NCBI GenBank assembly: GCA_015501585.1
Contig: JADNRY010000039.1
Span: 295,478 to 359,477, forward strand
From: Rhodocollybia butyracea
Lineage: Eukaryota > Basidiomycota > Agaricomycetes > Agaricales > Omphalotaceae
Length of the DNA: 64,000 nucleotides
Direction: 5' to 3'
A program made the position numbers and the translations under genes. This document shows, one piece after another, positions 1 to 64,000 of this stretch; position 1 is the first letter of the stretch; every line of letters begins with the position of its first letter. The notes below the pieces were generated by a model that did not search any database, was not told the origin of the DNA, and saw only the letters and a list, made by a program, of their open reading frames with translations.

Positions 1-405
1 TATCTGAGCGTATGCGCATTTCTGTGATGACGGGACAGCTGATCAAGAAAATGCGAGAAACCTTGCCAGCGCTCTTCCGTACCGCCGCAAGAAACAGCTC
101 AACTGCAAGAAACACAACAAGCCCTGTGGCGAAGTAGGTTGTTCCAGTAAGTGATATTGGTGCTTCTTATCGATGCTCGCTTTGTTCCAAACCAGCACCC
201 TCACGCCCTAGATATAGCATCAAGAAATACTCGCCACTAGTGACTGGACTCTCGGTGAGGCTACTTGGACTCGTTGGCCTGAATTTCTATGGGCTTGAGC
301 GTACAGCATGTATATTAATGCCAACATATGTTTGAACAAACTTCTAGTACTGGCTTAGCATGCATAAGGAACGACATCCAGGAAACTTGTCCTTCCAAGA
401 TTCAC
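1..405. other. No gene seen; 3' flank of secreted-gene unit A
   Basis: No open frame that I can support. From about 280 onward the sequence matches the 3' flanks of the two paralogous units at about 4340-4480 and 6780-6905 (shared stretches around CCAACAT, TACTGGCTTAG and CATCCAGGAA). It is therefore the downstream flank of the tandem repeat unit rather than unique DNA. Confidence 0.5.
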
Positions 406-1141
406 TCAGTGGGCGAACTGGCAAGGGAACTCCAGGGAGAGAGCGTACGCGAGTCGGGAATAGTGAGGCCACGGTATATGGAGAGGGCTTCTATTTGGAG
501 AGGTGTTCTTCATTTGAAATTCTTTCCAAAACTCTCTGTCAATCGTTTCCCATTCATTGGATTCATTCGAATCAGGATAGGCCACAACGAGCGTCAACGG
601 GTCAGCTAAGTTATAAAGGCCCAGATATTTCTGAGCATGGATACCCTTCTTACCTATGAAAGCATATATGAAGCGCACAAGTAAAACTGGATCTGGGAGC
701 AAGCACTCACCACCTTCTGCTATCCACACAATACATCGGGCTTTAGTGCAGTGCTTTCCTCCGGTGACTATGCCATAAAGCCATTGCCGTTGTTTTCCTT
801 CAGGCTCCATTGAACCTTGAAATTTTACCAATTTATTTTTGTCTTCGTGCAAGGCTGTAGCGATTGTTATGCCGAGGTCCTGTTCAGCGTCACGATATTC
901 CTGTGAGCGATGTGGTAGCTCGGGCCTGGGAATGCCTTGACGATCAACGAAGGTCATGACGAGCTGGCGATATGTGGGCTTTACGTGTAGTATGGTCACC
1001 GTAGCAAACACTTACAGGTCCGTCGCTTTCATGCGCCTGCGGTGGTCCTGTATTAGGCCCGGCTGGTTTTTTCACTGGCAGGGGGCATACAGCAAGTATG
1101 GAACTCGCTGCGAGTGTCAAGAGAAAAAGAGCGGAGCGCAT
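406..1141 (-). CDS. Small secreted protein, left-cluster copy A
   Basis: Three exons: complement(join(406..653,711..963,1016..1141)), 208 residues, all junctions GT..AG and in frame. Exon 1 starts MRSALFLLTLAASSIL, a clear signal peptide ending near AVCPLP. Exon 2 carries the family core, a VTGGKHC stretch followed by CIVWI, corresponding to CFGWI in copy C. Exon 3 carries a YLGL...LVVAYP strand pair and a basic/aromatic tail. The start is the ATG opening the signal peptide; an upstream promoter block is shared with copies B and C. No known domain is recognised. The secreted, small, tandemly duplicated and divergent character suggests an effector-like or surface role, which is inference. Copy A has R where B and C have P in the C-x3-P-C motif. 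Confidence 0.8.
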
Positions 1142-2345
1142 TTTCGAAAATTGGGTGAGACAGAGGTTGGCCAGAAAACTGTTTTAGAGTGGGAGACTGA
1201 ACCAGCAGAACTACGAGAACATTCGCCTCCGCGGCTTGCTTTTTATTCCCGTATCAAATCCTGAGGGTTGCAGGTGTAACAGAAGGAAGGAACCGAACAG
1301 CAGCGAACAGCCTACGGGTGCCAGTCCCGGCCTGTCCAGGCCTGTCCCTGCAGTGTTTCAGGCATCACGCGCGCCGCGCGCCACTCTGTGCCACTTCGCC
1401 GTAACCAGTATGAGTGCAGCACAGCAAAAATAACCAGATTTGGTTGAAATCTGTAATTGACGACCGTCTTATGTACCTAGGATGAAGCTTTGAAGGCCTG
1501 AAGCCTGAATATTTGAATATTGAATATTGCTAGTTATGCCTAAACGTTGTCTCCCGAAGGCAGACTCTAAAACCTCTTGACACTTTGAGTCAAGGTATGG
1601 TTAGAACCTAAACGGGGATATGTTTCCTAAGTATCACCCTTGCTGTTTTCTGTTGGGTCTAAGCACTATGTTAGTGCTGCAGTCTACCTGCTTCTTGGAA
1701 GTCAAGCTTGCTGGCTTGTCGCTGTCGCTGCCACAGGTGTTTTTCATTCGTCATCTCTGAAAGATCTAATCTATTAGGAAGAAACGCGTGACCCATAGGT
1801 TAGAATTCAAATCTACATATGGGTAGTTCTAGTACAACACCTTCTATATAACACATCATACTCAGTCTCAACGCCGTACACATTCCAGTTCAGCCAATCG
1901 TCGACAATGGCGGCGCAAAATAACACCAGAACTCTCGCATCGCCGAGAAATGATCGTACCATAAACGTTTAAACAGTGGGATCTCGTTGAACGATCCAGG
2001 TACCACACTATCTTCCCAGACCACTATAAATCGCCATGGCCCAAATCCTGATAGCGAGAACTACAATCCGCCCTCAACGTTCAACGTTAACACCCTCTTG
2101 TTCTCGCAAAATCCAAAAGAGGCCGCTCTGATACAGTATCTCTCGATCCCTCATTCCATCCAAGCATCCCCGAATCACCTCCAAACATACCCTCATGCAG
2201 TTTTGTAAAGAGTCCAAAGATAATGCATAATGACCACGGTCTCTACGTTTGTGCGCATGCGAGCGCGTTTGACGAAGCAAGGATAGCTGGCAGGGAGAAA
2301 ACTGTAGGTGTCCCAATCGGAGTTGGAACTGAAATCCACAGACGA
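1142..2345 (+). pseudogene. Duplicated SNX3 upstream region and relic of SNX3 exon 1 (unit A)
   Basis: Matches the region between secreted copy C and SNX3 (7814-8680): the signal-peptide gene promoter, then a block of short TTGAATATTG-type repeats, then GTAAAGA-TCCAAAGA just before a degenerate SNX3 first exon at about 2229-2320. The relic keeps the GACGAAGCAAGGATAGCT segment and the following splice-donor context (ACTGTAGGTGTCCC), but the frame is broken by a small length change. No later SNX3 exon follows. An ATG at 1906 opens a short frame that stops at about 1970 and is not supported as a gene. Confidence 0.7.
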
Positions 2346-2758
2346 CGCGAATACGCTGGATACTACCCGACTTATTGTGCTATCATTCATCTCATCCTCG
2401 AACTCATATTTTGCTACCGCAAACGCAGAAGTGGCTTTCTCTCCCACACGTTCTCCTCACTGGCTCACATCTTGGTCCTCCTAGCTGCTCGTACTCTTTC
2501 ACTTCCTTTTTCCCTTGCCAACCAAAAAGTCTCTGTGTCCGTCATGGATGCGATATTCAACTCTAACGTTATCTTGGTGATCTTCCCTACCATCTCTACC
2601 ATCTCTGTTTGCACCGTCTTTCGTTTCACAAAATTTGTCAATCCCAAGAAAAATTCCCAACCGATCGGTAAAACCATCCGCTGCGAAATTGTGGCTTGTC
2701 GTATCTCCTGTTGATGAGCTGCGGTATGCTGATACAACGGAGTATGTTGATACTATGA

Positions 2759-3225
2759 GAGGAGATAGTCAGGGATATACAGAGGGTCCTCTTAGGGATA
2801 CATGCTGCTATTGGGATTGGGAAGGGACAGCCGGAGAATGCAGTGTCACTTTTGAGCGGGGGAAGAAGGAAGGCTCATTGTACAGCTATAATTTCATCAA
2901 AGACAATACCATTATTCAGTCGAAACACGAATGCGAATGGACCGTATTCGCTGAAGGTTGTGCAGCTTTTGTTGAAAAGGGGCATTGTGAGCGCGATGAT
3001 GGTTGAAGATGTGGTTTGTGAGAATTATGCCCATGGGAATCTGTTGGAGGTATTGAGGCGTGGGCGATTGGGTATGTTTTTATCTTTTTATCATTCGTTG
3101 TTTGCTGATTCCTCATCCTTACCAGTCTTCGATATGCCTAGTTTTCAAGACCGTAAACCTCCTCCAAGTAGTCGACGTCGTGGCGTGTCTGTGTTTCGTG
3201 CTCGTGGGACACCAGCATCAAGATA
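2759..3225 (+). CDS. Unrecognised open frame with one probable intron
   Basis: A stop-free frame runs from about 2759 (GAG GAG ATA GTC) to 3072. It can be joined across a GTATGT..CCTTACCAG intron (about 3073-3125) to an exon ending in a basic RKPPPSSRRRG tail and the stop at 3223-3225. The upstream part is unclear: an overlapping frame from about 2635 to 3006 is also open, and no convincing start or upstream exon was found. I recognise no family. It may be a fragment left by the local duplications. Shown because its length and splice-site quality exceed chance expectation, but confidence is low. Confidence 0.25.
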
Positions 3226-3834
3226 ACGCTCAACGAGTAGAGGGAACTGCAAGCGATGAAGGGCAGGTGAACTCTCCTCCTGGTGTATGCGTGGGTACGA
3301 CTGCCAATCTCCTGTCCCAGTTTTCTGCTTCCACCGCGTTCTCAAACATCGCCATCTCCTTGAACTCCACTCCCAACCTCTTCCATGCAGCTGGGTGAAG
3401 GCATGACAATGCTTCAGGTCCATTAGATCATGAATGCACAGGATAGGCAGCGCTTGCAGAGTGAAGTGTAGGTCATTTGCCCATGCAGACTACGCACCAG
3501 CGTCAGCGAGAGAGATGGGTCAAGGTTGGGATGGACCATATGAGTGACGTATATAGTAGAAACGACTCTATCATTGTGATAATTCAATTGAGTTTGCACT
3601 CGGATTGAAGTATCGAGTTCGGCGGGGGACCCGCTCGAGATATAGCCAGTCCCTACTCGTCTCAGGGATTAAAATCCGAAGCGCTGGTAAAGAGATCGTG
3701 GTTTGGATCCAAAGTGTTATTATTTGTCTCAGTACAAGTACGGATTTTATATACTGTAAATATTTGTACAAAATACTAAATAAAGTAATATGACGAGATT
3801 CATACGTAGACGCGTATGAAGCTCGACATCATAT
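3226..3834. other. Intergenic stretch, nothing recognised
   Basis: No supported coding region, RNA gene or clear repeat. A/T-rich with short open frames only. Confidence 0.4.
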
Positions 3835-4255
3835 GTGAATAACAAAGCACCTCTACAAAATGGCCACAGACCAGAGTTTTATCATTGTCATGAGGGCAAT
3901 CCAGTGGATTCGGACGCACTTGAAACTTATTTCGTGTACAATTTTGCCTGCTCCATCATGGGAGACACAGATCGACCAGCAACCTGTTTTCGAGAACCAG
4001 CAGAAGTGGAATGTTCGCATTCACAGCTCGCTTTTTATTCCATGTCAAATCTTCAGTTTCGGGCCCACTAGTAAGTGAAACAGAAGGAAGCGACTGGTGG
4101 TCTCTACATGGCACGGCGTGCATCTACTCACAGCAAGATTCAAACTTTCCCGAGGGACCAGGTGCCTGTCTTACAGCCCCCAACAACTCCCCAATAGCCA
4201 GTATGAACTGTATACGAAGCACACCAGCTCACATCAACTGGTAACAATATTTGGC
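3835..4255. repeat. Extra partial copy of the secreted-gene promoter block
   Basis: From about 3965 to 4100 the sequence aligns with the 5' flank of copies A, B and C: GGGAGACACAGATCGACC, AACCAGCAGAA, then CTCGCTTTTTATTCC and a GAAACAGAAGGAAG run, as at 1165-1300, 5310-5465 and 7835-7980. No coding exon accompanies it, so this is a fourth, truncated copy of the unit. The following 4100-4255 looks unique. Confidence 0.6.
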
Positions 4256-4627
4256 GACCGCTATCAATTGAATTTTGGACAATACTTATCGTATCAGTAT
4301 GTACGATCGGAGAGCAGAGTAGGGAGCGGAGCACTATGGGCGTGTTAGCCTGGATTTCTATGGACAGGCTTGGGCGTACAGTATAGTATCAGTGCCAACG
4401 CATCTTCGCACCAGTACTGGTACTGGCTTAGCATACACAAGGAACTACATCCAGGAACTTTGTTTATCCAAGATTCACCTGAGCAAATCAACGGGAATGC
4501 GAGGGCGAATGCGGGGGCGAGGGCGTGGGCGTACGCGGGATACTGAAGCCCAAGGGTAAGAGTTTCGGATGATGTATCGGGGAGATTAGTACGTTCTTCA
4601 TAAATTCCACTTTCAAAAACTCTCCAT

Positions 4628-5296
4628 TCATCGTTTCCCAATATGAATGTGTCTTGTATTTGTGAAGACTGACGGGACGGCCTCATCCAGGTCGGGATAG
4701 GCCACAACAAGTTTATACGGGGCACCTGGGGGGTCTGAGCTATAAAGGCCTAGATATCTTTGACCATAGGAGATGCGGGAGCGACCACTCTCAGGTATCC
4801 GAGCTATCAAAGCATATACGAGGCGCATAAGTCAAACTGGATCTGGGAGCAAGTACTCAGGCACTCACTACCGCTGGCTATCCACCCAATACAGGGTACT
4901 TTAGCGCAGCGCTTCCCTCCGGTGACTATGACATAAAGCCACCCCCGTCTTCCTCCTTCAGGCTCCCGTAGACGTTCGAATTCTACCGGTTCGCCTTCCT
5001 CATGCAAGGCTGTATTGATTATTCCTTGGAGGGCCGATTCAATATTAGGACTGTCTGGATATGGCTTAATAGGCTTGTAATGACCTTTACTATCAATGTA
5101 GGTCGCGATTCGGATGAGCTGGTAATATGGCATGTGGGCTTTACGTCTGGTATGATTACCGTAGCAAAACACTTACAGGTCCGTAGCTTTCATGCGCCTC
5201 CGGTTGTCCTGTACTAGGTCCTGTTTCCATTGGCAGGGGGCATACTGCAAGTATGGAACTCGCTACGAATGTCAAGAGAAGAAGACCAGAGCGCAT
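4628..5296 (-). CDS. Small secreted protein, left-cluster copy B
   Basis: Three exons: complement(join(4628..4803,4869..5118,5177..5296)), 181 residues, GT..AG introns at the same places as copies A and C. Signal peptide MRSGLLLLTFVASSIL, then AVCPLP. The core exon holds VTGGKRC followed by PCIGWI. The last exon has YLGLYSSD and LVVAYP, then stops early. Relative to A and C the frame changes just before the conserved FMKN-like tail, and an open alternative frame continues past the stop, so the C-terminus is probably truncated by a small indel. It lies in the same orientation as A and C with its own duplicated promoter. Function unknown. Confidence 0.75.
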
Positions 5297-6705
5297 TTTT
5301 GAAAATTGTATAGGGTGAAACAGAGATTGACCAGCAAACTGTTTTGGAGTGGGAGACTGAACCAGCAGAACTACGAGAATATTCGCATCCACAGCTTGCT
5401 TTTTATTCCTATATCAAATCTCAGGGTTGCACGCCCATCCGAAGTGAAACAGAAGGAAGGAACCGAACAAGTAGTCCTAGGTAGTCCCTGTTTAAGGCAT
5501 GGCGCGCGCCACTCTGCGCCGCTTTGCTGTCTCGCAACTAGGATGACGAGGATGACAAGGATGAAGCATATAAAAAGATATTCTGGTCGGAATCAGTGAT
5601 TTTGCGACCGTATTACCTATATAGGATGAAAGCATCGATCCGGAGAGCACAGGAGAGTAGTTACATACGATCAGGGAGCGGAGTATACACTACAGACAAG
5701 GAGCACCTAACTCCATGAAATTTGAAGGCCGACGCTTGAATGTTGAACGTTGAAGCCCTGAATTGATATTTTGAATATTACGCTTGAGCCTTGGACGAGG
5801 TAGTTCCCATCGCCTTTGCTCTTTTCGTTGGGGTCTAATTAATGCAGTGTTGTACATACCTCTATGTAACCAAGTACTACGTCGGTGCTTATTCTAACTC
5901 TTTGGAAGCTTTTGGGAGCCGAGCTCGCCACTGGGCCGTTTTTCATTCATCTGAAGGTGTTGAGTCACATGTCAAATTGCTGATCGCGACTGAGAGCTTT
6001 TCACTCAAGTTTTTTTTTTTTTTTTTCGGAACGTTACCTGCGTCAACGACTTGTGTCGCTATAACAGTGCTATAACGTCAGAGCATCGGGTGAGCGACAA
6101 CAATCATTTATTTACTTTGCAGATGGTGGATTCTTCTACTCTTTCATTCCTTAATTTCCATGAGGCATGCACTCTCCGAGATGAGTATTCTGTATAATCG
6201 TGATTGTCCAGGTTCTACCTTCCCTCCGAATCTGTAGGGTTTGCTGTTCCACATGCAGGAACGAAGGTGAGTTTCACCCAGTTCGTTCCTTGTTTTTCCC
6301 ATAGCTTTTCTGCTAATTCCCAGATTTTGGTGGGCAACTACACTCTAATAGAATGTGTTCCATAGAATCTGTGGTCCCACAGTGGACACATACTCCGCGC
6401 GGTTCATAGCCGGGTATGTTGTCCCAGTAGGACCCCATTTTATGTCGGATTGATTTCCATAAAGCCTCCTCCGATGGAATTCTCCCAGAGATCTCTTCTG
6501 CGCTTTCACTCAAGTTTTTGGGGAGTCGCATCCTCTGGTTTCTCGCTTGCTGAAAAACCAGCCAGCGCAAAGTAGAGCGCGACCCGATTTCCTTCTCTCC
6601 CAGTGTCATTTAGTTAGTTCGGACGTCCATTAGGCAGCTCTAAACTTCGTTCAGTTTTGGTCCAAAGACAATGACCACGGTGTCTCCATTTGCGCGCGCA
6701 AGCGC
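5297..6705 (+). pseudogene. Duplicated SNX3 upstream region and exon-1 relic (unit B), split by a LINE tail
   Basis: Same block as in units A and C: secreted-gene promoter (5297-5470), TTGAATATT-rich part (about 5735-5800), then GTTGAGTCACATGTCAAATTGCTG at about 5958. The LINE fragment at 6010-6609 interrupts it. The copy resumes with CTCTAAACTTC and TCCAAAGACAATGACC, and an SNX3 exon-1 relic at about 6669-6704 reads ACGGTGTCTCCATTTGCGCG before breaking at the junction with the 3' flank of unit C (about 6705). That junction marks the tandem duplication boundary. Confidence 0.7.
6009..6609 (-). mobile_element. LINE (non-LTR retrotransposon) 3' fragment
   Basis: On the minus strand this reads the C-terminal part of a LINE pol protein. 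It contains IGSYWDNIPGYE-type sequence, the Cys/His finger C-V-H-C...H-I-L-L-E-C, then a WELAEKLW-like segment after a one-base frame change, and ends in a 17-base T run on the plus strand (6010-6026), which is the poly(A) tail. These are hallmarks of fungal Tad/jockey-like elements. The 5' part, including reverse transcriptase, is missing, as in a 5'-truncated insertion. It sits inside the duplicated SNX3 upstream block, so it arrived after that duplication. Confidence 0.75.
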
Positions 6706-6906
6706 ACTATCAATCTGAATTTTGGACAGTACTCATCGTATCCGTACATACAATCAGGCAGCAGAGTACATACTCCAAGGAGCGGAGTACCTATGGCCTT
6801 GGGCATACAGTAATACCAACACATGTTCGAACAAGCTTCTCACTAGTACTAGTACTGGCTTAAAATACATGAGGAACTACATCCAGGAAACTTGTCCTTC
6901 CAAGGT

Positions 6907-7813
6907 TCACTTGGGCGAACCAGAGAGAGTCTTGGGCGAACCAGAGAGAGTCCAGGGCGAACTTGAAAGCTGGGGTGAACGCGGCGGGGGCGTATTCAAG
7001 GGCGAATTCGAGGGCGAATTCAAGGACGAATGCGTGATAGAGAAGCCCAGGGGTAGGAGTTGCGGATGATGTGTTGTGAGGCTATGTGTGTTCTTCATAA
7101 ATTCCACATTCAAAAAGTCTTTGTTAATCTTTTCCCATTCTAAATGCGTTGGGTCCCTTATAACCGTGGGTTGGGCGCCAATCTTTATATTGGGATAGGC
7201 CACAACGAGGTTAAACGGACTACCTGGGCTGCCTGAGCTAAGGCCCAGATATGCTTGATTATGAGGATTGGTTGCACCCTCAGGTAGTACATCGCCTATC
7301 TGTATCCGAACTATCAAAGCATATATGAGACGCACAAGTAAAACTGGATATGGGAAAAAATGCTCACGACCTACTGCTATCCACCCAAAACATGGTTCTG
7401 CAGTGCAGTGCTCCCCTCCAGTGACTTTGACATAAAGCCAATTCCATTTTCCTTCAGGCTGTATTAAACCATTGAGTTCTACCAATTTGTTTGCGTTTCC
7501 GTCCAAACCGAAGGCTACAGCGATCGTTGTTCTGAGGTCATCTTCAACCTCATCATAATGCTTTGTGCGATGGGTCTTTGGTAGCTCAGGCTTGGGTTCA
7601 CCATGACGATCGATGAACTGCACGACAAGCTGGCAATATGTGGGCTTTCCGTGTAATATGATTACCGTAGCAAACACTTACTACAGGTCCGTCACTTTCA
7701 TGCGCCCCCGGGTGTCCTGTACTAGGCCCGGCTAGTCCTGTTTGCATTGGGAGAGGGCATACAGCAAGTATGGAACTCGCTACGAGTGTCAAGAGAAGAA
7801 GAGCGGAGCGCAT
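6907..7813 (-). CDS. Small secreted protein, left-cluster copy C
   Basis: Complement(join(6907..7310,7368..7629,7682..7813)), 265 residues, the longest left-cluster member. Signal peptide MRSALLLLTLVASSIL. Exon 2 has FIDRHGEPKPELP, then VTGGEHC and the motif C-x3-PCFGWI. Exon 3 has YLGLSSGS, LVVAYP and EFMKNT. A Ser/Pro/Thr-rich tail follows, with repeated SGSPK and LSSSP elements that A and B lack or have in diverged form. Intron phases match A and B. It lies head-to-head with SNX3 across about 770 bp, so the two may share a divergent promoter. Unknown function. This copy has the most complete motif set and is the best candidate for a working member of the left cluster. Confidence 0.8.
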
Positions 7814-8582
7814 TGTTCGAAAATTTTATCGGGTGAAACACAGATCGACCAGCAAACTGTTTTGGTAGTGGGAGACTGAACCAGCAGAACTGGAGCATTC
7901 GCATTCATATCTCGATCTTTTATTCCCGTATCAAAGCCTCAGGGTTGCAGGCCCATCAGTGCAACAGAACGTGGGCTCTGTTTAAATAAGGCATGGCGCG
8001 CCATGAATATATCATCATATACCACCTACTTTGCTGTCTCGCAGTATGAAGCACGAGAAAGAGATTCAGATATGGTCGGAATCAGCGATTGGTGACCGTG
8101 TTAGCTAGGATGAAGACATCGATTCGGAGAGTACTTATTATGATTACAAGCGATCAGGGAGCAGAGTACAGGTCGGACCAATACAGGTACTCCAGTCCTT
8201 GACCCGCATGAAACCACTATGAAACCCTATGAAACCTTGAGGTGGGGGTGCACCTGTGCGGACTGGCCTGTTTGAAGTTTCGCCACCATTTGCGTGGGAT
8301 TTGGCGACCTGGGGAGAGGTTTGACAGAAGCCTGAGGCTGAATATTGATTAATATTGAGATATTGCTGGTTACGACTGGTTACGCCTGGACGATCCTATC
8401 ACCTTTGCTCTTCAATTCTGTTGGGGTACAATCATAGTACGACTTCGGTGCCTGCCGTCTCCGAAGTCGGCCGTTTATCCGCTCTTTGGAAGTCGGCCGT
8501 TTGATCTAATCCTCTTGAGTCACATGTCAAATTGCTGTCCCTGCTCTAAACTTCCTTCTGTTCTGTAAAGAATCCAAAGACA
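7814..8582. promoter_or_regulatory. Divergent promoter region between secreted copy C and SNX3
   Basis: No coding sequence. This is the parent form of the blocks copied at 1142-2228 and 5297-6668. It includes a repeated GAAGTCGGCCGTTT motif at about 8463-8503 (two copies). Short direct repeats CTATGAAACC lie near 8218-8243. Confidence 0.45.
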
Positions 8583-9454
8583 ATGACGACGGTGTCTCCA
8601 TTTGCGCGCGCAAGCTCATTCGACGAAGCAAGGATAGCTAACAGGGAGCAAACTGTAGGTGTCCCAGCCTTTGTTTGCTTAACCTGTTTCGTTTCTCGAT
8701 TTTCTTTTGTTCTCGAGACACACATTTTGGCGTATCTCGATCTGGTTATGGCTCACTGAAATGGATTTCTGATCGTAGATTGAAGAAATGTACAGCGTTC
8801 CAGAGAGCTTTTTAGAAATCGAAGTGAGGAATCCACAGACACACGGTGAGCTTTTTTTTTGGCTTTTTATCTTCATTGGCTCTTGCGGGATTCTTTGGGC
8901 GCATTGTGTGTATTGTGGAAGAGAGAATGAATGCTCATGGGTTTGCAGGTTTAGGCCGAAAGATGTATACGGATTATGAGATCGTGTGCAAGGTAATTAA
9001 CTGCGTTCAAGCTTTGTACAAACTCTTTCCAACCTTGTTAATCCCAGACCAACATCCCTGCTTTCAAACTGCGGCATTCTCTCGTGCGACGCCGCTATTC
9101 TGATTTCGAAGCTTTCCGTATGGTGTCTTGTCGCTCGTCCGTGCGCGCAGAAGTGCTGAACTTTTCTGTCAAGGTGATATTCTTGAACGTGAATCTACGA
9201 GAGTAAATATTCCTCCTCTTCCCGGCAAGGTCTTTACGAACCGTTTCTCGGAGGAGGTTATTGAGGGTAGAAGGGAAGGCCTCGAGCGGTTCTTGAGTAT
9301 CGTTGCGGGTCATCCGTTGTTACAGGTGCGTTCTTACTTATTGTCTAAACATCGAATACGCATCTAATGTTGTTGTATATCTTTGTAGACTGGAAGTAAA
9401 GTGCTGTGTGCATTTCTTCAGGATCCTGCTTGGGATAGGGCCCAATGGCTGTAA
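8583..9454 (+). CDS. SNX3: Sorting nexin 3 (Snx3/Grd19), PX-domain protein
   Basis: Six exons: join(8583..8654,8779..8845,8949..8992,9048..9117,9174..9325,9389..9454), 156 residues, all phases consistent. The PX domain covers most of the protein: [10 protein letters not shown], then [22 protein letters not shown] (the basic phosphoinositide-binding strand, with R-R-Y-S-D), then IPPLPGK and the [11 protein letters not shown] helix, ending AWDRAQWL. Family knowledge: Snx3 binds PI3P on endosomes and works with retromer in recycling cargo to the Golgi. The start is the ATG of a 24-codon first exon; relics of that same exon occur at about 2229 and 6669. The family assignment is certain; only exon 1 is poorly conserved. 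Confidence 0.95.
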
Positions 9455-9758
9455 TGTAATCATGTTGGTTGGATAGCTCGATGGACTTTTCTGATGTACA
9501 CCACTACCACATCTTCATTTACTTCCTTCCTTCGACGTGGATTCATTCCCTTCTCTCTTTTCGTTTGCTTGTTGTAATAATGTAATTCGTTCCCCTAAAA
9601 CCCTATCGTGAGCTTTCTCTGTACAATACACTCAAATGTTTGTCTCTGTATTTTATATACGGAAGTCTTCGGAATATCTTCGGAGATAAATCACGCCCCT
9701 CGGCCTCAGCGCTCAACAGTAATCATAATTACCAAAAATTTATTTACAGTCAGCGTCC

Positions 9759-10642
9759 ATGTTCTCCCAACTAAGAAAAGCTCCTCTGCGACGATGTCTG
9801 CACACCCAGACACCGCGCGCCGTGCCCAAAACCCTTTCATATAGACTCGGCTTCACTCTCGCTGCCTCAACAGTCGTTTCATACACAGCTTGGCGTTGGA
9901 CAAGGGACCAGCGAATCGCGCTGGATAGCGCGACTTCCACAGACTGTGCGTGCTTTCTCTCCTTCTTTCCCTCCTAATACTCATAATCTTCCTGTTCATT
10001 TAGCTCATAACACCCCAGTTCTCGATAGCCCGTCATCGGAGACCCACCATACCTTCTCTACCCCCAAAACAACATCCGAGGGCTCGACGGACACGGATGC
10101 TCCACCAAAACCTGACGCCGAGAAGCCCCAGTCGGGCGAAGCAGAGGAGGGTTCAGACAGCGCTTCGCAGGGTGCGTATAACCCGGAGACCGGCGAGATC
10201 AACTGGGACTGCCCTTGCCTCGGTGGAATGGCCCATGGGCCATGCGGGCCAGAGTTCCGCGAGGCCTTTTCGTGCTTTATATACTCAGAAGAGGAGCCGA
10301 AAGGCATAAACTGCGTTGAAAAGTTCCAAGGCATGCAGACGTGCTTTAGAGCGCATCCCGAAGTCTATGCCGATGGTACGTGTTTTGCTTACGAATAAGA
10401 TTTACTTTTCTTAACGCTGGTTGCTGGTAGAAATCGTGGATGACGAAGACGAGGGTCAAGCACCTGAAGCTGCTGCTGACTCTGAGAAGACTGGCGATAC
10501 TGCTTCCTCGACTCAAGCAGAGACCGCGTCACCCGCGGCTTCCACTCCCGCACAACCCACCTCCCAACCTCCCGCAGAAAAATCTTACTCCAGCCCCTCT
10601 ACTGCTGGCTCTGAGAACACCGCAGAAAAGTCTTCCTCATAA
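9759..10642 (+). CDS. MIA40: Mitochondrial intermembrane space import protein Mia40 (CHCHD4)
   Basis: Three exons: join(9759..9945,10004..10375,10431..10642), 256 residues. N-terminus is basic ([17 protein letters not shown]), followed by a hydrophobic segment [16 protein letters not shown]: a mitochondrial presequence and inner-membrane anchor, the usual fungal arrangement. The catalytic core has the redox CPC in [15 protein letters not shown], then the twin CX9C pairs (C..F-C with EEPKGINC, and C-F ending AHPEVYAD). Mia40 oxidises and traps cysteine-rich proteins in the intermembrane space. A long acidic, Ser/Ala/Pro-rich tail follows, typical of fungal forms. Convergent with MCM2, 195 bp apart. 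Confidence 0.96.
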
Positions 10643-10836
10643 CGGATGACGGACCACTTGCTTTATTATATCAGTTAATATCCTACACCACTCAGTTGCA
10701 ACTGATAGAATATCATTAATAATCGCAAAAAAAGACCGTTAAAATAAAAATACAACAACAATTCGATACGAAAGCAAAAAAAAAAAAAAACAAGATACAT
10801 AGAGTGTATATTCGGACGGGGCAGGGGGTCCTCCTT

Positions 10837-13800
10837 TTAGTTGATTTTGAATCTCTTTTCGATGCTCTCGTCTTTGAGCTTGTACCCGTTGGCACTGAAC
10901 AATTTGGAGTGAAGGAAGGATGAGATATCATATATCTCATGCTCTTTAGCCTGGAGTGAACGAATCTAGTCAGCGAGGACAGCGTTACCCATGGCTGAAT
11001 ACTGCTTACCCTCTCTTCCAGGTCTTTGACCTTGATCTGAATCAGCTCGGGTTGCTCGTGTCGCTGCAGCATATGGAACCTAGCCTTCTCCTTGACAATA
11101 TTCCCAAGTAAGAACGCCAACAGTTCTTCGTGGTCCTTGGACTGAGTGAGGTACTTTCTAAAGCCCTGCTCGACATATATATCAGCTTTTGCATGCACAA
11201 CAGATGAATCAGAGCACGCACTCTCTGCAAAGTCTTCTTGATACTCATCTTCTGCGCGCTCACAAAGCTACCCACAGCAACCTCGATAGCCAGGTCAATA
11301 TCATCCGCCCGCACATATTCCCGGAGCGACATCTTCGCACTGGCTTCCGCCATCCGGATCATGCTTTCCAAATGACGAACGGTAATGGGAAAGGAACCCG
11401 TCGCTTGCGATTGCTGCCGCAGGTCGACGAACAGCTTTGCCATCTTCTCCTGGTCGAGCTGGTATAGCTTCGGCTGGATCTTTTCGCGCGCGTACATGAT
11501 ATACTTGCGAAGCACATCCTGAGGAATGAGCTATCGAGGGACCAGTCAATACGTGCCTAGAACGAAAAACCAATGGGGTGCTTACATCCTCGTCAACCAA
11601 AGTTCCGACATCCATCTCATCCTGCTTCTCAAACGAAGGATGATTCCTCAGATGACTCCCAACAACGAACCGCGCGAGCAACTCATCCATCACCGGGTCG
11701 ACCGTGTCTTTGACCACACACAACACGTCGAAACGCGACAGAATGGGTTCAGTGAGCTCGACGTTCTGCTGGAACGGTATCGTCGGGTTGTACCTTCCCC
11801 GTATAGGATTGGCCGCCGCGATAATAGCACAACGGGCTTGGAGCGTCGTGACGATACCGCTTTCGAAATGGAGATGGACTGCTGCTCCATGGCTTCATGA
11901 ATAGACGTCCGATCCGAGTCGTTCATCTTGTCAAACTCGTCAATAAGACAAGTGCCTTTATCGGCGAGCACCAGAGCACCGCCCTCCAGAGTCCATTCGC
12001 GCGTCACAGGGTCTTTCCGGACACTCGCAGTCAACCCGACGGCAGAAGCACCCTGACCGGTAGCGAAAACTGATCGATGAGCTGTCTTTTCGGCGTATTT
12101 GAGGAATTGGGATTTGGCGGTACCAGGGTCACCGAGCAAAAGCACGTTTATATCACCGCGAATGCGGTGCTTGTTCTTGATGTCCTTGCGTACACCACCA
12201 AAGAGCGATAAAGCGATCGCGGTTTTGATATCCTCGTGGCCGTAGATAGAAGGAGCGATGGATTTAATGATACGCTTTCGGATTCGTTCATCACGAGACA
12301 GAGTGCGCATTTCCTTTTCATCTTCTTCGGTGAGACGGAAGGCGGCAAAAAGGTCTTCTTTCTTGTTCACATGATTGGCCTCGATGATAGTCGAAAAGAC
12401 AGGGAAACCGTTCTTGGCGTTGAGCGACGCGTCAAAGTTGTTTCTGTAGACACCAGTGATTTCCTAGAAAAGTTGTTAATGGATAATGAACATGAATTGG
12501 GAATTTGGGACGTACGACTTCTTCTCCTGGCTTGGCGCTATCTACCAAGTCCCAGAGAAGAATGACCTCACGGTGGCGAGGCAGACGTCCTGCAGGCACA
12601 GATCCTGGAGACTCTTGCAAGGTCATCCTCTGGTAGTTACGGTATACAGTCTATAGATGCAAGTGGTTAACACCCGCCAATTGCCATTGCTCAGGACACA
12701 TACCTGCTCCGAATTCACCGGGAAGGGACCTTTACTTTCACAGTTTGCGCAGTAGCTGACTCTGACTTCCTTGGTTGCATCCTGGTAGAATGGGCCTAGA
12801 ACAGCGCCGCACTTTTTACAGTCGAATTTGACGTATTTGAGCTGAGGGAACACGCTACTACGCCGGGTAACCACACCAGTGATGCGGACAAGGTTGTTGA
12901 GGTTGGCGCGTCGGAGATCTCGCAGCGATGATGCGAACGGTAGGTCGCATATTCGGACGTGTACTTCAGAGTGGATACGCTTGTACGCGGGGTAATACAA
13001 GAGGATGGCGGTGAGGGCGACTTCGTCGAAGATAGCGAGCATGGCGGTCGGTGCATTGGTGAGGAAGTACGCTAGGATGGGCTTGGAGTAGGCTAGGTGA
13101 CTGTAGGAAACTTCGAGAGATTCCGAGTTGTCTGAAGGAGGACATTGAGGACCAATCGACAGGAATGGCAGAAAAAGACGTACTCTCTCCCAAGTTTCGA
13201 ATTCTTTGGCCATACACGGATGCACCTTGATCGTCGACATAAGTCATCAAGAATTGACGGAAATTTTTAACGATGGAACGTCTGACACGTGGGTTTGCGA
13301 TCCACTCGACGATTGACTTGGCCTTGATATCACTGAGCTGTTCAAGAGGCATTTCCTGTGTCCTGAATGAGAAAAAAGGGGGCAGAAGGACAGGCAAATA
13401 GCTCACATCTTCGAAACCATCCACATCATCTGCATCTCTTCTTTCATCATATTGTCGCCTAGTCCTGCGCTTCATCCGCACAAGTTCATCGTCGCCCTCG
13501 TCCATGTCATCATCTTCGTCCAAAAAAGCAGGAGCTCGCGAGCGCTGAGCAGCACGAGTGCCTTTTCGGCCTCCTTGCGCAGCACGGTCGCGTCTCTCCA
13601 TCTTTTTTTCGGCCAAACGACGCGCTGCAGCTGAGAGTTCTTCAACATCCTCGTCGTCGTCGATGCCAGTTTGATCATATCGATCAAGGAGTTCATTTTC
13701 CGCGTAATCTCTGCAGCGATAGAATGAATTTCTGGGCGAAAAAAAAAACGCGTAAAATGGACATACTGTTGCATGTTATCTGCATACAAGTCTTCGCCGT

Positions 13801-14053
13801 CGTCGTCTTCTTCTGGTGCGTCATCCAGGTCTGGAACCGCATCGCGCTCGTCCATGCTGTCATCTGTGTCATCAAACGCGGCTGGAGAGGACGGTGGCAG
13901 AGAAGACTCTGAGTCGCGACGTGCGCGAGGAGCAGCGGAGGGAGACGAGCCAGGTGGCGATGAAGACCTTTGTCTCTTGGTTGCACGTCGAGGAGTAGAC
14001 TATATGAGCTAGAATTAGTAGAAGAATTGAGGCGAAATGGGAAAGTTTACCAT
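10837..14053 (-). CDS. MCM2: DNA replication licensing factor MCM2
   Basis: Ten exons: complement(join(10837..10950,11010..11165,11222..11530,11586..12463,12516..12650,12704..13131,13184..13355,13407..13710,13767..13999,14051..14053)), about 910 residues. Part of the Mcm2-7 helicase. Visible in order: Ser/Asp-rich acidic N-terminus, zinc finger CKKC...CANC, Walker A GDPGTAKS, Walker B LIDEFDKM, arginine finger LSRFD and the winged-helix end. The first coding exon is just the ATG, joined to STPRRATKR by a GTAAAC..CATATAG intron. Summed exon length is one base short of a multiple of three. The break lies at about 11858-11860, between SISISKA and the expected GIVTTLQA, inside the ATPase core. 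In an essential gene that is otherwise perfect, a missing G in the sequence is likelier than a real mutation. Confidence 0.96.
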
Positions 14054-14359
14054 TTTACTAAATGGGACAGAACAAAAACGCGTTGACACTGACAGAAAGC
14101 GCGATACTTTAGTCACATCGTGACCCGTTACATAGTCACACATGTGATGCAAATCTCAAGCGCGTCGACGCGAAGCGTTAAAATATTATACTGTACATTC
14201 TACATATATATTCCAGCCGGTTTCTACGTTACTTCTAGGTCAGAACGGCAGTACTTGTAGATTCTCTTATATCCTCATCCGTCATAACTTTAGGAAAATC
14301 TTTTAGCGGCGCGCTGTTCCAATGTCAACAGCTTTTCTTCAGAAGTGAAACCGAGAAAC

Positions 14360-14744
14360 TCACTCTCTCATCTGCCAGACATCTTCGCTGCTTTTTGCAA
14401 GACGCCTGTTTGCCCACCATTCAGCTCTTCTGCGAATCCAAATATCCCGACGTTCGTCCGGTTCCATGCGCGTGAGACCAAGGCAAAACTTGAAATCTTC
14501 CAGCTTTTGACCACAATGTGTTCTTTCGCCGAACCTATAGAACGATTTTACTTGTGAACGGATAGCTGTTTTGAAGGAGAAAGATGAGAGACTGATAATG
14601 CTGAAAAAAATCAGACTGGCCATTGCAAGAGAGAAGGGTGTCAAATAAATTGATACAAGTTGGCGTTTCTTCTGGAGTTGGATGAACGAGACGAAGATAC
14701 GCTTCTTCCTGCTTTACGGTTTTTTCAAAATCGAGATTTGACAT
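14360..14744 (-). CDS. DUF3128 (Emi1-like) Cys-rich mitochondrial protein
   Basis: Two exons: complement(join(14360..14565,14621..14744)), 109 residues. Core reads CINLFDTLLSCNA, then SQVKSFYRFGERTHCG, DFKFC and RRAEWWANRRL...SSEDVW, the full DUF3128 signature. Family knowledge: yeast Emi1 relatives, small twin-cysteine proteins, probably intermembrane space and linked to respiration; plausibly a Mia40 client, with MIA40 lying 4 kb away. The intron starts GCCAGT, a GC-AG intron, because only this junction gives the conserved SCNA-RSQ reading. The stop follows VWQMRE. In the next frame an open stretch (EFLGFTSEEK...) continues like a C-terminal extension, so a small indel near 14360 is possible. 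Confidence 0.88.
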
Positions 14745-14900
14745 GAAAACAAAGAGTGTGAAAAAATCAGAGCACTGAAGCCGTATAGTAGTGAGAGAAA
14801 TGCCGGGCCGATTATTACCGACTAGGCCTGAAACAATTACCCATAATTACACCCGGTGTCAGTATAAAGTCGCCATTGTTGGAAGAAATGCCATGTAGTA

Positions 14901-16214
14901 ATGACTAGGCTTCTGCGCCATCAACCTTTCAAAGGTCTTTATCTGACCTTTCAGCTGTTCAGCACCGTTTTAGTGCGAATTCCTCTCTGGGTGGCATTAG
15001 CAATCCCGCCGTAAATATTCTCACTTTCCGCTCTATTTAAGCTCATTTCGTTGGTAGTTCCTGGCGTCCCAGAGCTCAATGGTCAATAAGAAGGGTCGTG
15101 CAGCTGAAGCTCCTGCGTCTTATACTCGCAATCACCAAAACGTGAGAGTCTAGAACCACTAAAAAACTAATATTCATCTCCGCTCAGCACAGGCAATAGC
15201 AAAACTCCCAACCATACTGCCATCACCCCGGTCGACCAAGCAGATCCTCATTCTCCTGCAGCACTATGGATATCACCTATTCCTAGCCAACTTGTTCGCG
15301 ACGAACTAGCTATATGGGCCACTGCTGCCGACATTTCGCCTGTACGAATACCAGGATACTGGCTAAACAAAAAGGGTTCCCATATAACCGTGTCTGCTCC
15401 TCCAATGCCAGGAGAAAAAGTCGTCTATGCTTTACATGGTGGAGGCTTTCGTGCGCTCTCCGCTCATCCCTCGGATCCCACTGCAGCAATTGCACACGGA
15501 CTGTTGCAACATGTCGATACTGTCCAACGCGTATTCTCGTGCGAGTATCGTCTTACTTTAGCAGATAGTTCGGGAAACAACGAACTCCCCAACCGATGCT
15601 TCCCAGGAGCATTGATAGATGCACTCGCAGGGTATATCTACCTCGTCGAGACTGTAGGTTTCGATCCACAAGATATCATTGTAGAAGGCGATAGCGCTGG
15701 AGGTAACTTGGCTCTTGCTCTCACTCGGTATCTTGTCGAGCATCCGAATTCCGGCTTCCCTGCGCCTCCTGGTGCCCTTGTCCTGTTGTCGCCATGGGTA
15801 AATCTTGGCACGCCTATTTCTGGAGTTCGTCCCTCTTGGATCAACAATGCCAGATGTGACTACATTGGCCCTGATGTTGACATTGTTGGGTACCTTCGCG
15901 CCGCTGGGGCGTATGTAGGCCCCCATGGACTTGGTGCTGCCGACATAAACCCATATATATCCTCGGCCTCGGTGAATCCTACGATGAAGGTTGATTTCAA
16001 AGGTTTTCCAAGAACATTCATCACTTCCGGAGGCGCAGAGGTGTTTTATGATATGCATTGTGTCTTGAGAGACAGAATGGTTAGGGATCTTGGTCCAGAT
16101 ATGGTCAGATTTCACTTCGCGCCTCATGCAGTGCATGATTGGCTCGGTCTTACCTTTCATGAGCCAGAACGAACGGAAGCGCTCAGAGAAATTGCTGCCT
16201 GGCTTACCTCTTAA
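14901..16214 (+). CDS. Alpha/beta hydrolase (HSL-like esterase/lipase)
   Basis: Three exons: join(14901..15010,15073..15141,15188..16214), 401 residues. Oxyanion-hole motif HGGGF, nucleophile elbow GDSAGG, and a late HDW supplying the catalytic His, as in hormone-sensitive-lipase-type (Abhydrolase_3) esterases. The N-terminus is hydrophobic (LYLTFQLFSTVLVRIPLWVALAI) and could be a membrane anchor, common in the agaric members. The start was chosen because the ATG at 14901 gives this conserved lead and intron phases then agree through both short introns. The substrate cannot be told. A decayed tandem copy follows at 16511. Confidence 0.9.
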
Positions 16215-16510
16215 GTTTTAGTTGTACCATAAGGTATTTTGTCTCTGAATTTATTTGAAGTGCGGTTCTCAAGTTGAACGCGACCAGTATCCGTCTGTAG
16301 CAAGGGAAGGTGCTATCCACTATCAAGGTTGAACGCAATAAGGAAAGATATCACTCACATAAGATCGGCCGGCTTCATCGTCTATGCTAATCTTATCCTT
16401 GGATATGATGATACACGCACCCAGATATGATGCTACACGGACATCCGACGCCAGTCAGCTGAACGACAACCACAGGTATAAAATCGCATCGTCAGAAGAA
16501 ATGCCATGTA

Positions 16511-17832
16511 ATGCCTAGGCTTCTGCGCCATCAACCTCTCAAAGGTCTTTATCTGACCTTTCAGCTGTTCAGCGCTGTTCTGGTCCGGATTCCTCTCTGG
16601 ATAGTGTTGGCAATTCCGGCGTAAAAGTTGTCGCTTTCCGCTCTATTCAAGCTCATTTCTTTGGTAGATCCTGGCGTCCTAGAGCTCAATGGTCAATAAA
16701 AAGGGTTGTGACGTTGAAGCTTCTGCGATTTATACTCGCCATTGACAAAAAGTGAGAGTCCAGAAAGGCTAGTCCAAGAAATAATAGTCACCTTCATCGA
16801 TCATCCAGTACAGGCATTATAAAAACTCCCAATCATACTGCCATCACCCCGGTCGATCAAGCAGATCCTCATTCTCCCACAGCACTATGGATAACACCTA
16901 TTTCTGACAAACTTATTCGTGATGAACTGGCGATATGGGCCGCTGCTGCTGCCATTTCCCCCGTACAAATACCAGGTTACTGGCTAAACAAAAAGGGTTC
17001 CCATATTGTCATGTCTGCACCTCCAATGCCAGGAGAAAAAGTCATCTATTCTTTACATGGCGGAGGCTTTTGCGCACTCTCCGCTCATCCCTCAGATCCC
17101 CCTGGGGTCATTGCTCGAGGATTATTGCAACATGTCGATTCTGTCCAGCGTATATTCTCATCCGAGTACCGTCTTACTTCAACAGATAGTCGGGAAAAAC
17201 CAACTCCCTAATCGGTGCTTCCCAGGAGCACTGATAGATGCACTCGCAGGGTATATCTACCTCGTCAAGACTGTGGGTTTCGATCCACAAGATATCATCG
17301 TGGAAGGCGATAGCGCTGGAGCTAACCTATCTCTTGCTCTTACTCGGTACCTTGTCGAGCATCCGAATTCCGGCTTCCCTGCGCCTCCTGGTGCACTTAT
17401 CCTGTTATCACCATGGGCAAACCTCGGCAAACCCATTTCTGGAGATCGTCCTTCTTGGATTAATAATGCCTATTGCGATTACATTGGGTCAATGCTGATA
17501 TTGATCAATATCTTGACGCCATTAAGGCTTATGTAGGTCCTCATGGACTTGGTGCTGCCGATGTAAATCCATTTATATCCCCCGCGTCGGTGAACCCTGC
17601 GATGAAGATTAGTTTCAAAGGTTTCCCGAGAACATTTATCACTTCGGGAGGCGCAGAGGTGTTTTATGATATGCAATGTGTCTTGAGAGACAGGATGGTT
17701 AGGATCTTGGTCCGGATATGGTCAAATTTCACTTCGCGCCTCATGCAGTGCACGATTGGCTTGGTCTTCCCTTTCATGAACCGAACGAACAGAAGCGCTC
17801 AAAGAAATTGCTGCTTGGGTTGCTGCTTCTTG
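16511..17832 (+). pseudogene. Decayed tandem copy of the alpha/beta hydrolase
   Basis: Same exon layout as the intact copy (exons 16511..16620, 16683..16751, then from about 16814), and HGGGF and GDSAGA are still readable. The main exon is broken several times by base losses relative to the paralogue: near 17190-17205 (two bases), near 17490, near 17705 (GGG to GG) and near 17780. The nucleophile elbow has GDSAGA instead of GDSAGG. Promoters are also similar (GAAGAAATGCCATGTA in both). As given it cannot make a full enzyme. All the lesions are single-base losses, so part of them could be sequencing error, but their density compared with the clean paralogue favours a true pseudogene. Confidence 0.75.
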
Positions 17833-18259
17833 AGCTTTAGTTGTACGACTAACTTGTAAGGTATCTGACTCTAAATTTACCTGCAGTACGACAGAGTACG
17901 ACGCGAGGCGGAACGCGTTCCTTAGGAGGCTTACGCCAGCTCAGAGGTTCAACTTCAGTCCGGTATAGGAAGCACTATCACGAAAAATACTCACCCAACC
18001 GTCGCTAACCCCGCCGACCACGAGGCAACATGGTGCAGAAATCTGTGTTCCTAGATTCGTTGTAGCCTTCGACGAGCCACTCATAGTAGTGAGTAAATCA
18101 TGTTTAAAGTTCAATTTCCCAGTGGATCATGATCATTAAGCTTGAAGGCGAAACAGGTATATAGGTAGGTAGGATCATTAAAAGGCAAAAATCAGCTGGA
18201 AAAGCAAGGAGAACCTTGGAGAGACATGGTACCGAAAAGATATTTCTGCATATGTGGTC
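17833..18259. other. Intergenic region between hydrolase copy and transporter
   Basis: No coding sequence supported. Contains the 3' flanks of two convergent genes. Confidence 0.4.
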
Positions 18260-20047
18260 CTACGATGTTTTCCTCAGATCCGTTACCTCAACTGAATCAG
18301 CTGCCGATCCGCTTTCTGCCTCTCGCAATCCCCCCGCGTTATAGTCCCGGAGATAAAAGTAGGTGGCGGGCATACCGACGAACAGAGCTCCGATGATGTT
18401 GCCAATGTAGGACGCGATCAATGATCTATTTGACCCGAATGTCATGAGCATCGGGATTTCTCGGTCAGGAATATAGACAGACACATACTTTTTAATGTAG
18501 TCTGCCACTGTCAACTAATGGATATCCGATGTGAGATGCGCAGTTCAAAGGATTCAAAAGAAAAAGAAAGAAAACAACGTACATCAGCTCCGAACATGAT
18601 ACCTAATGGTACACTGAACATGTTTGCGACAACTAAGAAACGGAATGGGTGTAAGAAGCTGCGCTTGTGATTTCCAGGAAAAGAAAACAGAACCAACCGT
18701 GATCGTAGCTGCAGGCGACGAAAATCTACCAAGCAGTCAGAACTAATAATCAGAATCAAATAGGACGGGTTCTCGTACCCAAATAGGTATCCAAATGGCA
18801 AATATCTAGTTAACCGATTTTAGTTTCTTCCGGAAACCAGTGTCGCGTTCAATTATACCTTAGAAATAGTATCTCGGGCCCCGGCGGCTTGCTGTGGGTA
18901 TATCGTACTCCATTAGCGACAATTAGTAGGAGGTGATGATTCATCTACTGACCCAAACTGCGATACAAACAAGCCAGTTACACCCGATACCCCGTAAGAA
19001 TATCTGGTGCCATTCGGGCTCGGCGGCCTTTTTCCTGTACAAGTGTGGGTCAACAATATAAACCCCAGGTGTCTTCCAAAGGGTACTTACAAGGCAAAGG
19101 CGACGATGTAGTCGTTGTACGGAGCAACAGAAACGATACCAGAGTCTATATCACACGCATACAGCCAAGTTAAAAAGCTAATCAGATGAGCGGCTTACAT
19201 TTCACCAAGATCGCTCCGAAGAAAAGACTTGAAAGGGAATGAGATCAAATGACGTGAAATGGATGGATGGAGACCACACTGACCTCCCCACCAAATTACC
19301 GAATGTGACTAGCAAAGGGGTGGGATCTCAGCAATCAGATGGTAACCAATCTGAGAAAGTGTCTCACCGATGATCCAGTTTACAGGCTAAGTATCAGCGA
19401 TATCAATGTCAGACGCGAACAGAAGTCCCACAAAAAGGTTTTTCGTACCAGGCTCCACCATGGTATCGCCCTTTTGACTACTGCCATCGGGAAGTACTAG
19501 GCACCTTTCTTGTCAACATCACAGATATTGAACAGGGGCAGGCTCTTCACGCACCATCATATTACTTGTGAGAAGTTCGTAGCCGTTAAGAACGATCCTG
19601 GAACGAAAACTCAATTAACCAGCCCTGGATGGGACAGCGAGTGTTAAAAGATAACCCACATGACGAGGCCCACGGGGAACACGAAACCGCCTAGTACCTT
19701 CACAATACCTGGGTTCGAAGCCGTCAGGCCTGCTGCTCCCCCAGAAATAACATCATCCAACAATCCTCCAAAGCTCAACATGACACCTGCAAGGAACTGG
19801 GTATATTGATATTGAGACCTTTCAACTCCTTGAAAACAAATCTATGAACCAACTCACAGCTTTTATAAAAATTGTGTGATAGGAGTATTATGCTTGACAA
19901 CGCATTGGTCAACAATAAGAGCTGCAACCTCTGCAGGCTTCACTGAAAAGCGTTGGTATCGATTAGTATCATTTTCCGCGTGGTACAAGCATTGCCAGCG
20001 ACGATGGCGGCATGGACCGACGTACAGGTGGGATTCCTAGAGTCCAT
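18260..20047 (-). CDS. Formate/nitrite transporter (FNT family)
   Basis: About 15 short exons. The conceptual protein shows the FNT series: LKPAEVAALIV, FLAGVMLSFGG, GFVFPVGLVMIVLNG-ELLTSN, WIIVTFGNLVGSLFF, the family signature GIGCNWLVCIAVW, ARDTISKIFAIWIPI, DHVVANMF and IGNIIGALFVG. This gives six membrane helices with the NPA-replacing re-entrant loops typical of the family. Family members are pentameric channels for formate, nitrite or related small anions; the substrate here is unknown. The start at 20047 is followed by a 44-nt intron. Near 19865-19880 a T5 run makes a stop in the second exon; T6 would restore the frame into KAFLAGV, suggesting a one-base sequence error. The stop is at 18260-18262. 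Confidence 0.88.
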
Positions 20048-20496
20048 GTTGTCGGCGAAGTTTGAAACGGGCGCCTCAAAGAGATGGAAAGGGTACAGAA
20101 ATTGTCTATCTCATGGCATCAGTTTTATACGTTCATAGAATCATACGAGCGCTCTTGAATTCGAAGTTTTCGTGACAGATTGATTGGTCCTCTGGTGCAT
20201 TAGTGCCAAGTAAACTGTATTTAGTGAAGGGTGCCGTGTACGAGATCTATCAACATTCTATTCCACTTTCTCCCACACTTCCCCCTTTACTAGCCTAGCC
20301 TTTAGCTTGAGATATTAATAGCTCAGGTTTTAATATGCAGAGAGTGAGGATCGGTACGAAACGGAAGTGCTGGCAGTACGGGTCAATACCACCATCGAGA
20401 CCCGGTCGAAAGAGAACAGAATCTGCGGGGGTATCCGGGCCTACAGGGGCCTGCCTGCTGATACACATCGGAAATAACGCTTCCGCACAGGGGGTT

Positions 20497-20712
20497 AGTG
20501 TGTCGAGTACCGTAGCTCCATGATCTTAACGCGAAAGAGGAAACAAGTATCACAATCAATAGGGCATTCTTTAGAGAAACTGGGGTGTACTGTTTATAAC
20601 CAATTACATCCGGAGTGTGTCGAGCACCGTAACTCCATGATCTTACCGCGAAAGAGGAACGACTACAGATCACAATCAACGGGGCATTCTTTAAAAAACT
20701 GGAGTGTACTAC
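20497..20712. repeat. Two-copy tandem duplication, about 117-bp period
   Basis: AGTGTGTCGAG starts at about 20497 and again at about 20614. Both copies go on through CTCCATGATCTTA, GCGAAAGAGGAA, ATCACAATCAA, GGGCATTCTTTA and GTGTACT with scattered substitutions. Not coding in any frame I can support. Confidence 0.75.
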
Positions 20713-20960
20713 ATATGTATACATTTTATAAACAAACAAACAATGTAAACGATGGATTTCGGGGTGATAACTAGTTTATAGCAGTTATAGCAAACATTAA
20801 ACAAAGCATAAAAGCATGAAAACAATTTTTTGAGCGCAGAACACAGAACAACAAAAGCAAAAGTAAAAGCAAAAGCAATGGAATAGCAAAAGAGAGGGAT
20901 TAGCAAAGAAGGAGAGACGGCAAAGAGCGAGGGTAGCGTCACAACACGAACGGGTTACAA

Positions 20961-20987
20961 ACAAACAAACAAACAAACAACAAACAT
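20961..20987. repeat. (ACAA)n microsatellite
   Basis: Perfect ACAA repeats of about six units in the putative 3' flank of the Mei2-like gene. Confidence 0.8.
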
Positions 20988-21126
20988 GGGCTTGCATCGG
21001 TGAATAAACAAAAGAACGATGCATGCTTCTCGAGTCTGGATTAGTAGATGTACGGTACTTCTGAAAAAGAGAGAGAAAAGCAATTACAGCCTCAAGCAGA
21101 CGAAAAATAGAATAGAACACGTTTTC

Positions 21127-24100
21127 TTACTCTCCCGTGATCGCGCTACGCAGTCGTCGATAGCTGCGCGCACGAGGCTCATTATACTCAAGCCTCCGCG
21201 AGTTGAACGGGGGGGCATTAAGCAAGTTAGTGTTCTGCCCCGGCCCTTGCAGATGATTACCATGCCCGGGAACATAGAGGGAGCCGCGATTGTGCGAGCT
21301 ACGCTCTTTGCGCCTCTGGTGCGTCGCAGCCGGGAACGGCTCGGGAAGACCTTGCTCCGGGCCTGGGTCGGAATAGAATATCTTGGGCTGCCATTCGGGC
21401 TTTTCGTCCATGATGCAAGAGTTTTTGAATTTTTCGACGAGAGCTTCTTTTCCCCTGGAGGATGAAAGATGGGACGGACGGGTGGGTTTTTTTTAGTATA
21501 TGTGTGGCAGATAGGAGGAAGGAAAGACGTTTAATGTAGAGTACGTTAAAAATACGCACTGGTAATTCGCATAACTCATCTGCAACACTTTTTCACTAGA
21601 AAACATGTTCCTAAAATCCCAAACGGGTGTCAGCACGACAGTCGAATTATATAGAATGTTTTGTACCATTTCTGCCCGAGCCGTTTTTTCGCGAACAGGA
21701 TGAGATCGGCGACAGATATAAAGTTTACGAAAGCGTATCTTCGCGAAGCGTTAGTAAAATGGTCTCCAAGCAGTTGACGGACGGACGTACCCCTAGAGAC
21801 ATGTGAAAGAAACATAAACACGAGTTGCTTTGCATATGATGGAGTTCGTTGAACGAACGAAAAGGTTAACTTACCACGTTACAGCCTGCGGGAAAAAGAA
21901 GAACTGACATCAGCAAGCTATTACGAAAAACAAAAATGATCTAAGGTAAGATAAGATTGTTGTTTTACTCACCGTTCTTAAAGTCCATCCGAAGGTAAAG
22001 GAAATCTATCCTTCGAGGACACACTTTGTCGAGATAATTCTTCAAATCCTTATCACTCATCTTGTTCGGGATGTTTTTGATCATAACGGTCGTGCGAGTG
22101 TCAACCCCAGATTCCACGTTTGCGAGGTTAAGTTGGTTGTGCTCTCCGTTGTCCTTTTTGCCGCCTGAGCCGGTGGAGGACGATCCAGCGTTATTGTTAT
22201 TGTTATTGGTGTTTTTGACCATGTGAGTATGAGGCGGCGATGAGGAGGAGTGGGGAGACCCTTCGTGCGTACTAGTCAGTGTCGCGGAAGGAAGCTGCTG
22301 GTCGCCGGGAGGAGGAACGAAGTATCCCGGGCCGGGCATACGAGAGAGACCAGGTGGGAAGTAAGAGGCTGGGCTGGCGGGGAAGCTAGTGGGCGTTACG
22401 CCTTGTACCCAGTACGGATCGGCGGAGGGAGCGAGAGAGGGGCTGAGAGCGAAAGCGGGAGCCGCGAAAGTGGGGACACCGTTGATGAGTTCGACTGGCC
22501 ACATCATCGAAGCATCGCGCTCGAATGGAAGCAGTGCCCCGTGCAAGGCGGGAAGCGGCGCGGGGGTCTGAAAATGCGGAGGGGGAGACATGTATCCGTG
22601 GAGGAAGGGCAATGGGGTGGGAGAGGTCGGCGTGGGGGCGTAATACGGGCCCATGGGGAGCGGGGCAGGTGTAGAGGCGCTGTCATGGACGTGGTACACG
22701 TATCCTTCGGCGGAAGGATTGTAGTAAGTCTGTAAAAGCTGATGCTGCTGCACGTCGAGCACCTGACCGTTGGGCGCACTTGTGTTGTGTGGCCTATCTG
22801 GGCTCTCGGAAGAGTAGAAGACAGGAGGAGATCCAGAGCTCCTGCTCTCCGAGTATACAGACGCAGGAACATCGTCGAGGGGGAAGAAAAACGGCTGTCG
22901 TGTTTGCGAAAATTGGCCTGGCGGTCCGAACGGTTGAATGGAATCGTCAAAGGCACGACAAATTGGGAACGGTACGATTTTTTCGGTAGGTATTGCTTGG
23001 ATGAAATCGGCGGGCTCCTCCTCTTGGACTTCCTCGCATTTAGAGGCCGTGATTTTCGTCCCGAACATGACTTTTCCGTTCAGTCTTTCGTACGCCGGAG
23101 CAACGTCTCTTATATCGAAGTATTCAACGCGAAAGGTTTTACGAGCCTGGAATGGAATGATCAGGCTAAGCAAGGGAGTCGGAGCTATAAGAGACATACA
23201 GAATTCGATCCTTCCTGCGGTACTGTATCCGAGATTGATCTGATATCATCAGCGGAACCGAAGAGGTTCTTGAGCAAGAGCGCATCGCGGTTCCCCCTCT
23301 CTTCGTAGATAGCCTCGTCGGTAGGAACGTCAGGTTCGATAGTAACTTCGAGTGTAGGGTCCATGGAAGAGAGGAAATCAGAGGGCCCTATTTTCTGCAA
23401 ACAAATTTTGCTTTGAGCGACAAGGAGAGACGGGACTGAACTGAACGTACAACGATGACTTGGTCCATGGTCAAAAACTGACAAGTCAATCTCTGTCTCC
23501 CAGCTGCGTCTTTCGCTGGACCAACACACACGTTGAACTCGTCATTCTCGCGGGTTTCGAAAAACTTTGCAGCGGCGATGGCGTCTCGGATATCGTGAAA
23601 CGCAAGGAGTACGAGACCTTTACGATGAAGAAGACCTTTGATGGGTTTGGGTGCGGTAGGGTCTGCGGTTGAAGGAGTGACAGGAGTAGGTAGTTTAGAA
23701 TCGGGTCGATAGGAAGCAAGTTTTTGAGCGGTAAGGGAATCGATGGCGCGAGAGATGACAGCGCGACTTGCGTCGAGGGCGACATTGTCTATCTGAATAT
23801 GAGCAAAAAAAAATTAGTATAGGTCGAGTTAAGGTTATATAGGCTACTTACGAGCAAAAACCTAGACGAGCAAGTGTCATCGACATCTCCGCCGGTAGCG
23901 TGATCAGACTGGTCTGCAGAACTGACACTGCCGTCTACGCTAGCTGTGGTTCTGATACTTGATGCTGGGGTCAGTGGCGGAGTGAGGAGCTTATGAGAGT
24001 CAGTTTCGACACGAGGTCTTCGTTCGAGCTTTTGAGCGACGATCTTGACGTGAGGACGAGTCTGGGACTTTTCACGAAAGGACGCGAGACTTGACTTTAG

Positions 24101-24295
24101 TTGAGCTGAAGAAAAGATATCGGTGGTGTCTTTGGCCATCTGTGGAGATATTGGACCTGAATGTGGCGGGAACCTGTGTACGTGTAGACTTTGGTAGAGA
24201 AAGAAAGAAAAAGAAAGCTACCGTATATTAGGGAGAGAGGGAGTATGCTGAAGACGAGGCGGGTAAGGTTTTTGGTTTGTGTGGCCAGAGGACAT
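21127..24295 (-). CDS. Mei2-like RNA-binding protein (RRM)
   Basis: Multi-exon gene running from ATG at 24295 (exon 1 about 24220-24295, joined to FPPHSGPISPQMAKD) to the stop at 21127. The C-terminal RRM is the diagnostic Mei2 RRM3: TTVMIKNIPNKMSDKDL, RRIDFLYLRMDF, then VGYAFVNFISV, VLQMSYANYQGKEALVEKF and KPEWQPKIFYS followed by FPAATHQRRKERSS. Two weaker RRM-like regions lie upstream (KGLVLLAFHDIRDA and RVEYFDIRDV). The middle is low-complexity Pro/Ser with a poly-Asn stretch near 22190. Mei2 proteins bind RNA and promote meiosis in fission yeast; that this one acts in meiosis or development is inference from the family. All exons checked join in frame. Confidence 0.92.
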
Positions 24296-24803
24296 GGAGG
24301 AAAGGAACGAAAGGCAAGTGCCGCGGGTTGAGGAGATTTGAAGGAAAATAAACTTGCAAGAAGACAGCTGTGAAACGAGGAAGGAAGTTGATGTAATCTG
24401 CAAATTCACGTCAAAGGGCGCAGCGATTCGCGCTTCGAAAAATCTGTTGCTAGGCGTAGCGCTTTTTTTTTTCCAAAGATCCAGAGTTACCGGAAGTTTA
24501 AAAACTTGAATACTTTTGACTTTGGCTTGTAAATGTCCTTTTTTGCGTAACACAGCCTGGATTTCGAAGCTCCCGCCACCGGCCAAAAACTAGACTAAAG
24601 AAAGCCTGGCTTTTTTCATTTCCTGGAGACAAAGCAGTAAGATCGGAGCCATGCCAGATTGAAAGATTCGGCGTTAATAATTCAGGGATACAAGGAGTCA
24701 TACGAAGCATTTTGGCACTGATGGCAGCTTTGGGACATTGGATTCCCAAAATAACAGGCGCTCACTGTCACGTGGCCGAATCCATTCTCCGTTTCCGACT
24801 TCC

Positions 24804-25276
24804 ATGCCTCTCTATCAGATGCTATGCATCTCTACACATTTTAAAGAATACGTACGACAAAGCTACAGCATCCCAACCCTTTTTTCTAACACTTCACATT
24901 CAGAAACAAATAAAACAGCTCGTCACACAAACATGCACGCACATCATGAACAACGGCGGCGTTGTTCGTAAAATCGACTCGAAAGGACTTCATGCGCTGC
25001 CACAGAGAATGAAACGACAGGCTGGTATCCAGAGCTACGGAGAGTACGTGTTCAGTTGTGTCACCGTTTGGGGTTGCTAAGAAAACAATTAGTTATTGGA
25101 TGTTACATTTCGATACCTCGCCGCGCACGATACAATCCCTCAACAAAATTATGCGACAAGACCCTATGGTTCTTCGATGGACCATCTTGAAACTTGGCGC
25201 CAAAGTCGAAGACCTCGCGTTGGAGGGACGAAAAACAATACATGGCGAGGAATTTACCGTCGCGAGCGTCACGTAA
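24804..25276 (+). CDS. MRP17: Mitochondrial small-subunit ribosomal protein bS6m
   Basis: Three exons: join(24804..24851,24904..25043,25093..25276), 123 residues. Reads MPLYQMLCISTHFKEY, KQIKQLVTQ, then GGVVRKIDSKGLHALPQRM and YWMLHFDTSPRTIQSLN, DPMVLRWTILKLG, VEDL: the fungal bS6m (Mrp17/S6) sequence in full, and the family's usual length. A component of the mitochondrial ribosomal small subunit. Its last exon (from 25093) is the source of the relics near 29100/31451, 33600, 36390 and 38585. Those copies mark the units of the right-hand tandem array, so this gene is the intact left border of the amplification. Confidence 0.96.
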
Positions 25277-25289
25277 CCTGTATACATTC

Positions 25290-26290
25290 ATTCCAAAGCA
25301 TCACATCTGTTTCCAGTAATCACCCCAAAAACCTAATATCCCGCATAATGCAAATGACCTGATCTTCCTTGTCTCCTTCAGCACCTGGCCTTCTGAGGAG
25401 TAGCACTGTCATCCACCTTCTCCGCACTACGTCCCTGTCATTTTTCGTTCGTCGGTTCGAGAATCAAGGTCCTGGGAACAAATTACGACTTGCCCGTCTA
25501 ATTCATCTCCAACGCGTATGCCCTGTCTGTTCCCCTCGTACGCGTTCCAGTGTACGCAGAAAAATCTCTTTTGTTGGTTTTTCAATACCTTCTCGTTGAT
25601 GGGTCGGGAAATCTGAGATCCTTGAGAACCATCAATGCTTCTTTTCAGTGACCTCAAAGAAAGGAACGCTCAGTCATCGTGATTCAGGTGCGACTCCGAA
25701 GATGATTTTAAAGTGATTCTGAAGACTTGAAGTTTGAGACGCGGTTCAAGGCTGACTGATCCCCAGGAGATGTTGATTCACTACTAGTGGTTCGCCATAA
25801 CGGTTCAACGTTCACTAGCTAAGGCTATTAGTCTGAGAATTATTGCGGAATTGGAGGGACCAGGTTCCCGAGCCCCGACCATCAACCAACCATTGTGCTT
25901 GACAATGGGGATAGCGCTTTGCCCAATGCCTAGCGCAAGGCTAACTAAATTTAAGAACATGGATGTAATCTATCGATTAACTCGAAACAGTCCTCAAGTA
26001 TCTTGCACCTTGTGGCCGTGGTTGATGAGCAGGGTGGGGATGGAAAAAAACAGTGAGTAGCACCATATATATGCGCATCCATCAATATCTAATCTCGTGG
26101 CTATCGAAACAGTGAAACGTGATTGAGTCCAAGGTGCTCTTGAGGAGGTTTAACTTCGTCGTCGTTGCTGTAATTGAATTGTTACTCTTGGATCACAACT
26201 TGAAACACCAACAAGCCTGCTGACCGTAGCCATTTGAAACTGACGACTTCGCGCGTCTGAGTTCCTGATGGGGAGCTCGGAGCTCCTCAG
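25290..26290 (-). pseudogene. Relic of HAD hydrolase 3' half (array unit 1)
   Basis: The segment 25340-25690 aligns with exons 6 and 5 of the intact HAD gene at 38775-39156 (on the minus strand: LLLRRPG region, then the PTPEIF and VLSE region), with indels and no open frame. A further piece matching the exon 4 flank (GAAACTGACGACTTCGCGCGTC) lies at about 26237. The 550 bp between them are unrelated and probably inserted. No start or exons 1-2. Confidence 0.65.
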
Positions 26291-27600
26291 GACCGCAGCT
26301 TATCGCATTCATACTTAATTTGTTTATACACGGCCAAACCCTCCCTTGCGGCTCGGGCTGAAAGGTTCCGGATGTCCCCAGGCTAAATATCTTTTGGCGC
26401 TGAGCCGCAAAAAATTGAAACCGAGTCTGAAATAATTAGTTACCGCTTAGGACGAACTTTTTTTTGTACTATATTGGTCCTACATTGCACAAAGCACTCA
26501 GTGCAATACTGCTAACTGTGAAAAACAATGTCCCGCCCAAAGGTTTGTGATGCGTGAGCTGAACATGTGAGCTTGTGATCTGAACATGTGAATGATGAGT
26601 CACGTATGTTCAACTTCTTTCTCTCAACGTCCATCATCCTTCAAGCATCAACGCTTATCGTCAAGTTGTCGGCGCTCAGAGCTACGCATGAGGATCGTCC
26701 GAATTGCACATGTCAATATCGCAAGTACAAAATCAAGCAACATTCTTCAAGAATCGGCGTTTGTAGCTTCAAGGCAAGGCGGAATCTCAAACGTTCTTCA
26801 TGGCAAAGCGGAAGCTCAAACTTTATCAAAAAATGAAGCAACTTCAACGCTCTTCAGGTTTAATTATCTATCCAGCCGACTTCAATTTGAAGACCGATGC
26901 TCAAAGTTGTCTCTATCTGTCTGCGTGCCTCTAGCTGTGCTATCTCAAGACCAGGGCCTACTGCTGTTGCTGCGCTACAGTTATTGACGCGGTTTGTTCT
27001 TTTTTTCATCAGTTTTCTCACACCTCTCACTATTGGTTTTCTAACGGCTTTCCTGCAGTACAACTCACGAGTTTCCAATGGTATGTTTGCATTTCTCCTT
27101 AGAAATCATTACTTGCTTATCAATGAATCTAGGTGAACGATATGTTTACGTGGGTATACAGAGTAGTAACTAATAGCGATGTGCAACGTGTAGTAACTGT
27201 AGCTAGAAATATAAAGCATTTTTGGAACGAGAACGAAAACAGAGGGAAGAACTGGAAGAGCTAAAAGAGCCGGAACAATCAGGTGAGGCAGTGCACAGTA
27301 ATCCCAAGCACAACGCTCAATTAATACCCAGCATAAGCTTCTTGCACCTGAGCTTAATTTGCGTTGACCACAGCTGAGGGCTAAATTACGGTTTTTAGAC
27401 CTAGCTTCGGTTATTTCGTGCTTGGGATCAACAGGACTGGGCTAGCCTCAGTTGGATAGATTGTCACGGCAGTGTAGTTTCACTGAACCTCGAAAATGTT
27501 ACTAGGCTCAAACCGGAGAACATACGGCTGGTAAATTCACGAGCCTAGGCACATGTCTCCGGTCCAAGACTAATCTTCAGAGGCTAATCACGCGGTGGAA
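26291..27600. other. Spacer, no gene recognised
   Basis: A/T-rich. Open frames of 80-130 codons occur near 26590-26990 on the plus strand but show no family features, no convincing splice signals and no conservation with other units. From about 27470 it matches the upstream spacers of the other units (GTTTCACTGAACCTCG, CTCAAACCGGAGAA). Confidence 0.4.
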
Positions 27601-27749
27601 CTCATGGCCATGAAACGTTGAACAAATTGCCATAAAACAGCGACCCCGAGCTGGGGACGGATTCTTCCAGTATTCTTCCCCACTGCTGGCTCAGTGCAAA
27701 TTTCACACACACTTTACTCAACGACCGAAGACTCTTCAGCCCATTTTCA
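27600..27749 (+). promoter_or_regulatory. Conserved promoter block of the right-hand secreted genes
   Basis: A block TGG-CATGAAACGTTG-ACAAATT followed by a TATAAAA-like box stands 80-125 bp before the ATG in all members: here CCATAAAAC near 27632, then TATAAAA at 32022, 34491 and 37174, and a diverged ATGTATAAG near 51000. The interval ends CACACA-TTACTCAACGACC-AGA-TCTTCAGC just before the start codon. Shared spacing argues that all copies were duplicated with their promoter. Confidence 0.7.
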
Positions 27750-28912
27750 ATGCTTATGACCACGGGTATCTATTGCCTGGGGCTCATCTTCTTCTCTGCG
27801 CTTATCTTTGCTGTGCATGGGGCGCCCACCCCCGTTAGATTTTACGAGCCAGCTTTGATTTCATTTATTCACGACTCTGTAGAAATCCGAGGACTACTCT
27901 GTGACTATTTTCGATAAGGACACCTTCAAACCAGTTCTGAAAGGGGTTAAAGCTGCCACGAGAGTACAGATGACAAGGATGATTAACAAGTTGAAGGCCA
28001 AAAACTTGCAGAAGCCCTCCGTTATCCTTTATTACAACACCGCACCAGAGAAGAGCGGAGAACCCACAACCGTTGACTATAAACAGATGATGATGATTCG
28101 TTTTGTGCTCCAAGGAGGGACTACTTGTGACAAGCATCCGTGCTTTGGGTGGATCCAGTTTAATGGGTTTAACATCTTTGGTTCAATCCACAGCACCAGG
28201 ACCGACGGTGGGTGGGACAGAGATCGATACGACCCAGAAGGGATTGGGGAGGAGCAAGGAAATAGTTACAATACTGAGTTTGTGAAGAGTAAAGGATCTT
28301 GGCTGAAGGAATGGAATGAGGTGACCTGGCCGGGGGTCGCGGAATGGTTGAAAGTGAATAAGCCACTGAAGTCATCAATACCGTCGGGCATAAAAAGAGA
28401 GGGGGAGGGAAAGGAAGGGCAGACTCAGCAAGGAGCGTCCAAGAAAGTGAAGGGTAAGCAAGCCAACGTTCAGCGATATCATAGCCGCTGAGCCGATCTA
28501 CAAAGTTCCGCCTCCCATCGAGTCAGTGGAACAAAATGGTAAGTGGGCCAATACCACCGAGTGCGCTGAGCTGACCATTGAAGTGACAACAGACACTCCA
28601 CAGGATGGCACTAAGTTTAAGTTCTTCGGCTCGGGTGCCTTCCGAGGATCTCCTGGGTCTCCAGCTAATTATCCGGAACAAAAATGTAAGCTGGCTAGAA
28701 TCGAGTGCGCTGAGCTGACCATTGAAGTGGAAACAGACATTTCTGAACTAGTACATCATGATAAAGATCCCTTCATGGGTCATGAAGCAAAGGACACACA
28801 TACGGTAAGCAGCAAGCTCAAACCGACTTGGACATTAGTGAGAGATGTTGCCACTGGGCTGACTGTATGACCTTAGAGTGGTAGCGGCAACAAAGGACTT
28901 CAACATGAGTAG
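27750..28912 (+). CDS. Modular secreted protein R1 (right-hand array)
   Basis: Exons join(27750..27833,27883..28453,28506..28538,28593..28685,28737..28804,28877..28912), 294 residues in one frame. Exon 1 is a signal peptide (CLGLIFFSALIFAVHG). Exon 2 is the family domain: VTIFDKDTFKPVLKGV, a Met-rich helix, then VLQGGTTC-DKHPCFGWI and FGSIHS, ending in a Lys/Glu/Gly-rich linker. Then come short exons of 33 and 93 nt, each phase 1-1, separated by introns of about 52 nt that resemble one another and the introns of R2-R4. The last exon ends KGLQHE. The C-x3-PCFGWI motif is shared with the left cluster. No known domain; an extracellular, effector-like role is inference. Confidence 0.75.
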
Positions 28913-29059
28913 CTGACGATGATCCCAGAGTACCCAAGTAAGTGAATCAACATTAAGATTATAACTGCTGAGCTGAATGAGGCTATAGTGGCTTGTGGAG
29001 TGATTGAAATCTCCATATGCTAAAGACGGTTCTACCACATACAGTGTATTCTTGTTTTC

Positions 29060-29110
29060 CTCGCTCTCGCATTCCTTGCTCTGTCATCAGTTGTTCAACG
29101 ATACCTCGCC
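29060..29110 (+). pseudogene. bS6m last-exon relic, left part (array unit 2)
   Basis: GATACCTCGCC corresponds to the start of the CGATACCTCGCCGCGCAC segment in bS6m exon 3. It is cut by the foldback element at 29110 and resumes at 31451. The preceding CTCTCGCATTCCTTGCTCTGTCATCAG is the junction found before every bS6m relic. Confidence 0.7.
29103..29110. repeat. 8-bp target site duplication (left)
   Basis: ACCTCGCC here and again at 31451-31458, immediately outside the terminal inverted repeats. It is present once in the intact bS6m exon. Confidence 0.85.
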
Positions 29111-31450
29111 CACCTCATATGCCCGGTAAAGCTAGATAATAGCCTTTGACATGGGGGGGGTGATGGTGTAGGCAGTTGTCATGTTGAACCACTATTGTAC
29201 GGTAGCGGAATAAAAGCGCAATATTTCATGTGGACTTTGACATGAGGGATCACTCGGGTACCCGGAAAGGTAGTACCGAGATTGCGCGTTGCCGCCCCTG
29301 ACTTTGCGCCGTCTTGCGCCGCCTCCAAGCCGCCTCCTGAACGAACCATCTCCTGTCCTACTCCCTCCCTTGCTTTCTGGTATCCTAATATAAAGCTCAC
29401 GCTGTCATAACCTTACAACTGTACAGCCCCAGTATGACAGGCCTGTACATAGTGTATAAGTGACCACTGTTTAGATAAGTTGCACAATGTTGTCCAAATA
29501 TACCTAGATTAATGTACAAACAGACTCTCTCAAAACCGTTTGAGAGGTTGTTGGCTCCGAAAATACCTATGAGGCACAAGAACGTCAGGAAATGAGAGAA
29601 AGTGACACGGAAGCACCAGCATACGGTTAATGAATTTGAGCTTCATAAAGAGTGCTATAGTACACGCAACTCGCCATATAAAATTATCCAATGTTCAATG
29701 CCTTAAGGTACTCTTAATGGAGTCTTCCTTATTCTACCTTACCATCTTATCTTCGGTAGTAGTTGCAGTTAAGAAATCACACATTGCTCATATATTGTAA
29801 GCATTTGGTAGTTTTAGATGTAGAGCAGTCAAAGAGGCTCTCTATGTAGTTTATATGGCCAACTATTGCTTTGTAGCTGTGCCGAACGATGAGGAGAGGT
29901 GAGGATGGGAGCGTGTGAATGTACCGGAAAGGTATGCCGGTGCTTCCGCTCGTTGTCCCAAACGGTGAACAGAGGAGTGAGATAGTTTCCGATTAGGTGC
30001 GGACCTCACGGAATCTCATGAAGAGGCGCATTCACCCCCCTTGAGGCGAAAATTTTATGCAAATATAGCAGGAACAGCTTGGGATATTCTTCCCTTGTGA
30101 AAGAGATACAGTAAAACTCGTGCTCACTATGCAAAACAGTGAGCTCAAGAGAGCAATGCTAGTACTATGGCCTTCGTGTTTGAGAAATGGGGCCATCTAT
30201 AGAAGTCCTCTACTATACATTAAATCTGGCTATATTGAAACAGTCTGACGATCTTAATACTAGGTTACTTACATTCATGCAAGTCGTTGTACTTACCTGC
30301 ATCCTTAAAGACTTGTTACCCGCTTAAGACTGCTGAACATTTTCAATAATTCTGATTTTGCCTTATTATGTTGATATCCTGTACGCGACTCTACTGCCAG
30401 CATATCAAGCTTATAGATGAAGTCGTTCCTTCTTGAGCACACTGTTTTAGATAGTGAGCACGAGTTTTACTGCATCTTTTTCACAAGGAAAGAATATTTT
30501 AAGCTACTGTCAGTATATTGGCCGTAATTGTGGCATGAAGAGGGACGACTGTACCTCCCCATGAGCTTCCGGGAGGTCCGCACCCACTCGGAAATTATAC
30601 CATTCCTCTGTTCACCGTTTGGGACAACAAGCGGAAGCACCGGTAAACTTTTCCGGTACATTCACACGCTCCCAGCTTCACCTCTCCTCGTCGTTTGGCA
30701 CAGCTACAAAGCAATATATGGTCGTTTAACTTACATGGAGAGCTTCCTTGACTGCTGTACATTGAAAACTATCAGATACTTACAATATACGAGCAATGTA
30801 TAATTTATCAACTGCAACTACTGAAGATTCGGAGATGATAAGGTATAGTGTAGTAGTAGAATGAGGAAGACTCCAGTAAGAGGTAGGTATATGGTAGTAC
30901 CTTAACGCATTGGGTACCTAATACTTGTGACCTCTATATGGTGAGTTGCTTGCACCATAGCACCCTCTAGGAAGCTCAAATTCATTGACTCTCAAGTCTG
31001 AAACATGTCCTTGCACCTCAGAGGCGTTCCCGGAGTTCTCGAACGATTCCGAAAGAGTTTCTTCGTACGATAATTTAGAGAACATTGTACTTAAACGACT
31101 TATCTATACGACGGTGTCACTTGTGCATGCCCTTATGTACATACTGGGGCTGCCATATAGTTGTTAGTTTATAACGTGAGCTTTATTTTACCAGAAAGCA
31201 AGGGAGGGAGTAGGGCGGGAGATGGTTCGTTCAGGAGGCGGCTTGGAGGCGGCGCAAAGTCAGGGGCGGCATACGCGCAATCTCGGTACTACCTTTCTGG
31301 GTACCCGAGTGATCCCTCTGTCAAAGTCCACATGAAATATTGCGCTTTTATTCCGCTACCGTACAATAGTGGTTCAACATGACAACTGCCTACACCATCA
31401 CCCCCCCCATGTCAAAGGCTATTATCTAGCTTTACCGGGCATATGAGGTG
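29111..31450. mobile_element. hAT-like non-autonomous foldback element
   Basis: 2340 bp bounded by 8-bp target duplications. It begins CACCTCATATGCCCGG and ends with the reverse complement CCGGGCATATGAGGTG. The arms are long imperfect inverted repeats of about 1 kb (29111 to about 30150 against about 30440-31450). For example, CATGGGGGGGGTGATGG at 29150 faces CCATCACCCCCCCCATG at 31396, and GTAAAACTCGTGCTCACTAT at 30112 faces ATAGTGAGCACGAGTTTTAC at 30451. Arm identity looks lower toward the middle. No transposase frame is seen. The 8-bp duplication and CA..TG ends fit the hAT superfamily; the superfamily call is inference from these two features. Confidence 0.85.
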
Positions 31451-31560
31451 ACCTCGCCGCGCACTATATGATCCCCCACCAAAATTGTGCAACACCCAAT
31501 GGTCTTAGATGTACCATCTCCAAATTTGGCGCAAAGCCTTGGCGCGTTGGAGATATTTAG
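31451..31560 (+). pseudogene. bS6m last-exon relic, right part (array unit 2)
   Basis: Continues the bS6m exon 3 copy after the element: CCGCGCACTATATGATCCC, then AAAATTGTGCAACACCCAATGG and CCATCTCCAAATTTGGCGCAAAG. Diverged, with indels, no splice acceptor or upstream exons. 31451-31458 is the second copy of the target duplication. Confidence 0.75.
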
Positions 31561-31589
31561 CGACATTATTGAATGACATTTATCCGACA

Positions 31590-31995
31590 CCCTAAACACC
31601 TGATATATCCCGCATAATGCAAATGACCTTGACACCCAGGTTGTAAATCTTCCTTGTCTCCTTCAGCACCTCGCCGTCTGAAGAGGGAGAAACGCTGTCA
31701 TCCCCACCTTCTCCGCACCAAGATCAATTCGAGAATCAAGGACTCGGACTTGCTAACCTGCCCTGCCGCTAGCCGTTCCCCCGTACTCACGCGTTCCAGC
31801 ATACGCAAAAAATCAGGTGTACTTGTTTTCAACGCCTTATTGTCCTGAGCGATAATGGGTAGAGATGAACCAAATTTACATCAATGATGTTTCTTTCACT
31901 CCAAATACGACTTCGCGGATCCGAGTTGCTTAAACATGGCTATATAGATTCCACGCTGATGAAGAGCTCGAGGGACTTTAGCCATAGAACCAGCC
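31590..31995 (-). pseudogene. HAD hydrolase 3'-half relic (array unit 2)
   Basis: Matches 38795-39300 of the intact gene with several deletions: TGACCTTGACACCC, TTGTCTCCTTCAGCACCT, CGCTGTCATCCCCACCTTCTCCGCACC, then ACGCGTTCCA and TAGATTCCACGCTGATGAAGAGC. The frame is lost. Confidence 0.7.
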
Positions 31996-32123
31996 ACATG
32001 GTCATGAAACGTTGGACAAATTATAAAACAGCGAGCTGGAGGCGAATCCTCCTCAACTGCTGGCCCAGTTCAAATTCCACACACACTTTACTCAACGACC
32101 AAAAATTCTTCAGCTCATTTTCG

Positions 32124-33387
32124 ATGCGTATAACCCCGCGTATCCATTGCCTGGGCCTCTTCTTCTTCTCTGTGCTCGTCTTTGCTGTGCACGGAATGCC
32201 CACTCGTGGCAAGGCCGCTGCGTATAAAGCGTCCGCTCGCAAGACTATGCATAGAGAGCCCACCGCTGCGCAGGTAGATTTACCGAGCCAACTTCGAATT
32301 CATTTATTCATGGTTACTTAGAAGGAATATGTTGTGACTATTTTGAATGAGACCTTCGAACCAATCGAAGGAGTTACTCGTGCCACAAAATCCCAGATAA
32401 CACAGATGATTAAAGAGAAGTTCAAATTGCAACATGTTGAAGGCCTCCGGATGGACAGTATTATGGAATACAAAACTGAAACAGCGAAGCCTCATGAAAA
32501 TGGCTTCCCGGCGTTTGCGACTCAAGCTCGTTTTGTGCTCCAGAGACGTAACGACAAGCATCTACATTTCGGGTGGATCCGGCCTACAGATTTTATCTTC
32601 ATTGGTCTACAGCATAAGCGCCGACCCAAATGGACATCAAGAATGGAAACCATATCGATGGCATACAAGGCATGAAGCGTATGAGACGGAGGAAGTAAAA
32701 AGTTTTGATACGGAGTTTTTGGCGGCTCTTAATAAAGTTTCGCTGGCGGAGTGGGAAAAGCGGGTCAAGGATTACCAAGAGCGTTACAGAAAACCAAAGA
32801 GGAAGTACAAACCAAAGATGAGGAAAACAATCAGTAACACTATGGCCGCTGCCAGTGGACAATTTGCGATCCCAGAGTTGAATCATATCTCAGCGGAACA
32901 AAATGGTAAGCAGGCCAATATTGTCAATGGGTGTGCTGATCTGACCATGATCCCAGCTGATTTTAATGATCCTAACGGCCCCTTCAGCGGACTCATCAAC
33001 GACGAGGCAGCTTGGGATCCGGAACACAATGGCCCAGGTAAGAAGGCTAGCATATGATCGGGTACCATTGAGGTGACAACAGTAGATCCTTGGCTCCTGA
33101 CCACATTCAGCGGACATTGGCCCCCCATCTCCAACTTGAAGTCAGCCGGGCATCAGGAACACAATGGTAAGCAGGCCGAACATCAACGAGTGCGCTGAGC
33201 TCACCATTGAGGTGACAACAGGCATCCCGGAAAGTTCTATGCCGCCCCGCGGATCTCCTGGGCCCTCAGCTTCTCCGAAACAAAACGGTAAGCAGGTTAA
33301 CTGTGACACCGAGTGCTCTGAGCTGACCTGACACCATCCATCTCAGGTATGAAACCAAATTCCCAGGATCCTTACCTGATGCGCTAG
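32124..33387 (+). pseudogene. Modular secreted protein R2, probably frameshifted
   Basis: Exons 32124..32273 (signal peptide, FFFSVLVFAVHG, then a Lys/Arg-rich stretch), 32322..32905, 32957..33037, 33083..33166, 33222..33287 and 33347..33387. The three internal short exons are 81, 84 and 66 nt, all phase 1-1, with the array's repeated intron between them. The domain exon is frame-broken near 32605: compared with R3, five bases are missing in the ATTGGT..CTACAGC stretch, and the downstream half (EWEKRVKDYQERY, MAAASGQF) reads only after the shift. The donor of the last intron is also lost, so the protein would end DPYLMR. The exon sum is one base over a multiple of three, as a five-base loss predicts. 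Either a pseudogene or a damaged allele. Confidence 0.7.
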
Positions 33388-33589
33388 CATAGCTCAAGCC
33401 TATTTGGAGTCTTGTACTATATCAGCGAGAGATAGCCACTGAGCTGAGTGTACAATCCTAGGGACGCGGCAGTGATTATAACCAAAGGAGTAGCTGCTGA
33501 ACTGAGCGAAGTCATAGTTTGAAATCTCCGAGTACCGCATACGTGTTTTCTTCACCTTTGCATTTCCTTGCTCTATCATCAGTTATTTG

Positions 33590-33735
33590 TTACGCGTTAC
33601 GTTTTGATACCTGCCACGCACTACGACATAATTATGCGACACCCTATCGTTCTTAGATGTACCATCTTGAAGCCTGGCACCAAATAAGACCTCGTGTTGG
33701 ACGGACCAAAAACCATACATGGCGAGAAAAGCCAA
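33590..33735 (+). pseudogene. bS6m last-exon relic (array unit 3)
   Basis: GATACCTGCCACGCACTACGACATAATTATGCGACACCC, TACCATCTTGAAGCCTGGC and GACGGACCAAAAACCATACATGG match bS6m 25117-25245 with substitutions and an in-frame stop (AAATAAGACC). Confidence 0.75.
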
Positions 33736-33769
33736 TATCGTTGAATACCTCAAAACCTAACTAAGCCTA

Positions 33770-34290
33770 ACACTCGACATAATGCAATACTTGATCTAAC
33801 CCTTGGATGACCTTGACACCTTGTAAATCTTGTTTGTCTCCTTGAATTCAACACCTGGTCTTCTAAGGAGCAACGCTGTCATCCCCACCTTCTCCGCACC
33901 ATGATAGTCCCTGCCGTTTTTCGTTCGTCCGAAGTTCGAGAATCAAGCTTTCAAAATTTCAAGGCTAGGGTCCCAGGAACAGGACTTGCCTGTCTATCTC
34001 CAACGTACACTGTCCTGCTGTTATTCGTTCCCCCCGTAGAGTAAGTACTCACGCGTGCCTTGGTGTATGCAGAAAAAATCTCTGGTGCTGGTCTTTCAGT
34101 CCCTTCTCGCTCGCTCAAGACAATGGGTACCATGGGATCGGGAAATCTGAGATCCTTGAGAACCAAATCTACATTAATGCTTCTTTTGAGTGACCTCCAA
34201 AGAAAGGATGACGACTTCGCGCGTCCGGATTGTAGGCGCTGATGACGGCTGTGTAGATTGCGTTCAACTCATGGAGGGATTTAAAATCGG
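33770..34290 (-). pseudogene. HAD hydrolase 3'-half relic (array unit 3)
   Basis: Covers the equivalents of HAD exons 6, 5 and 4. On the minus strand the LVLKDL-FPD and VLSE-EG stretches are still legible near 34090-34165, but the reading frame is interrupted and exons 1-3 are absent. Confidence 0.75.
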
Positions 34291-34601
34291 TCCAGATTTT
34301 CCTTCTGCAATTATTGCTGCATTCATAATTTCATTGCAGTTTCACAGAACCTCGACTATGCTAGTAGACTCAAACCGGAGAATGGCTGGTTCGCGAGCCT
34401 CGTAGGCACACATCTCCGGTGCTTCGGACACTAATCAAGGGGCGGAACTCCATCGAGTCCATCCACATGGTCATGAAACGTTGGACAAATTATAAAACAG
34501 CAAGCTGGGGGCGAATCCTCCCAACTGCTGGCTCAGTTTTTCTTCCACACACTCTACTCATTGTCAAACTCAACGACCAAGAATTCTTCAGCTCATTTTC
34601 G

Positions 34602-36271
34602 ATGCATATAACCCCGCGTATCCATTGCCTGCTCATCTTCTTCTCTGTATTCATCATTGCTGTGCACGGAATGCCCACTCGCAAGACTAGAGCGTCCACT
34701 CGCAAGACTAGAGCGTCCACTCACAAGACTAGAGCGTCCACTCGCAAGACTAGAGCGTCCACTCGCAAGACTAGAGCGTCCACTCGCAAGACTAGAGCGT
34801 CCACTCGCAAGACTAGAGCGTCCACTCGCAAGACTAGAGCGTCCACTCGCAAGACTAGAGCGTCCACTCGCAAGACTAGAGCGTCCACTCGCAAGACTGT
34901 GCATAGAGAGTCCACCCCCAAGACTGGCCCTGCGCAGGTAGATTCACCGAGTCAACTTCGATTTCATTTATTCATGATTACTTAGAAGAAATTTGTTGCG
35001 ATTATTTTGAATGAGGCCTTCGAACCAATCCTGAAAGGAGTTACATCTGCCACAAAAAAAGAAATAACACTGATGATTAAAGAGAAGTTCAAACCGCAAT
35101 TTCAATTGCAACATGTTAAAGGCCTCCGGATGGAGAGTATTCTGGAATACAAAACAGCGCCGCATGAAAGGGGTGAACAAGGATCAGCGGCTCGAGCTCG
35201 TTTTGCGCTCAAGATACGTGACGACAAGCATCTATATTTTGGGTGGATCCTGCCTAGTATAGAATCTGGCATCATTGGTTCAATCTACAGCATAAGCCCC
35301 AGCCCAAATGAACACCAGAAATGGAAACCATATCGATGGCGTCGAAAGCATGTAGCGTATGGGACGGAAGTGAAAAAGTTTGATAAGAAGTTTGTGGAAG
35401 CTCTTAATGAAGTTTCGGTGGCGGAGTGGGAAAAGCGGGTCAAGGGTTACCAAGATTGTTATACCAAACCATACAAACCAAGGACGAGGAAAACATCCAG
35501 TATGGCCGTTGCCAGTGAGCAATCTATGATCGCAGAGTCGAATCGTATCTCAGCGGAACCAAAAGGTAAGCAGGCTAACATCGGGTATGCTGAGTTGACC
35601 ATTGAGAGCCATCCCAGGGGGGTCTCCGACCGATTCTGTCAGCACATCTCATAGCTCCGAGTCAGATGGGCATTCGGGATACAATGGTAAGCAGGCTAAT
35701 ATGGGGTACGCTGGGTTGACAATTCCATCCCAGAGAATCCTGGGTCTCCGGCCGATTCCGTCAGCACATCTCATAGCTCGGAGTCAGATGGGCATTCGGG
35801 ATACAATGGTAAGCAGGCTAACATATATTGTCAATGGGTGCGCTGAGCCGACCACGATCCCAGTTTTTGACGATCATAACCGTGCTTTGGCCAGACTTTT
35901 CCCCATCTCCGACCCTCCGGATCCGACATACGATGGTAAGCAGGACTTGAGCTTGAACGTTGAATATCATGAGCTAACCATTGTGAGAACAGCTGGCATT
36001 AGTTTCCGCGAATCTCCTGGGCCCCTGGCCTCAGCTCCTCAGGAACAGCGTAACGGTAAGCAGGTTAACCGTGACATCGAGTGCTTTGAGCTGATCATTG
36101 AGGCGACACCGTCCATCTCAGGTTTGACACCAGGCTCCAACGATCCTTCCATAAGTCCTGCGCTAGGAATGCACATAGTAAGCTCAAGCCACTAAGCTGA
36201 CCGTATAATCTTACTATTAGGTCGACAGTAGTGACCATACCAAAGGAGTCGAGCAACCCTTATGCTGTTGA
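34602..36271 (+). CDS. Modular secreted protein R3 with basic repeat tract
   Basis: Exons join(34602..34937,34986..35565,35618..35686,35734..35808,35864..35935,35993..36055,36122..36177,36221..36271), 433 residues in one frame. Exon 1: signal peptide (LLIFFSVFIIAVHG), then ten copies of a basic heptapeptide TRKTRAS. Exon 2: family domain with VAIILNEAFEPILKGV, YFGWI, IGSIYSIS and VAEWEKRVKGYQ. Then internal exons of 69, 75, 72 and 63 nt, all phase 1-1. Two consecutive ones are near duplicates, encoding ADSVSTSHSSESDGHSGYN-like modules. Introns begin GTAAGCAGG and are 48-66 nt. Here the PCFGWI cysteines are replaced (HLYFGWI). The most elaborate member of the array. Function unknown; the charged repeat could bind polyanions, which is speculation. 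Confidence 0.75.
34677..34898 (+). repeat. Coding minisatellite, 21-bp unit, 10 copies plus partial
   Basis: Ten consecutive 21-bp units encode TRKTRAS (the third reads THKTRAS), followed by a partial TRKT. Units are virtually identical, so expansion is recent. R2 has a single degenerate equivalent (KASARKTMHRE) and R4 has none. Because the unit is a multiple of three, copy changes leave the protein in frame. Confidence 0.95.
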
Positions 36272-36369
36272 GCTGAGTGATGTCATAGAAGCCTGTTTGA
36301 GTCAAAGACGGTTCTACCGCATACGTATTTCTTGTTTTCTTCACTCTTGCATTTCCTTGCTCTATCATC

Positions 36370-36500
36370 GGTTATAATTGCCATGCACTGCAACATAATT
36401 ATGCGACACCCTATCGTTCTCCAATGTACCATCTTGAAACCTGGCACCAAATAAGACCTTGCATTGGAGGGGCGAAAAACCATACATGACGAGAAATTAC
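36370..36500 (+). pseudogene. bS6m last-exon relic (array unit 4)
   Basis: ATAATTATGCGACACCC, GTACCATCTTGAAACCTGGC and GGAGGGGCGAAAAACCATACATG match bS6m exon 3 and are closest to the unit 3 relic (shared AAATAAGACC stop). Confidence 0.75.
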
Positions 36501-36509
36501 ACCCTGTAG

Positions 36510-36930
36510 TAAATCTTGTTCGTCTCCTCTTCTAAATAGCAGCGCTGTCATCCCTGCCCTCTCTGCACCGCGATAGTTCCTGTCATTTTTCGTTCGTCAG
36601 TTCGAGAAAATCAAGGTCCCAGGAACAAATTACGACTTGCCTGTCTGATTCATCTCTAACGTGGACACTTTGTCCTGGTGTTATCCGTTCCCCCTGTAGG
36701 GTACTCACGCGTTCCAGTGCGCAGAAAAATCTCCGGTGCTGGTTTTTCAGTCCCTTCTTGTTCGCTCAAGACGATGAGTACCATGGATTCGGGAAATTTG
36801 AGATCCGAGAACCAAATCTACATCAATACTTCTTTTGAGTGGCCTCCAAAGAAAGGATGACGACTTCGCGCGTCCGAATTGTAGGGCTGATGACGGCTGT
36901 GTAGATTGCGTCAGGGATTAGCGCTTAGCC
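36510..36930 (-). pseudogene. HAD hydrolase 3'-half relic (array unit 4)
   Basis: Equivalent to the unit 3 relic: TTGTTCGTCTCC, CGCTGTCATCCC, TTACGACTTGCCTGTCTGATTCATCTC, ACGCGTTCCAGTG and GATGACGACTTCGCGCGTCC. Many indels; no open frame. Confidence 0.75.
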
Positions 36931-37254
36931 ATAGAACCGGAGCTAGAGATTTATAAAATCGGTACCAGATTTTCCTTCTGCAATCATTGCTGCATTCATA
37001 ATTTCATTGCAGTTTCACAGAACCTCGAATATGTTAGTAGACTCAAACCAGAGAACGTCTGGTTCGCGAGCCTAGTAGGCACACATCTGCACACATATCC
37101 GGTGCTTCGGACAATAATCAAGGGGCGGAACTCCACCGAGTCCATCCACATGGTCATGAAACGTTGGACAAATTATAAAACCCTCTCAACTGCTGGCTCA
37201 GTTATACTTCCACACACTCTACTCAACGACCGAAGACTCTTCAGCTCATTTTCA

Positions 37255-38409
37255 ATGCTTATAATTCCGCGTATCCATCGCCTGGGCCTCATCTTCTTCT
37301 CTGTGTTCATCTTTGCTGTGCACGGAATGCCCACTCGCAAGCCTGGTCCTGCGCAGGTAGATTTAACGAGCCAAAGGCCAACTTCAGTTTCATTGATTCA
37401 TGAGTACTTAGAAGGAATTTGTTGTGACTATTTTCAATGAGGCCTTCGAACCAATCCTGGACGGAGTGTCAGCTACCTCAAAACGCCAAATTACCCGGAT
37501 GATTAAAGCGATGTTTCCCTTGGAAGACAATATCGATATGACCAAAATTCTAGGTTACAACAGTGCAAGAGCCTCGGACCCACAAGGTCCAGCAGTTGTG
37601 ACTCGTTTTGTGCTCGAGAGACATAACGGGCAGCCATGCACATATTTCGGGTATATCCTGCCTACACAATCAGATGCAACTGGCATCGCTGGTTCGATCT
37701 TCAGCTTGGAGACCGACTCAAATGAACATCAGGGGTGGAAAGGAAAGCAATGGCATCCAGGGCATGTGGAGATCGATAAAGTAGTAGAGTTCGATAGTAA
37801 GTTTCATGAGACTCTTAAAACCTTTTCGCCGGAGAAGTGGAAAGCAATGATCGAGAAGGTCCGGGAATGGAAGGAGAGGCTTCCAAAATCGAACATAGCA
37901 CATCTGAACCCGGAGAGTCGTAAAAATGGTAAGCAGGCTAACATCGGGTACGCGAAGTTGACCTTTAAAGTGACAACAGCCATCCCGGACTTGAAGAATC
38001 CTGGGCCCCCAGCCGATTCCCCCAGCAGATCTTCTTCTGAGTCCCGCATCTCCAAGTCACCTGAACATCCGACATACCATGGTAAGCATGCCAACATCAA
38101 GTGCACTGAGCTAACCATTGAGGTGAGAACAGATATCTTACATAGTCTCCGCGGATCTGCTGGGCCCTCAGCTCCTCAAAAACACAATGGTAAGCAGATC
38201 AACCGTGACATCGAGCGCTCTGAGCTGACCATTGAGGTGTGCATGTGAACAGACATCCCTAACCCACCTTACAATCCCTTCTTGGGAGTGGGCGGCGATT
38301 ACACTGATACACACATCGTAAGCTCAAGCCTACTCGAAAGTGAGAGATAGTCACCGAGCTGACTGTATGACCTTAGAACAATGATTATACCAAAGGACTC
38401 CATGAGTAA
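37255..38409 (+). CDS. Modular secreted protein R4 (right-hand array)
   Basis: Exons join(37255..37356,37412..37928,37980..38081,38133..38189,38253..38317,38377..38409), 291 residues in one frame. Signal peptide exon (LGLIFFSVFIFAVHG, MPTRKPGPAQ). The domain exon has VTIFNEAFEPILDGV, VLERHNGQPCTYFGYI, AGSIFSLE and a Lys/Trp-rich C-terminal helix. Internal short exons of 102 and 57 nt are phase 1-1 and encode Pro/Ser-rich modules (NPGPPADSPSRSSSES; GSAGPSAPQKHNG). The last exon ends KGLHE, matching R1. The three consecutive introns share GTAAGCA, CTGACCATTGAGGTG and AACAG with each other and with R1-R3. No frame damage, so with R1 and R3 this is the best candidate for an active gene. Confidence 0.78.
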
Positions 38410-38569
38410 GCAGGCCAACACTGAGTGAGGTTATAGCTGACGATGATCCCAGGAGTTAAAGAGGACTTGGGTAAGCGAATCAACATTGAGATTATAGCTG
38501 CTGAGCTGAGTGAGGTTATAGAGGAGACGGTTCTACTGCATACTTGTTCTTGTTTTCTTAACTCTTGCA

Positions 38570-38740
38570 TTCTCTCGCTCTGTTGGATGTTACATTTCAA
38601 TACCTCATCGTGCGCTATATACAGTCTGTTAACAAAATTATGCGACACCCAATGGTTCTTACATAGATGGGCCATCTTGAAACTTGGCGCCAAAGTTGAA
38701 GACCTCGCGTTGGGAAGACGCGTGGCGAGGATTTAGGAAC
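38570..38740 (+). pseudogene. bS6m last-exon relic (array unit 5, right border)
   Basis: The longest and best conserved relic: TTGGATGTTACATTTCAATACCTC, AACAAAATTATGCGACACCCAATGGTTCTTA, then GGGCCATCTTGAAACTTGGCGCCAAAG and GAAGACCTCGCGTTGG. Short insertions (such as ACATAG after GTTCTT) break the frame. It lies convergent with the intact HAD gene, as in the presumed original order. Confidence 0.8.
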
Positions 38741-38774
38741 GTCTTGTAGCCAATATCGTTGTATACCCCAGAAC

Positions 38775-39795
38775 CTAATACTCGGCATAATGCAATACTT
38801 GATCTAACCCTTGGATGACCTTGACACCCTGTAAGTCTTCGTTGCCATCTCCTTCAGCACCTGGCCTTCTAAGGAGCAACGCTGTCATCCCCGCCTTCTC
38901 CGCACCACGATAGTCCCTGTCATTTTCCACTCGTCAGTCCGAGAATCAAGATCCCGGCAACAAATTACAACTTACGCGTCTAATTCATCTCCAACGTGTA
39001 TAGTCTGTCCTGCTGTTATCCGCTCCCCCCGTAGAGTACTCACGCGTTCCAATGTACGCAGAAAAATCTCTGGTGTTGGTTTTTCAATCCCTTCTTGTTC
39101 GCTCAAGACGATAGGTACCATGGAATCGGGAAATTCGAGATCCTTGAGGACCAAACCTACACCAATCCGTCTTTTGAGTGACCTTCGAACTTCAAAGGAG
39201 GGAACACTGACGACTTCGTGCGTCCGAGTTGCTGATGACAGCTGTGTAGATTCCACGTTGATGAAGAGCGTCAACTAGAGGGAATTTAGCTATGAAAGAG
39301 AATCAGAAACCGATAACAACTTGTAGGAATAGCGTCAGAGAAATCTTGATATCCTTCTCGTGAGCTGAATCTTTTCATTAAACTGGCAGCGATATTTTCC
39401 AGGGATGCGTCAAGAACTGTAAAAACGTTGAGCGTCGCTCAACGCATCGTAGAAAAACATATAGTACTTGCTTTCAGGATTCGCACCAGCTCCCAATGCA
39501 GTTCTCTCGATAACATCGGTCCACCAACCGTGACTGCCCTGTGCGTATGCAGGCTTTTCCTTCTGCACAGATTTCAATGCTGAATGTGCATTCAATATAT
39601 GGTAATATCTATAATTTGTTTCGGGAACTCCGATATGTTACCTGTTTTGAAAGAGCTTTTGATAGCATTGGGATCTAGACGTACGCCTAGATGAGGCTCA
39701 AAGGCCATGGCGTATTGGACATGGATAGGCCAGCGGGGAGTAATTAGTGTGTGCAGGATATCGAAAGTTACGAGACGGATTGGAGAGAAAGTCAT
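38775..39795 (-). CDS. HAD-superfamily hydrolase (HDHD3-like)
   Basis: Six exons: complement(join(38775..38916,38976..39156,39215..39274,39321..39416,39472..39579,39642..39795)), 246 residues. Motif I VTFDILHTLITP at the N-terminus, motif II VISNSD, a Lys in the LKDLEFPD region, PTPEIF, and motif IV HVGDELDADYRGA. This order matches HDHD3-type HAD hydrolases. Motif I has D-I-L, so the usual second Asp (DxD) is absent, which raises doubt about phosphatase activity. Intron 2 (39417-39471) starts GCAAGT, a GC-AG intron. The ATG overlaps head-to-head with the ATG of an N-terminal extension of the S41 gene in a shared CATG. It is the intact right border of the array; four relics of its 3' half lie upstream. 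Confidence 0.88.
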
Positions 39796-39832
39796 GTGCG
39801 CGTATTTGGACGCCCGGTTCGCTTATACCCTC

Positions 39833-42758
39833 ATGCGACTAGTAGTAGTACTTTTATTTCTTGTCTCCATTGCTCTTAATGCAGCAACAAATCCTATCTC
39901 TGCTCTCGGCCTTCCGGATCCCTGCGCCGAAATAGCTGGCAAACAATGGGTATCACCGCTAGCCGCAAGGACCTGCTTATCCTCCTTCCCACTCGACCCA
40001 GCCATCAAAGACAACACAATCCGTGTCGCCAATCTCACAAAATCATTCCATACCTCTGTAAACTGGCAAATCCAAGCACCCGAACCATTCGCCAACGACG
40101 TCCATGAAGACCTGTACAAGGATTTAGCACGTATTAGCCTGCAAGAATACCAGTCTGAATTCGAATTCCATCAGGACCTGTTCCATACTTTCCGCCGCCT
40201 CAATGATGGCCATTGTGTTCTTATCAACTACTGCTACGACTGTGAGTGCCGGCGCACGCGTGGACGAATCCGGCTTTAATTCTGAAATTCCAAATCTCTC
40301 TACACTACAGCCTTGTACATCTCCTACCTACCCACTCCTCTCACTCTTCTTACCTCTCCGGATGGTCAACAGAACGTCCATATTGCACCGGAAGCATTCG
40401 CGGTTGCTTCAGCGGAATTCGGAGACGAGATCGAGTCTTGGCAGAGTGCGCTTCCTGGAAAGCTGAAAGGGAAGCTAGAGACGGTGTGTTCTTACTATAT
40501 TTGACATTTGTTGCCGTTTACCCAGCTCTCTCTTACCTAGTTGAATGGCGCTAAAGTCCTTGCTATCAATGACCAGGATCCCTTTGTCGCAGTCAACGCG
40601 AATGCTTTAGTCACCGGTGGATATCAGTCCCTTGGAACCAGGCAGAATTCGTATATATGACCATCCTTGCGCGACTTCTTCCCGCTGTGCTGATCATACA
40701 CTGTAGGTTCTTCTCTAGCTACTCTCGCGGCGCAACCGGATGGAACTACCTGATGGGTAATTTTGCCCAGCAAGTTCACCCGCTCACGGATGCCGTCAAA
40801 CTTACAATCCAACGCGTCAACAGCACGTCTATTGATACTATCACCGTGAGGCCTCGTCGCTAGTATCCCTTACTGCTGCTAAGTGATGTCGCCTTCCATA
40901 AAGCTCCCCTACAGATCGCGTTTCGGCCGTGGCGCTAAAAACTTCACCGACTCGGCCTCGTTCCGCGCAAACAACTGCCTCGCAACCAACGATACCAACG
41001 GCCTGAACATGTACGCCGCGTCCCACCTAACAGAACCCGAAGACTCCGAGAAACCGCTCCCTATCGCATACTTCCAACAGCAGCCGCCTGTGTCCCGTAA
41101 AGAAGCCCGTAGACATCCCATGAACGTTCTCGTCGATGCGCTCCCGCTTTCCGATATCGATCTTCCTGAAACTATGCAGCCCACCGAGCCTGCGTTGAAT
41201 GAAAGCTATAGCGTGGCTCAGTTTTACATGCTAGCTGATAATACCACAGGTGTCCTCGCACTGGGAAGCTTTTCGGCGTCTAATTTCTCTGCGTTTCAGC
41301 ACAGCTTGTTGGATGGCCTTGTGAAGCTCAAGTCTTCCGGAGCTACTCGGTTGCTCGTGGATGTTGTGAGTAGTGAATATAACGTGTTATCATGCAATTG
41401 TTTCATGTTCCGAATCTGTTTGAAACTAGACAAATAATGGAGGAGGTAAGTACATGCTTGTTCTCAAAATCTGCTACACTCACGTATTACTCTTAGGCTA
41501 CATCTGCATCGCACATGTGAGTCGTTTAGCATCAAAAAAAAAAGCTTGTCGGTTGCTGATGATGAAGAAAAAAGTGGCTTCATAGGATTGTAAGCTTAAT
41601 TCCCCCTTCCTTCCATATCAACATGTTCAATTGAAGCGACCCGAAAAAGATCATCGGGTCCAAATCTACAACCGAACCGCAAGCTGGTTTGGATACTATC
41701 ACGCGTGCCGGGCCTCTAGCCCAGCTGATCGTTCAACGGATCGTCCAAGATGGAATGGACCCAGACAAGTTACTCTACTACAACCCCACGCAATGGACGA
41801 ATGCCTCAAATATACCGTTCACGCCGGGGACCGACTGGATGAAACCTCTGACGGAACTCAAGACGAATGGCCACGAGGATCTTTTCAGCCAGCGTTTGGG
41901 ACAGGAATGCCAGCCGTTCGATGTTGAGCCGCCGCGGAAAGGATTGTTCAAGGCGAAGGATGTAGTTGTGATCTCGAATGGAAGGTGCGCCGATATTTGA
42001 TATATTTTTTGTGCTAGTGCAAAGGTTATTTTACTCTTAGATGTGCGAGCTCTTGCTCCTTATTCAGTGTATGTTTGTTATTGTAGACCCACTTCGATCC
42101 AAGGGGAGGTACTCACCAGTTTCTCTGGTAGATCACGATGTCGAAGCTCGAAGGTGTACGAACTGTAGTCGTGGGCGGAAAACATGATACTCCACAGCAA
42201 TACTGCGGTGTCGTCGGCGGGCAGAGTACAGACTTTTCAACTATTGATACCGAGATCAAGGTAAGTAGGGCTTGGGCCCTTTCGATATCCTCGTTGACAA
42301 TCTTTCAGAGTACGCATCTCAAGAACCATACCCTGGCTCCACCAGATCTGTGCGTAGAGTATACATCTGCATTCGAGATCTCTTTGCATGTTCTGATATC
42401 TATGCTTCTAGGTTGTCCAACATTGTTCAAGGTATCACCTGGAGACTAGGTTATGGTATCAATAACCCAAACGAACCTGAAGGTACATAAACATTCGTTG
42501 TTACGTGTTTCCCCGATCGTTTTTGAGACTAGTGATATTTTTTTGGTAGAATGGCAAGACCACCCGGCAGATATAAACTTCCCATTGACAATGGATACGT
42601 GAGTTGTCATCTAATCCAGATGATTGTGCGCGTGTATATGTAACTTGCTTACATCTTTGAACAGGGTGAACCGTCCTGTCGCAATATGGGAGGCCGTAAC
42701 AAATGTTGTTTTCAAGAGTTTTACACCCCCGCCACTTGTCGTCCAGAATGAATTCTGA
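39833..42758 (+). CDS. Secreted S41-family peptidase-like protein
   Basis: Multi-exon; the first exon (39833 to about 40239) starts MRLVVVLLFLVSIALNAA, a signal peptide, then LGLPDPCAEIAG. Later exons read LYISYLPTPLTLL, ALPGKLKGKLET, GAKVLAIND-DPF, FFSSYSRGATGWNYLMGNF, the SFSASNFSAFQHSLLDGL stretch, LLVDVTNNGGGYICIAH, SNGRCASSCSLFS and TVVVGGKHDTPQQYCG, ending PPLVVQNEF. The NGGGY and CASSC segments are typical of the fungal S41 (CPAF-like / ustP-type) group, with the nucleophilic Ser expected in NGRCASSCSLF. An alternative start at 39794 would add 13 residues before the signal. Only 37 bp separate the two divergent coding regions. Introns about 50-65 nt. No frame damage noticed in the parts checked. 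Confidence 0.87.
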
Positions 42759-44343
42759 ACATTGACGAGGATACGAATGACTGACTAATCCCAACCTCAT
42801 TTCAGCTTACTTATGCTGTAAGCCGAAATAGAGACAGTAGTAACAGTAGATATCCAATTCGTTTGCTGAACTATGCACCCAGGCCAAAAACTTCGGGTGA
42901 AGGAGCCGGTGATTTAAAGCCAGCTGCCTTGCGCCCTCAAACGTCCTTTTTTGCAGGGAACACATGCTCCCACAAGATAGGCCAATGTAATTTATCTGAC
43001 TATGTATCTGACTATGTTGAGCCGTCTTGGGTTTTCCTGGCTCGGAGTCTGCAGACTGACCAAGCGAAAGGGCGTGAGACGTAGATTCCATATCCTCCTT
43101 CTTCCCTGTGGTATTTGGGCGTGAGGGCCTCCGGTCTTCACTTGGCTCTCCGCGAAGGGCGAAGAAACAAGTCGCTTGGCGCTTACTATCGCCAGGGCAA
43201 GATAGAAAGTTGCGACTGTCAAGGAGTTGCCGGTGTATGCTCTATTTCTGCTAGCATTCAAGTCCGACGTAACTCTGGAGGTATTTGGGGTGGAGTCTGT
43301 GATAGCCATGACTTTTAAAATAACTTGAGTGGCCGTTCAAGTGCCAGCCGGCAGATATGCAGACTTAGAGACCACTTAATGGTCTTTAAGGCTTGGTGGT
43401 GTTTACTAATAATGCATATACAGCGCATATAAGCATGGTGATGATAAACTTCCACATATGTAGAAATTCGGAATTTCTAGTCCGACGCTTCCACCGCCGG
43501 AGTTCTGTCTTCTTGGTAAGTCGGTATAGACTGGACCATATGGTATCGTTTCAATGCCCGGGGAGGCAGAACTTGCATCGTCGATTGGTACATTGACTCC
43601 AAGATGCATGCTTGATTTGTAGTATCCAGTCACCCAATCACTCCTGCAGTATATGGTCAGGTAGTGATCTCCCTAGGGAGGGATCAGTACTATCCATGTC
43701 TGTATGTGTTCGGGGAATATCGCCATCTGTGTAGTTTGAACAGCAGCCAACAAGAGACTGGACAAGAGGGGTTTCCACGACTTCGGCGTAGGTTCAACTT
43801 GAAATTCGTCAGTAATTGTAAGTATCTAGTAATTAGTACCTGAAATTCAAATCACACCCGAGTCCCCTGGCCAGATTTGCTGAATGTTATACTCTTCCGC
43901 ATGTTAGCAGAAAGACTGGCAACAATTCTCCGATGAAGCTGCTACGGTGACTCGTGAGAATGGTGTTATCTGACTAAGGTAGTACTAAGAAGAGAAAACT
44001 TTTTCATATAGAATGAACGAAATGGAGAATAACTTTGATTATTAAGGGTGGACGAGCTACCAGCCAGTCGTTCGTTCATTCTGTGCTTCGGACCGACGTT
44101 CTACACTGTATAGATCCCTATGATCCATCCTACAAGGACTAAGACTGGGTGTTCGATATTCAATTTATTAGTAGCCAACGCTGGTCATTGTATGCATCGG
44201 AGTCAAGATTCATGGCCGAGCTACAGCATATATGGGGCTCCAGGCATTGAACGAGACTATAAAAGCCCCCAATCTCGTCCTTTAGCTCACTTCATCTTGA
44301 GACTCGACCAGTTTTGAAGTTACAATCTTAGTACTAGTTCACC
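42759..44343. other. Long intergenic region, nothing recognised
   Basis: About 1.6 kb with only short open frames and no family features. Immediately before the next gene, from about 44200, there is a promoter-like stretch with ACTATAAAAG at 44258. Confidence 0.4.
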
Positions 44344-44946
44344 ATGATAGCTCCTTCTCGATTTGTAAAACTCTCGGCGTTGCTGACCAGCTTCATCTTC
44401 CTCCAAGGCGTTTCCGCTGTGTGCGCCAGTGGTCAAATGGGTGGGTGTGCATTCATCTTTGTTTCCGACTTCTCAACTAATATTGTTTCGCCGCAGCGGT
44501 GGGCAGTTATTTTGTAAGCATTCCTTCCTAGTACTTGCCCATGAAAAAATACCAGCCTATGCCAACGTCTTTGATTGCATCTAGTTCCAAGAGTTTACTG
44601 GGCCCAGTGGATCGTTCGACGTGTTCGGTGGTTTTCTCATGGCTAATGACTGCGGTATCATCGCCGAGAGCACAGCTACTCAGGATTCAAATACGATGTG
44701 TGTCGCCAGCGCGTACGACGATGGGGTCTCGGTTACTTGTGATTCAAACCACCAGTGCGTTGCATTGTGTCTATTTGTTCATCTGCGATTTGATTGATAC
44801 ATACCCTTTCTTGGCTTTCCAGACCAATCGCAGCCGTAGACACTCTTGGACAGCACTGGACTTGTAGCCCGAGTAGCGATGGTAGTTGTGATGTAGGAGG
44901 AAGTGGAGGGAGGTTTGATGTGCTTGCTTGCTGCAACCGCAGCTAG
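44344..44946 (+). CDS. Small cysteine-rich secreted protein
   Basis: Four exons: join(44344..44440,44497..44513,44585..44754,44823..44946), 135 residues; one exon is only 17 nt. N-terminus MIAPSRFVKLSALLTSF followed by IFLQGVSA is a signal peptide. The mature part has eight cysteines (VC, DC, MC, TC, WTC, SC, ACC), enough for four disulfides, in a Gly/Ser/Asp-rich background (FTGPSGSFDVFGGF; CDVGGSGGRFDVLACC). A TATAAAA box lies 86 bp upstream of the ATG. Size, signal and even cysteine number fit a fungal effector or other apoplastic protein, but I recognise no family. It lies 290 bp upstream of the Copia insertion. Confidence 0.75.
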
Positions 44947-45230
44947 TTCCCTGCTTCAAGAGCTCAGTGCGGCTCTTTGTCCTATTGGGCTATACTAGGT
45001 AGACCTGCATCTGTTAGACTTGTCAATTCAAATTGTTCGAGAACTGCCAGCAATTTTGACATCGATAAACCTCCCCTTGATTTTGTACGTTGCTTCTTGT
45101 GCCCACATGAAATTAGGTTGTTGGAGCGCTGCCTTCGTCGTGGATTGCCTGGGATTTGGTAACTTGTGCAGATAAGGAGCATGGGAACCCGCCCAGGATC
45201 CCCGCAAGAGCCATTAAGGCCACAGTGGTT

Positions 45231-45235
45231 ATACC
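45231..45235. repeat. 5-bp target site duplication of the Copia element
   Basis: ATACC here and at 50658-50662, immediately outside the two LTRs. Confidence 0.85.
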
Positions 45236-45453
45236 TATTAAACGTTGAGCGAGACTGGAGCGAAGGGAACAACGATTAATTATTAGTATTTAATAGTACA
45301 AGTCCTTTTGTACATACCTGGAGCGAAGGGAACAACGATAAGGGTTCACTTCGGCCCAGGATGCTAAGTAATGGGAAAGTAATTTAGCTATATTAGTCCA
45401 TAAGTCCATAATTTGTATAAGTCGTCAAGACTCTACCGAGTCAATCTCTAACA
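45236..45453 (-). repeat. Copia 3' LTR
   Basis: 218 bp; on the minus strand it begins TGTTAGAGATTG. Contains an internal repeat GGAGCGAAGGGAACAACGAT, present twice. Confidence 0.95.
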
Positions 45454-47546
45454 CCCCCCCTTGACTCGCGTCGAGTCTGAGCCTGCTAATCCATCTCCTG
45501 TGGAGTGTCCTGTGAAGTGGTTTGGTGAGAAGATCGGCCTGATTGTCCTGGTTGGAAACGTGGATCACGTTAACGAGTAGTTTTGAAACACAATCACGAA
45601 TGAAATGCTCTCGAATAGAGATGTGCTTCATTTTCGAATGAGCATGAGGATCGTGTGTGCACGAGACGGTCCCTTGGTTGTCGCAGAAGACAGAAGTAGG
45701 AAGGGTTTGTGGAAATCCCAGTTCCGCAAGAAAGTTGCGAAACCAAAGAACCTCACGAACACAGTGAGTAACTGCAAGGTATTCTGCCTCGCAAGATGAA
45801 AGAGCAACAACCGCTTGTTGCTTGGAACTCCAGGACACAGGGTAATTTCCTAACATAATTAGAAAGCCGGAAACAGACTTCCTACCATCGCCCATTGCCC
45901 AATCTGAGTCCGAGAGAGCAGTTACAGTTGGGTATCCAGGATTCAGTGCACCTAACCAGATACCATAACATTGAGCTGGGGAGAGAGAACCTTTAATGTA
46001 GCGTAAGAGATGTTTTGCGGCCGCAACATGTGAAGGACCATAGTTGCTCATGAAGCGAGCAAGCTCATGAATGGTATACGAAAGGTCGGGGCGAGAGCAG
46101 GTTGCAAGATACATACATTTCCCTACAACCGCGGTGTAAGGAAATTCAGATGCCTTTTTTCTTTCCTCATCAGATGTGTCGGGAGAGATAGGAAATAGGC
46201 GTGTTCCTGGTACCATCGGGGTGGCAACGGCGTTGCAGTTTTCATATCCGAACTCGCGAAGGATGGAGAGGGTATAAGCTCGTTGATCGAGCTTAATGGT
46301 GCGATGTTCACGATCACGTTCGATGTTGCATCCTAAGTGCAACGATGGTTCACCATTGTCGGTGATTTCATAGAGGGCCCGCAGCTGTGAGACAACGAGA
46401 TCGGATTCAGTCTTTCCTGTGGAACCAATGAGCATGTCATCCACAGAAGCTGTTAAGATAGTGAGTATGTTGCCTTGTCGACGAATGTAGACACTCCAGT
46501 CAGATTCGGTCTGTTTGAAGCCAATGGATTCTAACTTCTCGTTGAGTTCCAGGTACCACTGACGACCAGCCTGTCGTAAACCATACAAACCTCTGCGGAG
46601 TCTCCAATATCCTGTACCAACAATCAAAGGTTTGTGCATGTAGATTTCTTCGTCCAGTGGTCCATTCAGGAAGGCAGTCTTGACGTCGATTTGTCGCAGT
46701 TCCATATCATTCTCAGCAATAATACCGAGCACTGTTCGAATGGATTCCCAACGAGCCACAGGAGCGAAGGTGTAGTTAAAGTCCTGGCCTGGTATCTGTG
46801 TGAAGCCTTTTGCTACAAGACGGGCTTTGAATCGAGATATTAGACCATCCCGATCTCGTTTAATCCGAAGAACCCATTTCGACCCAACAGCTTTTCGGCC
46901 AGGTGGAAGCTTCTCGATATCTTCATATACTCCTTTTGCCTTTAGCGATTCCAGTTCTTCATATATCGCCGCTAACCAGTAAGTCCAGTACATTGAAGAT
47001 TTTGCCTCCTGTAGAGTTGCCGGATCTTTCGCGTTTTGGTTGTCAATGGGTTCTGTGAGGGCAGAGTTCACATAATCGACTTCGGCTCTGATGAAGGATT
47101 GAGCGAGGCTTGGGAATTGGCGTTGAGAGCATTCAATTTCGATCTCTGCCTGCTCGGAGCGTAGGAAGTTAAGTAGAATATCATTGTCCATAGCGTTTCC
47201 GACAGTGTAACGGGCAGGTAGGCGAGGAACTCGTTTTGGTCGGCGTTGAGCAAGTGGGACAGAGGTAGTTGTGCCGTCGAGCATTTCCACATCCTGGAGG
47301 GAAGGATTGAGATGTTCGGAGGAGTCCTCGACGTCAACAGAATGCTCATTAGAAGAGCTAAATTCTCCATGGAGGGAGGACCTGCGGAAAGGTCAGAACA
47401 GGGCATAGAAGCCAATTGAGAAGCACAACGTACTTCTCAATGTGAACAGATTGCTCATTAGAAGAGTGTTGTTCTCCACAGAGGGAAGACCTGTGAAAAG
47501 GTCAATTGGTAAGGAACCAAAACGGCATGGAAGCCAAATAATTACA
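45425..47546 (-). CDS. Copia pol, reverse transcriptase and RNase H part
   Basis: Continuous from about 47347 on the minus strand, and joined upstream to integrase through a 57-nt exon. RT: WVLRIKRDRDG, FKARLVAKGFTQ, DVKTAFLNGPLDE, YGLRQAGRQWY and the catalytic SVDDMLIGS (S in place of the usual Y). RNase H: SDSDWAMG, SGFLIMLG, VALSSCEAEYLA. Introns at about 47486-47546 (GTATGT..TTCACAG) and 47380-47430 (GTACGT..CCGCAG) make the frames of integrase and RT agree. Confidence 0.9.
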
Positions 47547-49490
47547 TACGGGAGAGGAGATGGTGTGTTTGTGTCAGAGGATGGGTGCTCCAAGATGATG
47601 CGTTGGTCAGAATCTCGGTACTGAGGTTCAAGAACCAATGGTAGGTCTTCCCACAGCGTCGTGAAGGTCGAAGGGGACTGCGGTGGGATAGGAAAACCAT
47701 GGAAGACAACATCACGTTGAGAGCGGATGGTTTTGGAACGAGGAAAATAGATGAGATATCCTTTCGAGTCCCTTGAATATCCCACAAACCGACCTTCCTC
47801 ACCTCGAGGCTGCAGTTTCATCAGGCTATCTGATGTTGATATTCGAGAGGTAGTCAGGGTACCAAATGGACGAAGGTGGGAGAGATCTGGCTTTTTCTTG
47901 AACCAATCAAAAAAGGGTGTTGTCGTTGGTTGCAGTGAGGAATGAGGTACTCTGTTTTTGATATGTACTCCCGCTTGAGTAGCGAGAGGCCAAAACCAAA
48001 AAGAAAGACCAGAATCCAAGAGCATAGCTCGACACATGCGTTCAATGATTTGATTTGCACGTTCAGCAACACCATTTTGCTGGGACGCATCAGGAACAGT
48101 TTTTTCGTATGAGATGCCATTCGCTTTGCAGTAGTCCTTGAATTGGCCTTCTACAAGCTCACTGGCGTTGTCGACTCGAAGGAACAGGATAGGGACTCCG
48201 AAATACTTTTCGGCAGCTGTTCTGAACTCGTGGAAGCATTGGAGAGCATCGGATTTGTGTTTGAGAAAGTAGAGGACAATGTATCGGGAACAATCATCGA
48301 TAAATGTAATGAAATAGAGAAAATTTCCGTAGCCCAGTGGAAAAGGGCCACAGATATCACAGTGAATACGGAAAAGAGGGCGAATGGCGCGGTTTTTGGC
48401 TTTTTTCGGGAATTTCTTTCGTTTTATATTGGCGAGTGCACAGATTCGACAATTGTCAACGTGGACACTGTCAATTGGGAGGCCGGTTGTCGAAATTTTC
48501 AGCCCTTTAACGTCTATGTGGCCGACTAGACGGTGGTAAAACCCAGTGTAGAACTCTCGGGGACAGCACCAAACATCGTAGTGATTGATGGGATCATTGC
48601 GGCAATCAGATTTTGAGTTGTCGAGTTGTCGGGTTGTATAACCGGAACTACTGACATTTGGTAGAGGTCATCGACAATCTGACCGGAGGCAAATGGAGTT
48701 CCAGACGAGTTGAGATAGGTGATCTTGCCTTTGCCTGATAAGGTACTGACGCCTTTTTTATCCAGTCTAGATCCAGAGATGAGATTTGATCTGGCAGTAG
48801 GAATATGGAGAACATTTGACAAGGAAAATTGATGTGTGTTATTGTTGTGAGTGGCCTTGAGAACGATAGTACCCTTTCCAATAGCAGTTGCAGATAGATC
48901 TGAGCCAAAACCGTGAACTTTAAGAGGCGAGGGCAGTTCCGTATAGTCATGAAACCAGTCTTTATTCACAAAGATATGGCGAGTCGCTCCCGTGTCATGG
49001 TTAATAGTGTCAGTCTGGGGAACATGAAGATTGAAGGCCCGTGGGTGAACTTCCACCTTCTCATTATCCATCACGTCATCGTCGTCGTTGTGTCGAACGT
49101 TGGCCATGAACACAAATCCATCTTGCACAGTTTCGAAAATTTCTGACGGTTCATTTTCGCTGTGGTCGGCTTCCAATTCATCCACGCAGTCATCGTCGTC
49201 GGTGGTGGCGGCGGCAGCAGCGACATTGACAGAAGGATTTGAAGCGGAAGCATTCGCAGCTCTAAGGCTTTCAGCGGCGCGTTTGTGACGAATAGTGATT
49301 CGATGTTCAGGGGCAAGATGAACATCTCGTTTACCGGCATAATAGGAAGGGTATTTTCCTATTTTACCCCCTCCATATGAAAAGCAATCTTCTTTGGAGT
49401 GACCGGCAGGAACCTCACAGTAAGGATTCTCGCAGATCTGTCTAGTGGAGCGTTGACCAGCGTTGTATGGAGTTGTGCTGATCTGTTGGG
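47393..49490 (-). CDS. Copia pol, protease and integrase part
   Basis: Zinc-knuckle region, then the protease signature INHDTGATRHIF. After a one-base break near 48600-48650, a gag-pre-integrase finger (HRLVGH...CRIC) follows and the integrase core with its D,D,E residues: HCDICGPF, FLRVDNASEL and NGVAERANQII, then the MLLDSGLSFWFWPLA region. Ends at the first intron near 47545. Confidence 0.85.
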
Positions 49491-50372
49491 ACGTGAAGGG
49501 CCAGCAACGTTGGTTTGTGCAAGCTGAATACTCGGAACAGCCAAGTTGTCTCCAGAGGAAATGCTCGCGGACTGAATTAAAGTGTGCATAGCCTTTATTT
49601 CGGGAGCAAGACCTCTGTCGATGTGCTCTGACCTGAGTACAGAAACAACAGTGGAGGAAGTCAAGGGCACGCCGGTTTGCTGAGCAAGTTGGAGTTGAGT
49701 TCGTAAGTAGTCTCGAGTGTATCTCCATTTTTCATCCTTCGACATATGAGTAATGAGAATTTTCGCAAATTCGGAGTCAGACATGAGTGTGGAGTCGGCG
49801 GCACAGAGCTTCCCATAAAGTTCAAGCATAACCTGTAGCCATTCAGCGGGATCAGCACCAGGTTGGCACGAGAAGGTACTGATTTGTTGATTGAAGTTCA
49901 TCGCAATTAAACTGTTGTTGGGTTCGTATTCCCGACAGAGAGCATTCCAGGCATCATGAGAGGTGTGACACTTCTGGAGTACATAGCTTTTCTGATATGG
50001 GACTGCCTCGTTGATGAGCGAGAGAAGTAGTCTATCATTTTCTAACCATTCGGCATGAAGACGTTCAGCAATGGCAACTTCAGCGTTATTTCCTTGCAGT
50101 GTGACATCAACAATGTTGCCAGAATTATCTCGTCCCTGAATTCTCTGACTGGGAACCAGTTCGGGAATTACGGGTGGTTTGTACTCATCGCCTCCAATGT
50201 ATTTCCAGAGTTTCCAAGCTTTGAGTTTGATGGAGGCTTTGTGCTTGAATTCAAGGAAATTGTTGGAGCGATCTGCATTCTCCTTGATGGAAGTAAGAGT
50301 GAATCGTTTCCAATCAGGCTCGCGGTTGCTTCTCGAATTATTCGAGTTGTTTGAGGTAGACATAGTGTGCAA
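49359..50372 (-). CDS. Copia gag
   Basis: Opens MHTMSTSNNSNNSR (second Met equally possible). Capsid-type UBN2/DUF4219-like region: KLKAWKLWKYIGGDEY, ERLHAEWLENDRLLLSLI, SHDAWNALCREYEPN and ILITHMSKDEKW. The frame leaves the true path near 49490, where one base is missing from a C run: the next frame continues to a zinc-knuckle-like CENPYCEVPAGHSKEDC, so gag/protease would be continuous with one more C. Confidence 0.85.
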   Translation of the reverse strand: MHTMSTSNNSNNSRSNREPDWKRFTLTSIKENADRSNNFLEFKHKASIKLKAWKLWKYIGGDEYKPPVIPELVPSQRIQGRDNSGNIVDVTLQGNNAEVAIAERLHAEWLENDRLLLSLINEAVPYQKSYVLQKCHTSHDAWNALCREYEPNNSLIAMNFNQQISTFSCQPGADPAEWLQVMLELYGKLCAADSTLMSDSEFAKILITHMSKDEKWRYTRDYLRTQLQLAQQTGVPLTSSTVVSVLRSEHIDRGLAPEIKAMHTLIQSASISSGDNLAVPSIQLAQTNVAGPSRPNRSAQLHTTLVNAPLDRSARILTVRFLPVTPKKIAFHMEGVK

Positions 50373-50439
50373 GAATAGGGGTAAAGAACTTTAAGAGATT
50401 TGTAGAGTTGGCAGTGTTTAGCAACCGGGGCCCATAACC

Positions 50440-50657
50440 TATTAAACGTTGAGCGAGACTGGAGCGAAGGGAACAACGATTAATTATTAGTATTTAATAG
50501 TACAAGTCCTTTTGTACATACCTGGAGCGAAGGGAACAACGATAAGGGTTCACTTCGGCCCAGGATGCTAAGTAATGGGAAAGTAATTTAGCTATATTAG
50601 TCCATAAGTCCATAATTTGTATAAGTCGTCAAGACTCTACCGAGTCAATCTCTAACA
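50440..50657 (-). repeat. Copia 5' LTR
   Basis: Identical to the 3' LTR as far as can be compared by eye. The internal sequence next to it on the minus strand, GGTTATGGGCCCCGG, is in the primer-binding position. Confidence 0.95.
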
Positions 50658-51092
50658 ATACCCCTGCATGGGGACTTGGTTTTTCCATGACTCCCTTGAG
50701 CTCCCTCTCTTCTTATTAGGACAGAATGTGCCCCAGAAGCTTAATCATTTATTCCATAGCTAATGTGGTGTTAGTTGTAGACTACCATCTGCAGTCTACC
50801 TTCCCTGTGTGAGTGGGACTTTCTGGGGCTGGCCGTTCCTTCTGTTTATTCGTGGGATGGCGGAGTCGTGTTGAAATATGCGCATGTATGGCGTCATGTG
50901 TGTACCTCAGTGGCTGTAGCTCCTTCCTCCCTTTCTCTGACCACTTCGGAGGCTGGGCGGAATTCCAGCCGCATGGTCACGAAATTTTGGACAGATTACT
51001 ATGTATAAGTAGTGATTCTTCCCAACTGCTGGCTCAGTGCAAGTTCTACACACACTTTACTTGACACCCCAAGAATCTTCATCTTATTTTCG

Positions 51093-51370
51093 ATGCTTAT
51101 GACCCCACGTATCCATTGCCTGGGACTCATCATCTCTGTGCTCATCTTTGCGGTGCACGGAATGCCCACCCGCAAGCCCTCCCGGCAGGCAGATTCAACG
51201 AGTCAAATTTAATTACATCTATTCACGACTCTTCAGAAACGTGAGAGATATTTTGTGACTATTTTCGATGAGAACTTCTCTCCAGTTCTGGATGGTGTTA
51301 CAGCCGGCACGAAACCACAAATTACTAAGATGGTTAAAAACACGTTATTAGGCCTAAAATTGGCCTAAGG
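51093..51370 (+). pseudogene. Truncated secreted protein R5
   Basis: Promoter block at about 50970 and exon 1 (51093..51188, signal peptide CLGLIISVLIFAVHG, MPTRKPS) match R1-R4. Exon 2 from 51237 reads YFVTIFDENFSPVLDGVTAGT and KPQITKMVKN. After about 51352 the similarity ends and the frame stops at 51368-51370, so the PCFGWI part and all cassette exons are missing. The donor of intron 1 is GC (GCAGAT) where the others have GTAGAT. It is separated from the array by the S41 gene, the Cys-rich gene and the Copia element. Confidence 0.8.
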
Positions 51371-53013
51371 CGTGTAACCGTACATTTTGACACTTTGTAC
51401 GTGTTATACAATGCAATAAGAGAGTTATACGGAGCCCGAGCGTGATAGCTGTTGCCGAGGCAAAGAACTTAACAATAATACTCAGCGAGCCGTGAAGGTA
51501 CGCCCACAAGCGTAGCCTAGAGCCAAGCTAGCGAGGATACCTGGGCTGCCCGGAGATGTGACGCTAGACGGTCAATCTAGTTATACCCAAGAGTGTATAC
51601 TCTCTAAACTACAGGACATCTCGAAGCGGGATAAGTACTAAGCCAACGCGTTACTCGAGGGAAGGAATTATGAGGGAAGGCATCCCTCGCACTAAGACCC
51701 CCAACGAGCTATGTTAAGATGTGGACTTTACAGTCCGTAACAATGGACCAGAACAATCCCGAGGGAAACCGTAGAGGTCTATTCGCGGCACCGGTCGCGA
51801 CCGTGAGGACGGTAGAGACATGCTTAGCGGACCTACGGAAAGCTACGCGCCGGGATAGCCTTGGCAAATCGAAACATTTGATCTTAGAAATCATACACGG
51901 AAGGTCTTATCCGTTAAAGCCGACTATCGGGAATCACTTGTACATACTCAGCGCAGTTGCTCGAGATTATCATAAGTGGTGTCGTTGGAAAGCTAGATAA
52001 CAGGTCTTCTCGAGAGAATGTTAATCACACTCAGGATGGACAGAACTATCCGAGGAATAGAATGAAACTCACCCAAGGGAAACCGGGCGGCGAGTGATCA
52101 TGAAGCGTAAAGGTACTCCTGACCCCGGAGAATTGTGGAGTAATCGGAGAAACCTCGCTCGGATCAAAACACTCTAAAACTATGTTAATCCTCACGAAAT
52201 CATATTTTACCTCTAATATATACCCAAGAATGGACTATTTCTTTATCGTGTGTACCATATATAGGCTGGAGTTTCCTTTCCGAGCCAGATTCCTCTGTTC
52301 CACTCTCTTTCCGTCTCTCTCCGTGTCTGTTTCATCTATTTTTCGTATTAAACTCTCTCTACTCAGTATATAAGCCAGATATATTTATTCAATAAGACAA
52401 GTTTCTTGCCCTCGACTTGACCGCTAAGACCAGTGCTCCGTAGAACGTCCCCACGGGATCAGTAGCGTGACGCCTCCTGACTTGGTTATCTTAAGAAAGT
52501 AATAAACTTCACGCGCTTCGCAAAGCCCATTTATATCTTGATCGAATTTAAGTGTGTAGAGTTCTCTCGAACTCCAGATCAACTCAAATCTAGTTGCTTC
52601 CTTAGAGGGGACGGCTTCTAGTAGGGGATTATTCGGCTCCAGAGTGAGGGTTCCTTAGTTGACTTCTTCACGAAGTTAGACGAGCCACTAAGATTGTGGT
52701 ACGAGTTCCTAGTGATTAAGTTCACTCACAATATCGTAGCTTGGCCCAGAGTTTGGTCGAGGACTTTACGGCGTCACAGCAGCTAGTGCCAGAGTTTGCC
52801 TAGGGTTGTTGACAAACCTCGAGATTACTATTCTAGCTAGAGCCAGAGTTTGCCTAGGAGAATCTTAGTTTCGTTGTATTGGTTTTGGTTTGGGTTAATT
52901 GATTTGGACATACATACCCGGTTCCCTCGTACACTCGTACACCTCAACTAGGCTTCTCTCGACTTAGTTCTAAGAGTTGTCTAAGCTTAGTTACCCACGT
53001 TAGCGCTACAGTC
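51371..53013. other. Probable Gypsy 5' LTR and leader
   Basis: No coding sequence. A TATA box at about 52365 and a CTCTCTCCGTGTC initiator-like tract precede it. It may contain LTR promoter, R/U5 and leader. The second copy needed to define the LTR was not seen. Confidence 0.45.
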
Positions 53014-55284
53014 TTGAACCTGGAGCAGTCGCGCGCGTACATCCGATATTACAAAGCTTTCCCTCGGGGAATCTCTGACAACCCGCCCTCGCTCCCTTAC
53101 ATATCGATAGTCTGGTTAGGTGCGGTAGTGTTTTTGTTAGGTTGTTTTATAGCACCTTTCGCATACCTACACGTAAATACCCAAATATCTGGAGCCCACC
53201 GCGAGGGGTGGAATCTAATTTTATCGGATTTTACTACAAACCTAGTCCTTGGGTTAGTAGAGTTCATCTTCTTTGTCCTTCGTTCGCTAGTCCACAAGAT
53301 TAGTGATCCCTCGGATAATACACCTGATTCAGAGTCAACTCTTTCCGGAGTAGGCGAACTTCCTGATCCGGGAACATCTGAATTAAGACGCAGTAAAAGA
53401 GTACCTAAACCTCGAGAACGATATAATAGTAGTGTCGAACCCGAACGTCGACCTCCTTTTTCTGTCACTCGAGCAGGATCTAACACTCCGTCTTCACGCG
53501 GATCTAAACCAAGCATAGTCCGTGCGACTTCTGAAACAACTCACGTTGCCAAGAAGTCTTTAAAAGGGAAAGCGAAAGCAGATCCCACTGATACTACTCA
53601 AGCCAGTTCACGTACAAGGGGTGCTCCAGCCCGTGTGCAAGACAATTTGACTAGTCAACCTTCATCTTCATCTTCATCTCTTCCTCGTATTCCCGAGGAA
53701 ATCTCTCAGTTGGCTACAGCAGTTAACCAACTCTCGTCTTCTATTTTAAACAATCTTACAATGAGTACTACTACAAGCAATAACAACCCGGGTTCGAGCG
53801 GGAACGCTGGAGGCTCTAGTGGTTCTGCTGGAGGTTCGAGTGGTTCTGGCGGATCTGGTGGTGCAGCTCCCACGGGAACGAATGCTACGGTTGCGCAATT
53901 GTTTGGAGACAAAATTAAGTTAACACAAGATGAGCTCGATGAATATAACTCGAAGTACCTTCCTAAGCGTAGTAAAACGGCGACACTATTTAATAAAGAT
54001 GATCCGTCTATGTTGAATGGTTGGATTGAGGATACTACTCGATTCATTGCCGCGGCAAACATTACCAAGGAAGCAGCGAAAGTGGCGTTGGCGTTGGACT
54101 GGATGACTTATTCCACTCGGGAAGCATACAAGTATCTACCCTCCGTCGAAACTCCTAATTTGCAACAGTTCTTCAGAGATTTACGAGCAATCTTCTCTGA
54201 ATCGGTAGATAGTGAGCTTGGTTCACGCCAAGAGCTCGAGATCTTAACCGGGAAGTTCACACCTCTGGACATTGGTAAACATCAAAAGATCATGATGTAT
54301 AACCGAGAGTTTAAGAATCTCGTGGATAAGCTGATGAAACCGCCGGCAATCCTTTCCAACGCTGAAGCTGTCAAGGCATATCTTGTGCCCATGAGCGAAA
54401 GGTTGTATTTAGCGATTTCCGCGCGTTTGTCACAGAATGTTACGCATGTTCAGTTGTTGTCTCGTCGCCGTGAAGATCCTTATCTACTTTCAGAAGTCAT
54501 GGAAGCAGCCGAGAGTCCCGATTTCAGAACCCTCGATACCTATTATGGTAACGGAGCTCGTCCAACTGGATCTCAAGGTGTTCCTGACTCTGCCGAAACT
54601 TATAGTCGAGGTGCATTATCGTTCAGATTCTCTCCTCATCTTCCAGAGACCACTCCCGCGGATCCCGTGAAAGTGGAACCTAAGCAGGAAGAAGTGTCGG
54701 AAGTTCTCGCGGGAATCGCCTCGATTAAAGATACTATCGCTCTGAACAGGAAAGAGACTAATTTAGTCTTGGATGGTCACCAAAAGGCTATCTCCTCGAT
54801 GATGAGCTTAATGAAGGATAATATAGAATCCAAACGCTCAGGATACACGTCAACGCAAGTTACTGCGCCGCCGAATACCTCGAAGACCATTCCGGATTGG
54901 GGGCAGGGTTGTTTTATGTGCGGGTCACTAGAACATCGCATGTCGGAGTGCCAATTCTTTAATTCCTACAAGGATAAAGGTTGGTTAGTTCCTGACACTA
55001 CTCCCGGGTCGAAGAAGTATACTTTGCGCGATGGTACGCCGTTGCCGAGGAACGACCCTAGTGAATCTCGCCCAGAAAAGATTGCAAGGATTGCAAAATC
55101 TAAAGGCTGGGATAAGGGTGGAACCAATGCATTCTTTGTCGAGGAAGAAGACTACTTGGATACCGAGGAGCAAGAGCCTCACCTCACTTCGTTTTTGGCT
55201 TCCATGAAAAAGCTAATGGAGGAACATGAGACGAACGGTCGTTATATCGCCGGCTCCGGGGAATCCAAGGAGTCGGGAAACTAA
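53014..55284 (+). CDS. Gypsy gag (capsid and nucleocapsid)
   Basis: Open for 756 codons, but the first in-frame ATG is at 53761 (MSTTTSNNN), giving about 507 residues. After a Gly/Ser linker come the capsid-like region (LFNKDDPSMLNGWIEDT, FFRDLRAIFSES, KHQKIMMYNREFKNL) and a CCHC zinc knuckle CFMCGSLEHRMSEC. The 249 codons upstream of the ATG also stay open and include two hydrophobic stretches (IVWLGAVVFLLGCFIAPFAY; NLVLGLVEFIFFVL) and a basic Pro/Arg/Ser part; whether these are translated, for instance through splicing, is unknown. Confidence 0.85.
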   Translation: MNLEQSRAYIRYYKAFPRGISDNPPSLPYISIVWLGAVVFLLGCFIAPFAYLHVNTQISGAHREGWNLILSDFTTNLVLGLVEFIFFVLRSLVHKISDPSDNTPDSESTLSGVGELPDPGTSELRRSKRVPKPRERYNSSVEPERRPPFSVTRAGSNTPSSRGSKPSIVRATSETTHVAKKSLKGKAKADPTDTTQASSRTRGAPARVQDNLTSQPSSSSSSLPRIPEEISQLATAVNQLSSSILNNLTMSTTTSNNNPGSSGNAGGSSGSAGGSSGSGGSGGAAPTGTNATVAQLFGDKIKLTQDELDEYNSKYLPKRSKTATLFNKDDPSMLNGWIEDTTRFIAAANITKEAAKVALALDWMTYSTREAYKYLPSVETPNLQQFFRDLRAIFSESVDSELGSRQELEILTGKFTPLDIGKHQKIMMYNREFKNLVDKLMKPPAILSNAEAVKAYLVPMSERLYLAISARLSQNVTHVQLLSRRREDPYLLSEVMEAAESPDFRTLDTYYGNGARPTGSQGVPDSAETYSRGALSFRFSPHLPETTPADPVKVEPKQEEVSEVLAGIASIKDTIALNRKETNLVLDGHQKAISSMMSLMKDNIESKRSGYTSTQVTAPPNTSKTIPDWGQGCFMCGSLEHRMSECQFFNSYKDKGWLVPDTTPGSKKYTLRDGTPLPRNDPSESRPEKIARIAKSKGWDKGGTNAFFVEEEDYLDTEEQEPHLTSFLASMKKLMEEHETNGRYIAGSGESKESGN

Positions 55285-55295
55285 TTGCTTCGGCG

Positions 55296-56720
55296 ATGCA
55301 GGGTAGAGTCACTAGAGGAAATACTCTAGGCAAGCAGGCAGACTCGAAAAAGCCCACATCTACGAAGGAATTGGTTAAGAAGGTAGGCCCGCCAACGAAA
55401 GGTACCCTTAGGGAGCCCCTAATTGAAAAGCCACCACCTAAAAGCCCTGCTATTAAAGAGAAACATAAACAAGTGGAAGTCGTGATTCCCGTGAAAAAGA
55501 AGTTTGTTGAGAAAGCTGTTGTCGGCGACGATGACGAGTTCTCTCGAGATGGAACTGGAATTATCCTTGATAAGGAAGCTGACGAAGAGTTCGCTCGGAG
55601 TCTGGCTGAATTAAGGGAAGAAGCTCCTATTCCCGAGATAACTAAGGTTACTCATAGACCATTCGACGCGGTGAAACCACATGCGGTTCATCCCATTCCA
55701 CGCAATCAACCACGTCTAGAAACCCAAGATAAAGACAGTCCTGTCAAGGAGAAGTCTGTCGAGGATAATGGACCCAAATTTAATATTAGAAGTGGATTTC
55801 ACTTACCTGGAGTCGAGGAAGAAGTCGCTCGAAAGTTGTTCGATGCAGAAGTAACGCTGACATCAGAGGAGCTATTAGCGCTGAGCCGGCCTCTCCAGAA
55901 AATTATGTTAAGGAAAGCTAGGAACGTCAGGGTAACTCCTACTAAGAGGAAGAATGCTTATGTTAGTACTCTCCTCGAAGATGGCACTGAAGTACCTGAG
56001 GAGCTGGAACTTCCTCGCGGGAACGAATTCGATAGTTATATCTCCATGGATAGCATTAAGCTTGATAGTGAAGAAATCTTCGAAGTCCTCGAGCATAACC
56101 ATAATGGTTTGAAGGCCGGTTCTATTGTACAACGGGACCCTGTTGAAGCCTTTAAAGCAGACTTACCCGAGGGTGACGAGCGCCGTAATTTGGTAATTGT
56201 CGCGGGAAGATCTAGTAGTCTCCGGTGTATTAACACGAAGATCAATCATCAGGATGGAACAACCGAGGCAATCCTCGACAGTGGCTGTCAGATCGTAGCA
56301 ATAGATCGTCAGACTGCTGTAGAGTTGAATTTGGTCTGGGATCCTACTGTAACGATTCGTCTGCAGGATGTTCACGGAGGTCTCGAGGAAACCGCAGGTC
56401 TTGCTAGAAACGTTCCTTTCCAGATTGGTGAAATTACAATCTATCTGCAACTGCATGTGCAACAGCGGGCACCATTCGAAGTGCTGATTGGTAGGCCATT
56501 TGACGTTCTCACGGAATCCGTGATAAAGAATCATGCGGATGGTAGCCAAGAGGTGACGATTACGGACCCCAACACCGGGAATAAATGTACTATGGGTACA
56601 CATATTCGCTCTACGAGACGAAGACTTAGGACTGACAATCCCGAGTTCAAACCCAAACTAGTTCCGGAGCATGCAGGAAGTAGTAACAATCCCGTCAAGG
56701 AGGAACAGGGAAATTTTTAA
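55296..56720 (+). CDS. Gypsy aspartic protease ORF
   Basis: ATG at 55296. The N-terminal half is Lys/Pro/Glu-rich linker. The C-terminal half is a retropepsin-like domain: AILDSGCQIVAIDRQTA (active-site DSG), FQIGEITIYLQLHVQ and APFEVLIGRPFDVL. It ends in a basic tail. Separated from gag by a stop and a frame change. Confidence 0.85.
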   Translation: MQGRVTRGNTLGKQADSKKPTSTKELVKKVGPPTKGTLREPLIEKPPPKSPAIKEKHKQVEVVIPVKKKFVEKAVVGDDDEFSRDGTGIILDKEADEEFARSLAELREEAPIPEITKVTHRPFDAVKPHAVHPIPRNQPRLETQDKDSPVKEKSVEDNGPKFNIRSGFHLPGVEEEVARKLFDAEVTLTSEELLALSRPLQKIMLRKARNVRVTPTKRKNAYVSTLLEDGTEVPEELELPRGNEFDSYISMDSIKLDSEEIFEVLEHNHNGLKAGSIVQRDPVEAFKADLPEGDERRNLVIVAGRSSSLRCINTKINHQDGTTEAILDSGCQIVAIDRQTAVELNLVWDPTVTIRLQDVHGGLEETAGLARNVPFQIGEITIYLQLHVQQRAPFEVLIGRPFDVLTESVIKNHADGSQEVTITDPNTGNKCTMGTHIRSTRRRLRTDNPEFKPKLVPEHAGSSNNPVKEEQGNF

Positions 56721-56764
56721 ACCTCGAGGATCTGAGTAGCGATCAAGGAGAGGTAGAATTTGCT

Positions 56765-59166
56765 ATGAGTTTCCATTTTGACGATAATAGTGATATTGTA
56801 TGTGATGGATATAAGTTCGCAGAAACGGGTCAGTTTTCCGAGCAGGAGTTAAGCGAGGCCTATGTCATGGCTTCGAGAAATTTCATTGCGCAGAAAGCTC
56901 CCGAGGACGATGAGCTTATTGAAGCCTACGTAAATAAACAACTAGTGGATGGAAATAGACGAGTATTCAACGCTCACAAAGAAGGCTTGGACTACGAAGA
57001 ACCCGAGGAAGGTCCTGTACTAGTAAATAGAGAGGAATTGCCCGACTTTGATGACCACGCGAAAGCCTTCGCCGGATTCACTACGAAACCGGGAACTAAT
57101 GAGCGGCATGCTGTCTTCAGGAAGGGTGATGCTAAAAGTACGAAAAGGGAGACTCCTAAGTTTCCTGGTTCCCCGAAATTTGTAAAAGGTGGAAAACCTC
57201 GTCGCAGCATACCCAAATTGCCTCCTAGGCCTCTGTCTGACCTTCCACGAGTAAAAGATTATACCTATACGCCGTATACAAAGCCCGAGAGTTATGAACC
57301 GCGCAAGAATTCAATTCCTCGGAAAAGAACTGCGATTAAAGATCCCAAGAATGGGAAGGTTTATGATTTGGTCGATGCTTTTGGCGCAAAGAAATACAAA
57401 CCAGTTGGTGTCAAAGTACATCCTGTGAAAGCGGATCTACCCGAGGAATACAGAGTTCGACGGTGTATCACCGGCAATCCTCTCGAGGGAATGCCTGAAT
57501 TATCACCCAATCCGCCTGAGTTCACTCCAACCGGACGCTACACACAGGAAAGAAAAGAGATTATCGACGAAAATCACTCAGAGGATTTCCTATGGCCGGA
57601 AGAAAGGAAGTTGATTCATCACTTCATGATGCTTCAGGAACAAGCGTTTGCCTGGAATGCAGAGGAAGCTGGTACCTTCAAGGAAGAATTCTTCCCCGCG
57701 GTTAAAATTCCAGTACTCCCGCATGTTCCGTGGGTCATTCGTAACATTCCAATACCACCCGGATCTTTGAGGACGTGTGTAAGATAATAAAACAAAAGAT
57801 TGATGCAGGAGTTTACGAACCTAGTAGTGCCTCTTATCGCTCAAAGTGGTTTTGCGTAGTTAAAAAGGATGGAAAAAGTTTACGTTTGGTCCATAGTCTG
57901 GAACCGTTGAATGAAGTTACTATACAACATTCTGGTGTACCGCCGGCCCCGGCTGAAGTCTCTAGGGACTTCTGTAGTCGAGCTTGTGGAGCTACTTTTG
58001 ATCTCTATGTCGGATACGATGAGAGGCCATTAGCAGTTTCCTCGAGGATCTAACGACCTTTCAAACACCTTTTGGACCACACAGGCTCGTGAAATTACCA
58101 ATGGGATGGACAAATTCCGTACCAATCTTCCACGACGATGTAACCTATATCCTACAAGACGAAATTCCACATGTTACCGTCCCCTATATCGACGATGTTC
58201 CCGTAAAAGGTCCGAATACTAGGTACGAACTTCCAGACGGAGGTTACGAGACCATATCAGAGAACGCCGGGATTCGACGATTTGTTTGGGAACACATGCA
58301 GAATGTTAACCGGTGTGTCAACGGATGAAATATGCCGGGGGTACTTTCTCGGGGAAAAAGTCTTTCATTTGTAATCCTGAAATTATCGTCCTAGGACACC
58401 GTTGTACTTACGAAGCAGGATGCCTGAGGCTGGGATTGCTGAATCAATCTTGACTTGGCCCGAATGCAAGAATAAGCACGACGTACGAGCTTTTCTTGGG
58501 ACTGCTGGACAGTTGCGAATGTTTATCGAGAACTACGCAAAGAAGGCAATGCCCTTGACAAAGTTAACTAGTGACATGGATTGGGAATGGGGAGATGAAC
58601 AACGGGAAGCAATGGACGCTCTCAAGGATGGTGTAAGGAATGCCCCGGCACTCCGAAACATTAACTATGAGTGGGACGTTTGTCTCGCAGTTGACACTTC
58701 TTACAAAGCAGTGGGATGGTTTATTTATCAAATAGATCCTGACGATCCTAAAAAGAAGTATTTTAATTACTTTGGATCAACTACGTTAAACGAGCGGGAA
58801 GCCCGGTTCTCTCAGTCTAAGAGAGAACTCTATGGTCTCAAACTATCATTACAATCAAGCTATTACTTAGTCTATGGCTCTCGACGAATGACCGTGGAGA
58901 CTGATGCAAGCTACATCAAGGGTATGTTAGATCATCCCAGCTGTGGTCCGAACGCTACAATCAATAGATGGATTGAGGAGATCCGTAAGTTCCACTTCAA
59001 GATTTTACATGTGAAGGGTATTTTGCACGGACCAGATGGTTTGTCACGGAGACCTCCAGGCGGATATCAGTCCCCTCGACCACCAATCGACCCAGATGAC
59101 TATGAAGATTACGATGATGGAGCTCCCGTTGAGCTTATCATGGGTGAAGGGCCAAAGAACCTTTAG
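56765..59166 (+). CDS. Gypsy reverse transcriptase and RNase H
   Basis: ATG at 56765; N-terminal linker, then HVPWVIRNIPIPPG. A one-base loss near 57764 shifts into the RT frame: KQKIDAGVYEPS, SKWFCVVKKDGKS, FDLYVGYDER, KLPMGWTNS and the catalytic PYIDDVPVKG. Further one-base losses lie near 58038, 58318 and 58420. RNase H follows: CLAVDTSYKAVGWFIY, ARFSQSKRELYGLKL, VETDASYIKGML and HVKGILHGPDGLSRRP. All parts are present; only the frame is broken, four times, always by a missing base. Confidence 0.85.
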
Positions 59167-60999
59167 ACTTTGAGTCCTTCAAGGACGACATTGACCCACG
59201 CAGTGGTTACCTCGGTGAGCTAGCTTGTCATCCTGAGGACATCCAGGAAGAACTCCAGGAAGCCCTCGATGACGAGAAAGCATCCGAACGTCACCGAAAA
59301 TCGCTGATCAAAAGTCACGGTGAAATCTACTCTTCGTTCAGTCAAACACTTCATATTCCACAAGACTCCGCGGAATGGAGGGCTGATAACCCTTACCCTC
59401 GGGAACGTCGGTCGGAATGGGGAAAATAAACTAGATGATATGTTACCTACTATTGCCAAGTGGCATACAGGTGATGAGAAGGATATCACAGAAAACATGA
59501 GCGCACCGGAAGCCCGAAGCTTTTTGCGTCAAGCAAAGAAATTCTTCGTGGATAAGAAAGGTCGGCTTTATAAGAAAGCTACTGAGGAAGGTGCTCAGCA
59601 TCAATTATGGTTAGTCCTGACCGTCGAATGTATATGCTACATTGCGCACATGATAGCTTAGCACATAAAGGAACGTTTGCTACCCGCGAGTTCCTGGATC
59701 GACGTTTTTGGTGGCCTGATATGGAAAGCGACGTACATTGGTATGTTGGCTCTTGCATTCCTTGTCAGAACCGTCAATTACGCCTTCTGAAGATTCCCCC
59801 GGTCGTAACACATACTCCCTCATTGTTCCAGAAAGTGCATGTTGATACTATCAATATCACACCCGCGAGCAATAGGTGTAAGTATATTGTTCACGCTAGG
59901 ATTCTCTGTCAAGTTGGTCAGAAGCCCGGGCCTTACCGCAAGAAAACGCGAAGTCCCTGGCCGAGTGGTTCTTTGATGACATAATCTGTCGTTGGGATGT
60001 CCTGAGGAAGTTGTCACGGATAACGCCCCGGTGATGTTAGCCATGGTTAACTGGCTCGAGAATAAATATGGAATTCGAGGGATCCGGGTCTCGCCATATA
60101 ATTCCCAAGGGAATGGCAAAATGAAAGAGCGCACTTTGATATTCGACAGGCTCTGGTAAAAGCGACGGGCGGCGATATCAAGAAGTGGTTCTACTTCCTT
60201 AAACATGTATTATGGGCTGATAGAATAACGGCGAGGAGAGGTTTTGGTTGTTCACCATTCTTCTTGGTAACCGGCGCGGAACCATTATTACCTTTTGACA
60301 TCGTTGAGTCTACATGGTTGGTAAACCCACCAGATCGTATCTTGACGACCGAGGAATTATTGGGTTATCGTGCACAGCCTTGTCAAAACATAGAACCTTT
60401 GTCGAGGACATGCGAGAGCGTGTCACTGAAAATAAGAGAAGAGACCTAAGGGAGTTCGAGAAGAAGTATCGCCATGTCATCTTCGACTACGATTTCAAAC
60501 CCGGGACGCTTGTTCAGGTTAGAAATACAGCAATCGAAAAGAATCTTGACAGGAAGATGTTCCCTAGATATATGGGACCGATGGTCGTTATCCGTAGAAC
60601 TAGGGAGGTTCTTACATTATCGCGGAAATGGATGGTACCGTGTTGAAAAGCAAAGTTGGTGCATTTAGGGTCTTACCCCACCGTTCCCGATACGAACCTA
60701 TGGACTTACCTGAGGATATACATGATCTCATCGACTTGACCAAGGATCAGTTAGACACCATGGTAAACGATGGTGATGACGATGAGGATGTGGAATTTAT
60801 CCGTAAAGGGGGGACCCCTTGTTTGATCAAATCCCTACCTTGAGAAAACCAGTAGACGGTAATGAAGTGGTTTATAACCCTGAAGACCCGGACTCTGACG
60901 AAGATTCAAGCGAGGAAGAGATTATACCGGAGACAGACGAAGCTCCTCGTGTCAGAACACGCGCGATGCGAAAAGTGATACCTAATAATGAACGCTAAC
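59167..60999 (+). CDS. Gypsy integrase
   Basis: Zinc-binding HHCC (HDSLAHKGTFATREFL...CIPCQ), core D,D,E (HVDTINITP; VTDNAPVML; NGKMKERTL) and a GPMVVI-type C-terminal strand with an acidic tail ending TRAMRKVIPNNER at 60999. Frame changes occur near 59610, 59890, 59990, 60140, 60330, 60630 and 60815 (a G6 run). Motifs are intact. Confidence 0.8.
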
Positions 61000-61442
61000 G
61001 TGTTCGAGGATTTATAACACTATGCATTTCCTTGCCGTGGAAAGAAACTTACCTTTGTGTCGAAGTTATGTTAATCTCGAGAACTCCGTGTTATCATCAA
61101 TACACGTGGATTTATTGGGCTTTTAAGACTGTAATAGTCAGAGGCCTATGTTAAAGATATAAACGAGTGACTATAGGCTTAACTAGTACTGGAATCGAAT
61201 TGCCGGAGCTCACAGGCTACCAGGCGAAGAAGATAAAGAGACTGTAAAGACTGTGGTTTCTCGAGAGAAAGTTTATTTAAAGAATTCGACTAGAAGCTCG
61301 GTTCAGACAACGATATAGTATCCGGAGAGAAAAACTTACAAGTTATTTACCACTCCAACGATGCTAACAGGGAGGATTGACACATCGCACACTCCATCCC
61401 TGTACATTCACAACAACCAATGCTCACTGAAGGCATAGTGGA

Positions 61443-63077
61443 TTAACGCCCGCTTGTCTGACGATGTTCAAGGGAAAGTTGACGTACACCTTCTACCATT
61501 TCTGAGTCCTCTCTGAACTTCAAAAGGTGGACCAAGCTGTCTGTGACTTTCTGAGCTTGGAGAGCACGAGCGTAAAAGACCTGGGTCTTGCTCAGGTTCC
61601 CGAGATACTCGTTCCTATGAATATTCAAGAGAACATTGAGATTGGTATCGGTCATCGAGGCAAAGTCGAGTTCGCCAAATTGGCCGGTCAAAGAAGCAAG
61701 GAATTGCTTGGCCACAACGCATTCGCGTCGCGCACGGGTAACTGCGCAAAGATGTAAGCCGGATTTGTTAAAACACGTTATAAATATCACCAGCATCCTC
61801 GGGAGAGCTATCAATGAGTTCAGCGTCGAAACGCATGCGCTTTCCGTACTCATTGACAAGACTGGCCGCTTCATTGGCAACCGGCGTTTCCTCGACTTTC
61901 CTCTTAAGTGATGAAGTACTCACTTCACCGGAAGCCTATGTGGAGACGTCAGCCAAAGTGTTTACAGGGCCCGAGGAAAGGATCTAAGTACCTTGGCCTT
62001 CGAGGACTTCCTAGACTCTCGGGTCTTTCTTCCTCGAAGCCTGAGCGCGAGCCAGCGCGTCAGTAATTTCCGGGGGATCCTGGAACTCTTTAGTCAGTAC
62101 GACCGCTCGTTGATTCCAAGCCCGAGAGCCAAATGGTCCTTTTGGGAGAGGCAAGCCCGAGCGTGAAATGGTAAACCCTACGGTTCTTCAGCACAGTTAT
62201 CGTGGGATCCGTACAGGCGCACGCTTCATGGATTTTTATAATATATGTTAAGAAAAGAGAACTTACAAATGCGATCTGCGTAGCGGGATGATCTTCCTCC
62301 ATGGGTTTCGTCCTCGTCGTCGATGAGAATGGTACCTTTAGAGCTACTAGAGCTTTTAGTCGACTTCGAGGGTTCTTTGGACTCCTTGGAGAACGAGATG
62401 GTAGAAAGAGCGGCGGATTTTGCGCATAATCGGTGGTCTTGTCATCGTTGGCAGCACTGGAAGCCCCTACTACATCGTGTTTAGACGAAAGACAGTAGTC
62501 CAGGATGGTAGCATAGCGAGGAGGCTTACCGCGGGTAGTGGTGAAAGGGCCCGGCCCTGTAGTACCAGTGACCCCGAGGAAACCTTCTTCGACGCCGCCT
62601 GGTCGGTATCTATAAGTGTTTGTTCTCGGATATGCTAAACCGGGCTTACCAGCGCAAGGTTGAGCTCGTTGAATGAAATTGCCGAGGCGCACAGCAGTCG
62701 CAGAATGAGCAGTCTTAGCGCTGGGACAGATCTTCATCGCGCGGAGAAGGAGATCATGTCCTTGTTCAAGGACACCAACGTTCGCGGGGAAATTTGAGTA
62801 CTTTCTCCTTATGAAAAGACGTGGTCTATGGAGGCAGGATATCAAGGTCAGGCTCCCGTGGAAAAGGCGAAAAGAGGCTCACAAGAAGATCGACGTGCTT
62901 TTGTACAGTACTAAGAACCTCTGCCTGAAGGAGCGTCTGATCCTCGACGTACTCGATTGCATCACGGAGCCGACTGGTAGCCTCTTTGAGTGTTCTGGTG
63001 GAGGCGACGATGGCTTCCATAGTATTCTTCATGAACTGCGGTTTGTCATCGGTATTTTGGGTGTTCTTGGAAGACAT
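61443..63077 (-). CDS. Multi-exon gene antisense to, and 3' of, the Gypsy element
   Basis: Starts MSSKNTQNTDDKPQF at 63077, with a predicted amphipathic helix (ATSRLRDAIEYVEDQTLLQ). Later segments on the same strand: VGVLEQGHDLLLRAMKICPS, then GPFTTTRGKPPRYATILDY; an acidic Ser/Lys-rich part (SKSTKSSSSSKGTILIDDEDE); EFQDPPEITDALARAQASRKKD; LKRKVEETPVANEAASLVNEY with an NLS-like KRKVE; and a last exon with ECVVAKQFLASLTGQFGEL and NIHRNEYLGNL, ending HRQTSGR at 61443. Introns with GTAAG donors separate these. One A seems missing near 62413 (AAAA for AAAAA). I recognise no domain. It may be an accessory gene carried by the retrotransposon, or a neighbouring gene it has joined. Confidence 0.55.
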
Positions 63078-64000
63078 TGTAGAGAGACTTGTAGTTCGAG
63101 GAAAAGTTTTCTGAGAACTGGGTCTTGAAATGTTTTTCGCGGACGCTTTTATAGGTTAATGTCTTAGAGCGACGGAGTCCTACGGGTCCCCGGCGCGTTC
63201 TGAAACCCAAGTGCTCAACTGAGGACAGTTGATATCATTAGTTTGGGGGGGAGAAGCGCATGGTGCCAAGACACCATAGCTCCAGGCAGTCCACCATCAC
63301 GAGGAGAATTTTGAATTTATTCAACGACATCTATGACCAAAATAGGAACCATAACATTGCTCAACAAAAGGGAGAACACTAGGCAAAACATAAAGCGAAC
63401 GCTTAAAGAGTATTAGAAGCGGCACGGGGAAACCTAACGCAGGTACCTCACTGCGATAATTCTCCGGAAAACAAAAACGCTAGGAAAAACCTTACACCCA
63501 TAATATTGAGCATCAATGGATTTCATTTTGACGGTCATCACTATGCCCTAAACAGGACCTGATCCAAGATTGGATGTTGTATTGAAAGAATGTCAATATC
63601 TAGGGAAAGATTGCATCACACCCAGCTTACTTAGGGATGATAAGTCTTCTCTAGGCTTTCCCTCGAAGACTTGATTACACCGTTAACGAACCATATAGGT
63701 TCCCAAGGGCGGGAATTCGAGTCATAAAAAGCTTTCCGCGAGTATACTCTAACATGCTACACAGAGCTGGTACGGTACTCAAGGAAAAACTTATGCTATT
63801 ATAACAAAACTCTCGAGAATAGGCGATCGCGCTGAAAGCCTTCCCGAGAATTCAACTTATGAAAACTTAAGACTTAGGAAAGTCACTCGAGTATGATAGG
63901 TACACGTTTGACCCGAAGGTCTTGTTATTTTATAGGCTTTAGTCTACTATATTCTAAAGGTGCCTATATACCTAAAGAATACTACGATACTGCCCCAGAG
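63078..64000. other. Non-coding end of the window
   Basis: No open frame of note. A G-rich polypurine run (GGGGGGGAGAAG) at about 63244-63255 could be a retrotransposon polypurine tract, but the LTR expected after it was not matched to any sequence at the left side. The rest is A/T-rich and unassigned. Confidence 0.4.

Follow-up and report, generated by a model that had tools for sequence, protein, structure and literature searches.

Short frame-neutral exons between closely similar introns in a family of probably secreted proteins from Rhodocollybia butyracea

Gene organization at the locus

The window, meaning the whole 64 000-nucleotide stretch that was analysed, corresponds to C705:295478–359477 of the R. 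butyracea assembly (95.6 Mb; GCA_015501585.1, contig JADNRY010000039.1). The sequenced strain, AH 40177, is a decomposer of forest litter, and its annotation is described as produced by the JGI pipeline and refined with RNA-seq (PMC8480192, in the part available). A hydrolase encoded in the window is 100% identical to an R. butyracea protein. Four related genes, R1–R4, lie on the plus strand and have a common layout: a signal-peptide-like exon, a short first intron, a long exon 2 and a series of short exons. The signal peptides were judged by eye; the original prediction of a secreted family is supported as probable. Exon 2 encodes a domain of approximately 150 residues with a CFGWI and GSIFS core, as seen in the family alignment. 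In the structure model most blocks of this domain have confidences of 75–86 and the tail is mostly below 50; exon 2 is thus predicted to be a folded domain and the Pro/Ser-rich cassette tail to be disordered. Boundaries in the tails were set with a splice rule blind to the reading frame, in which the donor is a match to the intron profile or GTAAGC and the acceptor is the first YAG that begins 39 nt or more downstream. This rule is the basis for the tail exons and introns given below in window coordinates unless another is stated.

R1 consists of exon 1 (27750–27833; sequence and spliced model), exon 2 with the folded domain (27883–28453; family alignment) and a short tail. The first tail intron (28454–28505) is of type B and is uncertain; it ends at an AAG acceptor and was missed by the YAG rule. 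The 33 nt cassette exon behind it (28506–28538; spliced model) requires this acceptor and has an uncertain 5′ end, the scored model yielding 12 nt instead. It is followed by a type A intron of 54 nt (28539–28592), a 93 nt cassette (28593–28685), a type A intron of 51 nt (28686–28736) and a 68 nt C-terminal exon with a PFMGH motif (28737–28804); both type A introns also match the intron profile.

R2 contains exon 1 with the signal peptide (32124–32273), exon 2 (32322–32905), an intron of 51 nt (32906–32956), an 81 nt cassette (32957–33037), an intron of 45 nt (33038–33082), an 84 nt cassette (33083–33166), an intron of 55 nt (33167–33221), a 66 nt cassette (33222–33287) and a predicted intron of 59 nt (33288–33346). 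Exon 2 is frameshifted relative to that of R3, which it matches in two tblastn pieces in different frames and 16 nt apart, and the gene model stops at 111 amino acids. R2 may be a pseudogene or reflect an assembly error.

In R3, exon 1 (34602–34937) carries the signal peptide and a 21 nt tandem repeat, and exon 2 (34986–35565; spliced model and family alignment) encodes the folded domain. An intron of 52 nt (35566–35617) leads to a 69 nt cassette (35618–35686), which is separated by an intron of 47 nt (35687–35733; gene model and intron alignment) from its 75 nt near-duplicate (35734–35808; gene model and exon comparison). An intron of 55 nt (35809–35863), a 72 nt cassette (35864–35935), an intron of 57 nt (35936–35992), a 63 nt cassette (35993–36055), an intron of 66 nt (36056–36121) and a C-terminal exon of 56 nt (36122–36177) complete the gene. 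The repeat in exon 1 (34654–34905) comprises eleven 21 nt units encoding TRKTRAS, one of them with H for R, and is absent from R1 and R4.

R4 can be compared with a public protein, P0122, which starts at an ATG upstream of our exon 1 (37255–37356, with the signal peptide). Exon 2 with the folded domain (37412–37928; spliced model), the cassettes of 102 nt (37980–38081) and 57 nt (38133–38189), an exon of 65 nt (38253–38317) and an exon of 29 nt (38377–38405; based on P0122) all appear in P0122. The two type A introns of 51 nt (37929–37979 and 38082–38132), the introns of 63 nt (38190–38252) and 59 nt (38318–38376) and the last intron of 47 nt (38406–38452) are absent from it.

Extent of the family

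The exon 1–2 DNA of R4 has 37 matches in the R. butyracea genome at about 35 places, or about 23 by a rough hand count that leaves out near-identical contig copies, and a P0121 protein query gives 41 exon-level matches. Many contigs form near-identical pairs, as expected of two haplotypes or a redundant assembly. A search of 21 sources with a profile built from 13 introns of the window gave 105 hits at E ≤ 1, spread over 18 of the sources; some of these hits are weak. Six family members carry public protein annotation. A single word-based protein search over 4720 candidates returned six matches at E ≤ 0.01, all from R. butyracea, and within the limits of that method none from elsewhere. R1–R4 thus belong to a family of probably secreted proteins that has been detected to date in R. 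butyracea alone.

Symmetry of the cassette exons

Exons between predicted introns were counted over the window and 17 fetched loci with intron matches, where the frame-blind rule gave 96 candidate exons, or 61 distinct ones after collapsing at 80% likeness. Multiples of three account for 43 of the 61 (binomial p = 3 × 10⁻⁹ against an expectation of 1/3), and 42 of these 43 are open in phase 1, which bears out the proposal of frame-neutral cassettes. All 11 internal exons named in the original prediction could be delimited and ten were reproduced exactly by the YAG rule. In the count the 75 nt exon of R3 was collapsed with its 69 nt near-duplicate, from which it was delimited separately; the pair, recognized earlier as near-duplicates, has a likeness of 0.87. 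The C-terminal exons of R1, R3 and R4 (68, 56 and 65 nt) are among the candidates that are not multiples of three; they are not symmetric and leave the same remainder in all three.

Similarity of the introns

Forty-four distinct introns align to the consensus GTAAGCAGGCTAACATCGAGTGCGCTGAGCTGACCATTGAGGTGACAACAG with 57–100% agreement per kept column, and the likeness spans all kept columns, beyond the splice signals. The median number of matches per longer length is 0.65–0.66 for introns against 0.50 after shuffling, and 0.48 for exons against 0.45 (630 pairs of 36 distinct units in each case); picking donors by GTAAGC inflates the intron value somewhat, and part of it also comes from splice signals. 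The earlier observation that the introns are more alike than the exons is therefore confirmed. In the most alike tandem pair, the two R3 near-duplicates, the exons are 0.87 and their introns 0.81 alike. The conserved block comprises about nine bases before the donor together with the whole intron and ends at the acceptor; past the 3′ splice site the likeness is near chance (0.285 over the first nine exon bases).

A second type of intron, type B (GTAAGCAAGCCAACATTGAGAGATAGCC...), contains in-frame stops and directly follows exon 2 in several genes; types A and B alternate in the arrays at L044, L047 and C449. Intron identity averages 0.761 within a gene (51 pairs), 0.763 within a cluster (177 pairs) and 0.758 between clusters (718 pairs), with permutation p values of 0.36 and 0.32, so that intron similarity is without gene or cluster structure.

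Searches of the genome with intron patterns gave 17 and 38 matches, and those outside C449, C925, C472 and C705:131959 fall in family arrays. Among these four places C449 was read and contains the same type of array, with no domain in 1.2 kb. This array (L051, C449:44300–45500, minus strand) has eleven intron-profile hits, some weak, in alternating types A and B over the 1.2 kb. The pattern matches on C925 are spaced as in the C449 array.

Splicing of the intervening segments

The introns of the window are 45–66 nt long. The tail introns have GT–AG ends and branch-like CTGAC or CTAAC motifs, and their removal restores one open frame, which are ordinary spliceosomal features. P0122 corresponds to R4 minus all five predicted tail introns, at exactly the same boundaries, and P0121 likewise lacks such segments for a gene on C1294. 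The introns of the original prediction are supported by their removal in the public R4 model, and because the published R4 protein is without exactly these introns, it is unlikely that the segments at R4 are retained or are no more than satellite DNA.

The GTAAGC segments might instead be translated as a 17-residue repeat (GKQANIECAELTIEVTT). The 51 nt consensus can be read through in phase, retention of 26 of the 87 distinct introns would leave the frame intact and P0125 keeps one 51 nt segment as coding, a retention that is either an isoform or an annotation slip. However, the other 61 of the 87 would break the frame, conservation over the three codon positions of the intron columns (0.831, 0.824 and 0.848) has no codon-position bias, and the segments are removed in P0121 and P0122. 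We consider translation of these segments extremely improbable. The gene models of two further members, C1294_b and C705_x, stop early, and P0125 bridges C1294_b by a different splice.

Substitution rates between contig copies

Rates were compared over eight near-identical contig pairs, stratified by pair, with expectations taken from the flank rate. The counts are small for introns (23 substitutions against 17.1 expected) and for cassette exons (three against 4.3), and exon 2 has 18 substitutions against 37.4 expected. With the most diverged pair left out, introns have 11 against 11.5 expected. An intron rate of 0.3 times that of the flanks is rejected (p = 6.5 × 10⁻⁹, or 8.9 × 10⁻⁴ minus the most diverged pair). 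Since their substitutions are as numerous as the flank rate predicts, the introns look neutral; exon 2 is under purifying selection and the cassette rates are indistinguishable from those of the flanks. The notion of conserved introns and variable exons thus holds as a pattern between paralogous units and fails as a current difference in rate, introns changing at the flank rate and cassettes no faster than expected from it. For exon 2, dN/dS is 0.48–1.06 over nine pairs, a range compatible with rapid, partly constrained change of the kind found in proteins meeting other organisms.

Exchange between paralogues

Comparison of paralogues c and e gave divergences of 0.05 and 0.09 per site for two array introns, against an exon 2 dS of 0.43, and the cassette between these introns has a dN of 0.155 and a dS of 0.131 (two synonymous changes). 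If intron change is neutral, the array segments found in different genes go back to later common ancestors than the domains to which they are attached, which is what exchange between paralogues predicts. A comparable contrast is found at the 5′ side. Across 600 nt upstream the divergence of R3 from R4 is 0.118 per site, compared with an exon 2 dS of 0.505; R3 is 81–95% like R4 upstream, and in exon 2 it is 45–69% like R4 and 77–89% like R2. R1 and R3 differ by 0.29 per site in the proximal promoter, 0.20 in the signal exon and 0.27 in the first intron, against an exon 2 dS of 1.06. The synonymous distances in exon 2 are possibly inflated by shaky alignment. Upstream, R2 is unlike R3 and R4 (33–45%) and also R1 (28–47% over most of the region); the upstream part of R2 may have been replaced, giving the low R2–R3 match there, and the R3–R4 contrast stands independently of it. 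The switch in R3 sits in the 5′ part of the gene, not inside the array, and among the genes compared no recombinant array was found together with both its parents; nor was a change of cassette number demonstrated between two alleles.

Gene e differs between its contig copies in two places. In one copy a cassette exon is interrupted by about 1.3 kb of inserted sequence (from L032 ~9682 to L033 ~948 on C1294, compared with L034 7107 on C562), at which the public protein P0124 ends, and in exon 2 there is a 48-base difference in an LPGHKNID repeat.

A model for array turnover

We lean towards reshuffling of the arrays among paralogues, driven by recombination in the shared introns and kept in frame by exon symmetry. 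The repeated block, made up of the last nine or so exon bases and the whole intron, would provide scattered homology within arrays and between paralogues, and unequal crossing-over and gene conversion in such blocks would duplicate, delete and swap cassettes. The frame would survive these events because internal boundaries are nearly always in phase 1. Repeated exchange across the family would keep the introns recognizable while the exon bodies drift in sequence and length until they are unrecognizable. The likely use, which is a guess and the weakest step, would be to diversify the tail with which an extracellular protein meets other organisms. Putative isoforms made by exon skipping are possible. 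A bolder form of the proposal, which we hold to be doubtful, is that the block of about 60 nt (nine exon bases plus the 51 nt intron) is a shuffling element restricted to this family, carried by conversion to dozens of paralogues across many contigs and frame-keeping by design; it would act as an engine for new extracellular tails, with neutral introns that are more alike than the exons between them.

Three other explanations of the arrays were considered. Selection might preserve the intron sequence, for instance for a role in choosing exons, with the arrays giving many isoforms by skipping in the manner of schistosome micro-exon genes (MEGs). Such selection would account for conservation of every kept intron column beyond the splice signals, for cassettes that mostly could be skipped without loss of frame and for the 51 nt intron kept as coding in P0125, but it is unlikely given the flank-level rate of intron change between near-identical copies. 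Alternatively, the intron, with or without the adjoining exon bases, might be a mobile introner-like element that spread in one family and split a pre-existing Pro/Ser tail. The lack of gene or cluster structure in intron likeness and the drop to near chance just past the 3′ splice site agree with such insertion, as do two relatives, M1 and M2, with long open reading frames and no intron-profile hit nearby. Independent insertions would mix phases, however, yet most of the exons are multiples of three, and the intron patterns are confined, as far as checked, to contigs with such arrays, whereas insertion of introners is described for many genes throughout a genome (PMC9860276, in the part available). 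We regard an introner origin as quite unlikely. Finally, the arrays might be mostly decaying pseudogene or satellite DNA, as the frameshift in R2, the early stops in the C1294_b and C705_x models and the C449 array without a domain match in the 1.2 kb read could suggest. Decay on this scale is very improbable in view of the deficit of changes in exon 2, the open frames of 42 of the 43 symmetric exons and the six members annotated as proteins.

Comparison with known systems

Parts of this organization are known elsewhere. Schistosome MEGs are described as mostly secreted, with many short symmetric exons and parts removable in frame (PMC4015677, in the part available). R1–R4 resemble them in having a signal-peptide exon (by eye) and many symmetric short exons (43 of 61 cassettes). 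They differ in that skipping in MEGs is known from transcripts, whereas the R1–R4 arrays are known from gene sequence and models, in that their cassettes of 57–102 nt are longer than strict micro-exons, and in their shared intron sequence, which is not among the MEG features described in the available part of PMC4015677; the likeness drawn here is one of design. In snake three-finger toxin genes (ASSET) the introns and signal peptide are reported to be highly alike between paralogues and the coding segments to differ (PMC2474615, in the part available), so that conserved introns likewise stand beside switched exon segments. However, these genes have three exons and no tandem cassette array, and the protein and host are different. 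Aphid bicycle genes, which encode putative effectors, have many small single-phase internal exons and very fast protein change, but their exons are in phase 2 and number about 17 on average, they carry CYC motifs and no intron family is noted in the available part of the description (PMC9168663).

Introner-like elements provide many alike short spliceosomal introns per genome in fungi and other eukaryotes (PMC4457414 and PMC9860276, in the parts available), whereas the R. butyracea introns are limited, as far as checked, to one family and have one phase inside arrays. SP7-like effectors of arbuscular mycorrhizal fungi are a repeat-containing family with an intron in common upstream of the first repeat; according to the available part of PMC11333574 this is a single conserved intron ahead of the repeats, unlike the intron between every module here. 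They are defined as a Glomeromycotina-specific family with a signature, and so come from a different phylum. No fungal family joining all of these features was found among the open-access papers searched. The original prediction that no described fungal family is organized in this way stands within those papers; outside the fungi, schistosome MEGs and snake three-finger toxins each show half of the arrangement.

If the proposed reshuffling is correct, the modular secreted families of parasites and venomous animals would have a fungal equivalent here, in a decomposer that lives free. With introns that look neutral yet are family-wide, intron-mediated exon shuffling, which is usually inferred from ancient events, would become observable between strains. 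The assembly already contains several clusters as near-identical contig copies, and cassette turnover would thus be countable in a small strain panel.

Other features of the window

A palindromic element of about 2.3 kb (29103–31458) lies between R1 and R2. It has terminal inverted repeats of 132 nt that are 100% identical (29111–29242 and 31319–31450), is flanked on both sides by the same 8 bp, ACCTCGCC, and has the appearance of a hAT-like, non-autonomous foldback transposon that made an 8 bp target duplication. A second tandem gene group is located on the minus strand (406–1011, 4566–5127 and 6907–7677), with 39–63% identity among its members in protein segments and a CFGWI-like core in which a resemblance to exon 2 of R1–R4 was noted by eye. 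The copy at 6907 has a Pro/Ser tail without cassette introns, and the group may be a sister family whose tail is unsplit. A truncated family member at 50960–51375 retains the promoter, the signal-peptide exon and the start of exon 2, after which the sequence is unrelated, and the segment 51847–53187 recurs on C562 and C303 at 98–99%. An alpha/beta hydrolase gene is present as a tandem duplicate (14862–16264 and 16476–17890) with 84% identity.
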